Positions 1 through 64,000 of a stretch of 64,000 nucleotides of DNA are shown here, piece by piece (position 1 is the first letter of the stretch; each line of letters begins with the position of its first letter). The notes beneath the pieces are model-generated. The model saw nothing but the letters and a program-made list of their open reading frames with translations. It searched no databases and was not told the origin of the DNA. Position numbers and translations under genes: made by a program. This DNA comes from Pseudoselenomonas ruminantium (GTDB lineage Bacteria > Bacillota > Negativicutes > Selenomonadales > Selenomonadaceae), in NCBI GenBank assembly GCA_902780915.1, contig CACZHK010000015.1, forward strand, positions 1-64,000, in the 5' to 3' direction.

Positions 1-253
1 TATAAGGGGTGGTGCCCATGTTTTTTCTGTAAACGGGTAAATTCTTATTTTCGAAAATACATGTAAATTAAACCATCGAGTTTTTCAACACGCCCTAGTT
101 TTCTGCCCCCCCCCTTTCTTTACCACCACCAAAATCAGATTGCTGCCCATGCCTTATCCATATGGCTAACAAACATAGCACCATGATAATTGTGCAAGCA
201 CCTCCTGCACAATCTCTTTTTCTGGAAAAGCACAGCAAATCCGTCGCTATATA
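1..253. other. non-coding flank, nothing recognised
   Basis: AT-rich stretch between the window edge and the DUF1016 remnant. I see no credible reading frame in either direction. The one notable element is a run of nine C at 106-114. It may hold decayed sequence of the truncated DUF1016 gene, but I could not recognise that domain's C-terminal part in any frame. Confidence 0.5.
106..114. repeat. C9 homopolymer tract
   Basis: Nine consecutive C on the plus strand (G9 on the strand of the adjacent genes) in non-coding DNA beside a truncated gene. Runs of this length are prone to slippage and to sequencing error. No open frame crosses it, so no effect can be assigned. Confidence 0.7.
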
Positions 254-499
254 TTAGAGGTTCCGCACAGAATAGCCCTTGGCATCAGGATATTCCAGCC
301 ACAGGTCACGGAATAGGTGCTCGATGAACGTGTCCCCCCAGGCCTTATGCCGATTGATGGCCTGTCCGATGTGGTAGTACAGTAGCAGCAATTCATTGTT
401 GACCTTTACTGTTGCCTTATACTGTGCTTTTTTGATTTCAGCCTTGATTTCCTGTATCGTAGCAAGATAATCTGTTTGATTCATCAACATATCAATCAT
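254..499 (-). pseudogene. DUF1016 N-terminal fragment (YhcG/PDDEXK nuclease family), truncated
   Basis: The 81 residues match the DUF1016 N-terminal domain: an IKAEIKKAQYKATVKVNNELLLLYYHIG segment in two parts (about residues 18-45), then WGDTFIEHL and the hallmark YPDAKGYSVRNL. Family members run to roughly 330-380 aa and continue after SVRNL into a linker and a PDDEXK nuclease domain. Here a TAG-type stop follows SVRNL at once and nothing recognisable lies downstream, so the nuclease half is missing. The start overlaps the end of the PC4-like gene (stop/start overlap at 492-499), so it is the last gene of the restriction operon. It is probably inactive, although the N-terminal domain could still bind partners. 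Confidence 0.75.
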
Positions 500-722
500 G
501 CGTCTCCATTATGTTTTTTAGCAGGTCATAAAGCTTTTCAACCTCTTCGTTGGAAAGTGTAGTTCCTTTGCCCATCTTTTCATGTTCAGGTGACCAGTCA
601 CGGATGTCATATTTAGGGTCACGGCCATTCCATGAAATAAGATTAAGTTCTTTACGCCAGCCTTTGGCACTTTCGGAGAGAACACCGATATGGTGCTTGA
701 TTTCAAATTTTATATCTGACAT
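492..722 (-). CDS. YdbC-family PC4-like ssDNA-binding protein
   Basis: A 76-aa protein resembling the small bacterial YdbC/PC4 family: an N-terminal FEIKHHIGVLSESAKGW strand pair, the conserved KELNLISWNGRDPKYDIRDW core, then a C-terminal helix. Family members form dimers that bind single-stranded DNA; their physiological role is unclear. An AGGAG motif 7 nt before the ATG lies within the tail of the methyltransferase frame, and only one base separates the two genes, so it is co-transcribed with the restriction genes. YdbC genes are also found outside defence islands, so a role in restriction is inferred from position only. Confidence 0.75.
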   Translation of the reverse strand: MSDIKFEIKHHIGVLSESAKGWRKELNLISWNGRDPKYDIRDWSPEHEKMGKGTTLSNEEVEKLYDLLKNIMETHD

Positions 723-723
723 T

Positions 724-2613
724 TTAATTCTCCTTATTCATTACCATGATGCACTCTTTGTCGGTTAATCCATATACTAGATTTATCAAAGAATCTAATT
801 CTGAATAAATGTTTTGAACTATTTCAGATTCAGCATCATGAGTTTTACGTTTATCTTGAATGTTATCAACCAGTTCTTCTACTCTTGCTATAATTTTACT
901 GTCTTTTGTAAAAGCTATAGGTAACTTTTTGATTTGCGGTGCCCCTATTCTAAAAAAACCACCTGATAAAGACATAGAATTATACTGTATTGAATAGTAA
1001 TAACTCATAAGGCTACTATTCAAAATTGCTGTTATATACTTCAAATGTTTATTATTATAAACTATAGTAGTAGATTTTCCGGCTAAATACTCACCATTAT
1101 CAAATAAACATTCCAATGTTTTATTCATTCCACCAATTATAATTTTTGCTGACTTACTCTCATGGTACCTTCTTTCAGACATATTTTTCAAATCAGTAGA
1201 TTTTACTACTGGATTAAAATATTTACCTTTTATGTAACGGATAGGTTCTATACCGTGATATGATTTATATTTGTCTATACCCCCAGTATTAATAAATTTT
1301 ATATTATTTTCATTATACTCTTCTTCATCAAGTAAGAATTCCTTTACAAGATATGCCTCGTTTACTGTGGCTGCACCATTGACATCAGCTAATGTCTCAA
1401 GATGTGGAAATTCTGATATTTTATCTATTAACGCTAATGCATCATTGCTGGCATTGAAGTATTTATCCCAATCAATATCATTATAGAATTTACTCGATGA
1501 TATTATATTATGTGTTCTTGTAGAAGTCATATCATCCATTACATCCATAATAACATCTTTTTTTTCTGATGTTTTCTTTAATCTATATACGACCGGATAC
1601 ACTGCTGCTGATTTGAATACATTAACATTAGAATAATCTTTAATTTCTAGTATTTGAATTTTTGACATGAATTTCCTGAGTGTTACAGTATATGGCGCAG
1701 AAACTAATTTATTAGGAACGATATATGTATGAACTCCGTTGTTTCTTACCAGATTAATTCCTTTTTCTATAAATAGGACAAACAAATCCCAATTTCCTTT
1801 TGCACATGAAAAAATTTTTGAGTATATCTCTCTTTCGATAGGCATATTTCTTGTCATTTCCTCGGAATCAACATAAGGAGGATTACCAATTACAATATCA
1901 AAACCTTGTTTTTCCTTAAAGACCTTTGGGAAATATAACTGCCATAAAATAAATGGCTGCTGGGCTAAATCTTTGACTTCCTTATATTTCTCTACTGCTG
2001 ATGGATTGCTTTCCAACTGGTGCAGAATAATTCTGTCATAGATAGATTGGATTTCCTTTTTTATTTCCTGCTTTGTTTCATGTTGCTTGGTGAAATATAG
2101 CTCATCCTGCAGCTTGATAAGCTCTTGCAACATATTGTCAAATCCAGCCTGATAGAAGCTATCCATGCCTGTTTTTGCTTGATTGTTCAAAATACTGCTT
2201 TCAGTAATGAGCTTTATTCCTTCAAACTCATCCATAAGGCTATTACCGCAAATAATATTGCAGTCCAGATTCGGCAGAGGTCTAGGCTCTGTATGGGCAT
2301 CATACATACCTTCAGAGTTATCCTGCTTTACCAGTTCATCATCAATAACGATGGACAGCCACAAACGCAGCTTGGTAATATCCGTGGCACTGGGTTCCAA
2401 ATCACAGGCAAAGAGGCAATTTTTGATAGTATTTACCTTGAGGTCATAGGCTTTACGGCCATAAGCGTAGAAGTTAAACCGCTCAAAGCTGTTCATTTCT
2501 ATGGTCATGTAGGCGGTAAGGGTCTGCCGTGCCCTGACAATTTCATTCAGAAGCCCCAGCAGGAACGCCCCGGAACCTACCGCCGGGTCAGCTATTTTTA
2601 CATTAGCCAGCAA
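724..2613 (-). CDS. adenine-specific DNA methyltransferase, catalytic and target-recognition part (frame-broken 3' portion)
   Basis: This 629-aa frame holds the catalytic core of an Eco57I-class N6-adenine methyltransferase. The SAM-binding motif I is DPAVGSGAF (residues 8-17) and the catalytic motif IV is NPPY (about residue 243). A long AT-rich C-terminal region, probably the target-recognition domain, follows. The frame has no plausible ribosome site before its ATG and opens in the middle of a domain. It is the continuation of the 2628-4292 frame: adding one G to the seven-G run at 2654-2660 joins the two without a stop, reading VHGGGDKCPADRLKEIDDLLANVKIADPAVGSG in two parts across the junction. 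The restored protein would be about 1,190 aa. As sequenced, this half should not be translated. Confidence 0.85.
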   Translation of the reverse strand: MLANVKIADPAVGSGAFLLGLLNEIVRARQTLTAYMTIEMNSFERFNFYAYGRKAYDLKVNTIKNCLFACDLEPSATDITKLRLWLSIVIDDELVKQDNSEGMYDAHTEPRPLPNLDCNIICGNSLMDEFEGIKLITESSILNNQAKTGMDSFYQAGFDNMLQELIKLQDELYFTKQHETKQEIKKEIQSIYDRIILHQLESNPSAVEKYKEVKDLAQQPFILWQLYFPKVFKEKQGFDIVIGNPPYVDSEEMTRNMPIEREIYSKIFSCAKGNWDLFVLFIEKGINLVRNNGVHTYIVPNKLVSAPYTVTLRKFMSKIQILEIKDYSNVNVFKSAAVYPVVYRLKKTSEKKDVIMDVMDDMTSTRTHNIISSSKFYNDIDWDKYFNASNDALALIDKISEFPHLETLADVNGAATVNEAYLVKEFLLDEEEYNENNIKFINTGGIDKYKSYHGIEPIRYIKGKYFNPVVKSTDLKNMSERRYHESKSAKIIIGGMNKTLECLFDNGEYLAGKSTTIVYNNKHLKYITAILNSSLMSYYYSIQYNSMSLSGGFFRIGAPQIKKLPIAFTKDSKIIARVEELVDNIQDKRKTHDAESEIVQNIYSELDSLINLVYGLTDKECIMVMNKEN

Positions 2614-2627
2614 ATCATCAATTTCTT

Positions 2628-4292
2628 TTAAGCGGTCAGCAGGACACTTGTCACCCCCCCGTGGACAACAGGCTTATAAATGCTGGCCGGCATTTCCAGC
2701 TGCCGTTGTGGGTCAAATTCAAAATGCTTCTTCCCCTTTGCATCCTTGACTTCCTTGGTCTTCATGGTATCACTGTCGCGGAAGTATTCGCCATAGAGAA
2801 TGAATTTCCTGATGTCTGCTTCTTCGATGCCGGTATTGGTGGTCAGATAGTTAATCAGACTTTCCTGACACATATAGTGAACTATCTCACGAGGGGTATA
2901 GAATGCCCCTTTTGATTTCCTGTCCTTCACATCCAGCAGATTCTCAAAAACCTTCCCCAGCATTTCCGGGTCGATGGCCACTTCACGCTCCATGGGCTCA
3001 TCTTCGGCCATGGTGAAGTTATAGCGGTCAAAAATGTCCAGAATGCCGTCTGCCTCATCCTTGCCCTTCTCATCCGCATTGGAAAACATGGAATTGGGAA
3101 TATGGAAGTCAGAATTTACCCAGTCATAATTATCCAGCTGCTCAAACAGGCCACCATTCAGGAAGGGGACACGGCAATGGAATCGGGCATAGAAGCCACT
3201 TTCTCCACGGTCAACATTCAGAGCCTCATAAAACAGCGGCTCCAAGTAATCATCAAAGTAGTTCCGACCTTGCTTTACACAAGATTCGTACAGAGCACGC
3301 ATAAAATTCTTCGGCCCCTCGCCCCATGACTTTCCTTTGACCAATGTAGATAGAAATTTTGCATCCTTATCGGACAGGGCAAATAAAGCCTCACGGTTGA
3401 TAAAGGAAATACCATCAGCGTTAGGCTGGGAATATACACTTTCAACTATGTTATGAGCCTTGGCATTGCGAAACAGAGCACTCTTATATGCTTTTTCCGT
3501 CAGTCGTGTCGGGAATGCCGATACGCCCAGCCACCCCTTTTTCTGTATGAAGTAGAGGAAAACAATCTGCCCCATGAGTTTTTTGGTAAACTGCTCACTG
3601 GTGAAACCGCAACGTTCAGCTTCTGCCATAAAGTCAGGGGTATTTTCCAAATACTCCTTGACGGCCAGATACTTTTCCTTGTAGTCGTTGAAGAACTGTT
3701 TGGTGACAGTCTCAACGCTGAAAGCTTCTTCCAGTTCGGCGAGGCTGGGATTAACATTATCCTGCACAAAAATACCGTAAAGCCGTTCCTGCGCCGTATG
3801 GCAAGGCTCTCCTTTGCCTACAAGGTAAGAATAACGCTTGGCAGGAGTAAGTTTTGTGCTCAGTTTACCATCGGCAAAGCCATATTCCATGCGGATGAGG
3901 GATAACCTCCACTTATCACTTGGGCGTTCCTGTCCATTGGCATCTTTTTCCATGGTAAAAAAGGCTGCCAAAGCACCATCACACCCGGAGTTATCCAGCA
4001 GTGTCTTGATGAATGCTCTCTGGGAACTGCGAGCATTCTCTACATTTCCCTTGTTTTGCAGCTGTACGGCAAAGAGAGCCATTTTCTTTCCATCGGAACC
4101 TTTGTAATTTCCAATATGGTAATGTCCGGCAATTATTCCAGACAAACTGCTAAACTCCTTGTTGAATCGTGTTGGAGCCACCATTTGCACATCGTTTAAC
4201 AATTCTTGCAGGAAATGCACATATTCCTGATGATTATAGGCTTTTGTAAGCGTTTGTAAGAATAACTCTTTTTTCTTGCTGTTATCTGTCAT
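2628..4292 (-). CDS. restriction-modification methyltransferase, N-terminal part (interrupted by frameshift)
   Basis: This 554-aa frame is the N-terminal part of the same protein as 724-2613. It holds a mostly alpha-helical region often seen before Eco57I-type methylases, then GAFYTPREIVHYMC (about residue 466), the motif X region that precedes motif I. The reading breaks after VVHGG at the G7 tract and ends on eight foreign residues (VTSVLLTA). The start lies 3 nt after the helicase gene stop, so the two are translationally coupled. Methylase and helicase-nuclease as two adjacent proteins resembles type I-like or split type ISP enzymes. No separate specificity gene is visible. With the frame closed the cell would lack modification. 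Whether restriction also stops depends on whether the helicase-nuclease needs this subunit, which cannot be told from sequence. Confidence 0.85.
   Translation of the reverse strand: MTDNSKKKELFLQTLTKAYNHQEYVHFLQELLNDVQMVAPTRFNKEFSSLSGIIAGHYHIGNYKGSDGKKMALFAVQLQNKGNVENARSSQRAFIKTLLDNSGCDGALAAFFTMEKDANGQERPSDKWRLSLIRMEYGFADGKLSTKLTPAKRYSYLVGKGEPCHTAQERLYGIFVQDNVNPSLAELEEAFSVETVTKQFFNDYKEKYLAVKEYLENTPDFMAEAERCGFTSEQFTKKLMGQIVFLYFIQKKGWLGVSAFPTRLTEKAYKSALFRNAKAHNIVESVYSQPNADGISFINREALFALSDKDAKFLSTLVKGKSWGEGPKNFMRALYESCVKQGRNYFDDYLEPLFYEALNVDRGESGFYARFHCRVPFLNGGLFEQLDNYDWVNSDFHIPNSMFSNADEKGKDEADGILDIFDRYNFTMAEDEPMEREVAIDPEMLGKVFENLLDVKDRKSKGAFYTPREIVHYMCQESLINYLTTNTGIEEADIRKFILYGEYFRDSDTMKTKEVKDAKGKKHFEFDPQRQLEMPASIYKPVVHGGVTSVLLTA
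2654..2660 (-). repeat. G7 (C7 on plus) slippage tract inside methyltransferase gene
   Basis: Seven consecutive G on the coding strand sit exactly at the break between the two methyltransferase frames. With seven G the frame ends at 2628. With eight (or five) it continues in frame through motif I. The position of the tract at the lesion makes slipped-strand mispairing, or homopolymer sequencing error, the natural explanation. Confidence 0.8.
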
Positions 4293-4295
4293 TGT

Positions 4296-7200
4296 TTACT
4301 CCTGTTCCTTCATGTAGCATGAGAGAATAACCTCTTTGTCCCCTTCGGGGAGCACAACGTTCTTACGCTCATACAGATAGGTATCGTCAATATTATCCCT
4401 TATGGTAGCGAAGGCTGCTACTATATTGCTGGCTGCTTTCATTTGTTTGACTATTTCCTTGGTGGTGTTCTTGGGAATATCACCATTTTCGATAGCTTGC
4501 ATAATACGCTCGGCTACCGCTTCTTGGTCATCAGTAAGCTCTCCCGAAGCCAATGCCCCTTTTAGTGTCTTGACAATTGTGGCATCGTTACCTCTTATGG
4601 CTGCTCTTTTCGTAGTAATAACATCTTCTGTCGTGAGTGATTCATCAAAATACTTGCTATTAGCTTGATACTGGTCATAGTAGATACTACCCACGGGAAT
4701 TTTTTTCTCATCCGGCTCACATTCCAGATACCCCATGGCATCCATAAAGCCTATTTCATGAGTATCATGGTCGTTTGACAAGAAGAAGCTCTTTAATGCT
4801 CCCTTGCGGATAAAGGTAAGAGTTGCTTCTTGCTGAACCTTGTCGCTCAGTCTGCCCGTCTTGGATTTCTTTGGCAAACTTTTAATTTTGTTGAACAATT
4901 TCAGGTCATTGTCTCGCACTTCACGAATTTTAGCCAGATATTCCAGCTCAGGGCTAGCTCCTTCCTCTTCCTCCAGCGTCTGGGATAAATCCTTAAACAG
5001 CTTTTGCGGGCTGGGATTTTCCTCTTCGGACAAAAACTTGTAGTCTTCACCTAACGTATCATGGAAAGCCTGTAGTTTCTCCAATATACGATCTGTCAGC
5101 GGAAGCTGTTTGCTTGCTTGGGAGGTGGGGAAGAAATTGAATACATATATTTTGTCAAAAGCTGTACCGACACGGTTGATACGTCCTACACGCTGCATAA
5201 TGCGTGTAGGATTCCACGGCAGGTCATAATTGATAATGACATTAGACCTATGCAGGTTGATACCTTCGGCCAGCACATCAGTGGTAATAAGAATGTCGTA
5301 CTTATCCCGATTTTTATCTATGTACTTCGGGTTAAAGCTGTACTCTATCTCCTTTTTCAGAGCAGCATTGCTATCACCTGAATAAGAAATGATACGCTCG
5401 CCATAAATTTCTTCCAGATTTTCCGTGAGGTACTGTGCGGTTTCTTTGGATTCTGTGAAGACAATTTTCTTAGCTCTGGCCAGAACAGGCACGTTTTTCA
5501 AGTCATTTTCAAACTCGATGAGCTTTGGGTCTGTCTTGACAGACTTCCACAGGTCTTGCAAATAGCAGAGTTTCTGCAAGTCACGCTTCAAATCTATGAT
5601 GAAATTAGAGCGGAAATCACTTGCCTTGAAGTGCATTACGTCCTCTGTCTCAATATATTTAAGCAGAAGCTCATCATCACCGTTATCCATGAAGTCATAG
5701 ACATCAACCTTTTTGCTGATATAGACCTCACCCTTATCAAACATATCAATAAATTTTTCGTAAGATGTTACGAACCTGCCTAATGTCAGCCTGAAAGCAT
5801 AAAAACTGCTCTCTAAACGCTTTACCAATATCCCCTTCATGAATCCTCCCATGTTTTGCTGGGCTACCATCATTTGGGTATACGGCTCCGCTGCATCCGT
5901 CTTTAGATAGGTGAGTGGCCTATAACGTGCGTAATTGAAGTCCTTGATGGCATTGATTGTTTCAGTAAACACGCCGTCTGTCAGTTCATCAAATTCGTAG
6001 ATGATTTTTTCAGGTGCATCTAGACGAGGGAATTTTAAGCCCTGATGTTCCATGTCCTTAGCATAATATTTGGCTACTTCACTGCGTGTCCTGCGAATCA
6101 TGATGTGACGAAGCAGTTTATCACGGATAATTTCCGAATTAGCACTTATCTGAGCAAGGTAGGCAGCTCCTCCCTGTTTTTTCGCTTCGTTCTGGCTTTT
6201 GCGAAGTTGCAGGAAGAACTCTTCCAAATTCTTCACACCAACAATATTGGAATTATGCTTAGGCTGGAAAAGATATATCTGGTTTTCTATATCGCTGGTG
6301 TAGTTATTGATTGGCGTAGCAGAAATCAGCACCACTCTCTTGCCGTAGCAGATGGCATGAAGTCTTCCAAAAGCATCTGTACCTGCATTGCGGAATCTGT
6401 GGGCCTCATCCACAAATACATATTTATACTTATCAGCTCGGTCTAAAACAGACTCCAATTTTCCCAAAGACACAACATCTGCGGCCACATCGAACTCTAA
6501 AAGCACATCTTTCCAATAATCAACCAGCACAGGCGGGCAAATCACCAGTTTCCGCCCTTTTTTTATGATTTTGGCCAACATTGAGCAGATATATGTCTTG
6601 CCCAGACCTACTACATCTGATATGAATACACCGTCATGGGCTTCCAATATACGCTTTGCCTGTATAACAGCATCCAACTGATATTGCAGTCGCATAAAGC
6701 CATCAGGCAGAATATTCTCTGCCAGCTCTTCTTTGTCAGTATTGATTTCCTCTTTGAAGTATTCATAGATGGTCTTGAGATAAATCTCATAAGGCGTAAT
6801 ATCCCCACGCATCCATGTCTTGTCATCTACGGTTGATATATAAGCCTCTGTAATATCAACTCCCTGCTTCCACAGTTCTTCAAACTTATCCAAGGCAAAT
6901 TTCACATCATGGCTATCTTTAAGCTCTACATTGAACTCAAGGTTGTTCTGCAAACCTGCCATAGAGAAGTTGCTGGAGCCTGTAATGACGCTGCCGAACT
7001 GGTCTGGCACGTGTTCTGGGTCTTTACGAAGTATATAGACCTTGGCATGAATAGGCTCGTCAGGGTACATTCGCATCTCGATTTTGCCGGATTTCAGCCA
7101 TTCTATAAATATGCGTACCCCCTGCTCCACAGGCATGGAAGGTTCTGCATCCACAAACTCATCAACTACGGCCTCTGAAAACTTCTCCGTTGCCTCCTTG

Positions 7201-7463
7201 ATGGTCACGCCTCCAAATAAATTGCTCTGCTTCGATTGCTCTATGATTTGAACAGTCCTAGCATCTACGTTCAGCCCTACCAATATACGAATCTTCTCCA
7301 AGTCCTGCATGGCTGGATACAGCTTGAAGAAACCGCTGGTACGGAAGTAGCCCACCAATATATCAAAAAATTGGGTATGTCCCTTCAGGATATTGCAAAA
7401 CCGGCTGTACAAGTCACGCTCCGGCTCGTTTGTAAAAAATTTCAGGTCATTGTCAACGCTCAT
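4296..7463 (-). CDS. PLD-family nuclease fused to SNF2-type helicase (restriction/translocation subunit)
   Basis: A 1,055-aa protein. The N-terminal domain is phospholipase-D-like: HAKVYILRKD (about residue 138) followed by GSSNFSMAG gives the HxK...GSxN signature of PLD-type nucleases. A superfamily-2 helicase follows, with Walker A in VVGLGKTY (about 287), VDEAHRF box II (about 352), SATPINN motif III, TTDVLAEGINL motif V and QRVGRINRVG motif VI (about 764). The C-terminal 250 residues are a coupler-like region I cannot name. PLD nuclease plus SNF2 motor next to an adenine methylase indicates an ATP-driven restriction enzyme. A DISARM or BREX label is not supported because the partner genes of those systems are absent. 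It is the first gene of the operon; an AGTTAGAAG stretch just before the ATG is a weak ribosome site. Confidence 0.85.
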   Translation of the reverse strand: MSVDNDLKFFTNEPERDLYSRFCNILKGHTQFFDILVGYFRTSGFFKLYPAMQDLEKIRILVGLNVDARTVQIIEQSKQSNLFGGVTIKEATEKFSEAVVDEFVDAEPSMPVEQGVRIFIEWLKSGKIEMRMYPDEPIHAKVYILRKDPEHVPDQFGSVITGSSNFSMAGLQNNLEFNVELKDSHDVKFALDKFEELWKQGVDITEAYISTVDDKTWMRGDITPYEIYLKTIYEYFKEEINTDKEELAENILPDGFMRLQYQLDAVIQAKRILEAHDGVFISDVVGLGKTYICSMLAKIIKKGRKLVICPPVLVDYWKDVLLEFDVAADVVSLGKLESVLDRADKYKYVFVDEAHRFRNAGTDAFGRLHAICYGKRVVLISATPINNYTSDIENQIYLFQPKHNSNIVGVKNLEEFFLQLRKSQNEAKKQGGAAYLAQISANSEIIRDKLLRHIMIRRTRSEVAKYYAKDMEHQGLKFPRLDAPEKIIYEFDELTDGVFTETINAIKDFNYARYRPLTYLKTDAAEPYTQMMVAQQNMGGFMKGILVKRLESSFYAFRLTLGRFVTSYEKFIDMFDKGEVYISKKVDVYDFMDNGDDELLLKYIETEDVMHFKASDFRSNFIIDLKRDLQKLCYLQDLWKSVKTDPKLIEFENDLKNVPVLARAKKIVFTESKETAQYLTENLEEIYGERIISYSGDSNAALKKEIEYSFNPKYIDKNRDKYDILITTDVLAEGINLHRSNVIINYDLPWNPTRIMQRVGRINRVGTAFDKIYVFNFFPTSQASKQLPLTDRILEKLQAFHDTLGEDYKFLSEEENPSPQKLFKDLSQTLEEEEGASPELEYLAKIREVRDNDLKLFNKIKSLPKKSKTGRLSDKVQQEATLTFIRKGALKSFFLSNDHDTHEIGFMDAMGYLECEPDEKKIPVGSIYYDQYQANSKYFDESLTTEDVITTKRAAIRGNDATIVKTLKGALASGELTDDQEAVAERIMQAIENGDIPKNTTKEIVKQMKAASNIVAAFATIRDNIDDTYLYERKNVVLPEGDKEVILSCYMKEQE

Positions 7464-7639
7464 CTTCTAACTCCATGAATTCACTAAAACTATAGTTCTG
7501 CAATCTATTGTTTTGCCATCTGTCAGAGTATCCATTAATGTATCATTCGCTTATTGAAATAATTTTCCTGCATGAAACTATGTCATCGTGGAAATTTGAA
7601 AAATATGCGCCATTTTTCAAAACAAGGCCACAACTGGGC
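7464..7639. other. intergenic spacer between restriction island and propionate operon
   Basis: AT-rich spacer holding the presumed helicase-operon promoter. I could not fix a convincing -35/-10 pair. A 10-bp perfect palindrome (AACTATAGTT) lies at about 7487-7496, immediately upstream of the helicase start. It could be a regulator site, but palindromes of this size also occur by chance in AT-rich DNA. Confidence 0.4.
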
Positions 7640-7668
7640 AAAAAAATCCCCCACCCGCAGGTGAGGGA
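7640..7668 (-). terminator. rho-independent terminator after mmdC
   Basis: On the minus strand a 9-bp stem (TCCCTCACC with GGTGGGGGA, one G-U pair) and a 4-nt loop are followed by seven T. It lies 25 nt past the mmdC stop and marks the end of the propionate operon, so no mmdB is co-transcribed downstream. Confidence 0.85.
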
Positions 7669-7692
7669 TGAATTTCTTATCTGTGCTCTTGA

Positions 7693-8076
7693 TTAGCCCA
7701 GGATAACCAGGGAATCATGCACCTTTACGCTCTGGCCGGCGGTGACGTTGAAGGTCTTGACTACGCCGTCAGCATCAGCTGCAATCTCGTTCTGCATCTT
7801 CATGGCCTCGAGAATGAGGAGCACGTCGCCAGCCTTCACAGCCTGGCCCTCGGAAGCAACCAGCTTCACGATCTTGCCGGGCATGGGAGCGTCGATGGAG
7901 TGCTCGCCAGCGCCAGCGGCTACAGCAGCCTTGGCAGGTGCAGCGGGAGCGGCCGGAGCAGGAGCTGCCTTCGGAGCGGGAGCGGCAGCCTTGGGAGCAG
8001 CGGCAACCTTTTCCTTTACTTCCTCAACCTCGACCTCATAGGCAGTGCCATTGACGGTAATATTGAACTTCTTCAT
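7693..8076 (-). CDS. mmdC: biotin carboxyl carrier subunit of methylmalonyl-CoA decarboxylase/carboxyltransferase
   Basis: A 127-aa biotin carrier. Short N-terminal beta region ([17 protein letters not shown]), a flexible Ala/Pro linker at about residues 25-57, and a biotinyl domain with EAMKMQNE, where Lys93 is the biotinylated residue. The carried carboxyl group moves between the MmdA active site and a second partner (a Na+-pumping beta subunit, or an acceptor keto acid in a transcarboxylase). The start at 8076 is chosen because GGAGG lies 8 nt upstream; a longer in-frame ATG at 8094 lacks a ribosome site. It is the last gene before a terminator. Length and linker are typical of MmdC/GcdC-type subunits. 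Confidence 0.93.
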
Positions 8077-8150
8077 GCTTATTCCTCCAAACACATATGA
8101 TGAATATCATGTTTCATAGCAGATGGCATATCGATAAACTTTTACTTATC

Positions 8151-8196
8151 CACCTCATCCACCGCTACGCGGTCCCCCTTCCCCATAGGGGAAGGC
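8151..8196. repeat. palindromic interspersed repeat, copy A
   Basis: After CACCTCATCC come two hairpins in tandem: ACCGC-TAC-GCGGT (8161-8173) and CCTTCCCC-ATA-GGGGAAGG (8177-8195). The layout resembles small palindromic repeats common in Negativicute and clostridial genomes. A degenerate second copy is at 24555-24590. It fills the mmdE-mmdC spacer and may act as an mRNA-stabilising element. Confidence 0.55.
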
Positions 8197-8197
8197 T

Positions 8198-8338
8198 TTA
8201 CTTGCGGTTGGTGCGAGCAGACATAATCCAGGCGTTGCTGGGCTTGATGCGTACGGCGCGGACTTTGCCGCCCCCCATCATCTGCACAGCAGCTGAGATA
8301 GCTGCCACCACTTCCGGGCTGATTTCTTTGGAACTCAT
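8198..8338 (-). CDS. mmdE: 46-aa MmdE-like small subunit of methylmalonyl-CoA decarboxylase
   Basis: Short frame reading MSSKEISPEVVAAISAAV, then MMGGGKVRAVRIKPSNAW, then IMSARTNRK. A strong ribosome site (GGGAGG 8 nt before the ATG at 8336-8338) and tight placement between mmdA and mmdC support translation. In Veillonella parvula the epsilon subunit MmdE is about 55 aa, lies between mmdD and mmdC, and resembles the C-terminal end of delta subunit MmdD. This peptide matches that type and has no membrane segment. Its known role is to stabilise the complex. It is below the size cut-off of most gene callers. Confidence 0.75.
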   Translation of the reverse strand: MSSKEISPEVVAAISAAVQMMGGGKVRAVRIKPSNAWIMSARTNRK

Positions 8339-8383
8339 GGTATTTACCTCCCTGAATGAACGGGATGAACCTCTCATTAAGAA

Positions 8384-9913
8384 TTAGAGAGGAATATTGC
8401 CGTGTTTCTTGGCAGGGCCGGACTCGCGCTTGCTGGCGAGAGCGTTGAGAGCCGTGATGACATAGGGACGGGTCTCGCAGGGCTCGATGACCTGGTCTAC
8501 ATAGCCGCGCTCTGCTGCCACGTACGGAGTAGCGAAGTTCTCCACATACTCGGCAGTCTTGGCTTCCTTGTCCGGATCCTTGCGGAAGATGATGTTGGCT
8601 GCACCGGCAGGGCCCATGACCGCAATCTCGGAAGTCGGCCAAGCCATGACCTGGTCAGCGCCCAGCTCGCGGCAGCACATGGCGATGTAGGAACCGCCGT
8701 ATGCCTTGCGGGTGATGACCGTGACCTTGGGCACCGTAGCCTCGCTGTAAGCGTAGAGCATCTTGGCGCCGTGACGGATGATGCCGTTGTGCTCCTGGTC
8801 CACGCCAGGCAGGAAGCCCGGCACATCTACCAGGTTCACCAGCGGGAGGTTGAAGGCGTCGCAGAAGCGGATGAAGCGTGCTGCCTTATCGGAAGCGTCC
8901 ACATCCAGGCAGCCAGCCATCACATTGGGCTGGTTGGCGATGATGCCTACGCTGCGGCCGTCAAAGCGAGCAAAGCAGGTGATGATATTGGTAGCGAAAT
9001 GCTGATGCACTTCGTAGAATTCGCCGTTGTCCACGATGCCGCGGATGACATCCTTCATGTCGTAAGGAGCATTCGGATTGTCAGGCACTACGCTGTTCAG
9101 CGCCTCATCCTGACGATCCGGGTCATCGCCGGTATCAACAATAGGAGCATCCTCCATGTTGTTGCTGGGCAGGAAGGACAGGAGATAGCGAATCTGCTGG
9201 ATGCAGTCGTCCTCGTTCTCGGCTGCGAAATGAGCCACGCCGCTGCGGCTGTTGTGGGTCATTGCGCCGCCCAGAGCCTCTGCGGTGACTTCCTCAGCGG
9301 TGACGGACTTGATGACCGCCGGGCCGGTGATGAACATCTGGCTGGTGTTCTTCACCATGTAGATGAAGTCCGTGATAGCCGGGCTGTATACAGCGCCGCC
9401 TGCGCAGGGTCCCATGATGACGGAAATCTGGGGGATGACGCCGGAAGCTGCCGTGTTGCGGAAGAAGATGCCGCCGTAGCCGGACAGAGCGTCAACGGCC
9501 TCCTGGATGCGGGCGCCGCCGGAATCGTTGATGCCGATGCAGGGAGCCCCCATCTTCATGGCCAGATCCATGACCTTCCAGATCTTGTGGGCATGCTTCT
9601 CACCAAGGGAGCCGCCCTCTACGGTGAAGTCCTGGGCAAAGGCATAGACCAGACGCCCGTCCACCGTACCGTAGCCGGTGACAACACCCTCGCCCGGCAG
9701 GTCCTTCTTGTCCTGGCCGAAGTTGGTGCAGCGATGCTTCATGAACATATCCAGCTCTACGAAAGAACCTTCATCGAAAAGCTTCTCGATGCGCTCACGG
9801 GCAGTATACTTGCCCTTGGCATGCTGCTTCTCAATGCGGGAGGCGCCGCCCCCCTGCATGATATGTTCTTTCTTGGCTTTCATCAAATCAATTTTCTCTT
9901 GAACTGTAGCCAT
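8384..9913 (-). CDS. mmdA: methylmalonyl-CoA decarboxylase/carboxyltransferase alpha subunit
   Basis: A 509-aa carboxyltransferase of the acetyl/propionyl-CoA carboxylase beta family with two crotonase-like halves. Acyl-CoA site glycines appear in GGSLGEKHAHK and PCAGGAVYSP (N-half), and the biotin-side oxyanion hole in AYGGSYIAMCCRELGAD (C-half). It transfers the carboxyl group of (S)-methylmalonyl-CoA to biotin on MmdC, releasing propionyl-CoA. AGGAGGG sits 6 nt before the ATG. It has its own candidate promoter (9947-9974) preceded by a perfect inverted repeat, and is followed by mmdE and mmdC. Length is normal for MmdA and for the Propionibacterium 12S transcarboxylase subunit, which cannot be told apart by sequence alone. 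Confidence 0.93.
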   Translation of the reverse strand: MATVQEKIDLMKAKKEHIMQGGGASRIEKQHAKGKYTARERIEKLFDEGSFVELDMFMKHRCTNFGQDKKDLPGEGVVTGYGTVDGRLVYAFAQDFTVEGGSLGEKHAHKIWKVMDLAMKMGAPCIGINDSGGARIQEAVDALSGYGGIFFRNTAASGVIPQISVIMGPCAGGAVYSPAITDFIYMVKNTSQMFITGPAVIKSVTAEEVTAEALGGAMTHNSRSGVAHFAAENEDDCIQQIRYLLSFLPSNNMEDAPIVDTGDDPDRQDEALNSVVPDNPNAPYDMKDVIRGIVDNGEFYEVHQHFATNIITCFARFDGRSVGIIANQPNVMAGCLDVDASDKAARFIRFCDAFNLPLVNLVDVPGFLPGVDQEHNGIIRHGAKMLYAYSEATVPKVTVITRKAYGGSYIAMCCRELGADQVMAWPTSEIAVMGPAGAANIIFRKDPDKEAKTAEYVENFATPYVAAERGYVDQVIEPCETRPYVITALNALASKRESGPAKKHGNIPL

Positions 9914-9946
9914 TATATCCCTCCTAGAGAATATGGTGCTTACTAT

Positions 9947-9974
9947 ATTTTACTATGAAACCCCAAGAAATCAA
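9947..9974 (-). promoter_or_regulatory. candidate sigma-A promoter for mmdA-mmdE-mmdC
   Basis: On the minus strand TTGATT and TAAAAT are separated by 16 bp, about 34 nt before the mmdA start. This would allow the carboxyltransferase genes to be expressed independently of the upstream mutase genes. Confidence 0.5.
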
Positions 9975-10017
9975 GTCCACAGGACGCAGATTGATTGGTG
10001 GATTTCATGTAAGGGCG

Positions 10018-10041
10018 AGTGGACACCACCAGGTGTCCACT
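10018..10041. repeat. perfect 10-bp inverted repeat upstream of mmdA
   Basis: AGTGGACACC and GGTGTCCACT flank a 4-nt loop in the 219-bp gap between mce and mmdA. Neither side carries a T-run, so it is not a classic terminator. It lies about 45 bp upstream of the candidate mmdA -35, where it could be an operator, an mRNA processing site or a 3'-end stabiliser for the mce transcript. Confidence 0.6.
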
Positions 10042-10132
10042 AAGCTTGCACCATTTAGGGCAAAATTGCAAGCAAATTTATGACTAGGTATCAAATAAGC
10101 CAGGCTTAAGAAGCCATAGGCCTCATAAATCA

Positions 10133-10546
10133 TCAGTCATGCTGGCAGAGTTCCAAGAGAATGCCGGAGGATTTCGGATGGACGAAGGCAATCATAGCGC
10201 CGCCAGCACCCTTGCGGGGCTTCTCGTCTATGAGGCGCACGCCCTTCTCCTTGAGGTCAGCCAGGGCCTGCTCAAGGTTGTCCACGCGGATAGCCACATG
10301 CTGGATGCCGCAGCGGCCGCCGTTCTTCTCAAGGTACTTGGCAATGGGGCTGTCCTCGGAGGTAGCTTCCAGGAGCTCGAACTCAGCACCGTTGGGAGTG
10401 GGGAAGAAACCGGTGGTGACCTTCTGCTCCTCCACAGTCTCATCCTTGGTATGGGGCAGGCCCAGGATATCGCTCCAGAAAGTGCCGGCCTCAGCCAGGT
10501 TCGGAACAGCAACACCAATATGATCTACGCCAAGAATCTTAAACAT
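10133..10546 (-). CDS. mce: methylmalonyl-CoA epimerase
   Basis: A 137-aa vicinal-oxygen-chelate protein with two beta-alpha-beta-beta-beta repeats. It interconverts (2R)- and (2S)-methylmalonyl-CoA so that mutase product can be used by MmdA. The metal ligands seem present: His9 in VDHIGVAV, a His in QHVAIRV, and Glu in the C-terminal LLELCQ. The start at 10546 is set by AGGAGG 6 nt upstream; an extension to a TTG at 10615 would run into the meaB end and lacks a site. It sits 34 nt after meaB in the propionate operon. Confidence 0.93.
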   Translation of the reverse strand: MFKILGVDHIGVAVPNLAEAGTFWSDILGLPHTKDETVEEQKVTTGFFPTPNGAEFELLEATSEDSPIAKYLEKNGGRCGIQHVAIRVDNLEQALADLKEKGVRLIDEKPRKGAGGAMIAFVHPKSSGILLELCQHD

Positions 10547-10580
10547 GATAATCCTCCTAACTAAAACACAACTTGATATA

Positions 10581-11513
10581 TCACTTGAGCATTTCGCCCA
10601 TGAGATCGGAAACAAGGCTGTAAGGGTCAGTCTCCCTCTTCTTCAGGCTTTCCACGAAGCCATCCATGCGGCCTTCCGTCTTTTCCTTGATGCGCTTCTC
10701 GATGCCTGCGCTCAGGATATCCAGCAGCTCATCCTTGGCACGCTTAGTGCGGCGGCGGTTCAGCTCTCCGTTGCCCTCGATGTAGCTCCGGTGCTTCTCC
10801 ACATCCGCCAGCAAGAGGTCAATGCCCTCGCCACGGCTGGCCACCACCTTGGAAATGGGAGGACGCCAGTCCGTCATAAGACTGTCCAGGTCAAGCATCA
10901 TATTGATTTCTTTGACCAATTTATCCGCCCCGTCCAAATCGGACTTGTTGACAGTAAAGAGGTCGCCGATTTCCAGAATGCCCGCCTTGATGGCCTGGAT
11001 ATCATCACCCATGCCGGGGATGAGCACCACCACAGTGGTGTCCGCCGCTTTCACGATGTCCACCTCGGACTGGCCCACGCCCACGGTCTCCACGATGATG
11101 ATGTCCTTGCCAAAGGCATCCAGAGCCTTCACGGCATCAGCCGTCTTGTGGGAAAGTCCCCCCAGGCTCCCGCGAGTGCCCATGCTGCGTATGAAAACCC
11201 CTTCGTCAAGGGTCAGGGAATTCATGCGGATGCGGTCACCCAGGATAGCGCCCCCCGTAAAGGGGCTGGTGGGGTCCACGGCGATGATGCCCACGGTCTT
11301 GCCCTGGTCACGGTAAGCCTTGGCCACCTTCTCTGTCATGGTGCTCTTGCCGGCTCCCGGAGGGCCGGTGATGCCCAGGACATAGGCATGGCCGGTATGG
11401 GGATAAAGCTGCCGCATGATATCGGTGGCTTCCTCATACTCGTTCTCTATAGCTGTGATGGCCTTGGAAAGAGCCAGGCGGTTCCCCGCCAGAAGTTCCT
11501 TTGCTATGTCCAA
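10581..11513 (-). CDS. meaB: methylmalonyl-CoA mutase-associated GTPase MeaB (ArgK family)
   Basis: G3E-family GTPase of about 310 aa. P-loop GPPGAGKST, a VDPTSPF switch, ETVGVGQSE and the NKSD guanine-specificity motif are all present. MeaB gates cobalamin loading and protects the mutase from inactivation. Start: the GTG at 11522 overlaps the Shine-Dalgarno itself, whereas a TTG three codons later (11511-11513) has GGAGG 7 nt upstream, so I chose TTG. It follows the B12-binding subunit, separated by a long hairpin (11539-11576) that could tune its lower expression. Family lengths of 310-330 aa agree. Confidence 0.92.
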   Translation of the reverse strand: MDIAKELLAGNRLALSKAITAIENEYEEATDIMRQLYPHTGHAYVLGITGPPGAGKSTMTEKVAKAYRDQGKTVGIIAVDPTSPFTGGAILGDRIRMNSLTLDEGVFIRSMGTRGSLGGLSHKTADAVKALDAFGKDIIIVETVGVGQSEVDIVKAADTTVVVLIPGMGDDIQAIKAGILEIGDLFTVNKSDLDGADKLVKEINMMLDLDSLMTDWRPPISKVVASRGEGIDLLLADVEKHRSYIEGNGELNRRRTKRAKDELLDILSAGIEKRIKEKTEGRMDGFVESLKKRETDPYSLVSDLMGEMLK

Positions 11514-11538
11514 ACCATGCACCTCCTTCTAACATAAA

Positions 11539-11576
11539 GAGGGATGACGGCAGCAGTGCTGCTGCTGTCATCCCTC
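11539..11576 (-). repeat. long intercistronic hairpin between mcmA2 and meaB
   Basis: GAGGGATGAC...GTCATCCCTC form an almost perfect stem of about 15-17 bp with a short GC-rich loop and one G-U pair. On the minus strand the T-run after it is poor (CTTTATG), so full termination is unlikely. It lies between the mutase small subunit and meaB and may cause partial termination or protect the upstream mRNA. Confidence 0.65.
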
Positions 11577-11594
11577 GCATGCTATCTCAGCTTC

Positions 11595-11990
11595 TTACAG
11601 CTTCACATTGTTCTTGATGAACTCCACCACATCGGCAGTGTTGGTGCCGGGGGTGAACACTTCTGCTACGCCGGCTTCCTTGAGAGCGGGAATGTCGCCC
11701 TCGGGAATGACGCCGCCGCCGATGATGAGGGCATCAGTGAGGCCCTTCCCGCGCACCAGCTCCACTACCTTCGGGAAGAGATGCGGATGGGCGCCGGACA
11801 GGATGCTCATGGCCACTACGTTGACATCCTCCTGGAGAGCTGCCTCAGCAATCTGCTCCGGGGTCTGCCTGAGGCCAGTGTAGATAACTTCAAAACCAGC
11901 ATCACGCAGGGCGCGGGCGATAACCTTTGCACCGCGGTCATGGCCGTCAAGGCCCGGCTTTGCAACTAATACTCTGATCTTCTTTTCCAT
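11595..11990 (-). CDS. mcmA2: methylmalonyl-CoA mutase, B12-binding small subunit
   Basis: A 131-aa cobalamin-binding Rossmann domain. LDGHDRG (Asp15, His17, Gly20) is the DxHxxG motif whose His replaces the dimethylbenzimidazole ligand. MSILSGAH and IIGGGVIP provide the remaining B12-tail contacts. In many bacteria this domain is fused to the C-terminus of the mutase; here, as in archaea, it is a separate subunit directly after the catalytic gene. The mutase reaction is succinyl-CoA to (R)-methylmalonyl-CoA. Confidence 0.95.
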
Positions 11991-12008
11991 CTCAATTACC
12001 TCCGTATC

Positions 12009-13655
12009 TTACAGGCTGATATGTGCTTCGTACTCGCCGAAGACTTCGCGCATCACATTGCAGATTTCGCCGAGAGTTGCGTAAGTCTTGACAGCAGCCA
12101 GGATATGAGGCATGAGGTTCTCATTCTCGTCCTGGCAGGCCTTCTTCAGGTCGGCAAGAGCTGCCTTGACGGCCTCGTTGTCACGCTTGGCCTTCATGTC
12201 ATGGAGCTTCTTGACCTGCTTCTCGCCTACGGAAGCATCTACCCGCAGGAGGTTCTTGGGAGGCTCTTCCTCGATCTGGAACTTGTTCACGCCTACGATG
12301 GTGCGGGCACCGGACTCAACATCCATCTGCCACTTGTAAGCGCTGTCCTGGATTTCCTTCTGGATGTAGCCCTTCTCGATAGCTGCCACAGCGCCGCCCA
12401 TGTCGTCGATCTTCTGGATGTACTCCATGGCTTCCTTCTCGATGCGGTCAGTCATGGCCTCTACATAGTAGGAGCCGGCCAGCGGGTCGATGACATCGGC
12501 AAGGCCACTCTCATAAGCTACGATCTGCTGGGTGCGCAGGGCGATCATGACGGACTCTTCCGTGGGCAGAGCCAGAGCCTCATCACGGGAGTTGGTGTGG
12601 AGGGACTGGGTGCCGCCCATGACGGCAGCTGCCGTCTGGAGAGCCACGCGGATGATGTTGTTGTTAGGCTGCTGAGCAGTCAGCATGGAGCCTGCAGTCT
12701 GAGTATGGAAACGGAGCATCATAGACTTGGGGCTCTTAGCGTGGAAACGCTCCTTCATGATCTTGGCCCAGATGCGGCGGGAAGCGCGGAATTTGGCCAC
12801 TTCCTCCAGCACATTGTTGTGGGCATTCCAGAAGAAGGACAGACGGCCTGCGAAAGCATCAACATCCAGGCCGGCCTTGATGGCTGCCTCGACATAGGCG
12901 ATGCCGTCTGCGATAGTGAAAGCGATTTCCTGGGAAGCAGTGGAACCTGCTTCACGGATATGGTAACCGGAGATGGAAATGGTGTTCCACTTCGGCACAT
13001 TCTGAGAGCAATACTCAAAGATGTTGGTGATCAGGCGCATGGACGGACGCGGCGGGAAGATGTAAGTGCCGCGGGCTGCATACTCCTTCAGGATATCATT
13101 CTGGATGGTACCCTTGAGCTGATCCGGAGCAACCCCCTGCTTCTCTGCCACAGCAATGTACATAGCCAGCAGCACGGAGGCAGGAGCATTGATGGTCATG
13201 GAGGTGGAAACCTTGCCCAGGTCGATCTGGTCAAAGAGCACTTCCATGTCGGCCAGAGAGTCGATGGCCACGCCTACCTTGCCGACTTCGCCCTCGGAGA
13301 TGGGGTCATCGGAATCGTAACCGATCTGAGTGGGCAGGTCGAAGGCGCAGGACAGGCCCGTAGCGCCGGACTCGATCAGATAGCGATAGCGCTTGTTGGA
13401 CTCCTCAGCAGTGGAGAAGCCTGCATACATGCGCATGGTCCAGAAACGGCCACGGTACATGGTGGGCTGCACGCCGCGGGTGTAGGGATAGACACCAGGG
13501 AAGCTGATTTCCTCTGCATAGTCATCGCCCTTGATGTCAAGGGGAGTGTAGAGGCGCTGCTCCGGCAGATGGTCACGCTCGGGGAAACGGGCAATGGCCT
13601 TCTCGACACTCGCTTTGTACTTGGCGAGCTCTTCCTGGATCTTTTCGTTGCTCAT
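12009..13655 (-). CDS. mcmA1: methylmalonyl-CoA mutase, large catalytic subunit
   Basis: A 548-aa TIM-barrel acyl-CoA mutase without a B12 domain. Compared with the Propionibacterium shermanii enzyme, its Tyr89 corresponds to the Tyr in RMYAGF (residue 77) and its Arg207 to the Arg in AARGTYIF (residue 195). Isobutyryl-CoA mutases have Phe and Gln at these places, so the substrate is probably methylmalonyl-CoA. The His in [11 protein letters not shown] is also conserved. The equivalent of Tyr75 is Gln63 (RGVQPTMY). GGAGG precedes the ATG by 8 nt. The 18-nt gap to the small-subunit gene and the CoA-transferase upstream fit a succinate-to-propionate operon. Confidence 0.93.
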
Positions 13656-13740
13656 AGTGAATCCTCCCTATTAAGTTTCATTCAGTAGTTCTGGCTGCTA
13701 TGATTGCCAGCCTATATGTAAATTTCCGGGGTATCCTCAA

Positions 13741-15240
13741 TCACTTCATGCAGCCCGTCTCGAGGAACTTTTCATGGAAGGAAAGAGCTTCCTCAAGGAT
13801 ATGGGGCGTATGTGCATGATGGCACTTCTCCGTGGCTCTGTTGTAGTAGTCCAGGAGAATCGGGCGATAGTCCGGATGTGCGCAGTTGTTGATGATTTCC
13901 AAAGCCCTCTCGCGGGGAGCCTTGCCGCGCAGGTCTGCAATGCCCTGCTCGGTGATGATGATGTCCACGTCATGCTCCGTATGATCAATATGGGAGCACA
14001 TGGGCACCACAGAAGAAATCTTGCCATCCTTAGCCACAGACGGGGTGTAGAAGATAGTGAGATAGGCGTTGCGGGCAAAGTCGCCGCTGCCGCCGATGCC
14101 GTTCATCATCTTGGTGCCCGTGATGTGGGTGGAGTTCACATTGCCGTAGATATCCACCTCGATGGCGGTATTCATGGCAATGACACCTAAGCGATGCACC
14201 ACCTCGGGAGAGTTGGAAATCTCCTCGGGACGGAGCAGGAGATATTTCTTGTACTTGGCCACATCCTTGTAGAAGCGGGCCATGCCCTCCGGGGAGGGAG
14301 AGAAAGCTGTGCCGGAAGCAAAGTTCAGCTTGCCTGCGTCGATGAGATCCAGCATGCCGTCCTGGATAACCTCGGTGTAAACCGTCAGGTCCTTCAGGTC
14401 GGAATCCACGAAACCTGCAATGACGGCGTTCGCCACATTGCCCACGCCGCTCTGGAGAGGCAGGAGGTTTTCCGGCATGCGGCCTGCAGCGATCTCCTTC
14501 TTGAGGAAGTCCAGGGTGAAAGCGCTCATCTTCTTGGAATTCTCATCAATGGGAGACAGCGGGCGGGTATGGTCTGCAATGTCGCAAGGGACAATGTAGA
14601 GAATCTTGTCCGGGGTGCAGGGGATATAATTGGTACCCACCCTGTCATCTGCCTTAACTATGGGAATTGGCAGACGATTTGGAGGATCAAGGGGCACATA
14701 CACATCATGCATGCCCTCCAGCTCCAGCGGCTGGGTGGTGTTGATTTCCACGATGACCTTGTCAGCGCTCTGCACATAGGAAGCAGCGTTGCCCAGGGAG
14801 GTGGTGGGGATGAGATTGCCCTCTTCAGTGATGGCGCAAGCCTCCACCAAAGCCACATCAACTTTGCCAAGATAGCCGCAACGGCTCAGCTGGGCACTTT
14901 CGGAAAGATGAAGGTCGAGGTAATCCACCGAGCCATCATTGATTTCCTTCCTCAGCATGGTGTCCGTCTGATAAGGCAGACGCATCTTGATGCCGTGTAC
15001 CTGAGCCAGCACATCATCAAGCTCCGGGCCGGTAGAAGCGCCAGTCCAGATGTTCACAGTGAACGGATCCTTCTTCATGCGCTCTGCCAGGGCCATGGGC
15101 ACTGCCTTGGGATATGCCGAAGCAGTGAAGCCGCTGCATGCCACATTCATGCCCGGCTTGAAGAATGCGGCGGCCTCCTCAGCCGTGACAATCTTCTCCT
15201 GCAGGGCCTTGTTGCGTACACGATCGAGAATATCAATCAT
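13741..15240 (-). CDS. succinate/propionate CoA-transferase (acetyl-CoA hydrolase/transferase family)
   Basis: A 499-aa class I CoA-transferase of the Cat1/AarC/YgfH type. The likely catalytic Glu is in YTEVIQDGM (about residue 286), and the CoA-binding glycine loop is NGIGGSGDF (about 380). It probably moves CoA from propionyl-CoA (or acetyl-CoA) to succinate, closing the succinyl-CoA/methylmalonyl-CoA/propionyl-CoA cycle without ATP. The start at 15240 has GGGGAGG 7 nt upstream; the nine-residue longer form does not. It is the first gene of the propionate operon, 60 nt after a near-consensus promoter. The exact acyl donor cannot be told from sequence. Confidence 0.9.
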   Translation of the reverse strand: MIDILDRVRNKALQEKIVTAEEAAAFFKPGMNVACSGFTASAYPKAVPMALAERMKKDPFTVNIWTGASTGPELDDVLAQVHGIKMRLPYQTDTMLRKEINDGSVDYLDLHLSESAQLSRCGYLGKVDVALVEACAITEEGNLIPTTSLGNAASYVQSADKVIVEINTTQPLELEGMHDVYVPLDPPNRLPIPIVKADDRVGTNYIPCTPDKILYIVPCDIADHTRPLSPIDENSKKMSAFTLDFLKKEIAAGRMPENLLPLQSGVGNVANAVIAGFVDSDLKDLTVYTEVIQDGMLDLIDAGKLNFASGTAFSPSPEGMARFYKDVAKYKKYLLLRPEEISNSPEVVHRLGVIAMNTAIEVDIYGNVNSTHITGTKMMNGIGGSGDFARNAYLTIFYTPSVAKDGKISSVVPMCSHIDHTEHDVDIIITEQGIADLRGKAPRERALEIINNCAHPDYRPILLDYYNRATEKCHHAHTPHILEEALSFHEKFLETGCMK

Positions 15241-15283
15241 TGAAAATCCTCCCCTTAAAGATGACATGATAACAACAAGTTAT

Positions 15284-15303
15284 AATCATAATGAATCATA
15301 ATT
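15284..15303. repeat. 10-bp tandem repeat beside the propionate-operon -10
   Basis: AATCATAATG (15284-15293) is followed directly by AATCATAATT (15294-15303), spanning the expected start of transcription and touching the -10 hexamer. It could be a regulator site, or AT-rich chance. Confidence 0.4.
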
Positions 15304-15329
15304 ATAGGTTATCATACCACCTAATACAA
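15301..15329 (-). promoter_or_regulatory. sigma-A promoter of the propionate operon
   Basis: TTGTAT and a perfect TATAAT are spaced by 17 bp on the minus strand, giving a leader of about 55 nt before the CoA-transferase. This is the strongest-looking promoter in the window and suits a central fermentation pathway. Confidence 0.75.
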
Positions 15330-15356
15330 ATTATGCTCCAATACTTATGGTAGCAC

Positions 15357-15392
15357 GAAAAAAAAACGCCGTCAAGCCTTGACTTGACGGCA
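15357..15392 (-). terminator. rho-independent terminator after rex
   Basis: GCCGTCAAG and CTTGACGGC form a 9-bp perfect stem with a 6-nt loop, followed on the minus strand by a run of nine T. It lies about 20 nt past the rex stop and separates rex from the propionate operon. Confidence 0.9.
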
Positions 15393-15414
15393 CTGAGGGA
15401 TTTTGTGACTTTCT

Positions 15415-16068
15415 TCACGTTGATAATTTTGAACGTGTGAGATAGTAGGACAAACTGCTCAGACCAATGGACAGATCCTCATTGACGATGGGCAGTCCCT
15501 CGGGCACGTGCATTTTGATGGGGGCGAAGTTCCAGATGCCCTGGATGCCCGCCTCCACCAGCTCGTCTGCAACCCCTTGGGCAAAAGCTGCCGGCACGGC
15601 GATGATGCCGATCTGGATATTGCGCTCCTTCACGATGCGCTTGAGGTTCTTGCTGTCCTCCACCTTCACATGGTTCACCACTGTGCCGATGACATGGGGG
15701 TCCTGGTCGAAGAGAGCCACCAGATTGAAGCCCAGGGCCACGAAATTCTGGTAGTTGGCCAGAGCCACTCCCAAGTGGCCGATGCCCACCACCGCAATGT
15801 TCAGATGATGGTCAAGGCCCAGGATATGGCCCACATTGCGCTTCAATTCGTTGACATAGTAACCTACGCCCTTCTTGCCGAACTGGCCGAAGGAAGCCAG
15901 ATCTTTGCGGATCTGCTCCGGGGTGATGCCCAGGCGCCTGCCCAGTTCGTCAGAAGAAATGATATCCAGCCCCTCATCCTGCACCAGCCGCAGCGTGCGG
16001 AAGTACAGGGGCAGCCTGTCGATGGTGGCCCGGGAGATACCGGGCACCTTAGTCTTTTCCTTCTTCAC
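15415..16068 (-). CDS. rex: redox-sensing transcriptional repressor Rex
   Basis: A 217-aa Rex protein. The N-terminal winged helix (about residues 10-80; ISRATIDRLPLYFRTL, then SFGQFGKKGVGYYV) binds DNA. The Rossmann domain begins with VVGIGHLG (residues 94-100), which binds NADH/NAD+. A rise in NADH releases Rex from fermentation promoters. The gene overlaps the end of the O-antigen-ligase-like gene by 20 nt. It lies directly upstream of the propionate operon, an NADH-linked pathway, so regulation of that operon is plausible. I could not find a clear Rex palindrome in the 15268-15414 gap. Confidence 0.95.
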   Translation of the reverse strand: MKKEKTKVPGISRATIDRLPLYFRTLRLVQDEGLDIISSDELGRRLGITPEQIRKDLASFGQFGKKGVGYYVNELKRNVGHILGLDHHLNIAVVGIGHLGVALANYQNFVALGFNLVALFDQDPHVIGTVVNHVKVEDSKNLKRIVKERNIQIGIIAVPAAFAQGVADELVEAGIQGIWNFAPIKMHVPEGLPIVNEDLSIGLSSLSYYLTRSKLST

Positions 16069-17791
16069 GGTCTGCCTCTCCGTCCTTTCTCTCCTCCGGC
16101 TTCTTCATCTTCTCAAAGAGCTTAAGCTTCTCTTCCAGCTCTTCCTCGCCCTCCAGGCTTTTTTCTTCCTTGACTTCCTTGACTTGAGCGCTGTCCTCCC
16201 CGTCGGACTCCATTTTCCCTTCAGATGCCGCCTCAGTTTTTGTCTCAGGTGTCTCTTCCGGCTTCAAGTTGAGCATTTCTTCCAGCTTTTCTTCCGGCTT
16301 CGCCTTCATTACCTCTTCCATAGTCGCTTCAAGTTTTGCTTTCACGGTTTCCAGCAAAGTGACTTTGCGCTCTTTATCTCCCTCAGCCTCTTCATTCTCC
16401 TCCTGCATAAGGAATACAGCTGCTGCCGTGGCTGCCAGGAGCCAGAAGAACATAGACGAAGGTATATTGAAGAGCAGATGGTCTGTAAGGCCATTCAGGG
16501 CAATGGAAATGAAGGCCAGGGTCAGCCCCAGGGAAAGCCCCGAGAGCAGCCGCCATTCTTCCACATCGAAAATCTCATGCCAGAACTGCCTGGCAGGCTG
16601 GGGCATAGAGGCCTCTATTGTAGCTGAAATATCCGCCAATTCCTTGTCTGCCCCCTCTTCCTTCAGCGTAAAGGGCGTTATGACCAGATGTGGCTTGGGC
16701 ATGGAAAACTTCGCCTTGCAGGCAAGATATATGGTGCCGAAGAAAAACCAGAAGAAGGCCAATGCCCCGGGCAGGCCAATCTCAGCTGCGTAGTTGAGAT
16801 ACATATTGTGGGCATGGACAATGAGGATAGGCGCTCCTTGCATGTAGAAATCATACTCGGGATAAACCAGATAAAAAGCCCCCCAACCAATGCCCAAAAA
16901 GGGATGATCCTGTATCATGGCAATGGTGCTTTCCCAAAAGGCCAGCCGCATTTCCGTGGAAGTATCAACCTTGGTGAAGATGGACAGCATGCGCTCATAG
17001 AGCACCGGGTCCAGCAGCAGCAGCGCCCCCGCCACGCCCACGCAGGTCAGCAAGATACGCCAATCCTTCAAGACTCCATACCCTGCCAGCACCACTGCCA
17101 GCACCAGGCAAGCCCCTCTGGCATAGGTCATGGCAAGGCAGGCCACCGCCGCCAGCAGGAAGACGCCAATGACAATGCGCCTGTCCCTGTTGCCGCAGGT
17201 AACCAGCTGCCCCATGGCCAGACAGGCCATGATATCCAGATAGCCTGCCAAGATATTCGGGTTTTCCCAAGTAGAGAATACGCGTTTCTTCAGCTCAGGG
17301 AAAGCCTCCCCGTCTACCCACTTCATAGAAGCGGTGTCGATGCCAAACAGGAACTGATAGAAACCATACATGATGACCAGGCAGGCAGCAGTCCCTATAA
17401 CTGCCAGCAGCATGCGCACCTGCCTGCCCTCTCGCAAGACCTGCCCCGCCAGGAAATAAGTCAGCAGGTATACCCCTACCAAATTGTAATAGTTATAGAA
17501 ACTGAAGCCCTTATCCGGAGACATGATGATCGATGCCGCCCCCAGCAGGGCAAAGAGCACCACCGGCACATCCAGGGGCAGATGGCGGAAACAGAAATCC
17601 TTCTCCATGCGGAACCGGACCAGGAGCAGGACTACCCCGGCCAATAGGGCAATGGTGGCACCTGTAGGCCATAAAGCCAGCAGGAATGCTTCCGCGTAGA
17701 GGGCATTTTCTGTCCAGCTCTTGAGATACGCAGCGTAGCGGAGCCTGGCAGCCTCCTTCCGCAGTTCCAGCATATCCTTATGCTCATCCAT
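16049..17791 (-). CDS. O-antigen ligase-like membrane protein with long acidic C-terminal tail
   Basis: A 580-aa polytopic protein with about 11-12 hydrophobic segments up to residue about 465. The WaaL/Wzy pattern is seen in STWENPNILAGYLD, in a cluster of arginine-bearing loops, and in PFLGIGWGAFYLVYPEY, where family members have a large periplasmic loop. It probably ligates or polymerises a surface polysaccharide. The last ~115 residues are an unusual hydrophilic Glu/Lys-rich, coiled-coil-like tail on the cytoplasmic side. The start at 17791 is preferred (GGGG about 8 nt upstream). It overlaps folC at the 5' end and rex at the 3' end, an odd mixed operon. The substrate cannot be inferred. 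Confidence 0.75.
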   Translation of the reverse strand: MDEHKDMLELRKEAARLRYAAYLKSWTENALYAEAFLLALWPTGATIALLAGVVLLLVRFRMEKDFCFRHLPLDVPVVLFALLGAASIIMSPDKGFSFYNYYNLVGVYLLTYFLAGQVLREGRQVRMLLAVIGTAACLVIMYGFYQFLFGIDTASMKWVDGEAFPELKKRVFSTWENPNILAGYLDIMACLAMGQLVTCGNRDRRIVIGVFLLAAVACLAMTYARGACLVLAVVLAGYGVLKDWRILLTCVGVAGALLLLDPVLYERMLSIFTKVDTSTEMRLAFWESTIAMIQDHPFLGIGWGAFYLVYPEYDFYMQGAPILIVHAHNMYLNYAAEIGLPGALAFFWFFFGTIYLACKAKFSMPKPHLVITPFTLKEEGADKELADISATIEASMPQPARQFWHEIFDVEEWRLLSGLSLGLTLAFISIALNGLTDHLLFNIPSSMFFWLLAATAAAVFLMQEENEEAEGDKERKVTLLETVKAKLEATMEEVMKAKPEEKLEEMLNLKPEETPETKTEAASEGKMESDGEDSAQVKEVKEEKSLEGEEELEEKLKLFEKMKKPEERKDGEADREEGKD

Positions 17792-17796
17792 TTGCC

Positions 17797-19116
17797 TCAC
17801 CCCGCTCTCTCCTTGCGCTCAAGCAAGCTCTGGCGAAGCCCCCCCACTAAATAAAGGGAGCCGCAGAGAACCAGCAGGCGGTTTTCCCCTGCCAGCTCCA
17901 AGGCCCGGTCAAGGGCTTCTTCATTATCCTCGTATGATTCCACATGACAGACGCGGCCTGACACCTGCCTGGCGAGTTCCGCCGCAGCTTCTGCCCTGTC
18001 CGACTGGGGCGGTGTGACCACCACCGTATCACTGGGCCGCAACAAGCTTTCCAGCATCTGACCAATATCCTTGTCGTGGAGGATGCCCAGCAGGAACACT
18101 CGCTCTTTCGCCGGATAATAAAGGTCAAGGGTCTCCCGCAAAGCCTTGATGCCCGCGGGATTATGGGCACCATCGATGACGATTTCCCTGCCCCTGCAAT
18201 TCATCTGCTCAAAACGCGCTCCCCAGGAAACCAGCTTCAGCCCTTCGCGGATGACATCACTATCCACCTTTGGCTCCACATTGCGCAAAAGCTCCGCCGC
18301 CATTATGGCCAGGGAAGCATTCTGTACTTGATGAGTCCCCAAAAGCCTTACCTCAAAGCTCTCCTCAGAAATTCCCAAAAGAGCCGAGGTGAAGCTGAGG
18401 CTCTGGGTATGGCGCTCCAGGTCAAAGCCCGTGGCTGCAGCTGCAAAATCCTCTCCTGCCACGAAAATATCCGTGTTCATCTCCTCAGCCTTCTGGCGGA
18501 TGATTTCCAGCGGAATCCCTTTCGCCGCCGTCACCACCGGCACCCCGTTCTTGATGATGCCAGCCTTGTGCTCAGCCACCCCTTCCAAAGTGCCGCCACA
18601 GCGGTCGGCATGCTCAAGGGCCACATTGGTGATGACGGAGATCTCAGGCACTATCACATTGGTAGAGTCCAGCAGGCCTCCTAAGCCCACCTCTATGACC
18701 GCATAATCCACCTGCTTCATGGCAAAGTAAAAGAAGGCCAGCGCCGTCAGCACCTCAAACTGAGTGGGGCACTCCTCCCCCTCCGCCATCATCTGCTCCA
18801 CATAAGCCCTGATGGTAGAAAGGCAGTCCGCAAACTCCTGCTCGCTTATCATCTGGCCATTTACCTGCATTCTCTCCCTGTAGGTAGACAGATGCGGGGA
18901 AGTATAAAGACCCACATGCAGCCCCGAGCGCCTGATGATGCTCTCCAGCATGGCAGACACGGAGCCCTTGCCGTTGGTGCCCGTCACGTGGATGGTGCGA
19001 TAGCGCTCCTGGGGCAGATCCAGCAGCTCCAAAAGCCTGTTGATGCGGGAAAGGCCCAGCCTGATGCCAAAGACATTCAGCCCCTCCAGATAGTCCAAGG
19101 CTTCCTGATAGTTCAT
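17797..19116 (-). CDS. folC: bifunctional folylpolyglutamate/dihydrofolate synthase
   Basis: A 439-aa Mur-ligase-family enzyme that adds glutamate to dihydropteroate and folates with ATP. The P-loop is GTNGKGSVS (residues 46-54). TSPHLSTYRERMQVNG is the conserved folate-site loop. VIDGAHNP opens the C-terminal domain, which ends in LVLCGSLYLVGGLR. Length is typical (about 430 aa). It lies 71 nt after valS, separated by a terminator-like hairpin, and its end overlaps the next gene. Confidence 0.93.
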   Translation of the reverse strand: MNYQEALDYLEGLNVFGIRLGLSRINRLLELLDLPQERYRTIHVTGTNGKGSVSAMLESIIRRSGLHVGLYTSPHLSTYRERMQVNGQMISEQEFADCLSTIRAYVEQMMAEGEECPTQFEVLTALAFFYFAMKQVDYAVIEVGLGGLLDSTNVIVPEISVITNVALEHADRCGGTLEGVAEHKAGIIKNGVPVVTAAKGIPLEIIRQKAEEMNTDIFVAGEDFAAAATGFDLERHTQSLSFTSALLGISEESFEVRLLGTHQVQNASLAIMAAELLRNVEPKVDSDVIREGLKLVSWGARFEQMNCRGREIVIDGAHNPAGIKALRETLDLYYPAKERVFLLGILHDKDIGQMLESLLRPSDTVVVTPPQSDRAEAAAELARQVSGRVCHVESYEDNEEALDRALELAGENRLLVLCGSLYLVGGLRQSLLERKERAG

Positions 19117-19152
19117 CTCTATGCTCCTATTCTCTAAGTTCTCTATATGCCC

Positions 19153-19179
19153 AAAATCACCCAGTCTGGCTGGGTGATT
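19153..19179 (-). terminator. terminator-like hairpin after valS
   Basis: AATCACCCAG and CTGGGTGATT make a perfect 10-bp stem with a 5-nt loop. A short T-run (four T) follows on the minus strand, so termination may be partial and folC may receive some read-through. Confidence 0.7.
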
Positions 19180-19187
19180 CTGAGGCG

Positions 19188-21794
19188 CTATTTACTTAAA
19201 GCTTCGCCAGGTCGGCAATGCGGCCTTCCACCGCCTTGAGCTTCTCCTGATAGCCAGCCAGGCTGGATTTCCTTCTGCAGCTTCTCCTGCTCCTTCTGGA
19301 GACGGGCGGTTTCCTTCTCCACATCGATCAGGCCTTTCAGAGGCAGATAAATCTCCACACCGCTTACCACGCCTGCCATGGCATTCTCGGGCTTTTCGGC
19401 TCCGGCGGGCAGGATGGTGACAGGCTCAGAGGAGGCCAGCTTATCAAGGTAGGCCTGGTTCTCCGTGAATACGGCGCGCAAGGCCTCGTCAGCCACGAAG
19501 AGAATCAGCTCGCTCTTCTTGCTGGGAGCAGCCCCCACCTCGGCCCGCATATTGCGGACGGTCTTGATGGTCTCCATGATGGCAGTCATGCGGGCTTCGG
19601 TATCGCCATTGATATAAGCTTCGTCACCTTCCGGCCACTGAGCCACCATGATGCTCTTGAGCTCATCGCTGTGGGGCACCTTCTGCCAGATTTCCTCGGT
19701 GATGAAGGGCATGAAAGGATGCAGGAGGCGCAGCGTGCCTTCCAGCACATGGCTCAGCACATAGAGGGCAGTATTCCTGGCCCGGACATTTTCCTTGTCA
19801 TAGAGGCGGGCCTTGGTGAGCTCGATGTACCAGTCGCAGAACTCGTTCCAGATGAACTCGTAAATCATGCGGCCTGCCTCGCCCAGCTCGAACTTGTCCA
19901 GATTCTCCGTCACATCCCTGACAGTGCGGGCATAGCGGGAGAGAATCCAGCGGTCAGCCAGAGTATAGTCAGCCGCCTCAGGCTTGAAGCTCTTGTCAAA
20001 GCCCTCCAGATTCATGAGCATATAGCGGGAAGCGTTCCAAAGCTTGTTGGCAAAGTTGCGGGCGGACTCCACGCGCTCGTCATAGAAGCGCATATCATTG
20101 CCCGGAGTATTGCCGGTGATCAGCATGAAGCGCAGGGAATCTGCGCCGTATTTCTCAATGACCTCCATGGGGTCAATGCCGTTGCCCAGGGACTTGCTCA
20201 TCTTGCGGCCCTGGCTGTCCCGCACCAGGCCATGGATAAAGACATGGCGGAAGGGAATGTCCTTGCCGAACTCCAGTCCCATCATGATCATGCGGGCCAC
20301 CCAGAAGAAGATGATATCATAGCCCGTGACCAAGGTCGAGGTAGGATAGAAATGCTTCAGATCCTCAGTCTCCTCAGGCCAGCCAAAGGTCTCAAAGGGC
20401 CAGAGGCCGGAGCTGAACCAGGTGTCCAATACATCCTCATCCTGATGGAGGTTCTTGCTGTGGCAGTGGGGGCACTCCGTCAAGTCAGTGCGGGAAACAT
20501 GGGTCTTGCCGCAGTCCTCGCAGTACCAGGCAGGAATGCGATGGCCCCACCAGAGCTGGCGGGAAATGCACCAGTCCCGGATATTCTCCAGCCAATTCTC
20601 GTAAATCTTCGTGAAGCGGGCAGGCACGAACTCGATGCGTCCATCACGGACAGCCTCGATGGCAGGCTTTGCCAGCGTCTCCATCTTCACGAACCACTGC
20701 TTGGAAACCAGGGGTTCGATGGTGGAATGGCAACGGGAGCAATGGCCTACAGCGTGCTCATGCTCCTCCACGGAAACCAGGATGCCCTTTTCCTCCAGTT
20801 CCTTCACCAAAGCCTTGCGGCACTCATAGCGATCCATGCCGTTGTATTTGCCGGCGCCTTCCAGCATATGGCCGTCGTTGCCGATGACCTTCACCTGCTC
20901 CAAGTTGTGGCGCAGCCCCATCTCAAAGTCGTTGGGGTCATGGGCAGGGGTCACCTTCACGGCGCCGGTGCCGAATTCCTTGTCCACATACTCATCGGCA
21001 AAGAGGGGGATGCGGCGATCCACGATGGGCAGAATCAAAGTCTTGCCAATGAGATGCTTGTAGCGCTCGTCCTCGGGATGCACAGCTACGCCAGTATCGC
21101 CGAACATGGTCTCGGGGCGTGTGGTGGCAATCTCCACATACTCCTCAGTGCCCTCTACCTGATAGCGCAGGTGCCAGAGATGGCCCTGCTCTGTTTCATG
21201 CTCCACCTCGATATCGGAAATAGCAGTGTTGCAGGAGGGGCACCAGTTGGTGATGCGGGTGCCCTGATAGATCAGCCCCTTCTCATAGAGGCTTACGAAG
21301 ACCTCCCGCACAGCCTTGGAGCAGCCCTCGTCCATGGTGAAGCGCTCGCGGTCCCAGTCCAGGGAAGAACCCAGGGAGCGCAGCTGGGACATGATGCGGT
21401 TGCCGAACTTTTCCTTCCAGTCCCAGACCCGCTCCAGGAACTTCTCACGGCCCAGGTCATAGCGGCTCAGGCCTTCCTCCCGGAGCGCCCCCTCCACCTT
21501 GGCCTGGGTGGCAATGCCCGCATGGTCGCAGCCTGGCATCCAGACGGTGTTGAAGCCCTGCATGCGGTGATAGCGGATCAAAATATCCTGCAAAGTATTG
21601 TCCAGGGCATGGCCCATGTGCAGCTGCCCCGTGACATTCGGAGGCGGGATCACCATGCTATAGGGCTTCTTGCTCTTGTCCACCTCAGCGTGGAAAAATT
21701 TATTCTCCTCCCAGAACTGATACCATTTCTTCTCAAAAGACTGGGGATCATAGACCTTCGGGATATTGTTTTCCTGCTCCAAAACTTCGCTCAT
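19188..21794 (-). CDS. valS: valyl-tRNA synthetase with damaged C-terminal arm
   Basis: An 868-aa class I synthetase charging tRNA-Val. HMGH (residues 59-62) and GRKMSKS (about 527) are the ATP motifs, with the editing domain between them. The C-terminal coiled-coil arm is broken. After EKLQKEI the frame reads [12 protein letters not shown] and ends at 19188, while the normal family ending ([11 protein letters not shown], then RIADLAKL and a stop at 19196) is intact in another frame. Roughly 25-30 codons of the arm seem to be missing at about 19254-19270, where there is a 13-bp palindrome. The arm helps tRNA binding, so activity may be reduced if this is real. The start at 21794 has AGGAGG 6 nt upstream. 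Confidence 0.93.
19254..19266. repeat. palindrome at the valS lesion
   Basis: CCAGCC-A-GGCTGG is a perfect 13-bp palindrome exactly where the valS reading frame leaves the family consensus. Such sequences can promote deletion during replication or collapse in assembly. Confidence 0.6.
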
Positions 21795-21807
21795 CTTCAT
21801 CCTCCTG

Positions 21808-21847
21808 TAAAACAACAAAAGCGCTCCCGCCCCAAAGGACGAAAGCG
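21808..21847 (-). terminator. T-box terminator hairpin of the valS leader
   Basis: On the minus strand CGCTTTCGTCC pairs with GGGCGGGAGCG (11 bp including G-U pairs) around a short TTT-containing loop, followed by CTTTTGTTGTTTT. It overlaps the 3' side of the T-box antiterminator region, so the two structures are mutually exclusive. Confidence 0.75.
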
Positions 21848-22055
21848 CGCACTTTCGTGGTACCACCAATGTTCCCGGAGAAAAACTCCGGCTCAAAGCC
21901 TTAACGCAGCCCTACGTCCGAGCCTACTTGCTTCAGCCCGAAAGCTCCGAAGCGACCTTCAAGCCCATCGCGCAGAAACTTACACCAGCCGTTTCCTCTC
22001 TACAGCGCGAAAAAGCCCTACTCCTCTCCGTCATCGCCTTGGTATTCGATTAGAT
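21808..22055 (-). promoter_or_regulatory. T-box riboswitch controlling valS
   Basis: The leader contains the T-box core GGTGGTACCACG (21856-21870 region), which pairs with the uncharged tRNA acceptor end in the antiterminator. Upstream are a stem III hairpin (CCGGAG-TTTTT-CTCCGG) and a long stem I with the AGGAGTAG internal-loop sequence. A candidate specifier codon GTC (valine) lies at 21954-21956, in GAAGGTCGC. Low tRNA-Val charging should favour read-through into valS. Placement directly before valS supports the valine assignment; the specifier was picked by eye. Confidence 0.85.
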
Positions 22056-22061
22056 GGCATG

Positions 22062-22090
22062 ATTTTATCATAAAAAAAGAACCTTGACAA
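22062..22090 (-). promoter_or_regulatory. sigma-A promoter of valS
   Basis: TTGTCA and TAAAAT with a 17-bp spacer on the minus strand, just upstream of the T-box leader. It diverges from the trpD promoter about 40 bp away. Confidence 0.7.
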
Positions 22091-22123
22091 TGGGCTTTGG
22101 CATAAAGTATATCCCATCTGCAG

Positions 22124-22142
22124 GTAAAGTTGACAACTTTAC
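22124..22142. promoter_or_regulatory. 19-bp palindromic operator candidate over the trpD -35
   Basis: GTAAAGTT-GAC-AACTTTAC is a perfect 8-bp inverted repeat with a 3-bp centre that fully covers the trpD -35 hexamer. This is a classic place for a dimeric repressor. I do not recognise the regulator. Confidence 0.6.
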
Positions 22143-22158
22143 ATATAAATGTTATTCT
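22130..22158 (+). promoter_or_regulatory. sigma-A promoter of trpD
   Basis: Consensus TTGACA and TATTCT are separated by 17 bp. Transcription would begin about 50 nt before the trpD start. Confidence 0.7.
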
Positions 22159-22215
22159 TTCTCTATTGTTTGTTATTCTAGGCGTACCTATTTCCTCTCA
22201 AAGGAGTGCATTCCC

Positions 22216-23232
22216 ATGATCAAAGAAGCTATAGAGAAAGTTGTCAGCAAGAAGGACCTTACCTATGATGAAGCCTACACCGTCATGAATGAGATCATGA
22301 ACGGCGAGACCAGCCAGGTGCAGAATGCGGCCTACTTAGCCGCCCTTTCCACCAAGAGCACCAAGGCGGAGACTATCGCGGAAATCTCCGGCTCTGCTGC
22401 CGCCATGCGGGATCATGCCCTGAAGGTGGAGCACGATATGGATGTGCTGGAAATCGTGGGTACAGGCGGAGACCATGCCCACAGCATCAACATCTCCACC
22501 ACCGCTGCCTTCATCATCTCCGCCGCAGGGGTGAAGGTGGCCAAGCACGGCAACAGGGCGGCTTCTTCCAAGTCCGGTGCAGCGGATTGCCTGGAATCTT
22601 TGGGAGTGAATCTCGACCAGCCGCCTGAGAAGGCTGTGCAGGAACTTAAGGAAATCGGCCTCTGTTTCCTCTTCGCCCAGAAATACCACAGCTCCATGAA
22701 GTATGTGGGAGCAGTCCGCAAGGAACTGGGCATCCGCACAGTGTTCAACATCCTGGGTCCTCTCACCAACCCTGCCCACCCTAAGCGCATGCTGCTGGGT
22801 GTCTATGACGAGTATCTGCTGGAACCCCTGGCCAAGGTGCTGCTGTCTCTGGGCGTAGAACGCGGCCTTGTGGTCTATGGGCAGGATTGCCTGGACGAGC
22901 TCTCTATGAGCGCTCCCACCAGCGTCTGCGAGTTCAAGGAAGGCTGGTTCCGCCGCTACATCATCAAGCCAGAGGACTTTGGCTTCACCCGTTGCAGGAA
23001 GGAAGATATTCAGGGCGGCACCCCGGAGGAAAATGCCGCCGATACTCTGGCCATTCTCAAGGGCGCCCAGGGCCCCAAGACCGATATCGTGCTGCTGAAT
23101 GCCGGTGCCGCCATCTATATAGGAGGCCAGGCTGACTCCATTGCCAATGGCATAGAAAAAGCCCGCCAGCTCATAGCCAGCGGGGCTGCACTAAACCAAG
23201 TAGAAGAATTCAAGCGGGTTTCAAATTCCTGA
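22216..23232 (+). CDS. trpD: anthranilate phosphoribosyltransferase
   Basis: A 338-aa enzyme, the usual length for stand-alone TrpD. It joins anthranilate to phosphoribosyl pyrophosphate in tryptophan synthesis. Seen motifs: [14 protein letters not shown] (PRPP site), [21 protein letters not shown] (split: [12 protein letters not shown] then AADCLE), and [18 protein letters not shown] lies 9 nt before this ATG; a longer upstream frame to 22084 would include its own promoter. It is the only plus-strand gene in the window and has no other trp genes beside it, its own promoter and its own terminator. TrpD-like paralogues of other function exist, but the motifs fit TrpD. Confidence 0.9.
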
Positions 23233-23251
23233 CAAGATAAAATCCACTCTC

Positions 23252-23278
23252 AAAGGACGCTTGCGCGTCCTTTTTTAT
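23252..23278 (+). terminator. rho-independent terminator of trpD
   Basis: AAAGGACGC and GCGTCCTTT form a 9-bp stem with loop TTGC, ending in a run of nine T (counting the stem's last three). It also sits at the convergent 3' end of the flagellar cluster. Confidence 0.92.
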
Positions 23279-24126
23279 TGCACTTTTTCCAGTTCGTGGC
23301 GGCTCATTTCCCTGACCAGTTCCACAGCTCTCTTGCCCAGGCCGGTGTCTCTCGACACTTCCTCGATGGAATAACCACTCAGGAGCATAGCCCTTGCCTT
23401 GGCAGCTGCCGTATCGGGGGTGGGGCCTGGATGCGGCTTCGTGGAAGCTGCCTCGACCTTGTCAGGCTCTTTGAACAGCTCTTCGGGAGCAGGTTCCCAG
23501 TTGGTCATGGCTTCGGCCAGACCTGCAGCTTGCTGGGCATTCACCAGAGGCTGTCCCCCTTGAGGAATGTCCTGATGTTGCTCACTTATAAGAGGCTGCG
23601 CAGAAATTGCTGCTTCTTCCGCCGCTTCCCGCTGGATGGAATTCTGCAGCACTTGGGCAAAATCGAGGGCATCTACCCGCTGGGGAGTGGCCGCTTGTCT
23701 CTCGGCTTCCTGCTGCAGCAGCGCCTGCCTCTGTCTTTTCAGCTCTTCCTCCTGCTTCAGCTGGCTTTCCCTGGCCTCGCTGAGGCGGCGGTTTTCCGCC
23801 CGCACATCCTCCAGATTTCTCTCCATATCCTTCAGCTGCCGCCTGAAGCCTTCCTCCATGCGGCGGGACTCAGAGAGGCTATGTGCAAGCTCCGCATTCC
23901 TGGCATCTGCCTCCCGGATTAAATCTTCTAAGTGAGCCACATGGCTGCCCAGACGCTTTACCACTGCATCTCCAGAACGCTCCAGTTCCGCCTTTAGGCG
24001 CTTGGTGGACTGCTGCATATCCTCCTGCAGTTCCTGCGCCTGCGCCTGCCTGTTATTCAGGTAACGAACTCCAAAGACCAGGATTGCTCCTACTGCAATC
24101 ATCAAACCTAATACTTCTGTGACCAT
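23275..24126 (-). CDS. SwrB-like membrane-anchored coiled-coil protein (DUF6115-like C-terminus)
   Basis: A 283-aa protein. One N-terminal membrane helix (about residues 4-22), a long charged coiled coil (about 28-150), a Gln/Pro-rich linker, and a C-terminal helix-turn-helix-like segment (AKARAMLLSGYSIEEVSR, then DTGLGKRAVELV). The same architecture is found in proteins at the end of Firmicute flagellar operons, including B. subtilis SwrB, which promotes assembly of the flagellar export apparatus. It is the last gene of the cluster, downstream of sigma-28, the place of swrB in Bacillus. The name is by architecture and position; direct homology to SwrB is uncertain. Confidence 0.65.
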   Translation of the reverse strand: MVTEVLGLMIAVGAILVFGVRYLNNRQAQAQELQEDMQQSTKRLKAELERSGDAVVKRLGSHVAHLEDLIREADARNAELAHSLSESRRMEEGFRRQLKDMERNLEDVRAENRRLSEARESQLKQEEELKRQRQALLQQEAERQAATPQRVDALDFAQVLQNSIQREAAEEAAISAQPLISEQHQDIPQGGQPLVNAQQAAGLAEAMTNWEPAPEELFKEPDKVEAASTKPHPGPTPDTAAAKARAMLLSGYSIEEVSRDTGLGKRAVELVREMSRHELEKVQ

Positions 24127-24165
24127 AGCTAATGGAAAGAGCCTCCTGCTTCGTACTTATTACCC

Positions 24166-24498
24166 CTAATACTTGATATCCAGGAACTGTCCCCGGGACG
24201 GGTCTCTGGCGAAAAGCTCCAGCTTCGGCTCTTCTTCCTCTTCCTGCTGCCTGGCACCGTTTCTCCTGCCCCCGGCATAGCTGCCCTTGTTCCTGTGCTC
24301 AGGATCGTCTTTTATGCGCCCATCCTCGGGGTTGTCCTTATTGCGCACCTGCTGCTGCTTCAGCCTGGCATCTTCCTTCTGCCGTACATTCTCGAAAGAC
24401 TGCTGCAGGGCTCCCGCCTGATTGAGATTGTGCTGCACCTGCCCCGCCTCAGTGGACTGGGGCACCACCATCTGCATGCTGATTGGTGTCACATTCAT
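24166..24498 (-). CDS. conserved hypothetical hydrophilic protein in flagellar cluster
   Basis: A 110-aa protein I do not recognise. It starts MNVTPISMQMVVPQSTEAG and is rich in Gln, Arg, Asp and Glu throughout, with no membrane segment or cysteine; most of it is probably disordered. The ending LFARDPSRGQFLDIKY looks more conserved than the rest. The start at 24498 has GGGAGG about 8 nt upstream, whereas the longer frame to 24561 has none. It lies between the DUF342 gene and the swrB-like gene, so a flagellar role is suggested only by position. Confidence 0.6.
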   Translation of the reverse strand: MNVTPISMQMVVPQSTEAGQVQHNLNQAGALQQSFENVRQKEDARLKQQQVRNKDNPEDGRIKDDPEHRNKGSYAGGRRNGARQQEEEEEPKLELFARDPSRGQFLDIKY

Positions 24499-24554
24499 AA
24501 TAGCTGCCTCCCTCCTTCCCCGTTCACTTAAGCCATTGCCATAATTTGCTCTGC

Positions 24555-24590
24555 ACCTCATCAGTCAGCCTTCCCTCAAAGGAGAAGGCC
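24555..24590. repeat. palindromic interspersed repeat, degenerate copy B
   Basis: CACCTCATCAGTCAG is followed by CCTTCCCT-CAA-AGGAGAAGG. It matches copy A at 8151-8196 in its CACCTCATC start and the CCTTCCC/GGAAGG-type hairpin, but lacks the first small hairpin. It lies in the gap between the 110-aa gene and the DUF342 gene. Confidence 0.45.
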
Positions 24591-24615
24591 TTCTGAATTA
24601 TACCACAAACTTGTC

Positions 24616-26325
24616 TCAGCCGTCATAAAGCCCTACCATGACCTCATCATCCCTCACCGTAAGCGTGCACCGCTGCAGTTCAGACTGGATATTCTTCTTC
24701 AGGGAGTTGATGGTGATGCGCACGCCGGGATAGATGATAGAAGCCACGGAAATCTTACCGTTCTTCATCTGGGAAAGTTCCTCAGTCATGGCGGCAATCT
24801 CCGCCTCCTGGCGCTTGAGCTTGCCCACCAGGGGGAACTGGGAACGAGTCAGGGAGTTTATCTGCTCCACTCGCTGTGGAGGCAACTTGCTCACGTCAAT
24901 CTTGGAGAGGGTATTGAGCATCTGGGTGATTTCTGTCAGGCGCTTCTTGGTCTCCTTGTACTCATTGCAGGCCGCATTGTACTTGTGTTGCAAGGTGGGG
25001 TCGATGCCCACGGAGATATTGGTGACCACGCAAGCCTGGTTGCCCAGGACGTTGGCTCGGATTTCCTCTCCTGCAGCGGCAAATCCTCCGGTGATCTGCC
25101 CCCGCCGGTCTTCAAGAATGATATGCTTCCCGGCTCTGAGATTGGAATGCAGGGACACATCTGAAATATGGATGTCCTGCCCAGCCTCAATCCTGGCATT
25201 TTCCGCAAAGGAAACCCGCACGTCCTCATCAGCCGTCACCTGTCCCCGGCCCATGCCGTTGACCCCCCCGCTGACAAAGACGTTGCGGCCATGTACATCG
25301 CCGCCGCTGACCACACCACCGATTTCGATGTCACCGGTGGCCTTCACGATGAAACCTGCTTCCACATTGCCCTTGATTTCCACGCTGCCATCAAAGTCTA
25401 TGTTGCCAGTGCTGACTCCAACACTGCTCCTGATGATCAGATGAGGGTCCACGGAAATCTTGGTCTTGCTGTCCACAATCTGACCATCAATGGCGGCAAT
25501 CACCGTGTTCTCCCCCTGCTGGGCTGTACCCTTGCCCAAGGGCAGGGGCAGCGGACGGCCATTGCGGGCCATGACCTCGGCTCCCAGCACATTCTTGCCG
25601 GGGACCCCTTGGGTCTGGGGAATGCGCACGGCCAGCACAGAACCTTTCTTCACCAACACAAACAGGTTGAGGTTCTTATAGTCCACCCGATCGTATTTGT
25701 CCACCACAGGGCGGCCCTTGATCCCCAGATCGAACTTGCGCTCAATGACAGCATTCTCACCATGCTGGGGCGGCACGCCCATGGCTGCCACAAAGGGGCT
25801 CAACCCCTTGCAGCCCTTCTTGATGGACTCCATATTGATGCCGAAGACCACCTTCTTGGCCGCCAAAGCCTCCTGAATGTCACTGACAGAACGCAGCCCC
25901 TTGCCCTTGCGGGTGTCAAAGCGCACGTTGGCCTGCATGCGGTCGCGGCTTATTTCCACGATGATCTCTGCGGGGATTGCCTGGAGAGCCTTTTCCTCCT
26001 CGGAAAGGGTGATATCATCTTCAGCGAACTCGCCTTCGGCTGGCCTTTTTTCCCCATTCAGCAGTGCTTTCATTTCCTCGGGGGACAGGAAGGAATCTGA
26101 AAGTTTCTGGGCTTCGCCTGAAGATTCGCGTACAATGCGTGCCAGACTCACCACATCGTAGTCCACCACGCCACACTCCTGGAGTATCTGCCGGATATCT
26201 GACAGCTCAAAGAGGACTCCATTGGAGTCCGGAAAAATCGTGATGTAGACGCCCGATTCCCTGAATTCCAGCAGATAGCCGGCCTCTGCCCCCCCCACGG
26301 GGGAGCGCAGCTCCTTCTCGGCCAT
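24616..26325 (-). CDS. DUF342/FapA-family protein
   Basis: A 569-aa protein. The central part (about residues 170-420) shows DUF342 features: repeated valine/glycine strands such as GNIDFDGSVEIKGNVEAGF and VKATGDIEIGGVVSGGDV, which suggest a right-handed beta helix. A helical region (about 430-510) with a possible coiled coil follows. FapA-type proteins are cytoplasmic or membrane-recruited scaffolds, and in Vibrio one influences flagellar/signalling localisation. It lies directly after the sigma-28 gene, separated by a perfect hairpin. The start at 26325 (ATGGCCGAG) has AGGGGG 9 nt upstream; the ATG at 26334 is too close to that site. Confidence 0.75.
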   Translation of the reverse strand: MAEKELRSPVGGAEAGYLLEFRESGVYITIFPDSNGVLFELSDIRQILQECGVVDYDVVSLARIVRESSGEAQKLSDSFLSPEEMKALLNGEKRPAEGEFAEDDITLSEEEKALQAIPAEIIVEISRDRMQANVRFDTRKGKGLRSVSDIQEALAAKKVVFGINMESIKKGCKGLSPFVAAMGVPPQHGENAVIERKFDLGIKGRPVVDKYDRVDYKNLNLFVLVKKGSVLAVRIPQTQGVPGKNVLGAEVMARNGRPLPLPLGKGTAQQGENTVIAAIDGQIVDSKTKISVDPHLIIRSSVGVSTGNIDFDGSVEIKGNVEAGFIVKATGDIEIGGVVSGGDVHGRNVFVSGGVNGMGRGQVTADEDVRVSFAENARIEAGQDIHISDVSLHSNLRAGKHIILEDRRGQITGGFAAAGEEIRANVLGNQACVVTNISVGIDPTLQHKYNAACNEYKETKKRLTEITQMLNTLSKIDVSKLPPQRVEQINSLTRSQFPLVGKLKRQEAEIAAMTEELSQMKNGKISVASIIYPGVRITINSLKKNIQSELQRCTLTVRDDEVMVGLYDG

Positions 26326-26352
26326 GATTCCCATCCCCCTCTATCCTAAGAC

Positions 26353-26378
26353 GCCCTTTCATGCTGCCATGAAAGGGC
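26353..26378. repeat. perfect 11-bp hairpin between fliA and the DUF342 gene
   Basis: GCCCTTTCATG-CTGC-CATGAAAGGGC. There is no T-run on the minus strand, so it is probably an mRNA processing or stability element that uncouples fliA from the genes after it. Confidence 0.65.
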
Positions 26379-26409
26379 ATAAATTCCATCTGAAGCACTC
26401 AGTGCCTAT

Positions 26410-27168
26410 CTATACCAAGCTTGCCTTCATGCGGGAAAGGTACCCGCGCATCCTGAACACTGCCTTGGTGTGCAGCTGGGAAATGCGAGCCTCGGAAAGC
26501 TCCATGACCAAGCTTATTTCTTTCAAAGTCATTTCTTCATAATAATAGAGAGCCACTACCTTCTTTTCCTTCTCAGGAAGTCTCTGTATGGCCTGTGCCA
26601 ATGTTTCCCTAAGTTCCTGCTTCTCCAGTTTCTCCACCGGCTCCGGGTCTGCCCCCCCGGGCATATCGGCCCGTAGATAGTCATCCAAAGGTATGACAGT
26701 TGCGGCACTTATCTGGCTCTCAAGGTTTTGGAGTTCCTTCACCGTCAGGCCCATTTCCTCTGCCAGATCATCATCAGTAGCAGAATGACCCAAACGGCTT
26801 TCCAGTTCCAGTACCGCCTGTTCATAGCGGCGGATCTTCTGCCGCATGGTCACAGGCAGCCAGTCCTTGGAACGCAAATAGTCCAGCATGGCTCCGCGAA
26901 CCCTGACCCCTGCATAGGTCTCGAACTTGTTCTTGCGGTCCGGCTCAAACCTGTCTATGGCATCTATGAGGCCAAAAAAGCCGCTGCTAAGAAGATCGTC
27001 CCTATCCACATGGCTGGGCAAACTGATGGCCAGTCGCCCGGCAACGATCTTAACCAGCGGCAGATAATACTCTGCCAGTTCATTGCGCAGGGCGCTGTCC
27101 TTGCTTTTTTTATAACGCCTCCAAAGAGACTCCAGCTGGACTTCAGTCAAGGTCTCATTCAAGGCCAT
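26410..27168 (-). CDS. fliA: flagellar sigma factor sigma-28 (FliA/SigD)
   Basis: A 252-aa sigma-70-family factor for late flagellar and chemotaxis genes. Region 2 (SSGFFGLIDAIDRFEPDRKN, then KFETYAGVRVRGAMLDYLR), region 3 and region 4 (LKEISLVMELSEARISQLHTKA) are complete. The ATG at 27168 with GGGAGG 8 nt upstream is preferred over the GTG at 27177. It follows cheD and a small membrane protein, near the end of the cluster as in Bacillus. Confidence 0.93.
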   Translation of the reverse strand: MALNETLTEVQLESLWRRYKKSKDSALRNELAEYYLPLVKIVAGRLAISLPSHVDRDDLLSSGFFGLIDAIDRFEPDRKNKFETYAGVRVRGAMLDYLRSKDWLPVTMRQKIRRYEQAVLELESRLGHSATDDDLAEEMGLTVKELQNLESQISAATVIPLDDYLRADMPGGADPEPVEKLEKQELRETLAQAIQRLPEKEKKVVALYYYEEMTLKEISLVMELSEARISQLHTKAVFRMRGYLSRMKASLV

Positions 27169-27212
27169 AGGCGCCACCTCCCCACTGCCTCCCTAAAACA
27201 GCCAGGCTCTCA

Positions 27213-27566
27213 TCAGGGGGGCTCAACATGATTAAGGTTTTCCGGAGAAAAAGGCGTAAAGCCCCCCTCCTCCGGCTCCTCTTCAGCAGGTGCACCTGTC
27301 TCCTCCTCCTGGTCTGTCCCCTCTTCTTCAGAGGGACTTTCCTCCTCCCCCTGAAGGGCTTCCGGCACAAGATTTTTGTCGAAATCTGCCCATTCCTTGG
27401 CTTCAAGAACAAATGCCACCAGATAACTCAAAAGCCCTGCCAGCAGGAAGCCCACAAGACTTCGCAAAAAAGCGGTAGCGAGGCTCACATCTGCCAGCAG
27501 GCCAGCCAGGCCGATGGCAAAAGCTGCCACCAGCCCAAAGGCCAAAGCCAAGCACAATTTGAACAA
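27213..27566 (-). CDS. small membrane protein with acidic tail, unknown
   Basis: A 117-aa protein with two hydrophobic segments (about residues 3-25 and 30-52), then a charged stretch and a strongly acidic, proline-containing C-terminal half. I do not recognise the family. The start is a TTG with a GTGAGG-type site about 5 nt upstream. It lies between cheD and fliA and is closely spaced with both, so it is probably translated; chemotaxis operons of Negativicutes may carry such a gene, but no function can be given. Confidence 0.55.
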   Translation of the reverse strand: MFKLCLALAFGLVAAFAIGLAGLLADVSLATAFLRSLVGFLLAGLLSYLVAFVLEAKEWADFDKNLVPEALQGEEESPSEEEGTDQEEETGAPAEEEPEEGGFTPFSPENLNHVEPP

Positions 27567-27586
27567 TACGCCTCACCACCCACTTC

Positions 27587-28081
27587 TTAAATCACTGCTT
27601 CACCCTTATTGACCGTCTTGACGATGTAATCGCCATTTTCAAGGTTGATGGAAACGGTCCTTCCATAAGTTCCGCCAGTATCTTCCGCTATAAGCCTGAT
27701 GCCCAGGTCCTTCAGCATCTTCTTGGAAGCCTCAGCATTCCTTGCCCCCACCCGCATCACGTCTGTGGCGTTGGCAAAGGCAAACATCTGGGCGCCGCCA
27801 GCAATCTTGGCCACCAGCCTGGCTTTCGATGCCCCCAGGGCCAGCACATCTTTCAGCATCAAGGGCAACCCCGTATCTGCAAACTTGGCAGGATTATCGC
27901 TGCCTCTGGCCTGTGTGCTGTCAGGCAGCATGATGTGCAGGAGCCCTCCCACCTTGAGCTGGGGATCATAGAGGGATATGCCTATGCAGGATCCCAACCC
28001 ATAGCTGATGATGGTGGCGGGAGCTTTGCCTACCTTGTAGTCTGCCATGCCCACTCTAATCAGTTCCGGCATATCACTCAA
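27587..28081 (-). CDS. cheD: chemoreceptor glutamine deamidase CheD
   Basis: A 164-aa CheD. GLGSCIGISLYD holds the catalytic Cys32, and LLHIMLPDS holds His49; FADTGLPLM and GGAQMF are further family blocks. It deamidates receptor glutamines and in Bacillus also binds CheC to adapt signalling. Its start overlaps the end of cheC by 8 nt, which fits the known CheC-CheD partnership. Confidence 0.93.
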   Translation of the reverse strand: MSDMPELIRVGMADYKVGKAPATIISYGLGSCIGISLYDPQLKVGGLLHIMLPDSTQARGSDNPAKFADTGLPLMLKDVLALGASKARLVAKIAGGAQMFAFANATDVMRVGARNAEASKKMLKDLGIRLIAEDTGGTYGRTVSINLENGDYIVKTVNKGEAVI

Positions 28082-28688
28082 CTCCTACCGCAGATATTAT
28101 CGTTTCCAGAGAACCGGGATCAGGCACCAGGAAGAAATGTCCATTGATGCCGTCATCCTCGGAAAGGAATTCCGTCTCGATGACCAGGGCCTGATCGCCC
28201 ATCTGTCCCAGCTGCACCAGCACCACATTCAGTATAGCGCCTGCCATATCCATGGCCAGAGCCGGAATGGATGGCAGCATGGCCAGCTGGGTGAAGGTGA
28301 AGAAGGCATTGAGGTAAGCACCTGCAAGGATGTTGCCTATTTCCATGAGGGCCGACTCATCCATGAAATCCAGCTTGGTCGTAGTCCCCTGAGGGCGTCC
28401 CATCAGAGTGTCCACCAGATAAAAAGCGCTGTTCTTTGGCAGCAGGAACAGAATATTGCCCGGCGCCTTGCCATAAACACGCAGGAACACACCTACTACA
28501 ATGGCATCAGGACCGCCCACCAGGTCAGGCACAGCCTCCAGGGGCACCAGAGCCACCTTGGGCACGTTCATGTCTATGCGGCGGTTGATGACCTGTGAAA
28601 GGGCTGTGGCAGAATTGCCCGCCCCAATATTGCCTATCTCTTTCAGCGCGTCAAGTTGCGCTGGCGACAAATCGAGTTCATCGTTCAT
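28074..28688 (-). CDS. cheC: CheY-P phosphatase CheC
   Basis: A 204-aa CheC with both phosphatase helices: LKEIGNIGAGNSATAL (N-half) and ALMEIGNILAGAYLNAF (C-half), each carrying the ExxN pair that dephosphorylates CheY-P. The ATG at 28688 has AGGTG about 8 nt upstream; an ATG 15 nt earlier has no site. It is encoded between cheW and cheD. Confidence 0.93.
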   Translation of the reverse strand: MNDELDLSPAQLDALKEIGNIGAGNSATALSQVINRRIDMNVPKVALVPLEAVPDLVGGPDAIVVGVFLRVYGKAPGNILFLLPKNSAFYLVDTLMGRPQGTTTKLDFMDESALMEIGNILAGAYLNAFFTFTQLAMLPSIPALAMDMAGAILNVVLVQLGQMGDQALVIETEFLSEDDGINGHFFLVPDPGSLETIISAVGVE

Positions 28689-28744
28689 AGTCAGACACCT
28701 CATTAACTAACTGCAACTCAGCTTCAAAATCTCAGCTGCCCGGC

Positions 28745-29209
28745 TTACTTGCCATCCTTGGGCAGCCCGACAATTTCCTCCAGGTTCAGCATGATGATGA
28801 GCCTGCCTTCCACATTTCCTATGCCCGACAAGAAGCGTGTATCCTTTGCATTGATTGACTTCTTGGCATCTATGGGCTTGGCGGTTATAGTCATGACCTC
28901 CGTCACCGCATCCACCAGCATGCCCACGTGCAGATCATCCACTGTCACAGTGACGATGCGGGTGCTGTCCGTATAGGGAGTTTCTGCCAGTCCCAGGCGC
29001 TGCTTCAGATCTATGACCGGAAGCACCGAGCCGCGCAGGTTGATGACTCCTTTGATGAATTCAGCCGCAAAGGGCACGCGGGTAATATCCGTAAGATTGC
29101 GTATCTCCTGGACATTCAGGATGCTGACCCCATACTCTTCATCGTGGAGCTTGAATGCCACCACCTGGAATCCTTCCTGGACTTCATTCTTAGCGTCTTC
29201 ATTTGCCAT
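28745..29209 (-). CDS. cheW: chemotaxis coupling protein CheW
   Basis: A 154-aa SH3-like coupling protein linking receptors to CheA. The typical blocks are EYGVSILNVQEIRNL, INLRGSVLPVIDLKQRL and LHVGMLVDAVTEVM. Start and length are normal. It is the only CheW in the window and lies 14 nt after cheA. Confidence 0.93.
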   Translation of the reverse strand: MANEDAKNEVQEGFQVVAFKLHDEEYGVSILNVQEIRNLTDITRVPFAAEFIKGVINLRGSVLPVIDLKQRLGLAETPYTDSTRIVTVTVDDLHVGMLVDAVTEVMTITAKPIDAKKSINAKDTRFLSGIGNVEGRLIIMLNLEEIVGLPKDGK

Positions 29210-29223
29210 CTCAGTTGCCCTCC

Positions 29224-31338
29224 TTACTGCATCATGGTAGCCACATCGAGAATCAGTGCCACGCGGCCATCACCCAGGACGGTAGCGCCGGAGAACATCT
29301 TCAGTCCGGCAAACAGGTTGCCCAGGGTCTTGATGACGATTTCCTGCTGGCCAATGAGGTTGTCTACCACGATACCGGCCTTGGCCTCACCTGCATGCAC
29401 CACCACTACGAAAATTTCATTGGTATCCTTCACATGAGGCACCTGGAGCATCTCGCCCATGCGGATGATGGGGATGATCTCGCCACGCAGGACGATGACT
29501 TCCTTGTTCTGCACCGTCTGGATGTCCGTCTCCTGGATGTTGATGGTGCTGTCTATGGAGCCCAGGGGAATAGCGTACATCTCTTCCTGCACCTGCACCA
29601 GCATGGCCTGGATGATGGCCAGAGTGAGGGGCAGCTTGATCTTGAAGACAGAACCTTCGTCCACATGGGTTTCAACATCCACATGGCCGGACAGAGATTC
29701 AATCTTGCTGCGCACCACATCCATGCCCACGCCGCGGCCGGAGATATCGGAAATCTGCTCGGCAGTGGAGAAACCTGGCAGGAAGATCAGGCGGACCGCA
29801 TCTGCATCATCCAGCTTGTCTGCTTCCTCCTGGGAAATCATGCCCTTCTCCACGGCCTTCCTGCGAATCTTATCCGCATTGATGCCGGCACCATCATCGG
29901 TGACCATGATGACCACGTTGTTGCCTTCGTGGCGGGCAATCAGGCCAACCTCACCAGTACGGGGCTTGCCCTTGGCCTCGCGGTCATCGGGATGCTCTAC
30001 GCCGTGATCCAAAGAGTTGCGCAGGAGGTGCATGATGGGATCGCCAATCTCGTCGATGACTGTACGATCGAGCTCTGTCTCCTCGCCCTCGATGGTCAGG
30101 TTGATCTCCTTGTTCAGTTCCTTGGAAACATCGCGCACCATGCGGGGGAAGCGGTTGAACACAGCGCTGACAGGCACCATGCGCACCTTCATGACGATGT
30201 TCTGAAGGTCGGTGGTGACGCGGTCCATCTGCTCGAGAGTCTCGGTGAGCTCCGTGAGACGATGGGTCTGCCCAATCTGCTCCAGGCGGACCTTGTTGAT
30301 GACCAGCTCGCCCATGAGGTTCATGAGGGTATCGAGTTTCTCGATATCCACACGGACGCTCTGGCTCTGGTGAGCTTTCTTCTGAGCTGCGGCATTGGCA
30401 GGAGCTGCCGCCTTGGGCGGAGCCTTCTTGGGAGCAGGTGCAGGAGCTGCCGCCTTTGGAGGCGGTGCGGCTGCGGCTGCGGCAGGAGGCGCGGGAGCAG
30501 CAGCCGCTGCTGCCGGAGCTGCGGGAGCAGCTGCTGCATCGGGATCCACAAGTTCCACCACAATCTTGTCTATTTCAGAAATCGAACTGAGGGCATCTTC
30601 CACAGCCTTGGTCTCAGAACCAGTGACCATGAGGATGTCGAAGCTGTGCTCGAATTTCTCCTGCTCCAGTTCCTCGGCGGGAGGTACGGTCTTGATGACA
30701 TCGCCCAGCTCGTCCAGAGCATTCATGACCATGTAGGAACGGGCCGATTTCAAGAGGCAGGTATCGGAAAGAGTGACCTGGATATGCACCCCTTGCATGC
30801 CACCCTCCTTGGCCTGACGGATCATGCTCTTGTCCGTATCGTTGAGCTGGAGAGCCAGCTCAGCTGCAGACGGCTCAGCCGCTGCGGCGGGAGCCGGTGC
30901 AGCAGCGCCTGCCGCAGGAGTTGCGGGCGCATCTGCAGCAGGTGCCGGAGCCCCTCCGCCCTTGGAAATCGATGAGAGCTTTGCCACCAGGTCTGAGACA
31001 TCAATGAGGTCTTCAGGATCCCCGTTGCCCACATTGTCAACCATCTGCTCCAGGGAGTCCAGGCATTTGAACAAAGTATCAACTATATCCTCCGTAAGCT
31101 TGAGCTGCTCCTTGCGAATAAGGTCCAGCACATCCTCCATCTCATGGGTAAGCTCTGCAATCTTGTTGAACCCCATGGTGGCGGACATGCCCTTCAGGGT
31201 ATGAGCGTTGCGGAAAATCTCATTAACAACGGAAATGTCCTCGGAATTTTCCTCCAGCACCAGCAGGCCGTCATTAAGAGACTGCAAATGTTCATGGGAT
31301 TCATCCAAGAACATATCCATGTACTGATTCGTTTCCAT
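29224..31338 (-). CDS. cheA: chemotaxis histidine kinase CheA
   Basis: A 704-aa kinase. The P1 domain carries the phosphorylated His46 in NAHTLKG. After an Ala/Pro linker comes a P2-like domain (about 170-255), a second long Ala/Pro linker, then P3 dimerisation, the P4 ATPase (LLRNSLDHGVEHPDDR N-box; DDGAGIN; GRGVGMDVV) and the C-terminal CheW-like P5 domain. It passes phosphate to CheY and CheB. The low-complexity linkers are longer than in many CheAs. It lies in the cheB-A-W-C-D block. Confidence 0.94.
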   Translation of the reverse strand: METNQYMDMFLDESHEHLQSLNDGLLVLEENSEDISVVNEIFRNAHTLKGMSATMGFNKIAELTHEMEDVLDLIRKEQLKLTEDIVDTLFKCLDSLEQMVDNVGNGDPEDLIDVSDLVAKLSSISKGGGAPAPAADAPATPAAGAAAPAPAAAAEPSAAELALQLNDTDKSMIRQAKEGGMQGVHIQVTLSDTCLLKSARSYMVMNALDELGDVIKTVPPAEELEQEKFEHSFDILMVTGSETKAVEDALSSISEIDKIVVELVDPDAAAAPAAPAAAAAAPAPPAAAAAAPPPKAAAPAPAPKKAPPKAAAPANAAAQKKAHQSQSVRVDIEKLDTLMNLMGELVINKVRLEQIGQTHRLTELTETLEQMDRVTTDLQNIVMKVRMVPVSAVFNRFPRMVRDVSKELNKEINLTIEGEETELDRTVIDEIGDPIMHLLRNSLDHGVEHPDDREAKGKPRTGEVGLIARHEGNNVVIMVTDDGAGINADKIRRKAVEKGMISQEEADKLDDADAVRLIFLPGFSTAEQISDISGRGVGMDVVRSKIESLSGHVDVETHVDEGSVFKIKLPLTLAIIQAMLVQVQEEMYAIPLGSIDSTINIQETDIQTVQNKEVIVLRGEIIPIIRMGEMLQVPHVKDTNEIFVVVVHAGEAKAGIVVDNLIGQQEIVIKTLGNLFAGLKMFSGATVLGDGRVALILDVATMMQ

Positions 31339-31359
31339 TTGTATTCCCCCTATTTAATC

Positions 31360-32556
31360 TTATCTTTTCACAGCCTCAACAATGGCCTGGGCTATATTCT
31401 GAACCGGCTTTATCTCATCAGCCAGGCCTGCATCTACCACAGCCTTGGGCATGCCGTAGACCACGCAGGTGGGTTCATCCTGGGCTATGCTGTAACCACC
31501 GGCCTCTTTTATCTCCCTCATGCCATCACAGCCATCACAGCCCATGCCGGTCATGATGACTGCCACGAGCTTCCGGCCTAAGGAAGCCACGGAAGAAAAC
31601 ATCACATTCACGGCCGGCCGGTGATTGCCCACAGGCGGATCCTGCCCCAGTACTATCTGGGTGCCGTTCCTGATGCGCAGATGATAATTGCCTGGCGCTA
31701 TATAAACCTGTCCCGGCCTGATGCTCTCTCCATCCTCCGCCTCCTTGACAGCAATCTCTGAAATGGTATTGAGCCTATCAGCCAGTGCCTTGGTAAAGCC
31801 TGCAGGCATGTGCTGCACGATCACCACGCCACAGGGGAGATTCCCGGGCAGTCTCGTGATCACATTCTGCAGAGCCTGCGGCCCGCCTGTGGAAGTGCCT
31901 ATGACCACCAGTTTCTCCGCCCCCCTGCCCATATCTGTCATGGGCACAGCTGATGGCTTGCTGGGCGGAGCCGGAGGATTCGCATTGCGCTTCAAAAGGG
32001 GATTGTTGCGCTTCGCATAAGTGTTGACGGAAGCCGCTGGTTCCTGCGGCTTGGTGCTTTCCGGCGGCTTGTACCCCTGCCGCAGGGGCAGTTGTATGCG
32101 CTTCATCATCGGAGGTCCTGCGGATACTGGCTTGGGCGGCGATGCCACAATCGTCTTCCGGGCATGAGCCTTGGCCGCCGCCCTGCACTTCTCCAGGATC
32201 TCGCTGGTAATGCCGTCAATGCTCGAAATGGAACCGCCCGCCTTACTGATGAAGTCCACCGCTCCCAGTGCCAGGGCTTTCACCGTCTGCTCAGTGCCCT
32301 TCTGGGTCAGGCTGGAGAGCATCACCACGGGCATGGGGTGCTCCTTCATGATGATATCCAGAGCCTCCAACCCGTCCATGACCGGCATATTCACATCCAG
32401 GGTCACAAGATCTGGAGAAAGCTGCCTGACCTTATCCACGGTTTCCTGGCCGTTGCGTGCTGTGCCAGCCACCTCAAAGTCCGGCTGCGATGCAAACATG
32501 TCCGATAAGACTTTTCGCATGAACGCCGAATCATCGGCGATCAACACACGGATCAT
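31360..32556 (-). CDS. cheB: chemotaxis methylesterase/glutamine deamidase CheB
   Basis: A 398-aa response regulator-esterase. The receiver domain has DD at residues 8-9 and phospho-acceptor Asp54 in VTLDVNMP. A long proline-rich linker (about 145-215) follows, then the esterase with catalytic Ser in GTSTGGPQAL, His in QHMPAGFT and Asp in TGMGCDG. It demethylates receptors after phosphorylation by CheA. The ATG at 32556 has GAGGTGA 5 nt upstream. CheR is not in the window. Confidence 0.93.
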   Translation of the reverse strand: MIRVLIADDSAFMRKVLSDMFASQPDFEVAGTARNGQETVDKVRQLSPDLVTLDVNMPVMDGLEALDIIMKEHPMPVVMLSSLTQKGTEQTVKALALGAVDFISKAGGSISSIDGITSEILEKCRAAAKAHARKTIVASPPKPVSAGPPMMKRIQLPLRQGYKPPESTKPQEPAASVNTYAKRNNPLLKRNANPPAPPSKPSAVPMTDMGRGAEKLVVIGTSTGGPQALQNVITRLPGNLPCGVVIVQHMPAGFTKALADRLNTISEIAVKEAEDGESIRPGQVYIAPGNYHLRIRNGTQIVLGQDPPVGNHRPAVNVMFSSVASLGRKLVAVIMTGMGCDGCDGMREIKEAGGYSIAQDEPTCVVYGMPKAVVDAGLADEIKPVQNIAQAIVEAVKR

Positions 32557-32615
32557 CTGGCTCACCTCACCTATCAGCTCACAAGCCTCCCGGCTCACTA
32601 ACTATGAATGATTCC

Positions 32616-33302
32616 TCACTGCTTAAGCCAGCTCGCACGATTGATTCGCTCCCGCTGGACAGTGAAAAGATAACGCACAATCCTGTTGACATCGGCTCTG
32701 GGCAGATGCCCAAAGCTCACCCCCACATGATACTTGGGATAAACCGCTTTGGGATTCAGGACCTTGCATTGACGGACTTTGCCCAGTATTGCGAGGGTAC
32801 CGACCTGGGGAATGCTGTTGATTTCCAGGGCAATCTGAAGCCCCATCTCCACAGCTTCGCCAATTTCAAAGCTCAAGCCGTTGCCGCTGAGATCCAGCAT
32901 GCGCACACGCTTCTGAGGACTGATAGTCCCCTCCCTGCTGATGAGGCGCACCTCCAGGGGCAGATCCACGCTCACTCGCACAAAGTCGCGATTCTGGGAA
33001 TGTTCCACCTTTTCAGGCAAAGAAGTATGCCAAAGCGACTTCTTGCCGAACGGCTCCTGTTTCTGGAAGGTCACAGAAAACTGGTACTCACTGTTCTTTA
33101 CCCGCACCAGCCCCTTGAAAGTCACCTGAGGAACCAGAGCCAGAGCCACACCAGAGGAATCTACGGGGGTCGCCACCTGCAACTCCTTTTCAGACACAGA
33201 GATGATATAACTCTGATACCTGTCGCCTTCCTCCTCCAGGTAGAATTCTACCTTCTGCCCTGCCTTCAAAACATCCCTTGTTCTTAATAATTCGCCCGCC
33301 AT
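32616..33302 (-). CDS. YcgR-like PilZ domain protein (c-di-GMP flagellar brake)
   Basis: A 228-aa protein. An N-terminal YcgR-type domain (about residues 5-95) is followed by a PilZ domain whose c-di-GMP motif is seen as NRDFVRV (RxxxR-type) and DLSGNGLSFE (D/NxSxxG). YcgR-type proteins slow flagellar rotation when c-di-GMP is high. Equivalent genes (YpfA/DgrA in B. subtilis) also lie near flagellar genes. Here it sits between flhG and cheB. Confidence 0.88.
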   Translation of the reverse strand: MAGELLRTRDVLKAGQKVEFYLEEEGDRYQSYIISVSEKELQVATPVDSSGVALALVPQVTFKGLVRVKNSEYQFSVTFQKQEPFGKKSLWHTSLPEKVEHSQNRDFVRVSVDLPLEVRLISREGTISPQKRVRMLDLSGNGLSFEIGEAVEMGLQIALEINSIPQVGTLAILGKVRQCKVLNPKAVYPKYHVGVSFGHLPRADVNRIVRYLFTVQRERINRASWLKQ

Positions 33303-33320
33303 AAAAAAGTTCCTCCATAG

Positions 33321-34235
33321 TTAGCGCGAAAAATTAAAAATCTGCTGTAAAAATCCTCGCCAACCCCTTTTTACACTCATCTTGCTGCCATAAAGGACGC
33401 TGGAGGCCAGTCCCTTGATACATCTGGCAGCCGTGCCGGAGGGGTTCGTCACCATGAAGGGCTTCTGGCTGCGAACTGCCTTCATGACCCCCGGATCTTC
33501 AAAGATGTAGCCCAGGCACTCCAGAGGCAGATGCAGGAAGCGCTCAGAGGTCTGCTGAAGCTTGGCCACCACTTCACGGCTTTCCGCCTCATCATAAACC
33601 CTGTTCACCACCAGCTTCAGGCTGGGAGCCGAAGCGTACATGCTGTAGGCCTTCATCACCGCATAAGCATCAGTGAGCGCCGTTGGCTCCGGAGTAGTGA
33701 CCAGGAGCACTTCATCTGCAGCCAGGATGAAATCCATGACATTCTTTCCGAGGCCCGCTCCAGTGTCCACCAGGATGATATCAGCAACCTGGCCGCAGCC
33801 TGTAAGCTTCTGCATCAAGCGCTGGCGTTCCTCGAAAGTGAAGTCCGCTGCCTTCTCGATGCCGGAGCCACCAGAAATGTAATCCACCCCGTAGGGTCCA
33901 TGCACCAGCACATCCTCCAGCTCCACACCTTCTTCCAGCAGGTTCAGCAAGTGGGTACGGGAAAGGCTGCCCAGAACCACATCCACGTTGGCCATGCCCA
34001 AGTCAGCATCTATAAGCAGTACCCTGAGGCCAGCTTCACGCAAAGCAATGGCAAGATTCACAGAAAGATTGGTCTTGCCCACGCCGCCCTTGCCACTGGT
34101 GATGGCAATGACCCGGACATTGTCTGAGTTTGCATTTTTCTTGTTTTTGGGAGAGGCTGCCCTCTCCTCCCTGATGTCTTCCGGCAGCGGGCTTCCTCCC
34201 ACCAGCTGCCTTAATCTTGTCGCCTGATCTGCCAT
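33321..34235 (-). CDS. flhG: flagellar number regulator FlhG (MinD-like ATPase)
   Basis: A 304-aa MinD/ParA-family ATPase. The N-terminal ADQATRLR matches the DQAxxLR motif that activates FlhF GTPase. The deviant Walker A is SGKGGVGKTN, followed by LLIDADLG and DTGAGLG. It controls the number and placement of flagella. It starts 1 nt after flhF ends, indicating translational coupling. Confidence 0.93.
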   Translation of the reverse strand: MADQATRLRQLVGGSPLPEDIREERAASPKNKKNANSDNVRVIAITSGKGGVGKTNLSVNLAIALREAGLRVLLIDADLGMANVDVVLGSLSRTHLLNLLEEGVELEDVLVHGPYGVDYISGGSGIEKAADFTFEERQRLMQKLTGCGQVADIILVDTGAGLGKNVMDFILAADEVLLVTTPEPTALTDAYAVMKAYSMYASAPSLKLVVNRVYDEAESREVVAKLQQTSERFLHLPLECLGYIFEDPGVMKAVRSQKPFMVTNPSGTAARCIKGLASSVLYGSKMSVKRGWRGFLQQIFNFSR

Positions 34236-34236
34236 A

Positions 34237-35625
34237 TCAAACCCTCAACAATAACCGGGCCAATTCGGCAGGGGTAGCGGGAATGATATCATCCGGCACG
34301 CTCTGCCCATTGGTCAAGAAGGAAACCGCAATATCTTTCTTGGAAAGCAAATTAAGGATAAGTCCCAGGCTGCTGGTCTCGTCAGTCTTGGTGAAAATCA
34401 CCCGGTCAGGCCTGCAAACGGAGAACTTCTCCAGAATATCCTCTGCATCACGCTCCTTAGTGGTAGCGCTCATGACCAGATGCTTCTCGATGCGGCCATC
34501 CACAGCCAGAAATTCCTGCAATTCCTTCATCTGATAATCATTATGCTGGCTGCGGCCTGCGGTATCTATAAGAACTAAATCCTTGTCCTTGTGCTTGTGT
34601 ATGGCCACCTTCAGCTCATCGGGAGAATACACTATCTCCAAGGGCAGACCGATAATATCCGAATAGGTCTTCAGCTGCTCCACAGCAGAAATACGGTAAG
34701 TATCAGCAGTGATGAGGGCCGCTTTGACCCCCTTCTCCAGCACGAAGCGGGCGGCAATCTTGGCCAGGGTCGTGGTCTTGCCCACACCGGTAGCACCTAT
34801 GAGGGACACGATGCGCACTCCATGGCGGTTGAGCTGTATGCCTTCGGAGAAGTTTACTACCTTATCCAGATAATCTGCCAGAATGTCCTTGGCCTTGGGA
34901 TCCAGGCTGTCCACCAGGGTGTCGCCTGCCGCAGACTTGGCAGCCATATCCCGAAGGATTTCCTCCTCCACTTCCTGCCCTCTCAGAGCATCCTGCAAGG
35001 AAACCTCATCCTGAGGCAGATCCTTGCTCATAACCTGAGCCAGCAAGGTTTTCATCTGGGAAAGCTCTGCTTCCAGTTTCTGTATTTTCTCTGTATCTTC
35101 CTGCTTTGACTGCTGCATATTTATTTCTGCCGCCTTCTCCTCCTGCTCAATGGCCTTTATTTCCTCTTCAGCCTTGGGCGCAGGTACCGGCTCCGGCAAA
35201 GGTTCCAGTGGTGGCGCCAGCTCCGGAGCTGCGCCAGCTTCCTTCCTGCTGTCAACTTCCTGATAGGCAGGATGAGGCTCGAAACTTGGCATATCCAAAG
35301 GTGGTGAAACCATATCCACGCCTGCCTGAGTGCCGTTGGTCTTGTATTGATTGAGAATATTGGCCGGGAACACGGGCAGGGGACGCTCCCCTGTCCTAGG
35401 CTTGGGTGGAGCCTCCTCCACTGCCTTCGGGGCACGCTTCTGTCCCCTCTCAGGTGCATCTTCTATGGCTGCCGTCACTTCCACCACATCCTTGCTGTGA
35501 TAGCCCAAGAAACCACCCTCACGATATTTCTTCGTGTGCAGGATGACTGCGTCACGGCCTAATTCACTTTTTACTTCTTCCATGGCTTCCTTCATAGAAG
35601 GAGCCTTCACAACTTTAATCTGCAC
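34237..35625 (-). CDS. flhF: flagellar SRP-like GTPase FlhF
   Basis: A 462-aa protein. The N-terminal B domain (MQIKVVKAPSMKEAMEEVKSEL region) is followed by a proline/glutamate-rich linker, an N helical domain and the SRP-type GTPase with GATGVGKTTTLAK (G1), DTAGRSQHN (G3) and TKTDE (G4). It recruits basal-body components to the membrane and works with FlhG, which is encoded next. It is 1 nt after flhA. Confidence 0.94.
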   Translation of the reverse strand: MQIKVVKAPSMKEAMEEVKSELGRDAVILHTKKYREGGFLGYHSKDVVEVTAAIEDAPERGQKRAPKAVEEAPPKPRTGERPLPVFPANILNQYKTNGTQAGVDMVSPPLDMPSFEPHPAYQEVDSRKEAGAAPELAPPLEPLPEPVPAPKAEEEIKAIEQEEKAAEINMQQSKQEDTEKIQKLEAELSQMKTLLAQVMSKDLPQDEVSLQDALRGQEVEEEILRDMAAKSAAGDTLVDSLDPKAKDILADYLDKVVNFSEGIQLNRHGVRIVSLIGATGVGKTTTLAKIAARFVLEKGVKAALITADTYRISAVEQLKTYSDIIGLPLEIVYSPDELKVAIHKHKDKDLVLIDTAGRSQHNDYQMKELQEFLAVDGRIEKHLVMSATTKERDAEDILEKFSVCRPDRVIFTKTDETSSLGLILNLLSKKDIAVSFLTNGQSVPDDIIPATPAELARLLLRV

Positions 35626-35626
35626 C

Positions 35627-37708
35627 TTAGATCTTCACCACCCCTAAAATCTGTATCTCAACGCTTTGCTCTATTTCTGCATGGGAAAGGACGATAAGTC
35701 CCGGCACAGAACGCTCCACCAGCTTGCGGAAATAAAGCCTGACCGCAGGGCTGGTGAGGACGATGGGCTGGTAGCCCATGTTGGTGAGCTTCTGCAGTTC
35801 CGTATCCAGGGACTGCAGGAGTTTCTGCATGGAATCCGGATCCAAGCTCACATAGGACCCGTGATCTGTACGCTGCACGCCGCCTGCAATCCTGTTCTCC
35901 AAAGCCGGATCCAAAGTCACGCAGGGCAGGATGCCATTCTGCACATTGGCCTGGGTAAGGGAACGTGCCATGGCGTGGCGCACATACTCCGTGAGTATCT
36001 CCGTATCCTTGGTGGCGTGGCCGTAATCTGCCAGCACCTCCATGATAGTAGCCATATCCCTGATGGAAATGCGCTCCCTGAGGAGGTTGGCCAGCACTTT
36101 CTGAACATCGCCCACGCTGAGGATGTCCGGCACCACCTCGTCCACCAGGGACTGGTTGGACTTCTTGAGGTTGTCGATGAGGTTCTGGGTTTCCTGACGG
36201 CCCAGGATCTCATCAGCGTGCTGCTTGATGACCTCCGTGAGATGGGTAGCCAGGACTGACACAGCATCCACCACTGTGTAGCCATTGAGTTCTGCCTGCT
36301 CCCGCTCGCTCTCGGGAATCCAGAGAGCTGGCAGGCCGAAGGCCGGCTCCACTGTCTCGATGCCCGGCACTTCTTCAAAGACCGTACCTGAGTTCATGGC
36401 CAGGTAATGATCCAGCATCAGCTCGCCCTTGGCTATCTCAATGCCCTTGAGCTTGATGATATAAGCATTGGGCTTAATCTGGATGTTGTCACGGATGCGG
36501 ATGGTAGGCACCACCAGGCCAAGCTCCAAGGCGCACTGGCGACGGATCATGACAATGCGGTCCAGCAGATCGCCGCCCTGTCCCGTATCAACCAGTGGTA
36601 TCAGGCTGTAGCCGATTTCCAGTTCCATGGGGTCAACCTGCAGGAGAGAAACGATGTTCTCCGGCGTGGTGGCTTCCTTCTTCGCCTGAGCCTTCTTTTC
36701 CACCTTCTTGGTCTCCACCTTCACTTCATGGCTCTTCTTCAGGTTGTAGCCGATGAAAGCGCAGAGCAGGGACAAAGCCATGAAAGGCACACCGGGCAGG
36801 CCCGGCACCAGAGCCAGGAACACCAGCACACCGCAGAGGATGAAAAAGATACGCTCATTGCGGAACATCTGATCCACCAGATCACTGCCCAGATTGCCCT
36901 CGGCAGCAGAACGGGTGACGATAAGGCCCGTAGCCGTGGAAATGAGCAGGGCCGGTATCTGGCTCACCAAGCCCTCACCGACAGTGAGCAGCGTGTAGGT
37001 CTGAAGTGCCTGCGCAGCATCCAGCCCCCGCTGCAGCATGCCTATGACAAAGCCACCGGAGATATTGATGAACATGATGATGATGGCAGCTATGGCATCG
37101 CCCTTGACGAACTTGGAAGCACCGTCCATGGCGCCGAAGAAATCCGATTCGCGCTGGATCTTCTCACGGCGGATCTTGGCCTCGGCATCGGTGATAGCCC
37201 CCTGATTCAGGTCTGCATCAATGGACATCTGCTTGCCAGGCATAGCGTCCAGGGTGAAGCGGGCGGAAACCTCAGCCACGCGCTCTGAGCCCTTGGTGAT
37301 GACGATGAAGTTGATGACCACCAGGATGATGAAGACGATGAAACCTACGACTGCATTACCACCGACTACGAAATTGCCGAAAGCGGTGATGACTTCCCCC
37401 GCATAGCCATCCAAGAGAATGAGACGGGTTGAGGAAATGTTCAGCGCCAGGCGGAACAGAGTGGTGATCAGCAGCAGCGACGGGAAAATGGATAAGTCCA
37501 GCGCCTCCACATTGTAGATGGCGGACATGACCACCAGAAGCGCAATGGTGATATTGAGGCAAAGCAATAAATCCAATAGCAGGGTAGGCAACGGGATGAT
37601 CATCATGATGACGATGGTCACGATAGCTACCGCTATGAGGACATCACTGTATTTCTGCACTATGGAAGTCCCCTTCAAAGGATCTGCCGCAGCACTTGGT
37701 GCAGCCAT
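35627..37708 (-). CDS. flhA: flagellar type III export gate protein FlhA
   Basis: A 693-aa export-gate subunit. About eight membrane helices lie in the first ~330 residues, with the conserved loop GSERVAEVSARFTLDAMPGKQ between them. The large cytosolic domain (about 345-693) binds chaperone-substrate complexes. Size and domain order are normal. It lies between flhB and flhF. Confidence 0.95.
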   Translation of the reverse strand: MAAPSAAADPLKGTSIVQKYSDVLIAVAIVTIVIMMIIPLPTLLLDLLLCLNITIALLVVMSAIYNVEALDLSIFPSLLLITTLFRLALNISSTRLILLDGYAGEVITAFGNFVVGGNAVVGFIVFIILVVINFIVITKGSERVAEVSARFTLDAMPGKQMSIDADLNQGAITDAEAKIRREKIQRESDFFGAMDGASKFVKGDAIAAIIIMFINISGGFVIGMLQRGLDAAQALQTYTLLTVGEGLVSQIPALLISTATGLIVTRSAAEGNLGSDLVDQMFRNERIFFILCGVLVFLALVPGLPGVPFMALSLLCAFIGYNLKKSHEVKVETKKVEKKAQAKKEATTPENIVSLLQVDPMELEIGYSLIPLVDTGQGGDLLDRIVMIRRQCALELGLVVPTIRIRDNIQIKPNAYIIKLKGIEIAKGELMLDHYLAMNSGTVFEEVPGIETVEPAFGLPALWIPESEREQAELNGYTVVDAVSVLATHLTEVIKQHADEILGRQETQNLIDNLKKSNQSLVDEVVPDILSVGDVQKVLANLLRERISIRDMATIMEVLADYGHATKDTEILTEYVRHAMARSLTQANVQNGILPCVTLDPALENRIAGGVQRTDHGSYVSLDPDSMQKLLQSLDTELQKLTNMGYQPIVLTSPAVRLYFRKLVERSVPGLIVLSHAEIEQSVEIQILGVVKI

Positions 37709-37739
37709 GTTCTCACCTCCCTACAACTTTCAAAAACTG

Positions 37740-38894
37740 CTATGCTCTCTGGCGATGCTTGAGCCTGTAGACATAGGCCAGCACTTCGGCTACCGCCTGA
37801 TAGAGTTCCTGGGGCACCGAGTCCCCGACTTCCGTGCTGGCAAAGAGAGCCCTTGCCAGCGGCTTGTTCTCAACTATAGCCACCCCGTTTTCACGGGCGA
37901 TTTCCTTGATGCGCTGGGCCACCAGATCCTGCCCCTTGGCCAGCACCCTTGGCGCTACCATGCCCTTATGATACTCAAGGGCCACCGCAAAGTGGGTAGG
38001 GTTGGTGACGATGACATCTGCCTTGGGCACTTCCTGCATCATGCGGGCCATGGCCATCTGGCGCTGTTTCTGCTTGATCTTGCCCTTGATCTGCGGGTCG
38101 CCTTCGGACTGCTTGAATTCGTCCTTGACCTCCTGCTTGGTCATCTTAAGGTCCTGGGTAGTCTGCCATTTCTGGTAAGCCAGATCCAGCACGCCCAGCA
38201 CCAGGATCAGGCCACAGATCTTGAAAGCCATGTTGAAGATGATATCGGCAATCTGCCCCAGGCTGGTCTCCAGCCCGAAAAAGATGAACTGGGGCATGGA
38301 CAGCACATGATCGACGAGCACCACATAAAGCGCCGCTCCGATGACAATGATCTTGAAGATGGATTTGACCAACTCCACCAGCGCCCGCTTGGAAAAAATC
38401 CTGCCAAAGCCGTTGATGGGGTTGAGCTTATCCAGCTTGGGCTCCATGGCCTCCGTATTGAAGTTCAAGCCCACCTGGAAGAAATTGATGCCAAGGCCGA
38501 TAAACATGATAGCCAGCATGATGGGAAAGGATGTTTTCGCCAAAAGCTCCACAATGCCAAGGAAAAGTTGTATGACAGTCTCCGTGTCCACCGTCTGAGC
38601 CGGATGTGAAAGGATATACTTAGTATAATCTGCGATATTCAGGTAAATCGTATCCCAGAGTATCTTCAGCATGAAAAAGCCTATCAGGAGCACAAAAGCC
38701 GTATTGAGTTCCTGGCTCTTGCCCACCTGGCCCTTCTTGCGTGCATCTTCCCTCTTCTTGGCCGTAGGTTCCTCAGTCTTGTCCCCGTCGGCAAACAGCT
38801 GCAGGTCAAAGAGCCATTCTCTTTCCTCTGCAGGCTCGGGGACTTGCCTACTGCAGCGCTCGCAGGACAATGCCGATATTGCCATACACTTCAT
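37740..38894 (-). CDS. flhB: flagellar export switch protein FlhB
   Basis: A membrane protein of about 384 aa with four helices and a C-terminal cytosolic domain that cuts itself at NPTH (about residue 298), switching export from hook to filament substrates. The conserved N-terminus (DKTEEPTAKKREDARKKGQV) begins about 40 residues into this frame. No start codon lies between that block and the fliR stop, so translation must begin inside fliR. I chose an ATG at 38894 with GAGGTG 4 nt upstream; an ATG three codons later is possible. The overlap with fliR is therefore about 47 nt. Confidence 0.9.
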   Translation of the reverse strand: MKCMAISALSCERCSRQVPEPAEEREWLFDLQLFADGDKTEEPTAKKREDARKKGQVGKSQELNTAFVLLIGFFMLKILWDTIYLNIADYTKYILSHPAQTVDTETVIQLFLGIVELLAKTSFPIMLAIMFIGLGINFFQVGLNFNTEAMEPKLDKLNPINGFGRIFSKRALVELVKSIFKIIVIGAALYVVLVDHVLSMPQFIFFGLETSLGQIADIIFNMAFKICGLILVLGVLDLAYQKWQTTQDLKMTKQEVKDEFKQSEGDPQIKGKIKQKQRQMAMARMMQEVPKADVIVTNPTHFAVALEYHKGMVAPRVLAKGQDLVAQRIKEIARENGVAIVENKPLARALFASTEVGDSVPQELYQAVAEVLAYVYRLKHRQRA

Positions 38895-39630
38895 TGAACA
38901 CCTCATCCAAAAATAGCACATAAAAGGGCATCAGCATCATCAGCATGGAAAGGCCGATCATGATATGCATGGGCAGGCCCACCACGAAGATATTGAGCTG
39001 AGGCATGGTGCGGGCAAGAATGCCCAGCCCCGTATTAGTCAAAAGTATAGAAAATGTCACAGGCATGGCGATTTTCATGCCCGTAAGGAAAATACCTGTG
39101 GTAAAATCCACGATGATCATGGGCAAGGACATGCCAGGATCCATAGTGAGAAGCGGCACCTGGTGGAAACTTTCCACCAGAGACGCAATAATCATATGAT
39201 GGCCGTTGGTCACCAAAAAGATAATTACACTCAAATTATAAAGAAAACTTCCGATAAGCGGAATCTGCTGACCGGAAGTTGGATCCATAACGTTTACTAT
39301 AGCAAACCCCACTTGCATATCCATGATCTTGCCGCCCATATTGATGGCCGAAAAGCCAATATAAGCCACAAAACCTATAAGCCAGCCCACAAACATTTCA
39401 CCCAGCACCGCAACCGCATACATGGCCACAGTGGCAGGAGGCTCTACTATCCCCAGTTTGTCCACCACAGGAAAAAGCACCAGAGCAAAAGCAAAAGAGG
39501 TGCCGGCCCTGAAGTAAATGGGCACGTTCATGCTGCCGAAGAAAGGAGATATCATGAAAATTCCCGTAATCCTCGTAAGCAGCAACAGAAAGATAGCCGC
39601 ATGGTCATGGTAAAGCTCGAAAAAATCCAT
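38848..39630 (-). CDS. fliR: flagellar export apparatus protein FliR
   Basis: A 260-aa polytopic membrane protein (about six hydrophobic segments) of the export gate core with FliP and FliQ. GWLIGFVAYIGFSAINMGGKIMDMQVGFAIV (read in two parts) is the conserved central block. Its 3' end carries the start of flhB in another frame. It follows fliQ in the standard P-Q-R-B-A order. Confidence 0.94.
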   Translation of the reverse strand: MDFFELYHDHAAIFLLLLTRITGIFMISPFFGSMNVPIYFRAGTSFAFALVLFPVVDKLGIVEPPATVAMYAVAVLGEMFVGWLIGFVAYIGFSAINMGGKIMDMQVGFAIVNVMDPTSGQQIPLIGSFLYNLSVIIFLVTNGHHMIIASLVESFHQVPLLTMDPGMSLPMIIVDFTTGIFLTGMKIAMPVTFSILLTNTGLGILARTMPQLNIFVVGLPMHIMIGLSMLMMLMPFYVLFLDEVFNEVYGNIGIVLRALQ

Positions 39631-39653
39631 CCTTCCGTGCCCCTCTCGCGGCT

Positions 39654-39923
39654 TCAGCCGATATAGAATGGCAGGTTGACAAAAATATTGGTGACATACT
39701 CCACCATGATGCGCAGCATCCAGGGACCAAAAATCAAAATGGCCACAAACACCGCCACAATCTTAGGGATAAAAGCCAAAGTCTGCTCCTGAATGGAAGT
39801 AGTGGCCTGAAAGACACTGATCAAAAGGCCAACAATCAGCCCCAGCCCCAGCATGGGTGCCGACACAATGAGCACAATCATCAAAGCCTGCTGAGCCAGC
39901 TGTATAACAAGATCCCCAGACAT
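39654..39923 (-). CDS. fliQ: flagellar export apparatus protein FliQ
   Basis: An 89-aa protein with two membrane helices. The conserved middle part LLISVFQATTSIQEQTLAFIPK (in two parts) is typical of FliQ/SctS. It is a gate component, encoded between fliP and fliR. Confidence 0.94.
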   Translation of the reverse strand: MSGDLVIQLAQQALMIVLIVSAPMLGLGLIVGLLISVFQATTSIQEQTLAFIPKIVAVFVAILIFGPWMLRIMVEYVTNIFVNLPFYIG

Positions 39924-39935
39924 TTCACTCCCCCC

Positions 39936-40694
39936 CTACTTGAAGCTCATGATAAGGGACTGGATCAAGAGGTGCCAGCCATCCACCATGACAAAGAGCA
40001 AAATCTTGAAGGGCAGCGAAATCATCACCGGCGGCAACATCATCATGCCCATGGACATGAGCGTGCTTGCCACAATCATGTCTATGACTATGAAGGGAAC
40101 ATAAATCATGAAGCCCATTTGGAATGCTGTCTTGAGCTCGCTGATGACAAAGGCCGGAATCAGGGTGAAAGTGGACACATCCTCCTGAGAATCAGGTCTG
40201 GGAGCATCAGCCAAATTCACAAACAAAGCCAAATCAGACTCCCTGGTCTGCTTGAACATGAACACCCGCATGGGTTCCACCACATTCCGCAAAGCCTCCT
40301 CCTGGGAAATCTGCCCTGCCAGATATGGCTGCAAGCCCTGTTCATTGGCCTCTCCCCAATAGGGAGCCATGATGTAGAATGTCAAAAACAGGGACAGGGC
40401 AATGACCACCTGGTTAGGCGGCACATTCTGGGTAGACAAGGCATTCCTCAGGAAGCCTATCACTACCACAATCCTCACAAAAGAAGTCGTCATCATGAGG
40501 ATCCCCGGTGCCAAAGAAACAATGGTCAGCACCGCCATGACCTGCAAGGTGACAGCCACATCCTGAGGATTATCAGATGAGCCCAAGCCTATATTCACGC
40601 TGGGCAAAGGAGCAGCCGCAGCTTCCCCCGGAAGCCCCAGTGCAAAAGCCAGGACCAAAAGCCCTGTCCCCATCAGACATCTCACATCTCCCAC
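39936..40694 (-). CDS. fliP: flagellar export apparatus protein FliP
   Basis: A 252-aa protein with an N-terminal signal sequence (GLLVLAFALGLPGEAAAA) and four membrane helices. MMTTSFVRIVVVIGFLRNALS and the C-terminal MMMLPPVMISLPFKILLF block are family hallmarks. It forms the export-gate pore with FliQ and FliR. It follows fliO. Confidence 0.94.
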   Translation of the reverse strand: MGDVRCLMGTGLLVLAFALGLPGEAAAAPLPSVNIGLGSSDNPQDVAVTLQVMAVLTIVSLAPGILMMTTSFVRIVVVIGFLRNALSTQNVPPNQVVIALSLFLTFYIMAPYWGEANEQGLQPYLAGQISQEEALRNVVEPMRVFMFKQTRESDLALFVNLADAPRPDSQEDVSTFTLIPAFVISELKTAFQMGFMIYVPFIVIDMIVASTLMSMGMMMLPPVMISLPFKILLFVMVDGWHLLIQSLIMSFK

Positions 40695-40722
40695 TCCCAG
40701 TTCACTTCATATCTTTAGTGCA

Positions 40723-41244
40723 TCATTTGCGAAGAAAAGGAGGTATCTTTTGTGCCAGTCCCGACAGGGACCCCAGTTGCTGAGAGAACATATCCCCGGA
40801 AAAAGAAACGTCCGAATCCATCCGGCGCAGCTTTTCCATTTCTTCCAAATCCGTTATTTCCCTAAGAAGGGTTATCTCATGTTCCGTAACCCCCAGCATC
40901 AGAAAATGGTCTGACATCTCCACGATGCAAACCGACTTTCCCGGGCCCAGGGGCAAATTTGTCACAATGCGCCCCGCTGTCGTCTTCAGGGGCCTTGCAA
41001 AATGTCCACCTAAAAACCTTGCCGCCAGATATGCCATTCCCACCACAAAGGCAAAAATAACAAAGAGGCTGACCAGATAAGCAGCGGTAGACCACCAAGA
41101 CATTGCTGCTGGCTGCGGGACGTTGGTCTCGTAGCCGGACAGATAACCTCCCTGGGCAGCCTCCTGGGCTGCCAGGGCCGGCTCTGCGAAAGCTACGAGC
41201 AACAATCCCGCCAAAAACGCCAGCACATAATATCTCTTGCCCAT
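40723..41244 (-). CDS. fliO: flagellar biosynthetic protein FliO
   Basis: A 173-aa protein with a signal-like N-terminus, a second membrane segment (about residues 52-72) and a small cytosolic domain with RIVTNLPLGPGKSVCIVEMSDHFLMLGVTEHEITLL (in parts), the FliO/FliZ signature. It helps FliP assemble. Its start overlaps the cheY stop by 1 nt. Confidence 0.88.
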   Translation of the reverse strand: MGKRYYVLAFLAGLLLVAFAEPALAAQEAAQGGYLSGYETNVPQPAAMSWWSTAAYLVSLFVIFAFVVGMAYLAARFLGGHFARPLKTTAGRIVTNLPLGPGKSVCIVEMSDHFLMLGVTEHEITLLREITDLEEMEKLRRMDSDVSFSGDMFSQQLGSLSGLAQKIPPFLRK

Positions 41245-41606
41245 CAGCCCACTGCTTTGCGGACAGCCTCCAAAACGCGGTCAGCCTGGAACGGCTTGAC
41301 GATGAAGTCACGCGCACCGGCCTGGATAGCCTCGATGACCATAGCCTGCTGGCCCATGGCGCTGCACATGACGATCTTCGCGTTGGGGTCAACCTTCTTG
41401 ATTTCCTTGACAGCGCTGATGCCGTCCATTTCAGGCATCGTGATGTCCATGGTAACAAGATCCGGCTTCAGCTCCTGATACTTTTCTAAAGCCTTCATGC
41501 CGTTCTCGGCTTCGCCGACGACCTCATAGCCATTCTTGGACAAAATGTCCTTGACCATCATTCTCATGAATGCTGCGTCATCAACGACCAATACTCTTAC
41601 TGCCAT
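41244..41606 (-). CDS. cheY: chemotaxis response regulator CheY
   Basis: A 120-aa single-domain receiver. Asp9 and Asp10 bind Mg2+, Asp54 (TMDITMP) is phosphorylated by CheA, Ser82 and Lys104 (VKPF) complete the site. CheY-P binds FliM/FliY to switch rotation. It lies between fliY and fliO, as in Bacillus, with its own promoter 55 nt upstream. Confidence 0.95.
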   Translation of the reverse strand: MAVRVLVVDDAAFMRMMVKDILSKNGYEVVGEAENGMKALEKYQELKPDLVTMDITMPEMDGISAVKEIKKVDPNAKIVMCSAMGQQAMVIEAIQAGARDFIVKPFQADRVLEAVRKAVG

Positions 41607-41660
41607 GTTTCATCTCTCCTCACCTTAAAAGAAACTCAGATGTACTACAAAGCTGATTTA

Positions 41661-41689
41661 ATTATATAGGAAAGTCCGTCATTAGACAA
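41661..41689 (-). promoter_or_regulatory. internal sigma-A promoter before cheY
   Basis: TTGTCT and a perfect TATAAT spaced by 17 bp on the minus strand lie in the 119-bp gap between fliY and cheY, one of the few sizeable gaps in the flagellar cluster. It would supply the cheY-to-fliA genes independently of flbD-fliL-M-Y. Confidence 0.65.
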
Positions 41690-41726
41690 GTATCTGCCCA
41701 AACTGACAAGTTCAGCTGCAAGAGCC

Positions 41727-43007
41727 TCACTGCAGTTTAGCGGCCCTCTCTGCCGGACTTGCTATCTCTGTGATGCGGACACCGAAGTTCTCATCGATGA
41801 CCACCACTTCCCCCTTGGCCAGGAACTTGCCATTGACCTGAATGTCCACCGGCTCACCAGCCAGCTTGTCAAGCTCCACAATGGAGCCATTGGTCAGTTC
41901 CAGCACTTCCTTGATGGACTTATGGGTACGCCCCAGTTCCACAGTGACCTTCAGAGGCACGTCCAGGATAAGGCCGATATTGGCATCGTTCACCTGCACT
42001 GGCTCCATGCTCAGAGGTACGAAAGCTGCGGGCTGCACCGGCACATTGGCTGCCATCTGCTGCTGCGACATCATGGGAGCGCCATAGCCGTAGCCATAGC
42101 CGCCCCCTGGGGGCATGCCAGCAGGTGCCATGGGCGGCGGTGCCGCCGCCATAGGCGGAGGGGCTGCTGCCGCAGGAGGCGGCGCTGCTGCAGGAGCAGG
42201 TGCCGCTGCAGGCGCAGGCGGTGGCGGCGCAGGAGCCGGAGCAGGCTCCGGATCCATATTGGCCTCCCCATTCATGAGGGATTCCACCATTTCCTTAGCC
42301 ACGTGGACAGGCAGGATCTGCATGATCTCGCTGTCTATGAGGCCATCCACTTCCATGCGGAAAGAAATGCGCACAATGGGATCATCATTGCCGATGATTT
42401 CTGTGACTTTCTCCTCTGAACCAAGGTCAATCAGATTCACCCGGGGAGGAGAAATATCAATCTTCTTATTGAACATGGACGACAAGGACGTGGCCACAGT
42501 ACCCATCATCTGGTTCATGGACTCGCCCACGGCGCTCATCTGGATCTCACCGATATTGGTGTCAGGATTGGTGCCATCGCCGCCCATCATCAGATCTGCG
42601 ATGATGGCGGCATCCTGAGCCTGGATGGCCAGCACGTTGTTGCCGTCAATGCCTATGGTATAGCCCACCTCCACAATGAGGTAGGGCATGGGATAATGCT
42701 CCTTGATGAGGCTCATGGTGGACACAGACACCGTAGGGGTGGTGATGTTCACCTTATGGCCCAGAAGCACCGAAAGGGTGGTGGCCGCACTGCCCATGGA
42801 AATATTGCCTATCTCCCCCAGGGCATCCTTTTCAATATCTGACAGCACATCTGCGAATTGAGATGAATCATCAGACCCGGCACCAGCCGCCGGTCCGCCG
42901 CCTCCATCTGCCGACTCTCCCGCTGGTGCATCACCGCCCCCTGCCGGTGGCAAGCCGCCGTTTAGGAGAGCATCTATTTCCTCTTGCGAGATCATATCGT
43001 CACTCAT
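41727..43007 (-). CDS. fliY: flagellar motor switch phosphatase FliY
   Basis: A protein of about 426 aa. The N-terminal CheY-P-binding peptide ISQEEIDALLNGG is followed by a glycine-rich linker, a CheC-like phosphatase domain with DALGEIGNISMGSAATTL and AVGESMNQMMGTVATS, a Pro/Ala-rich linker (about 255-320), and a C-terminal SpoA/FliN domain that joins the C-ring. It dephosphorylates CheY-P at the motor. The ATG at 43007 overlaps the fliM stop; an ATG 12 nt earlier sits on the ribosome site itself. Confidence 0.93.
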   Translation of the reverse strand: MSDDMISQEEIDALLNGGLPPAGGGDAPAGESADGGGGPAAGAGSDDSSQFADVLSDIEKDALGEIGNISMGSAATTLSVLLGHKVNITTPTVSVSTMSLIKEHYPMPYLIVEVGYTIGIDGNNVLAIQAQDAAIIADLMMGGDGTNPDTNIGEIQMSAVGESMNQMMGTVATSLSSMFNKKIDISPPRVNLIDLGSEEKVTEIIGNDDPIVRISFRMEVDGLIDSEIMQILPVHVAKEMVESLMNGEANMDPEPAPAPAPPPPAPAAAPAPAAAPPPAAAAPPPMAAAPPPMAPAGMPPGGGYGYGYGAPMMSQQQMAANVPVQPAAFVPLSMEPVQVNDANIGLILDVPLKVTVELGRTHKSIKEVLELTNGSIVELDKLAGEPVDIQVNGKFLAKGEVVVIDENFGVRITEIASPAERAAKLQ

Positions 43008-44022
43008 TGGCTTCTTCATCTCCTTCGTTCAGGATCTCATCTTCACTCAAGATCCTGGTAATCTGTACCGCCATCTTTTTGCCAGAAGTTCCCGGGCGGC
43101 AGAAGAACTTGGCCTTGCGGCCTATCCTGCACTTCAGTTCATCATCCACCTTGGTGTCAAGCTGGAGCACATCCCCAAAGCCCAAAGTAAGGAATTCGTT
43201 GATAGTAATATTGATATCCCCCATCTCCACCAGGAATGGCACCCTGGTCCTCTCGATTTTCCTTTGCAGGATCTTCACCTGCTCCGGATCATCATCCTTG
43301 GAAACAGAAGATGCCACCCAGAAGGTAGTAGTGAGCTTTGACATGACCGGTTCCAATACCAGATAAGGTATGCAGATATTCATCATGCCCTCTACCTCTC
43401 CCACCTTCATCTGGATGGTCACGATGACCACCATATCGCTGGGGGGGACAATCTGGGTAAACTGGGGATTTGACTCCGTAGCCTCAAGACTGGGATAGAA
43501 CTCCACCACATTGGCCCAGGCCTCCTTCAAGTGGCTGGTGGCCTTCTCCACAAAGCGCCGCATGACGGCTTCCTCTATCTCGGTAAGGACACGGGTCTTG
43601 ATGCCGCTCTTGCCCTCCCCGCCAAAGACGCGGTCTATGAAAGCAAAAGCAATCTCTGTGTTGACCTCCATGATGATATTGCCCTTCAGCGGAGGCACCG
43701 CCAGGATGCTTATGACCGAAGGGTTGGCCAGTGACTGGACAAACTCCTGATAAGTCAGCTGCTCCACCGAAGCCACTTCCACATTCACCATAGTGCGAAG
43801 GTGCGTGGAGAGATAAGTGTTAAGAAGTCTCGAAAAGCTCTCATGGAGCATGAACAGAGTGCGAATCTGGTCCTTGGAAAATTTATCAGGGCGCTTGAAA
43901 TCGTATGTCTTGACTTTTTTCTGTTCTTCGTCTGCCTTGACCTCTTCCGCCGATACTGAGCCGTCCGACAATGCGGACAACAGCTTGTCTATCTCGGATT
44001 GGGAAAGTACGTCATCTGCCAA
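43000..44022 (-). CDS. fliM: flagellar motor switch protein FliM
   Basis: A 340-aa C-ring protein. The N-terminal LSQSEIDKLLSAL peptide binds CheY-P. A CheC-like middle domain without phosphatase residues and a C-terminal SpoA domain (about 255-325) follow. It transmits CheY-P binding to the rotor. It overlaps fliY by 8 nt and follows fliL. Confidence 0.94.
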   Translation of the reverse strand: MADDVLSQSEIDKLLSALSDGSVSAEEVKADEEQKKVKTYDFKRPDKFSKDQIRTLFMLHESFSRLLNTYLSTHLRTMVNVEVASVEQLTYQEFVQSLANPSVISILAVPPLKGNIIMEVNTEIAFAFIDRVFGGEGKSGIKTRVLTEIEEAVMRRFVEKATSHLKEAWANVVEFYPSLEATESNPQFTQIVPPSDMVVIVTIQMKVGEVEGMMNICIPYLVLEPVMSKLTTTFWVASSVSKDDDPEQVKILQRKIERTRVPFLVEMGDINITINEFLTLGFGDVLQLDTKVDDELKCRIGRKAKFFCRPGTSGKKMAVQITRILSEDEILNEGDEEANE

Positions 44023-44055
44023 TCTTCGCCCTCCTTCCTGCTTTATAAAATCTGG

Positions 44056-44559
44056 TTACTGGAGCAGGAAGCTAGTTATATAGACATCGTACACGGAACC
44101 TTGCCCTAAGCGCTCATTGAGCTCGTCTTTAAGCTTCTTCTTCAGTTCATCCTGCTTGGCAGCATCAAACTCGTCCAGCTTGGCGCTCCTGAGCATCTGC
44201 ATGGTGGTGTCCAGGATCTTGGTCTCTGCCATGGGCTGGAGGACACCCTCCACGATATTGTCCTTCTTGCCGGGGTTCATCTCCAGGACAATGCTGGCCT
44301 TGAGGAACTTGCCGGCCTTCTGGCCTCCCACGTTCACCAATATTCCTTCCTTGGCATCACCGAGCTTGATGAAGACTCCCGGGTCATGGTGCTCATTGAC
44401 TGACTCATTCTGGGGATTGGACATCATCTTCGTAGTCACGAAGAAGGAAATGCCCCCCGCAAGTATCAAACCTACCAGCACAAGCACTACGACCAATACG
44501 ATGGGAGATTTCTTTTTTTCTTCTGGCGCAGCTTCTTGTTCTTTCTCTTCGTCAGCCAT
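44056..44559 (-). CDS. fliL: flagellar basal body-associated protein FliL
   Basis: A 167-aa single-pass membrane protein: a short acidic cytosolic N-terminus, a membrane helix at about residues 17-38, and a periplasmic domain ending LGQGSVYDVYITSFLLQ, the typical FliL tail. It supports stator function. It lies between flbD and fliM. Confidence 0.92.
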   Translation of the reverse strand: MADEEKEQEAAPEEKKKSPIVLVVVLVLVGLILAGGISFFVTTKMMSNPQNESVNEHHDPGVFIKLGDAKEGILVNVGGQKAGKFLKASIVLEMNPGKKDNIVEGVLQPMAETKILDTTMQMLRSAKLDEFDAAKQDELKKKLKDELNERLGQGSVYDVYITSFLLQ

Positions 44560-44594
44560 TTATAAATCCCTCCATTTGAGCATGACCTGCAGTT

Positions 44595-44792
44595 TCAGAA
44601 TTTGAGCGCCTTGCGATACTTCATCACCCGGCGGACTATCTCATCCATGGGCTCCTCCACAATCAGCTTCTTGCCATTTAGGAGGGTAATGACTGTATCC
44701 GGCGTTTCTTCCACAGTTTCTATTATTTCGGCATTGAGTACGAATTCTCCTTTTTTATTTGTCTGGGAATTGAATCTTGTTAGTTTTATCAT
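44595..44792 (-). CDS. flbD: FlbD family protein
   Basis: A 65-aa protein beginning MIKLTRFNSQTN and containing FVLNAEIIETVEETPDTVITLLNGKKLIV (in parts), the standard short FlbD found after flgE in Firmicute flagellar operons. The start at 44792 has GGGGG about 8 nt upstream; a longer frame extends into the leader without support. Function is not established. Here it is the first gene after a terminator, with no flgE before it. Confidence 0.9.
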   Translation of the reverse strand: MIKLTRFNSQTNKKGEFVLNAEIIETVEETPDTVITLLNGKKLIVEEPMDEIVRRVMKYRKALKF

Positions 44793-44845
44793 TTTTGCAT
44801 CCCCCTGACTTCGGAAGCACGACTTTGCTCCCACGCAATGATCCC

Positions 44846-44874
44846 TCAATATTCCCTAAAAATGCTCTTGTCAT
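44846..44874 (-). promoter_or_regulatory. possible promoter of the flbD-fliL-fliM-fliY operon
   Basis: ATGACA and TATTGA with 17-bp spacing on the minus strand, downstream of the flgD terminator and about 50 nt before flbD. The -10 is weak, but the terminator upstream implies that some promoter lies here. Confidence 0.4.
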
Positions 44875-44927
44875 ATCTTTTCGTCACGGACAGGCCATTT
44901 CCCTTTTTTTATTATCATTTTCCCACG

Positions 44928-44971
44928 AAAAAAAGGCAGCCAGCTCACAATGAGCCGGGAAGCTGCCTTTT
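44928..44971 (-). terminator. terminator after flgD, dividing the flagellar cluster
   Basis: AAAAGGCAGC and GCTGCCTTTT bracket an inner stem (GGCTCA/TGAGC) and are followed on the minus strand by a run of T. It ends the flgB-to-flgD transcript in the place where flgE is normally found. Confidence 0.85.
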
Positions 44972-44991
44972 GACTGCCCCCAAGATTCATC

Positions 44992-45534
44992 TCAGCCACC
45001 GTTTCCGGTCGCTCCCTCTCCTATGCGCGTGACATCTCCCACCTTCACCTGATAAGTCCTGCCCTTTTCTTCGGCTATGATGGTGGGGCTGCCGTCGGAA
45101 ATGCTGACACCTGTGACCTTGCCCTCGTGCTTCACAGAGCTGATCTTCATATTGCCTTCCTCGTCACGGTAGCTGACAGATTCATTCCACTGGAGATCCT
45201 GGCCGATCATATGGCTGAGCTGTCCCACCAGCACGGAGGTGTCAATGTTTGATACCAGGTTGGAAACATTAGAAAGCCCGTCCGCCACGTTGGTCATCTG
45301 CTCCAAAGCTGAGAACTGGGCCAGTTGGGCCAGGTACTCACCATTATCCTGAGGATCAAGGGGGTCCTGGTACTGCATCTGAGTCACCAGCAACTGCAGG
45401 AAGGCATCCTTGCCCAGAGCAGAATTGTCCTTGACCTGCTGGGCAGTCTTCTCTGCTGCGTATTTGGCTGCATCATAAGTTATGCCATCTACCGTAATGG
45501 TATTGAGCAACGTTGAATCCGACATGATATCCAT
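44992..45534 (-). CDS. flgD: flagellar hook assembly scaffold protein FlgD
   Basis: A 180-aa protein with the FlgD N-terminal block LGKDAFLQLLVTQMQYQDPLDP and QFSALEQMTN, and a C-terminal domain of mixed strands (VTGVSISDGSPTII region). It caps the growing hook. Family members are usually 140-230 aa. It follows fliK by 15 nt and ends in a terminator; hook protein gene flgE does not follow. Confidence 0.93.
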   Translation of the reverse strand: MDIMSDSTLLNTITVDGITYDAAKYAAEKTAQQVKDNSALGKDAFLQLLVTQMQYQDPLDPQDNGEYLAQLAQFSALEQMTNVADGLSNVSNLVSNIDTSVLVGQLSHMIGQDLQWNESVSYRDEEGNMKISSVKHEGKVTGVSISDGSPTIIAEEKGRTYQVKVGDVTRIGEGATGNGG

Positions 45535-45549
45535 CTTCCCTTCTATGCC

Positions 45550-47163
45550 TTAAACGCGATAATCTACACCATCATCAGCGGTATTTTCCTCTCCCTGAGC
45601 TGAAGCCGCCGCCGCCAGATCATCCGCTTCCTCTGCATAATCCTCAGGCTTCCTGTCACCTGTGAACCGCCCCTGGGAGCCCTGCTGCCAGGCCTGCTGG
45701 CCCTGGCCCTGGGGCAGCTGCCCATCCGGCAGCCCCGAGAAGACCTCCACGCTGTCTACCTTGAGTCCCTGATCGTTCAGTTCCTGACGAAGCTGCACCA
45801 GGCTGTTTTCAATGATGGTGCGCACCTGGGCGTTGTCGCTGTGGAAAGAAGCCGTAACTGCCCCACTTTCCGTCACGGAAATCTTCAAGGTAAGATTCCC
45901 CAAGTGTTCAGGCTTCAGGTGAATCACCATTTCCGTGTCCCCGCCGCTGCGGATAAGGCGGGCCTGTTCTACGATCTGCCTTGGCACCTCAAAGTCCGCC
46001 TGTGGCTCCGGGGCAGCCTGGGGCGTATCTGCGCTGGCAACTATTTCCTGCACCTGCTGGAAGTTTGCTACCTGGGCTGCTGCCCCATGATGACCAGCCA
46101 TCTGGGGCTGTGAGGCAGCCGTTGCCGTCTCCTCTGTCTCCAGCGCAGCTGCAAGCTCAGTCTGCCTGGCCTGGCCGCTTTCCTGCTGTCCCTGGCCAAA
46201 GCTCATCTCCGCCTGGCTTCCCTGATCGTGAAGCATGCGCAGTGGCTGCACCTCCGGCTGGCTTTCAACTGAGATATTATTCCCTAAAAGCGCTTGCAGA
46301 TTCTCATTCCTTGCCGGAACCGTCTCCGCAGCAGCCGCTGCTGCAGCCAGCTGTGGCTGCACAGCCTGCACAGGCACAGACCTGGCTTCAGGCCGAGCCT
46401 GCTCCGGGGCAGGTGCTTCCGCCACCGGCAATGCTTCCTGCTGCCTTGGTCTTGCTGCCTGGCGCAAGGCCGCCCCCAGGGGGTCAGTTGGTTCTGCTTC
46501 CTGCAGCGGCTGCCCCAGCTGCCAGAGATTCCTTGGCTCACCTGGCATCTGCAGGGAATATTCTCTGCCGGCTGCCTCCTGCAGCGGCATGCCCTGCGGC
46601 AAATTCGCCCTGCCCTGCTGCAACATGCTTCCCTTCATCTGGAGTTCCGTTCTTCCCTGTGCTTCCGCCCTCTGGCTGGAGGTCAGATCTCCGGAGAGCA
46701 TGGCCAGAAAATCCTTGTTTTTTTGCGCTGCCTCATCGCTTTGGGGCAAAAGGCTGCGAAGGTTCTGCTCCACCGGTTTATCTGCCGCCACAAAATCAGG
46801 TGATGTCTTTATAAAATCTTCACTTATCGGTGCCTCTTCGGAAAAGTCAGCTACAGCAGCAGGTGCTTCTGCCTGCATTTCCTGCGCTGCGAGCTGCTGC
46901 ACCGGCAACGCCATGACCATGGCCAATGGGCTCTGGGGCGCGCCTTCCCTGCCGCTGCCGCCATCCCTTGCGTCCGTATCCTGTGGAGTGTCATCCTTGC
47001 CTGCTGATACTAGTTCATTTTGGACCTCCTGCTGCAGGCGGCCCAGTGCTTCATCGAACTTCCCCTTCGACGAGCCGTCAAGGACGCTGCCTGCCGTTCC
47101 CTTGCCCCCCTTGGCAGGGGCTGGAGACTGTACATTCAGCGCCATAACATTTGCGTTTGTCAT
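45550..47163 (-). CDS. fliK: flagellar hook-length control protein FliK
   Basis: A protein of about 537 aa. A long Gln/Ala/Pro-rich, probably disordered N-terminal region (about 1-390) acts as the ruler. The C-terminal Flg_hook domain (TEMVIHLKPEHLGNLTLKI, then VRTIIENSLVQLRQELNDQGL) contacts FlhB to switch export specificity. The ATG at 47163 has AGGAGGT about 9 nt upstream, so the 20-residue longer frame is not used. It sits between ylxF-like and flgD. Confidence 0.9.
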   Translation of the reverse strand: MTNANVMALNVQSPAPAKGGKGTAGSVLDGSSKGKFDEALGRLQQEVQNELVSAGKDDTPQDTDARDGGSGREGAPQSPLAMVMALPVQQLAAQEMQAEAPAAVADFSEEAPISEDFIKTSPDFVAADKPVEQNLRSLLPQSDEAAQKNKDFLAMLSGDLTSSQRAEAQGRTELQMKGSMLQQGRANLPQGMPLQEAAGREYSLQMPGEPRNLWQLGQPLQEAEPTDPLGAALRQAARPRQQEALPVAEAPAPEQARPEARSVPVQAVQPQLAAAAAAAETVPARNENLQALLGNNISVESQPEVQPLRMLHDQGSQAEMSFGQGQQESGQARQTELAAALETEETATAASQPQMAGHHGAAAQVANFQQVQEIVASADTPQAAPEPQADFEVPRQIVEQARLIRSGGDTEMVIHLKPEHLGNLTLKISVTESGAVTASFHSDNAQVRTIIENSLVQLRQELNDQGLKVDSVEVFSGLPDGQLPQGQGQQAWQQGSQGRFTGDRKPEDYAEEADDLAAAASAQGEENTADDGVDYRV

Positions 47164-47263
47164 ACGGCTCACACCTCCTCTCACGTAATGTATCGACAAA
47201 AGGAACGGATTCCTTAAGCCCAAAATGGAATCCGTCCCTGATTTTCACATTTATTTTTCATCC

Positions 47264-47878
47264 TCACTGGGCAGCTTTGGCCTCTGCCCCCTCGCCTTGC
47301 CGGGCTTCTGCTTCCATCTGCTTCTCTATGTCAGCAGCCGTCTGCAGGTTCTTGCGCGTTCCCTCATAGATAATCTGGGTGAGACGGGCGGCCTTGGCAG
47401 GCTCGAACTCCGACAAGACTTTAGAAGCTGTGCCTTCATCCATCTTCTGCAGGATGGTCACCGCCAGGTCATCGTCCAGAGCATCCATGGCCTCTGCCGC
47501 ATCCTTGGGCTTCATGCCATTGTACAGCCGGGCAAGCTTGGAGACGCGCTTCTTTTCCGCCGCCTCACGTTGCTGCATCTGCTCCTCGATCTCTTTCTTG
47601 GACAGGGTGATCTTCTTGGACTGCTTCTTTTCCTCCGTCTTAGGCTTCACATCCTCCAGGGGCTTATCTTCCATTTCCTCCTGCTCCGGAGGCGGCTTGA
47701 CGAAGTACTGGCCCACCACTGGCAGATTGTACAGCCCCAGCTTCTCATTCATTTCCGCCGTATCAAAGATGCGCAGGTATACTCCCAGGGCAAAGCCGCC
47801 AATGACCAGCACCAGGAGAAGGAAAAGCATCAATATGATCTTGAAGATTTTCTTTCCTCCGCCTTTTTTCTCTGCCAT
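47264..47878 (-). CDS. YlxF/MotE-like flagellar protein (MgtE N-terminal-like domain)
   Basis: A 204-aa protein. An N-terminal membrane helix (about residues 12-33), a charged coiled-coil middle part, and a C-terminal helical repeat resembling the MgtE intracellular N domain (RLYNGMKPKDAAEAMDALDDDLAVTILQKM in parts, then ASKVLSEFEPAKAARLT). Bacillus YlxF has this design and the same place, between fliJ and fliK; related MotE proteins stabilise the stator in other bacteria. It is not a magnesium transporter. Confidence 0.82.
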   Translation of the reverse strand: MAEKKGGGKKIFKIILMLFLLLVLVIGGFALGVYLRIFDTAEMNEKLGLYNLPVVGQYFVKPPPEQEEMEDKPLEDVKPKTEEKKQSKKITLSKKEIEEQMQQREAAEKKRVSKLARLYNGMKPKDAAEAMDALDDDLAVTILQKMDEGTASKVLSEFEPAKAARLTQIIYEGTRKNLQTAADIEKQMEAEARQGEGAEAKAAQ

Positions 47879-47912
47879 CTTATCTCCTGCCTTCGTTTAT
47901 AGTCTGCTTGCG

Positions 47913-48575
47913 TCATTGATACAGGTCAAGCACCTTGTCCACGTAATCCTGAGTCTCCGGATAGGGAGGCACTCCGCCGTACTTCTTCACAGCATTGGGG
48001 CCGGCATTGTATGCTGCCACGGCCTTCTTCACATCCCCGCCGAAGTTGTCCAGCATCTGCCGCAGATACTTGGCGCCACCTTCGATGTTCTGCTGCTTGT
48101 CATAGGGATCCACGCCCAGAGAAGCTGCCGTATCAGGCATCAGCTGCATGACACCTATGGCACCTGCAGGAGACTCAGCCCCCTGATTGCCGCCGGATTC
48201 CACCTCAGCTACAGCCGAGACCAGCCTGGGATCCACCTGATACTTGTCTGAGGCAGCCTTGACCATCTGGCTCAAGGGCGCATCCGAGAGCAGGGTGCCT
48301 CCCCCTCTGTTATGAGGCGCATGGCCCGTGAGACTGACCTCACGCGGGGACGCCCCTTCCTTCGGGGCAGATGCATCACCAGCCCGCCCGGCTGATGACG
48401 CAGGTCCAGCACCTTCCGCCAGGGCTGGCTGATTCTTGTCGCCCTTATGCATGGCTTTGTTCAGCACGCTGTCAAAGTCCATGCCAGGCACGCCGCCCGG
48501 GACGCCGAACTTGTCCTGAATAGCCGCAATGCGGGCCTGAATATGCTTTACCCCCGACAAATCCATCTCAATCAT
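47913..48575 (-). CDS. lytic transglycosylase (SLT domain) in flagellar operon
   Basis: A 220-aa protein. The C-terminal SLT domain (about residues 108-220) contains AEVESGGNQGAESPAGAIGVMQLMPDTAASLG (in parts), with the catalytic Glu in VESGG, and AVAAYNAGPNAV. It cleaves peptidoglycan, probably to let the rod or hook pass. There is no signal peptide, so export would be through the flagellar apparatus or another route; the N-terminal 100 residues are low-complexity. Its start overlaps the fliJ stop (ATGA). Confidence 0.9.
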   Translation of the reverse strand: MIEMDLSGVKHIQARIAAIQDKFGVPGGVPGMDFDSVLNKAMHKGDKNQPALAEGAGPASSAGRAGDASAPKEGASPREVSLTGHAPHNRGGGTLLSDAPLSQMVKAASDKYQVDPRLVSAVAEVESGGNQGAESPAGAIGVMQLMPDTAASLGVDPYDKQQNIEGGAKYLRQMLDNFGGDVKKAVAAYNAGPNAVKKYGGVPPYPETQDYVDKVLDLYQ

Positions 48576-49036
48576 GAAGCGGTCTCCCTCCTAGCCCTCA
48601 TGGTAAGCTGCAACCCCAGCTCATCCAAGAATTTCTGCTCCTCGAACATGACCTGCTCATTGTACTCCCGCAGGCGCTTTTCCTTGAGCTGCTCTATGCT
48701 CTTCAAATAAGTCATGACTTCCATGAGCGCTTTCAGCTTTTTCTGCTTCTCCCCCTGAGTCTGGAGGATGATGCCCTGCTGGATCTCTATCTGCTCCCGC
48801 TTCCAGGCAAAGAAGCGGTTGAAGCTCATCAGCTTGCCAATGGTTATCCTGGCTCCCTCCTGAGAGAGCGCCTCATAGTCACGCTGGCCCTGCTCCATTT
48901 CGTTTATCAGGAAGTGAAGCTGCTCCTTCTGCTCCTCCAGACGCCGGGAAACCTCAGCGAACTTCACTTCCGCATCTTCCTTCTTCATGCGGGTGACTTT
49001 CAGCAGTGTCTCCAGCTGGAACTTGAATTTTTTCAT
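48572..49036 (-). CDS. fliJ: flagellar export chaperone FliJ
   Basis: A 154-aa almost wholly coiled-coil protein: FKFQLETLLKVTRMKKEDAEVKF at the N-terminus and IEQLKEKRLREYNEQVMFEEQKFLDELG near the end are typical. It works inside the FliI ATPase ring. It begins 6 nt after fliI. Confidence 0.9.
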   Translation of the reverse strand: MKKFKFQLETLLKVTRMKKEDAEVKFAEVSRRLEEQKEQLHFLINEMEQGQRDYEALSQEGARITIGKLMSFNRFFAWKREQIEIQQGIILQTQGEKQKKLKALMEVMTYLKSIEQLKEKRLREYNEQVMFEEQKFLDELGLQLTMRARRETAS

Positions 49037-49042
49037 GCTTCA

Positions 49043-50365
49043 TCACCCTGAGATGCCAGTCAGCTTCTGCTCCGTAGTCTCAAAGGAGTCCACTTCGAAG
49101 ATGCCCTGGCAGAGGAAATCATTGATGCTGTCGATTTTCTGCACAGCCTCATCTATCTTCTTGCTGGAGCCCTTCACATAGGCCCCGATATGGATAAGGT
49201 CCTCTGCTTCTTTATACACCGCCATCAGCTGCCGCATGGACTGGGCAGCCTTCAGATGCTTGTCCTCCACCACTTCGTTCATGACACGGCTGACGCTGGC
49301 CAGAATGTCTATGGCAGGGAAGTGGTTCTGGGCGGCAATGGCGCGGGACAGCACGATATGCCCATCCAGAATGCTTCGCACCGCGTCGGCGATGGGCTCA
49401 TTCATGTCATCGCCATCTACCAGCACTGTGTAGATGCCGGTAATGGAGCCCTTGTCGCTGGTGCCCGCCCGTTCCAAAAGCCTGGGCAGAAGGGCAAAGA
49501 CCGAAGGAGTGTACCCGCGGGTAGCCGGCGGTTCCCCAATGGTCAGCCCCACTTCACGCTGTGCCATGGCAAAACGGGTGACGGAATCCATCATGAGGAT
49601 GACCTTATGCCCTTGGTCGCGGAAATACTCCGCAATGGCGGTGGCTGTCATGGCGCCCTTGATGCGCACCAGAGCCGGGGTATCTGAGGTGGCTACCACC
49701 ACCACGGACCGCTTGAGGCCCTCCTCCCCCAGATCCCTCTCGATGAAGTCTCGCACCTCGCGGCCGCGCTCTCCCACAAGAGCAATGACGCTGATATCAG
49801 CCTCAGTATTTCTGGCAATCATGGAAAGCAGGGTGGACTTGCCCACCCCGGAGCCTGCCATGATGCCGATGCGCTGGCCCTCCCCCATGGTGATGAGGCC
49901 GTCTATGGCCCGCACCCCCACGTAAAGGCTGTCCTTGATGCGGGGACGGGTAAGCGGTGGCGGCGGAGGTGCCTGCAGGGGATATTCCTCCTTCATGAGC
50001 AGGGGGCCCTTGCCGTCCATAGGATTGCCCAGGCCATCCAGCACCCGCCCCAAAAGTTCCGGGCCCACCTTGACCTGGAGCATCTTCTGGGCAGACACCA
50101 CTTCGCAGCCCGGCCCTATGCCCTGCATCTCACCAACCGGCATGAGCATGACATAGCCCTCCCGGAACCCCACCACCTCGGCGGGAATGGGAGGGACATC
50201 GGGAAAGTGGGAGCTGACATAGCAGAGCTCTCCCACGCTCACCGTGGGGCCCTGGGATTCGATGACCAGGCCGATGACCTGGGTCACCTTGCCTGTAAGC
50301 TTCATGCTGTGGCAGCCCGCAATGGCTTCCCTGAACTTGTCTATATCAACCTGCACAGGCCCCAC
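49043..50365 (-). CDS. fliI: flagellum-specific ATPase FliI
   Basis: A 440-aa F1-type ATPase of the export apparatus. Walker A is GSGVGKSTLLS, with VGERGREVRDFIE and Walker B MMDSVTRFAMAQREVGL. The C-terminal KGSSKKIDEAVQKID helix is typical. The length agrees with the family. It follows fliH. Confidence 0.95.
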   Translation of the reverse strand: MGPVQVDIDKFREAIAGCHSMKLTGKVTQVIGLVIESQGPTVSVGELCYVSSHFPDVPPIPAEVVGFREGYVMLMPVGEMQGIGPGCEVVSAQKMLQVKVGPELLGRVLDGLGNPMDGKGPLLMKEEYPLQAPPPPPLTRPRIKDSLYVGVRAIDGLITMGEGQRIGIMAGSGVGKSTLLSMIARNTEADISVIALVGERGREVRDFIERDLGEEGLKRSVVVVATSDTPALVRIKGAMTATAIAEYFRDQGHKVILMMDSVTRFAMAQREVGLTIGEPPATRGYTPSVFALLPRLLERAGTSDKGSITGIYTVLVDGDDMNEPIADAVRSILDGHIVLSRAIAAQNHFPAIDILASVSRVMNEVVEDKHLKAAQSMRQLMAVYKEAEDLIHIGAYVKGSSKKIDEAVQKIDSINDFLCQGIFEVDSFETTEQKLTGISG

Positions 50366-50390
50366 ACCCAGTCCCCCTTCTGACCAAAAG

Positions 50391-51182
50391 TCACATCTTC
50401 ACTTCCTGCACTGCCTGGCGGATGAGTTCCATCTGAGTAGCCAGACGTGCATCTACGCTGCCATTGGGTGTCTCCACCATGCAGTCCCCAGGCTTCAGAG
50501 CTTCATCTGCATGAATTTCCAGCACCGCATCACCGGCGGTGAGAATCTGCCGGAGCTCATCCCTGGCCATGAGCACAAAATCATAGGAGGCGGGCGGCAC
50601 ACTCACCACCAGCCTCTTCTGGTCATTTACCTTGAGGATAGCCTCCCTCACCAAGGGGAGAACCATCTGGGGCACGTCTATGAAGTGCTGGGGCAGCACT
50701 TTCTCCACCACCCCCATGGCAATGGCTATCACATCATTTTCTGCCTTCTGAAGGTAATCGAAAGTAGCTTCCTCCGCATCCCGCAGAGTCTTTTCCGCCC
50801 TGGCAGCAGAGGCATTGAGCTCATCCTGAAGGCTCTGGCGGATTTCTTTCTCCCCGTCCTCGCGCCCCTGCCTCAGGCCTTCTTCATATCCTTTGGTGCG
50901 TGCTTCCTCTTTGCAGGCTTCTATTTCAGCCTTGGCTTCCTCCATGAGCCGTTCATACTCTGCCTGCCCCTCCTGCTTCATAAGGGCAGCCTGAGCTTCG
51001 GCTTCGCTGAGCATTTCCTTGGCCCGCTGTTCCTTGGCTGAGACTTCCTCCAGCAAGCGAGCCATAGCCTCCTCGTCCACTCCCGGCTCCTCATCTGCCT
51101 CCTTGGGCTTTGAGGGCGCCGGCGGCGCTTTGATGGAGCGGGGAGTTTCCTGCCACTGGGCGTACTTGATGACCTTAGACAA
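50391..51182 (-). CDS. fliH: flagellar assembly protein FliH
   Basis: A 263-aa regulator of FliI. A long Glu/Ala-rich coiled coil (about residues 40-130) leads to the V-ATPase E-like C-terminal domain (AIAMGVVEKVLPQHFIDVPQMV and GDCMVETPNGSVDARLATQMELI, in parts). The start is a TTG at 51182 with GGGAG 9 nt upstream, overlapping the original fliG stop codon (51175-51177). The frame-broken fliG reads on through its first 200 nt in another frame. Confidence 0.9.
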   Translation of the reverse strand: MSKVIKYAQWQETPRSIKAPPAPSKPKEADEEPGVDEEAMARLLEEVSAKEQRAKEMLSEAEAQAALMKQEGQAEYERLMEEAKAEIEACKEEARTKGYEEGLRQGREDGEKEIRQSLQDELNASAARAEKTLRDAEEATFDYLQKAENDVIAIAMGVVEKVLPQHFIDVPQMVLPLVREAILKVNDQKRLVVSVPPASYDFVLMARDELRQILTAGDAVLEIHADEALKPGDCMVETPNGSVDARLATQMELIRQAVQEVKM

Positions 51183-52189
51183 TCATCTCGTCTCCCTGTC
51201 CGCGGGAAATCACAATCTCGCCCTTGTCCTCCAGCGCTGACGACCTTCTGCTGTGCTTCCTCCACGTCCCTGATCTTCACAGGGCCCATGAATTCAATTT
51301 CTTCACGCAGCATATCTGCTGCACGCTTGGACATATTCCTGTAGACCTTGTCCGCCACTTCGCCCTGGGTGCCCTTGAGTGCCAGGGACAGATCCTTGGT
51401 ATCCACTTCTCTGAGCACCATCTGCAGGGAACGGTCGTCCAGCTGGACGATATCCTCGAACACGAACATGAGGCGCTTGATGTCCTCGGCCAGTTCCGGG
51501 CTGTCCACTTCCAAAGTCTCGATAATGGATTTCTCTGTAGTGCGGTCCACCCGGTTGAGGACTTCCACCACAGCCTTGATGCCGCCTGCGGTAGTGAAGT
51601 CCTGAGTGACCAGGGCCGACAGCTTTCTTTCCAGCACACGCTCCACCTCCCTGACAATATCCGGGGACGTGCGGTCCATGACCGCAATGCGCCGAGCCAC
51701 ATCCGCCTGTGATTCAGGCGGCAAGGACCCGAGGATGGTACTGGCCTGATCCGGTTCCAGATAAGCCATGATGAGGGCAATGGTCTGGGGATGCTCATTC
51801 TGGATGAAGTTCATGAGCTGGGATGGGTCAGTCTTCCTGAGGAAATCAAAGGGACGCACCTGGAGGCTGGTAGTAAGGCGGTTGATGATATCCATGGCCT
51901 TGTCGGCCCCCAGAGCCTTCTCCAGCACGTTCTGGGCATATTCCAAGCCACCGCTGGAGATGTAGTCGCGAGCCATGGCCATCTGGTAGAACTCGCTGAT
52001 GACCGCAGCCTTCTGCTCTGCGCTGACCTGCTTATGGTTGGCAATCTCCAGGGTGATTCTTTCGATTTCCTCATCATCCATATGCTGGAACAGCTTGGCC
52101 GAGTATTCCGGCCCCAATGCTATGAATAGTATGGCGGCTTTCTCTTGATTGGAAAGCTCTCCCTCTTCGTCATCATACATATCAGCCAT
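50978..52189 (-). CDS. fliG: flagellar motor switch protein FliG, C-terminally frameshifted
   Basis: The first ~318 residues are a normal FliG: N-terminal KAAILFIALGPEYSAKLFQHM, the middle EHPQTIALIMAYL, and the C-terminal torque domain with LVFEDIVQLDDRSLQMVLREVD-type helices. After VEEAQQKVVS the frame turns into a foreign Arg-rich tail of about 80 residues, ending at 50978 inside fliH. The family ending LEDKGEIVISRGQGDEMIV is intact in another frame and stops at 51175. About 11 nt seem to be missing near 51235. FliG is essential for rotation and C-ring assembly. The lost residues follow the charged torque helix, so function may be only partly affected. Confidence 0.93.
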   Translation of the reverse strand: MADMYDDEEGELSNQEKAAILFIALGPEYSAKLFQHMDDEEIERITLEIANHKQVSAEQKAAVISEFYQMAMARDYISSGGLEYAQNVLEKALGADKAMDIINRLTTSLQVRPFDFLRKTDPSQLMNFIQNEHPQTIALIMAYLEPDQASTILGSLPPESQADVARRIAVMDRTSPDIVREVERVLERKLSALVTQDFTTAGGIKAVVEVLNRVDRTTEKSIIETLEVDSPELAEDIKRLMFVFEDIVQLDDRSLQMVLREVDTKDLSLALKGTQGEVADKVYRNMSKRAADMLREEIEFMGPVKIRDVEEAQQKVVSAGGQGRDCDFPRTGRRDDCLRSSSTPSGRKLPAPSKRRRRPQSPRRQMRSREWTRRLWLACWRKSQPRNSGPRKCSAKPKLRLPL

Positions 52190-52195
52190 AAGCCA

Positions 52196-53785
52196 TCATT
52201 CCTCCGCCAACCAAGTCTTGATGAGCATAGCAACCTCCGCCGGTTTCTGGTCGATAAGCTGCTGCAGCGTCTGCTTCTCGGAAAGCTGCCTCTGCTCTTC
52301 CTCGGTAAGTTCTTCTTCTTCGATCTCTCCTGCTTCCACCAATGCCGCCCTTTCTGCAGCGATTCTCTTTTCCTCTTCCTCCTGAGCCACCCGGGCTGCT
52401 TCTGCAGCTGCGGCTTCCTCCTGCAGCCTCTTGCGACGGCGCATATAGAGCGCCAGGGCGATGAGGGCAACGATGAGGAGAGGAATGCCCACCTGCATGT
52501 AGAAGATGCGATCCTGACGATCCTTCTCTGCCTGCTCTGCGGCAGCCCTGCGGTCTGCAGCCTCAGTGCTGAAGGGCAGGGGCTCCACGGAAATGGTGTC
52601 GCCACGCTCAGCATTGATGCCGGCAGCGCTGGAAATGCTACGCATGATGCTCTCCTGCTGGGTTGTATTGATATCATCATTGACCAGCACTGCCACCGTC
52701 ATGCGCTTGATGGAGCCGGGAGAAGCCACCGTGCGCTGCTTCTCTTCATTTATCTCATAGTTTTTCGTGGATTCCTTTTTCTCGTAATTGGCATTGGCTG
52801 TGCCCTCCTGGGCTACATAGCCCGGCACATTGGACTCAATGCCGGCAGGGCCTCCGGGATTGTTGGAAGTACCCTCATATGTCTCATTTACATCCTGCTG
52901 GCTGCGGATGATGCCTGACTCGTCCACCACGGGCGTAAAGGTCTGGCGATCCGTCTGCCTGTCATCAAAGTCAAGCTCCACGCTGACCCGGGCAAAAGCC
53001 CTGCCCTCGCCCAGCGACTGGTCAAGGAGGCTCTGGATATTCTTCTGGATGTTATCCTGAACCTTCCTGGTCATCTCCAGCTGGGTCATGGTCTTCTGCT
53101 TGACGTTCTGCTCATCGTCTTCATCAGGATCATTGAGTATCTGCCCGGTGTCATCCACAATGGTGATATTTTCAGGCTGCAGCCCCTGGATGCTGTGAGC
53201 AGCCAGGTTCACAATGCCCTTGATTTCCTTTTTGGAAAGCTCGATGTTGGGACGCAGCCTCAGCATGATGGATGCCGTAGCAGGCTTCTCATTCTTCTTG
53301 TACAGGCTATCTTCCGGCAGCACGATGTGTACCCTGGCCTTCTCCACCGCCGCTATCTGCTCGATGGTGCGGGTGAGCTCACCCTGGAGGGCCTGAAGGT
53401 AGTTCACCTTGTTCTGGAACTCCGTGACTCCCAGCTTGCTGTCATCAAAGATCTCAAAGCCTTTCTGTCCCCTGGGCAGGCCCTGGGTAGACAAATCCAG
53501 CCTGGCGTCGTGGACATTCTTGGATGGTACCAGGATATTGGTTCCCAGCTTCGTCTCCTGTATCTCATATTCTATTTTGCTTTCTTTGAGCTTTGCTGCC
53601 ACCTCGCCAGCATCCTTGGTTTCCATGCCTGTGAACAAAGGCACCATATCCGGCTTGCTGCCATACCAGAAGCTTACCCCCAGTATGACGAGGAGGAGAG
53701 CCAAAGCGGATCCTAACATAATGTAACGCTGTCGTTTGGTAAACTTCTCCCACAGCGCCAGATACCGCTCTTTCCAATCTCCCAT
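52196..53785 (-). CDS. fliF: flagellar MS-ring protein FliF
   Basis: A 529-aa MS-ring protein. The first membrane helix is at about residues 20-42 (YIMLGSALALLLVILGVSF) and the second near 440 (VGIPLLIVALIALALYM). YscJ-type ring-building motifs lie between them (DARLDLSTQGLPRGQKGFEIFDD in parts). The cytosolic C-terminus (about 490-529) binds FliG. It follows fliE. Confidence 0.95.
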   Translation of the reverse strand: MGDWKERYLALWEKFTKRQRYIMLGSALALLLVILGVSFWYGSKPDMVPLFTGMETKDAGEVAAKLKESKIEYEIQETKLGTNILVPSKNVHDARLDLSTQGLPRGQKGFEIFDDSKLGVTEFQNKVNYLQALQGELTRTIEQIAAVEKARVHIVLPEDSLYKKNEKPATASIMLRLRPNIELSKKEIKGIVNLAAHSIQGLQPENITIVDDTGQILNDPDEDDEQNVKQKTMTQLEMTRKVQDNIQKNIQSLLDQSLGEGRAFARVSVELDFDDRQTDRQTFTPVVDESGIIRSQQDVNETYEGTSNNPGGPAGIESNVPGYVAQEGTANANYEKKESTKNYEINEEKQRTVASPGSIKRMTVAVLVNDDINTTQQESIMRSISSAAGINAERGDTISVEPLPFSTEAADRRAAAEQAEKDRQDRIFYMQVGIPLLIVALIALALYMRRRKRLQEEAAAAEAARVAQEEEEKRIAAERAALVEAGEIEEEELTEEEQRQLSEKQTLQQLIDQKPAEVAMLIKTWLAEE

Positions 53786-53820
53786 GGTCTCAATCCCTTC
53801 GCGTCATCATTTAAGCCCCA

Positions 53821-54123
53821 TCAAACTTGCATGCGCATGATTTCCTGATAGGCCTGCGTAGCCCTGTTGCGCAGCTGCAGGGTCAGCTGCAGGGCAAGCT
53901 CGGCCTTCTGGGCCGCCACTACGACTTGCGATATATCCTCTGCTCTGCCAGCGGCCAGAAGGGCATTCTGGCGGTCTGATTCTATCTGCAGGTTATTAAC
54001 CTCTTTAAGAGCGCCCTTCAGGTAATCAGCAAAGCTCTGCACTTCCTGCGGCTGCTCTGTCTCTCCTAAATGGCTGGTAGCGTGCATGCTCACCGGCGTC
54101 ATCTGCAAAGGCTCTATTTCCAT
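53821..54123 (-). CDS. fliE: flagellar hook-basal body protein FliE
   Basis: A 100-aa rod-MS ring adaptor. FADYLKGALKEVNNLQIESD and the C-terminal AELALQLTLQLRNRATQAYQEIMRMQV (in parts) are the family pattern. It lies between flgC and fliF. Confidence 0.93.
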   Translation of the reverse strand: MEIEPLQMTPVSMHATSHLGETEQPQEVQSFADYLKGALKEVNNLQIESDRQNALLAAGRAEDISQVVVAAQKAELALQLTLQLRNRATQAYQEIMRMQV

Positions 54124-54161
54124 AGATATCCCCCTCCCCCTTCAAGCCTTGTCAGCTATTC

Positions 54162-54608
54162 TCATTTGCCAATATCCAGGGTCTTCATATACATGGACTT
54201 AGCAGCATTGATAGTGGTGGTGTTGGCCTCATAGGCTCTGGAGGCGGTGATCATATCCACCATCTCCGCCACCACGTTCACATTGGGTCGTTCCACATAG
54301 CCCTCGGCGTTGGCATCGGGATGCCCCGGGTCGTAGACCAGAGGGCCCTGCTCATTGTCCTCCCGGATCATCACAGCCCTCACACCTTCACCGGCTTTGA
54401 GCTTGTTCATGGACTTTTCCAGGAAGTCGTTGAAGGTTTTCTTCCCCGTCCCCCTGGGCTCAAAAACCACGAAGCGGCGGTGGTAGGCTCCTCCCCGCTC
54501 GGTCCTGGTGGTATTGGCATTGGCTATATTGTTGGAAATCACATCCATGCGCAGCCGTTCGGCGGTGAGGCCGGATGCTGCCGTGTCTATCCCCATGAAC
54601 ATGCTCAT
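54162..54608 (-). CDS. flgC: flagellar basal-body rod protein FlgC
   Basis: A 148-aa rod protein. The N-terminal GIDTAASGLTAERLRMDVISNNIANANTTRT (in parts) and the C-terminal YVERPNVNVVAEMVDMITASRAYEANTTTINAAK (in parts) are the flagellar rod/hook signatures. It follows flgB. Confidence 0.95.
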   Translation of the reverse strand: MSMFMGIDTAASGLTAERLRMDVISNNIANANTTRTERGGAYHRRFVVFEPRGTGKKTFNDFLEKSMNKLKAGEGVRAVMIREDNEQGPLVYDPGHPDANAEGYVERPNVNVVAEMVDMITASRAYEANTTTINAAKSMYMKTLDIGK

Positions 54609-54645
54609 AACATTACCTCTTGCTTTCCTGCCTGCTCAGGGGCCG

Positions 54646-55068
54646 TCAGCCTTGGCCGCTGGTCATGACATTCTTCATCTTGGTGACAAAGCCTCCCAAC
54701 TGGGTGGCCATAGTATTATAATACAGCTGATTCTTGGCCATGTTGGCCATTTCCACATCGATGTCCACATTGTTGTGATCCACACGCATGGTGGTGGTAT
54801 CATCCATCTCTATGACAGGCTGCGCCTTTCCCCGCAGGGAGATGGGCAGATGACGGTCATGAGTGCGGACTATATCAAGCTTGCCCTGCTCATCATCAAG
54901 ATGAAGCTCCTTGGCCAGCAGTTCCTCAAAATCAACATAGCTGCGCTTGAATTTCGGCGTATTCACATTGGCAATATTGTCGCTGATCACCTCATGGCGC
55001 ATAGTAGCGGCCTTCATGCCTCTGGACAAATAATCAAAATTTGGCGCATTCATAATCTGTTCCAGCAT
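54646..55068 (-). CDS. flgB: flagellar basal-body rod protein FlgB
   Basis: A rod protein of about 140 aa. MRHEVISDNIANVNTPKFKRSYVDFEELL (in parts) is the FlgB N-terminal motif, with a C-terminal helix NQLYYNTMATQLGGFVTKMKNVM (in parts). The start at 55068 is favoured by similarity (MLEQIMNAPNF); an ATG at 55092 is in frame but has no ribosome site, and the site before 55068 is also weak. It is the first gene of the flagellar cluster. Confidence 0.92.
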   Translation of the reverse strand: MLEQIMNAPNFDYLSRGMKAATMRHEVISDNIANVNTPKFKRSYVDFEELLAKELHLDDEQGKLDIVRTHDRHLPISLRGKAQPVIEMDDTTTMRVDHNNVDIDVEMANMAKNQLYYNTMATQLGGFVTKMKNVMTSGQG

Positions 55069-55143
55069 GAGCGGGACCCACTTCCTTTCCATAATAGCCC
55101 AAAGCGTCCCTTATGTACAGACTTCTAAGAAGATATTTTCTAC

Positions 55144-55172
55144 AAAATACACTTTTATCCTGCCCAAAGCAA
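55144..55172 (-). promoter_or_regulatory. possible promoter of the flagellar cluster
   Basis: TTGCTT and TATTTT with a 17-bp spacer on the minus strand, about 75 nt before flgB. The match is modest. No sigma-54 (GG-N10-GC) or sigma-28 element was seen in this gap. Confidence 0.4.
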
Positions 55173-55208
55173 GATTTTTTTCCTCAGGAGGCTTGATTTG
55201 CACCCCGT

Positions 55209-55245
55209 CTGCGCAAAAAAGAAGACCATCCTCGATGGGGGACGG
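55209..55245 (-). terminator. terminator after the DUF4127 gene
   Basis: AAGGCCGTC and GATGGTCTT (with G-U pairs) form a 9-bp stem, followed on the minus strand by CTTTTTTG. It isolates the flagellar cluster from the genes upstream. Confidence 0.8.
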
Positions 55246-55257
55246 CCTTGCTCGAGA

Positions 55258-56898
55258 TCATTTCTTGAAGTAATCCATGGGATAAAGTTCCTTGGCATGG
55301 ACGATATCTGCCTCGAACATACGATTCCAGGGAAAATGAACTTCTATCTCCCTGAGAGATTCAAAGGGAGGGAAATTGCTGTCCACAAAGCGCTGCATCA
55401 TGCGGGCTGAGCGCTCAGACACAGCCCGGAGCTTGCCGTCCAGGCTGCCGTAGACCCCATCGCCCCGCAACCAGGTGAGCTGGCGGGCAATGGTGTTCCT
55501 GACATTGGCCTGATAGGCCCAATCATCCAGGTAGCGAGTGAGGAGCAGGTCATTCACAGCCTCCGCCTTCATGCGCTTCGCCAGCATGCCCTCGCCGATG
55601 ACGAATCCCGAGCTGTTGGTGGGTGTATTCCAGCCACTGTAGGCCTTGAGCTTGAAGAGCATGTCTTTCTTCCTGAGATTTTCCATCAGGGCATTGTCAG
55701 AGCCGTTGGCATAGGCTACATCCGCAATGGCCACAGGATAGCCCTTATCCAAATATTCCTTCACTATGTCCGCAAAGTAATCAGTGCCCTCCCGTGAACT
55801 GCCATCATTGCTGCGCCAGTTGGCCTCATAAGTCTTGCCGTTTGGGTTGGTATTCACGGCCAGCACCAGATCTGCCTTCTCAGGCGAGCTTACCTGCATG
55901 CCTCCCCCAACGTTGATGGCAGAATCAATGGAGGCTCCCATGGTCTCATCCGAATAAGCAGGGATGGTCTTGGGACCTCGCCCCCAATTATAGCGCACGT
56001 AGACAAAGGGCACATCGCGCTGTATGTCATTCACGGCCCTTGCCAAGAGCAGCATGCCTATTTCATCAATGCCAGCTATGGCCTGGAATTTGCTCTTTTC
56101 AAGCTTGCCCGCAGCCGATAGCAGGTGGCGGTTCTCCATATGTGTCTGGGAAAGGGGAGCATTGTCATCGCGGCCCAGCACCATATAACTGAAGGTGTCA
56201 GCCCCCGCAAGTTTCAGCAGGCTCTCATTGGCAGCGTAGTTCTTCTTTCTGCGTCCCAGCCAATCCTGCAGGTCCTTCTTCGGTATCAGCCGTTCAAGGA
56301 AGGAAACTTCCTTCTTCTCACGGGGGGTTAGGCCTTCCGTTTCCTCCTTGTCCTTCAGCCCGGTATATCTGAAGATGTCAGCTCCATAGCGCCTGTAGTA
56401 TTCAGGTTCCTCATGCCCTGAAGCCTCCCCGTTCCTGGGGGTGCGCATGATGGAACTGAAGACATATATCTGCATATGGGGATGCTTTGCACGGAAAGTC
56501 TTGAAACGAGCTACCCTGGCCTCTACCTCAGCCTGGGAATAATTGTGCTTGCGGGATCCCACCAGGCTGCCGTAAAGCATGGCATCCGAGGAAATCACCG
56601 CCGCATTTGCCTCCTCAGAATTTGCCTCCAGCCACTGCCAGAGCACCTCCGGATTGCCCAGATTCGTGCGGTTCCCCAGTTTCTCGTCCGGGGGCACCAC
56701 TACCTGATAGCCCAGCTTCTCCACCACTTCTGCCGTCTGCTTATTGGAAATGGGGCGGCCATCATGGGGCACATAGATGATCTTCGGCACGGGATTTGCC
56801 ACTTTCTTCCGCGCCTGCCCCGCCATAGGCAGCAGAAGCAGGGCAGCGGAAAAGACCGCCGCCACAACCATAAATCTTTTTCCCATTTTATTTCTCAT
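55258..56898 (-). CDS. DUF4127 family exported protein
   Basis: A 546-aa protein with an N-terminal signal-like segment (FMVVAAVFSAALLLLPMAGQA). After it come PKIIYVPHDGRPISNKQTAEVV, AAVISSDAMLYGSLVGSR, GRDDNAPLSQTHMENRHL and GIDEIGMLLLAR, blocks I associate with DUF4127, a family of unknown function. Conserved Asp/His/Arg residues in several of them suggest an enzyme with a polar site. The start at 56898 has GAGGG 5 nt upstream. It overlaps the preceding gene by 11 nt and ends at a terminator. Confidence 0.8.
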   Translation of the reverse strand: MRNKMGKRFMVVAAVFSAALLLLPMAGQARKKVANPVPKIIYVPHDGRPISNKQTAEVVEKLGYQVVVPPDEKLGNRTNLGNPEVLWQWLEANSEEANAAVISSDAMLYGSLVGSRKHNYSQAEVEARVARFKTFRAKHPHMQIYVFSSIMRTPRNGEASGHEEPEYYRRYGADIFRYTGLKDKEETEGLTPREKKEVSFLERLIPKKDLQDWLGRRKKNYAANESLLKLAGADTFSYMVLGRDDNAPLSQTHMENRHLLSAAGKLEKSKFQAIAGIDEIGMLLLARAVNDIQRDVPFVYVRYNWGRGPKTIPAYSDETMGASIDSAINVGGGMQVSSPEKADLVLAVNTNPNGKTYEANWRSNDGSSREGTDYFADIVKEYLDKGYPVAIADVAYANGSDNALMENLRKKDMLFKLKAYSGWNTPTNSSGFVIGEGMLAKRMKAEAVNDLLLTRYLDDWAYQANVRNTIARQLTWLRGDGVYGSLDGKLRAVSERSARMMQRFVDSNFPPFESLREIEVHFPWNRMFEADIVHAKELYPMDYFKK

Positions 56899-57613
56899 GC
56901 TGACCCTCATTATTCCCTGTCTTTATCTCATCCCTTTTGTCTCTGAGGATCCCCTTCAGATCTGCTTTCACATCATCGGGTATATGGAGTTCCGTCTGAA
57001 ACTCTATGCCGTTTTCCTTGGGAACAGCTCCCTTGATTTCAATCATGTCCAGCAGCCTGTGGCCGTGGAAGCGAGTCTGGCCAAAGGCAGAGGCAGCCAG
57101 TACCTGGCCGCAGTCAACCTTCACGTCGTTGTGGCTGATCTCCACAGGCAGCTTCTCCATGAACTCCGCCTTTCCCACCATGCGCTCCACCATGGACAGG
57201 GATACCCTGGAGAATATCCAGGACATGAGACCATGGCCGGGCAGTTTCTTCTTCTGCACCTGATAGACCATATAAGTTTTATCGCCCTTATGGACAAATT
57301 CCTTGATCTTGCCTGAGAGATTCAGCTTTCCCTGCTGCGTAGAAGCCTCAATATCCAGCTTGCCATTTTCGTGAGAATGGAGCGCAATGCTGCTGAGGCC
57401 CTGCTGAGGATTTTTCTGCAGCCCCTGCATCAGAGCCTCATTGATTACCTCGTCGGGTACAAAAAGCTTGCCTTCGCTGATTTCCTTCAAGCTTTCCTTG
57501 GACCAGGTGCCACGCACCACTTTGAGAGCAGGTCCATAATCCTGCACCTTCTCCTTGAGCTCTGCCCAATCTATCTTCTGGACCTGCTCAACCCATGCTG
57601 CTGGTAAATCCAT
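56888..57613 (-). CDS. conserved hypothetical protein, unknown
   Basis: A 241-aa protein that I do not recognise. It has no signal peptide or clear membrane segment. The middle part (IALHSHENGKLDIEAST, then GKLNLSGKIKEFVH and MVYQVQKKKLPG) looks like alternating beta strands, and the second half has LPVEISHNDVKVDCGQVL and LLDMIEIKGAVPKENGI. The pattern recalls lipid-binding or DUF2993-like beta-barrel proteins, but I cannot support the match. It is coupled to the DUF2225 gene before it (stop and start share a base) and to DUF4127 after it. Confidence 0.6.
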   Translation of the reverse strand: MDLPAAWVEQVQKIDWAELKEKVQDYGPALKVVRGTWSKESLKEISEGKLFVPDEVINEALMQGLQKNPQQGLSSIALHSHENGKLDIEASTQQGKLNLSGKIKEFVHKGDKTYMVYQVQKKKLPGHGLMSWIFSRVSLSMVERMVGKAEFMEKLPVEISHNDVKVDCGQVLAASAFGQTRFHGHRLLDMIEIKGAVPKENGIEFQTELHIPDDVKADLKGILRDKRDEIKTGNNEGQHEK

Positions 57614-58311
57614 TAACTGCCTTCCTCCTCCACGCTATCCTTCTTGGCAGCCCGCACATCCTCCCAGAGATTGCGGGTCTTGTCATAGAGTTTGGGGTCA
57701 TTAGCTCTGATATTGTTGTCCCCAATGATCCTCGAGAGATACTGGGTGGACTTTTCCATCTCGCCCATGCGGTAATAGATAGCCCCTATGAGGTACATGC
57801 AGAGACCATCCGACATGCCGTTTATGGGATACGACTCCGTGGTGAGGGACTTGTCATAGAGTTCTGCCGCCCGCCCCAGCATCTCGATCTCATTCTCTTT
57901 CTCCCCGGCATCGCGGTACACCCAGGCCAGCATGAGATAGAGGCCTGCCCTGCGGTTCAGGGACGCTCCCAGCATTTCCGCATAGAAGATGCCCAGCTTG
58001 AAGGAAGCCACAGCCTCGGCCTTGCCCCTATCTTCCACAAACTCCAGGGCCATCTTCCGTCCAGCCAAGAAAGCTGCCACCTTTTCTTTGTGATTGGCAG
58101 GCATGCTGCCCACAAAAATCTTTTCTTCAGCTGCAAAGCCGCAGTGCTCGCAGAACCAGATCTTGTAATAATAAGGATTGAAATCCTTATAGTGGACACA
58201 CATATCCTCATCGGTGCTCAGGGTAATGAGCCGAGCCTTGCTTTTTGCCACCCTTGTCATCTTGCCGCAAATAGGGCACTTCTTCTCCACCACAAAGGTA
58301 TATTCGCTCAT
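57613..58311 (-). CDS. DUF2225 family protein (zinc-ribbon plus TPR-like helices)
   Basis: A 232-aa protein. CPICGK (residues 12-17) and CEHCGF (about 54-59) are likely to bind one zinc. The rest is TPR-like helices (LYLMLAWVYRDAGEKENEIEM, LIGAIYYRMGEMEKSTQYLSRII). DUF2225 proteins are common in clostridia and Negativicutes; their function is unknown. It is the first gene of a three-gene operon with the unknown and DUF4127 genes. Confidence 0.82.
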   Translation of the reverse strand: MSEYTFVVEKKCPICGKMTRVAKSKARLITLSTDEDMCVHYKDFNPYYYKIWFCEHCGFAAEEKIFVGSMPANHKEKVAAFLAGRKMALEFVEDRGKAEAVASFKLGIFYAEMLGASLNRRAGLYLMLAWVYRDAGEKENEIEMLGRAAELYDKSLTTESYPINGMSDGLCMYLIGAIYYRMGEMEKSTQYLSRIIGDNNIRANDPKLYDKTRNLWEDVRAAKKDSVEEEGS

Positions 58312-58369
58312 GGCATGTACCTCCCATCTATCAAATTACCGCTGTCTTAATAGCATACCACAAATTCAT

Positions 58370-58415
58370 GAAAAAATGAATCAGAGGATTGCCGCCAAGA
58401 CGGCAATCCTCTGAT
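58370..58415 (-). terminator. terminator after the GH13-GH77 gene
   Basis: A perfect 15-bp stem (ATCAGAGGATTGCCG with CGGCAATCCTCTGAT) and a 6-nt loop are followed on the minus strand by TCATTTTTTC. Strong terminator between the glycogen genes and the DUF2225 operon. Confidence 0.92.
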
Positions 58416-58438
58416 CCGTTTCTCAAAAACACCTGTTG

Positions 58439-61400
58439 TCAGCGCTCATAACGAACGCAAAGCTGCCTGAGTCTTTCCACGTCTACCTCCATGAGGTAGC
58501 CAGGCTTCAGGCACCACTTCCAGTTGAAGCCCACAGTGCCCGGAGTATTCATGCGGCTGCGCTCGTCCAGGGTCAGAAGATCCTGCATGGGCACCATGGC
58601 CAGACGGGCATCGCTTGCATAGGCAAATTCAATCAGCTTCTCGCAGATCTCCTTGGGCCTGTCGCTCCTGGCATGGAGGAGTTCTGCCACGGCAGCTCCC
58701 ATGGCATCGTCCACATCATGGTTGTACCAGCCCACGGTGGTGTTGTTGTCGTGGGTGCCGGTGTAAACAACGCTGTTCTCTGGCGCCACGAAGCCAAAGC
58801 GGCCCATGTCACCGAAATGCAGGGCGAAGTGCAGCACTTTCATGCCCGGGAAGCCACAGGCATCTCTTAGGGCCTCCACCTCGTCTGTGATGATGCCCAG
58901 GTCTTCTGCCACGATGGGCATATGACCCAATTCCTTCCGTATCTCATCAAAGAAGGGCTTGCAGGGACCCTTGAGCCAGCGGCCATTGATAGCTGTCTCC
59001 GCTTTGCCGTCCACTTCCCAATAAGACTCGAAGCCGCGGAAGTGATCTACACGCACGATGTCCACCAGTTCGTAGAGTTTCCTGAAGCGCTTCTTCCACC
59101 AGTCATAATTCTCAGCCTGCATAGCCTGCCAATTGTACTGGGGATTGCCCCAGAGCTGGCCTGTAGCGCTGAAATAATCTGGCGGTACCCCCGCAACGGT
59201 CTTGGCCGTGCCGTCAGGGTTGAGATCAAAGAGCTTCTGATTGGCCCAGGCATCGGCACTGTCATGGGAAACGAAGATGGGCATATCGCCCATGATGGCC
59301 ACTCCATGCTCCCTAGCATATTCATGCAGCTTCTGCCACTGAGCGTGGAAGAGATACTGCAAAAACTTCTCGTAGCCTATAGTCTCTTTGAGCTTCCCTG
59401 CTGTGACCTCCAGAGCCTGCTTGTCTCTGTGCTTCAAAGCATTGGGCCACTCGATCCAGGAAGCACCCTTCTGATCCTTCTGGATAGCCATGAAAAGGGC
59501 ATAGTCATCCAGCCAATAGGCCTCACGCTGGCAGAAGGCCTCGTACTCCCCATCCTTGTCCGCCTCTTTGGCAAACTTGGCGTAAGCCTTCTTCAGGCAC
59601 TTGCTCTTAAAGGCCTGCACCCGCTCGAAGTCCACGAAGGAGCCGCCCCCGGCATAGGGCAGGCGGGCCTCGGCAGCAGAAAGCCAGCCCTTCTCTATAA
59701 GCTCGTCAATGTCAATGAGCAGCGGATTGCCCGCAAAGGCCGAAGGGGACTGATAAGGGGAATAGCCAAAGCCCACAGGCCCCAGGGGCAGGATCTGCCA
59801 GACAGTCTGGCCTGCTTTCTGCAGGAAGTCTATGAACTTGTAGGCCTCCTTGCCGAAATCGCCTATGCCGTACTTGGAAGGCAGGCAGGTGGGATGCAGC
59901 AGCACGCCTGCCTGGCGGGGATACTTGCGGACTGGCTTCACGGCCTTCAGCACTAAGGGCTTCAGATCCTGCAGCTTCAGATGCAGGCGGCCACGCACCA
60001 CGTAGTAGCGCTCCCTGCCTTCCGACAGCACATCCTCAAGCTCACCCGACACGAAATCGCTTACATCTATATCTATGTGCTCCCACTCTGCATTGCGGTT
60101 GAAAGCAACTATGAAGACGCCGTCCTCTGCGCTCTGGCCGAAGACATCCCTGCCTCCTCGGATAACTCTGGCATAGGCTATGACATTGCCAGCGGCATAG
60201 AGAGGCAGCACCTCCCCCGTCTGGAGCACCTGATTCTCATTGCGGAGCTGGATGAGCTTCCTGTAGATTGCCTGGATTTCTTCATCTCCCCCACTCCACT
60301 TGTAGGGACGGCGGTTGTAAGGATCCTTGAAGCCCTCCATGCCGATCTCATCGCCATAATAGATGCAGGGCACCCCGGGATAAGTCATTTGCCAGGCTGC
60401 TGCCATGATAAGGCGCGCCTTGCCCAATGAATAGTGGACATGATCCATCTTAGCCCGGGACTGCTCCACGGCAGGCATGCCATCATAGTAGGGTGCCTCG
60501 CCCAAGAAGGTGATGGCCCTGTGCACGTCATGGCTGCCAATGAGATTCATCATGGCGTAGAAATTTTCCTTGGGGTAATTTTCCCTGAGGCTGGTGAAAC
60601 GCCTGGCGGCCAGATTGCCATCAATCTTGCCCATGAGGAAATCAAAGAGAATTTCCCTGAAAGGATAGTTCATGGCGGAGTCCATTTCCTGGCCGCAGAG
60701 ATACTCCCTGGGCACCCCATAGGCCACCTTGTGTGAGGCATCCTCCCAGACCTCGCCGATCATCACGGCCTCGGGATTGGTTTTCTTGAGCTCCGCATAG
60801 AAGCTCTGGGAGAAAGGCTCCGGCAGCTCGTCGATGACATCAAGGCGCCAGCCCATGACTCCTTCCTTCATCCAGTGATGCAACACGCTGTCCTCGCCAC
60901 TGATGATGAATTTCATATAAGAAGGATTGGTTTCCTGCACATTGGGCAGGGTATTGAAATCCCACCAGCTGTCATACTCATGGGGCCAGTTGCGGAAGCA
61001 GAACCATTCGTAGTAAGGGGAATCCTTAGACTGGTAGGCCCCCACCGTGTCGTACTCCCCCTTGCGGTTGAAGTAGCGGCTGTTGCTGCCCGTATGGCTG
61101 AAGACACCGTCTATGATTATGCGGATGCCCTTTTCTTTGGCAGCCTCAATGAGATGCTTGAAATCCTCATTGGTGCCGAGGATCGGGTCTACCTTGTGGT
61201 AGTCACCGGTGTCATAGTGGTGGTTGCTCTCCGACTCAAAGACGGGGTTCAGATAGATGACAGAAATCCCCAGGTCCTTTAGATAATCCAGCTTCTCCTC
61301 GATGCCCTTCAGATTGCCACCGAAAAAGTCGTAAGCCACGATTTCCTTGGTATCAGGGTCCTTGTAATAGCAAGGGTCATCCTCCCAGTGAGCGTGGTAC

Positions 61401-61894
61401 ACAGCGCCCTTCTTGGGAATCAGCGTATTGCCATGGCGATGGAAGCGATCCGGGAAAATCTGGTACATCACGCTGTGCTTGAACCAGTCCGGCGTCTTAG
61501 CCCCCTTATTGTAAACGGTGATCTGGTAGGAATAGGGCACATTGTCGTACAAATCCCCCTTCCCCCCCAGCATTTCCGGATTGTTGCCATAATAGCAGGT
61601 TCCCTGGGAAGTATTGATGATGAAATAATACCACAGGAGGCAGCCCTTGTCCGGCATTTCCAGTTCTGTACTGTAGAAATAGTCCTCGCTGCCCTCAGCA
61701 TGATTTTTCGCCTGCAGAGGCACCAGTGTCTCACCCTTGCGCTCCTGCCACAGGCGCAGCAGCACCTGCTTGATGGCAAGTTCCGTGTGTATCCGCAGTC
61801 CCAGCCTTACCTTGGAGCCGGCTTCCGCCGCCCCGATGGTTGAACGATAGTAAACGTTATGGGAATTGTGCTCGACATCATGTCTATCCAGCAT
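58439..61894 (-). CDS. bifunctional GH13 alpha-glucosidase/neopullulanase-like and GH77 4-alpha-glucanotransferase
   Basis: A 1,151-aa fusion. An N-terminal starch-binding-like domain (about 1-125) precedes a GH13 catalytic domain with DGVFSHTG (region I), GWRLDVIDE (nucleophile Asp, about 345), MIGEVWED (acid/base Glu, about 378) and LIGSHDVHR (about 454). From about residue 660 a complete GH77/MalQ domain starts (GVLLHPTCLPSKYGIGDFG), with VDHFRGFESYW and VAEDLGIITDEV carrying its catalytic residues. Together they cut and rearrange glycogen or maltodextrins. Such fusions are known in clostridia and Negativicutes. The start at 61894 has GGGAGGG about 7 nt upstream. There is no signal peptide, so it acts on intracellular glycogen. 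It is downstream of glgA but in its own transcript. Confidence 0.9.
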   Translation of the reverse strand: MLDRHDVEHNSHNVYYRSTIGAAEAGSKVRLGLRIHTELAIKQVLLRLWQERKGETLVPLQAKNHAEGSEDYFYSTELEMPDKGCLLWYYFIINTSQGTCYYGNNPEMLGGKGDLYDNVPYSYQITVYNKGAKTPDWFKHSVMYQIFPDRFHRHGNTLIPKKGAVYHAHWEDDPCYYKDPDTKEIVAYDFFGGNLKGIEEKLDYLKDLGISVIYLNPVFESESNHHYDTGDYHKVDPILGTNEDFKHLIEAAKEKGIRIIIDGVFSHTGSNSRYFNRKGEYDTVGAYQSKDSPYYEWFCFRNWPHEYDSWWDFNTLPNVQETNPSYMKFIISGEDSVLHHWMKEGVMGWRLDVIDELPEPFSQSFYAELKKTNPEAVMIGEVWEDASHKVAYGVPREYLCGQEMDSAMNYPFREILFDFLMGKIDGNLAARRFTSLRENYPKENFYAMMNLIGSHDVHRAITFLGEAPYYDGMPAVEQSRAKMDHVHYSLGKARLIMAAAWQMTYPGVPCIYYGDEIGMEGFKDPYNRRPYKWSGGDEEIQAIYRKLIQLRNENQVLQTGEVLPLYAAGNVIAYARVIRGGRDVFGQSAEDGVFIVAFNRNAEWEHIDIDVSDFVSGELEDVLSEGRERYYVVRGRLHLKLQDLKPLVLKAVKPVRKYPRQAGVLLHPTCLPSKYGIGDFGKEAYKFIDFLQKAGQTVWQILPLGPVGFGYSPYQSPSAFAGNPLLIDIDELIEKGWLSAAEARLPYAGGGSFVDFERVQAFKSKCLKKAYAKFAKEADKDGEYEAFCQREAYWLDDYALFMAIQKDQKGASWIEWPNALKHRDKQALEVTAGKLKETIGYEKFLQYLFHAQWQKLHEYAREHGVAIMGDMPIFVSHDSADAWANQKLFDLNPDGTAKTVAGVPPDYFSATGQLWGNPQYNWQAMQAENYDWWKKRFRKLYELVDIVRVDHFRGFESYWEVDGKAETAINGRWLKGPCKPFFDEIRKELGHMPIVAEDLGIITDEVEALRDACGFPGMKVLHFALHFGDMGRFGFVAPENSVVYTGTHDNNTTVGWYNHDVDDAMGAAVAELLHARSDRPKEICEKLIEFAYASDARLAMVPMQDLLTLDERSRMNTPGTVGFNWKWCLKPGYLMEVDVERLRQLCVRYER

Positions 61895-61938
61895 TCTCTC
61901 ACCCTCCCTTATCCTATCCAAGCCTCCGTCAGGCACCT

Positions 61939-61968
61939 GCTATACTGGCGATTGCAAATATTTGACAA
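61939..61968 (-). promoter_or_regulatory. candidate promoter of the GH13-GH77 gene
   Basis: TTGTCA and TATAGC with an 18-bp spacer on the minus strand, about 45 nt before the start codon and downstream of the glgA terminator. Confidence 0.5.
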
Positions 61969-62053
61969 GCAAAGCACAGACAAATATTTACAGATCCATA
62001 TATACAGCGTCCGTAACCAAACTCGTTCCGGTAAAATTCTCCGAGCGCTAGTA

Positions 62054-62080
62054 TAAAAAAGGGCGGCCTGACGACCGCCC
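62054..62080 (-). terminator. terminator after glgA
   Basis: GGGCGG and CCGCCC form a 6-bp GC stem around an 8-nt loop, followed by six T on the minus strand, 14 nt past the glgA stop. Confidence 0.85.
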
Positions 62081-62093
62081 TCCCTTGATTCAC

Positions 62094-63554
62094 TTACTCC
62101 TCTTCGGCGCCCGCGATTTCCTTGGCCATCAGCTTCTCGTAGAGCTGCTTGTACTCCTTGGCCGATTCGGCCCAGCTGTAGTCAGAGGTCATAGCGTTGT
62201 TCACAATCTGACGCCACTCGCCCGGATTCTCATAGGCTGAGAGCGCACGTTTGAGCGAATACATCATTTCATGGGCGTTGTAGTCCGAGAAGACAAAGCC
62301 ATTGCCCTGCTTGGTATACTTGTCATAGGGCACCACCGTGTCCTTGAGGCCGCCCGTTTCACGCACCACCGGGATAGCGCCGTAACGGAGAGCTATGAGC
62401 TGGCCGATGCCGCAGGGCTCATAGTTGGAGGGCATGAGGAAGATATCAGCTGCCGCATAAATGCGCTGAGCTAGCTGGTTGGAGAAGTAGATGTTCACGG
62501 AAACCTTGTTGGGATAGCGCCATGCCAGGCCCTTGAACCAATCCTCATAGACCTTGTCGCCAGTGCCCAGGAGCACGAACTGGATGTTCTCATGCAAGAG
62601 AATCTCATCCATCATGCGCACGATGAGATCCATGCCCTTGGCTGCCACCAGGCGGGAGACCAGAGCCACCATAGGCACCTGGCGCCTGCTGGGCAGGCCC
62701 AGCTGGCTCTGGAGAGCCGTTTTGTTGTCCGCCTTGCGGGAAGGATCATCCACATCATAAGTCTCGAAGAGATTCCTGTCCGTGCGGGGGTTGTAAGTGT
62801 CATAGTCAAGGCCGTTGACAATGCCAAAGAGGTCGTCCTTGCGGCTGCGCAGGAGGCCATCCAAGTGCTCGCCGAAATAGCCGTACTGGATTTCCTGGGC
62901 GTAGGTCTTGCTGACGGTGGAAATGAAATCGGAATAGATGATGCCGCCCTTCATGAAGTTCACTGCATCGTAGAACTCCAAATCGCCATTATTGAAATAC
63001 TTCCAATCCAAAGCCAGCACATCGGACATGACATCCTTGGGGAAGACGCCCTGATACTTGAGGTTGTGGATGGTGTAGAGGGTGCGGATCTTCTCATAGC
63101 GCTCATCACCCCTGTGCTCCAGCTTCAGGAACACGCTGATGAGGCCCGCATGCCAGTCATTGCTGTGGATGATGTCCGGCCAGAAATCCATGGCCGGGAT
63201 GAGGCAGAGCACGGCACGGCAGAAGAAGGAGAACCTTTCCGCATCATCATCGTAGCCGTAGAAGCCCTCGCGGTTGTAGTATTCCTCATTATCCACGAAA
63301 TAATAGGTGACACCCTCGTATTCCAGTTTCTCCAGGCCCACAAACTTGGTGCGCCAGGCCACATTTATCTCGCCGTCATAGACATGCTCCATCTTGGAGC
63401 GGTACTCCTCGGGAATCTTGCCAAACTTGGGCATGATGACCCGGACATCCACTCCCTCCAGGCGCAGTGCCTTGGGAAGAGAGCCTGCCACGTCAGCCAG
63501 TCCGCCGGTTTTAGCAAAAGGCACCGCTTCCGATGCTACATAAAGTACATTCAT
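62094..63554 (-). CDS. glgA: glycogen synthase (ADP-glucose)
   Basis: A 486-aa GT5 glycosyltransferase. The N-terminal KTGGLADVAGSLPKAL (Lys15) binds ADP-glucose. SNDWHAGL and the C-terminal MPSNYEPCGIGQLIALRYGAIPVVRETGGLKDTV (in parts) contain the retaining-enzyme Glu. It extends alpha-1,4 glucan chains. It follows glgB by 44 nt and ends at a terminator, so glgB-glgA form (the end of) a glycogen operon. Confidence 0.95.
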   Translation of the reverse strand: MNVLYVASEAVPFAKTGGLADVAGSLPKALRLEGVDVRVIMPKFGKIPEEYRSKMEHVYDGEINVAWRTKFVGLEKLEYEGVTYYFVDNEEYYNREGFYGYDDDAERFSFFCRAVLCLIPAMDFWPDIIHSNDWHAGLISVFLKLEHRGDERYEKIRTLYTIHNLKYQGVFPKDVMSDVLALDWKYFNNGDLEFYDAVNFMKGGIIYSDFISTVSKTYAQEIQYGYFGEHLDGLLRSRKDDLFGIVNGLDYDTYNPRTDRNLFETYDVDDPSRKADNKTALQSQLGLPSRRQVPMVALVSRLVAAKGMDLIVRMMDEILLHENIQFVLLGTGDKVYEDWFKGLAWRYPNKVSVNIYFSNQLAQRIYAAADIFLMPSNYEPCGIGQLIALRYGAIPVVRETGGLKDTVVPYDKYTKQGNGFVFSDYNAHEMMYSLKRALSAYENPGEWRQIVNNAMTSDYSWAESAKEYKQLYEKLMAKEIAGAEEE

Positions 63555-63598
63555 GCCTTATGTCCTCCTTTTATGGTACACCTTGTATTTTCTTTTCA

Positions 63599-64000
63599 TC
63601 AAGCACTTTTGATTTTCTGGCTGTCCCCGCGGGCAGCCTCATGGGAAACCCTGGGAGTTTCCTTTTCCTCGCGGCCCTTCACCTCTGTGACCCGCTCAAA
63701 TTCCGGGGCTATGTAGCCCGCCCCGGCCTGGCCCTTGACCCTGAGGAACAAGGCAGCAAGGGGTGGCAGAGTAAGGGTGATGGACTGCTCCCTTCCGTGC
63801 CAGGGCACATCTTCTGTCTGGAGGTCGCCGGCATTTCTCACGCCGCTGCCCCCATAGCCCTTGTCATCGGAATTGAAGACTTCCACATAAATGCCCTTGG
63901 AAGGCACCCCCACCCGATAGTTCTCACGGGTCTCGGGGGTGAAATTGCAAAGCACAATGATGAAATCGTTCCTGTCCTTGGCCTTGCGGATAAAGGACAC
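63599..64000 (-). CDS. glgB: 1,4-alpha-glucan branching enzyme, C-terminal end (partial)
   Basis: The last 133 codons of a gene whose 5' end is outside the window. SFIRKAKDRNDFIIVLCNFTPETRENYRVGVP (in parts) and EVFNSDDKGYGGSGV are typical of the C-terminal beta domain of GlgB. After the normal end (PPLAALFLRV) there is an extra ~40-residue polar tail. The enzyme introduces alpha-1,6 branches into glycogen and works with GlgA, encoded next. Confidence 0.9.
   Translation of the reverse strand: MSFIRKAKDRNDFIIVLCNFTPETRENYRVGVPSKGIYVEVFNSDDKGYGGSGVRNAGDLQTEDVPWHGREQSITLTLPPLAALFLRVKGQAGAGYIAPEFERVTEVKGREEKETPRVSHEAARGDSQKIKSA

Follow-up and report, generated by a model that had tools for sequence, protein, structure and literature searches.

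An N6-adenine methylase gene of Pseudoselenomonas ruminantium broken at a lineage-specific tract of seven G: an OFF allele and a plausible phase-variable switch

High-frequency phase variation of pglX in Streptomyces coelicolor has been attributed to a G tract, with eight G in the Pgl+ strain, seven G in inactive contracted derivatives, and switching at 1e-2 to 1e-4 (PMC4365076). The type IIG gene cj0031 of Campylobacter jejuni is on with G9 and off with G10, and the tract is missing in many homologues (PMC4889913). For the Neisseria NgoAV gene hsdS1, alleles with 7G and a frameshift occur (PMC9577141). A survey of Campylobacter set the cut-off for phase variation at ≥7 G/C, with switching documented for tracts of ≥8 (PMC6321876). 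Systems that pair a helicase with a methylase are also known, as in the Type-2 BREX-related (BR) systems, the effectors of which are an HKD-Swi2/Snf2 helicase and an N6-MTase (PMC12839542).

The locus described here lies in a stretch of 64,000 nucleotides (the window) at the start of contig C15, in a 3.16 Mb draft genome of Pseudoselenomonas ruminantium assembled in 104 contigs. The methylase, which is PglX/type IIG-like and specific for N6-adenine, is the second gene of a two-gene operon on the minus strand. The first encodes an intact HKD(PLD)-SNF2 helicase of 1055 aa (4296-7463, with HxK at 7049, Walker A at 6608 and DEAH at 6410). The methylase is read in two frames, both on the minus strand. 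The upstream ORF (2628-4292, 554 aa) encodes the N-terminal domain and the motif X region of gamma-class N6 methylases (YTPREI, 2883-2900, matching the N terminus of CamA), and its product stops shortly past the G tract. The downstream frame (724-2667) encodes the SAM-binding motif I (ADPAVGSGAF, 2563-2592), the catalytic motif IV (NPPY, 1873-1884), an Eco57I domain and a TaqI-like specificity domain, with the target recognition domain (TRD) at 724-1878. The Eco57I and TaqI_C domains give the gene the N6 methylase core and C-terminal specificity domain of a type IIG enzyme, and PADLOC reports REase_MTase_IIG (E 8e-99). In the N-terminal alpha/beta domain, a Parabacteroides homologue has a D..ExK-like site (LDLVVYEVK), whose E is a Q in the window family. 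A model predicted for the upstream fragment, with a mean pLDDT of 66.7, gave no significant fold match in the PDB. Judging from the motifs it carries, the upstream product is predicted to be unable to bind SAM in the usual way.

The reading frame shifts within about 35 nt (2638-2672). Homology of the upstream frame to the intact proteins of relatives ends at ...LEMPASIYK, and that of the downstream frame, which is open from 2673 to 724, picks up again from DRLKEIDDLLANVKIADPAVGSGAF; the shift is thus confined to this interval, across which the intact relatives read ...LEMPESIFSFKQGVNRLKELDELLANVKIADPAVGSGAF. The only long homopolymer in the interval is a G7 tract (2654-2660, minus strand), where the plus strand has exactly seven C. 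The tract lies within the methylase reading frame and has the length (≥7 G/C) expected of an SSR phase-variable gene. The linker between motif X and motif I (2637-2773, minus strand) cannot be aligned to the relatives at the DNA level; compared with the intact alleles it carries 3 and 20 additional nt, 23 nt in all with the tract included. Because 23 is not a multiple of three, the two frames are offset by one base, and a length change of one repeat moves the gene between the intact and the truncated frame, both frames being homologous to one intact protein. An earlier note, made from the sequence alone, had claimed that the methylase frame is broken at a run of seven G and that the frames lie one base apart with motif I and NPPY in phase. 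Alignment to relatives bears out both points. Both motifs fall in the downstream frame.

Like S. coelicolor pglX (Pgl/BREX-2), the window methylase belongs to a family of phage-defence N6-adenine methylases, and NCBIfam gives weak matches to the PglX profiles of BREX-2 and BREX-6. The Pgl system needs pglW, pglY and pglZ, whereas the partner here is the HKD-SNF2 helicase, and switching has been demonstrated for pglX, whereas for the window methylase it is a proposal. It resembles cj0031 in being an N6 methylase of about 1,200 aa with a TaqI-like specificity domain, divided into two ORFs by a change in poly-G length (PMC4889913). In both cases only some alleles carry the tract, and the TRD of cj0031 varies between strains (PMC4889913). 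However, cj0031 is a stand-alone fusion of nuclease and methylase with a G9/G10 tract at bp 2573 of 3732, whereas the window has a separate helicase/nuclease gene and a G7 tract between motif X and motif I. In NgoAV hsdS1, as proposed here, the state of a restriction-modification subunit depends on the length of a poly-G run (PMC9577141), although in NgoAV it is the type I specificity subunit that changes specificity, whereas here the methylase itself is cut ahead of the SAM motif. The operon has the effector architecture of Type-2 BR systems, in which a Swi2/Snf2 helicase bearing an HKD nuclease at its N terminus is paired with an N6-MTase (PMC12839542). BR systems encode a DUF499 ATPase, and Type-2 also a DUF3780 protein, whereas the operon here has no neighbour of DUF499 size, either in the window or in the relatives.

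No DUF499/BrxC-type ATPase or PglZ was identified among the window neighbours of the methylase or in the relatives' loci, the check on the DUF1016 side of the window covering just the 250 bp between the remnant and the contig start. Genes for drmA and drmB were likewise not seen in the window or the relatives' loci, despite DrmMI/DrmD-like profile matches. An assignment to BREX or DISARM was dropped because no DUF499, PglZ, DrmA or DrmB neighbour was seen. The earlier note drew its parallel with phase-variable type I and III methylases; this is not a classical type I or type III system. We infer that the operon acts like a restriction-modification system in which the methylase carries the target recognition domain.

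The methylase is followed by a small conserved ORF of 76 aa (492-722, minus strand) with no NCBIfam match and by a DUF1016_N remnant (254-499, minus strand), which has a stop codon and small indels compared with the intact copies of 341-344 aa in two relatives, G064 and G062. Two others, G183 and G166, showed no DUF1016 gene next to the operon; loss of DUF1016 is therefore hardly informative about the defence pair, and it is probably not an essential partner of the operon. The first 99 nt of the window are a repeat that is also present at five other contig ends; six contigs thus end in this probable mobile-element end. A C9 run (106-114) adjoins the repeat, and the assembly breaks at the probable mobile element. 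Elsewhere in the window, we identified a T-box leader (RF00230, 121 bits) at 21832-22043 on the minus strand.

Matches to the methylase or operon were found in 12 of the 189 genomes of the family, the window's own genome included, and in none of five genomes of the same genus. Close operon copies occur in Anaerovibrio lipolyticus and in another Selenomonadaceae MAG; at the class and phylum level, all further matches were weak and distant. There were no close relatives among phages, plasmids and viral contigs, just homologues below 60% identity. The helicase-methylase pair is conserved in relatives at differing chromosomal sites, which indicates that the operon probably moved horizontally. In four close relatives (G183, G064, G062 and G166) the methylase is in one open frame (1133-1241 aa) and the linker is shorter and without a G run. 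The searches of other genomes turned up none that carries the tract. Its absence from the close relatives means that the tract arose recently, in one lineage, and does not represent a conserved switch. The earlier note had named alignment of the locus in relatives as a check, and an intact, fixed frame lacking the G run as a result that would refute a switch. The relatives do have such a frame; we do not take it as a refutation because only some alleles of cj0031 carry its tract (PMC4889913). By that analogy, conservation of the tract may not strictly be required of a phase-variable gene.

There is good support for a real OFF allele here, located at a G tract specific to this lineage. Our leading reading of the allele is reversible switching, ahead of one-way loss, with a probability that we place just short of even. 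We propose that the tolerant linker separating motif X from motif I acquired a G tract, and that the assembled G7 state would send translation into a stop ahead of the SAM-binding motif, so that neither methylation nor methylase-guided targeting should work. Slipped-strand mispairing at the tract would add or remove one G, and the most likely function of the tract would be to turn the defence system on and off reversibly. The broken subunit also holds the target recognition domain, so loss of the frame would silence modification and restriction at once and spare the cell from cutting its own DNA. Against reversibility, a run of seven G is among the shortest of the tracts known to switch. A G7 tract alone proves no switch, and relatives lacking the tract do not refute one. 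The phase-variable OFF state proposed in the earlier note is therefore retained in part: the break at the tract is real, the two halves each form a conserved part of a single methylase, and other genes broken at poly-G tracts belong to classes that phase-vary elsewhere, but this is not a conserved switch.

The strongest competitor, less probable than reversible switching although a serious one, is one-way inactivation, in which an ordinary indel struck a linker where a G run was present by chance, and pseudogene decay of the locus has begun. Absence of the tract from the relatives fits this account, as does the adjoining DUF1016 gene, with its stop, indels and truncation near the mobile-element end at the contig start; yet that gene, as noted above, is probably not an essential partner of the operon. 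Constraint on the two operon genes points the other way. With each segment compared with one close relative, dN/dS is 0.028 for the N part of the methylase against G183, 0.034 for the helicase against G183 (the range for this gene being 0.03-0.05) and 0.042 for the methylase core against G064. Both genes are thus under purifying selection outside the TRD, strongly so in the helicase and the N half. No second disabling change was found in the ~6.7 kb of methylase and helicase, and given a dN/dS of ~0.03-0.05 outside the specificity domain, the frame break is probably recent.

The specificity domain has a different history. The TRD is 98.9% identical at the DNA level to that of Anaerovibrio UBA3726, compared with ~90% across the rest of the gene, which suggests that the domain was exchanged recently with the UBA3726 lineage. 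Since the exchange, 8 of its changes alter an amino acid and 7 are silent, whereas the N segment that is recently shared with G183 shows 2 and 11, respectively (P about 1e-4 for the TRD ratio if 12% nonsynonymous changes are expected). By comparison with distant homologues, at least two of the 8 amino-acid changes probably trace to the window lineage, and one to the other. These changes would suit one-way loss, but TRDs are able to evolve fast toward new specificity. The excess is a hint of either relaxed constraint or changing specificity and does not decide between them. The decayed DUF1016 gene and the TRD changes are both compatible with permanent loss.

The earlier note had cautioned that a homopolymer sequencing error would look the same. 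We consider an error in homopolymer length, with the gene intact in the cell, to be unlikely. A one-base homopolymer difference is a common type of error, the assembly is a draft, and the rest of the methylase gene is intact. G tracts elsewhere in the genome argue otherwise. We identified 124 G7, 32 G8, 14 G9, one G10 and one G15 tracts, counts that fall roughly geometrically with length and show no general excess; the window has 9 to 10 G/C runs of ≥7, compared with ~14 expected from dinucleotide content. The frame check covered nearly all of the 48 tracts of G8 or longer and 100 of the 124 with exactly seven G, and a strict test of codon usage decided whether a tract counted as in frame. Correctly read genes of the same assembly hold about 43 other G7 tracts and at least six of G8, and the methylase tract is the only one of the 100 G7 tracts with a clear gene-internal frame break. 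The G7 tract by itself is unremarkable; its coincidence with the frame break stands out. Two G7 tracts flagged as frame changes (L176 and L201) turned out to be cases of adjacent genes.

Some of the longer tracts also coincide with frame changes. A LicD family gene is split at G15 (C3:25296-25310; L015:1501-1515) into two Pfam halves in two frames, matching LicD profile positions 1-109 and 196-227. An EptA/EptB-like transferase is broken at G8 (C31, ~25828-25835; L106:1029-1036), with 486 aa open compared with single frames of ~560-670 aa in relatives. Frame changes also occur in a TylF-like O-methyltransferase at G9 (C1:53542-53550; L009), in an adhesin-like repeat protein at G8 (C43:1883-1890; L112) and at an autotransporter-like signal peptide at G9 (C48:1569-1577; L115). 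Genes of these classes phase-vary in other bacteria. Housekeeping genes with G8 are intact, and the breaks at G8-G15 fall in contingency-type genes, which argues against sequencing error; the longer-tract breaks are consistent with poly-G contingency loci in this organism.

We also observed a recurring promoter-like pattern with G7-G9 in its spacer, TGTCTTG[C/T]-Gn-A...TGTG[C/T]TATAAT, before various genes (L013:1501, L030:1501, L101:1023 and, on the minus strand, L109, L116 and L197). These could be phase-variable promoters that differ in spacer length. Two further candidates were rejected. A dispersed poly-G element (TGTCCNNGGGGGG) occurs five times in the genome, compared with zero for a reversed control, yet by a rough estimate this is near the expectation from base composition. 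Inverted repeats flanking the methylase tract (TTGTC..GACAA) are short, and RNA folding there is no better than in shuffled sequences.

Translational or transcriptional slippage on the G run could yield some full-length protein, so that the gene would not be fully off. The frames are related by a -1 shift, and a peptidyl-tRNA on GGG could re-pair with GGG. However, seven G are short for polymerase slippage, there is no stimulatory RNA structure downstream of the tract (z = +0.55), and the tract is missing in all close relatives, thus it is not a conserved recoding site; we regard this explanation as improbable. Least credible of all is that the ORFs encode a functional split enzyme of two chains, as the break does fall in a length-variable linker between motif X and motif I but the downstream ORF lacks a good start codon, with no in-frame ATG or GTG near its start and just a TTG without a clear ribosome-binding site.

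We tentatively propose, as a possibility that we rate below an even chance, that poly-G slippage is a general contingency mechanism in this Selenomonadaceae commensal, acting on surface glycan, lipid A and adhesin genes, on a phage-defence methylase and possibly on the spacers of a promoter family, with the methylase switch gained in one lineage of an otherwise constitutive operon. No prior report of poly-G phase variation in Selenomonadaceae was found in the literature searched, and switching at the methylase tract would extend it to this family. If the tract does not switch, the locus represents a routine recent gene loss. If it does, it would be a case of phase-variable defence caught at the birth of the switch, with close relatives carrying the operon without the tract.
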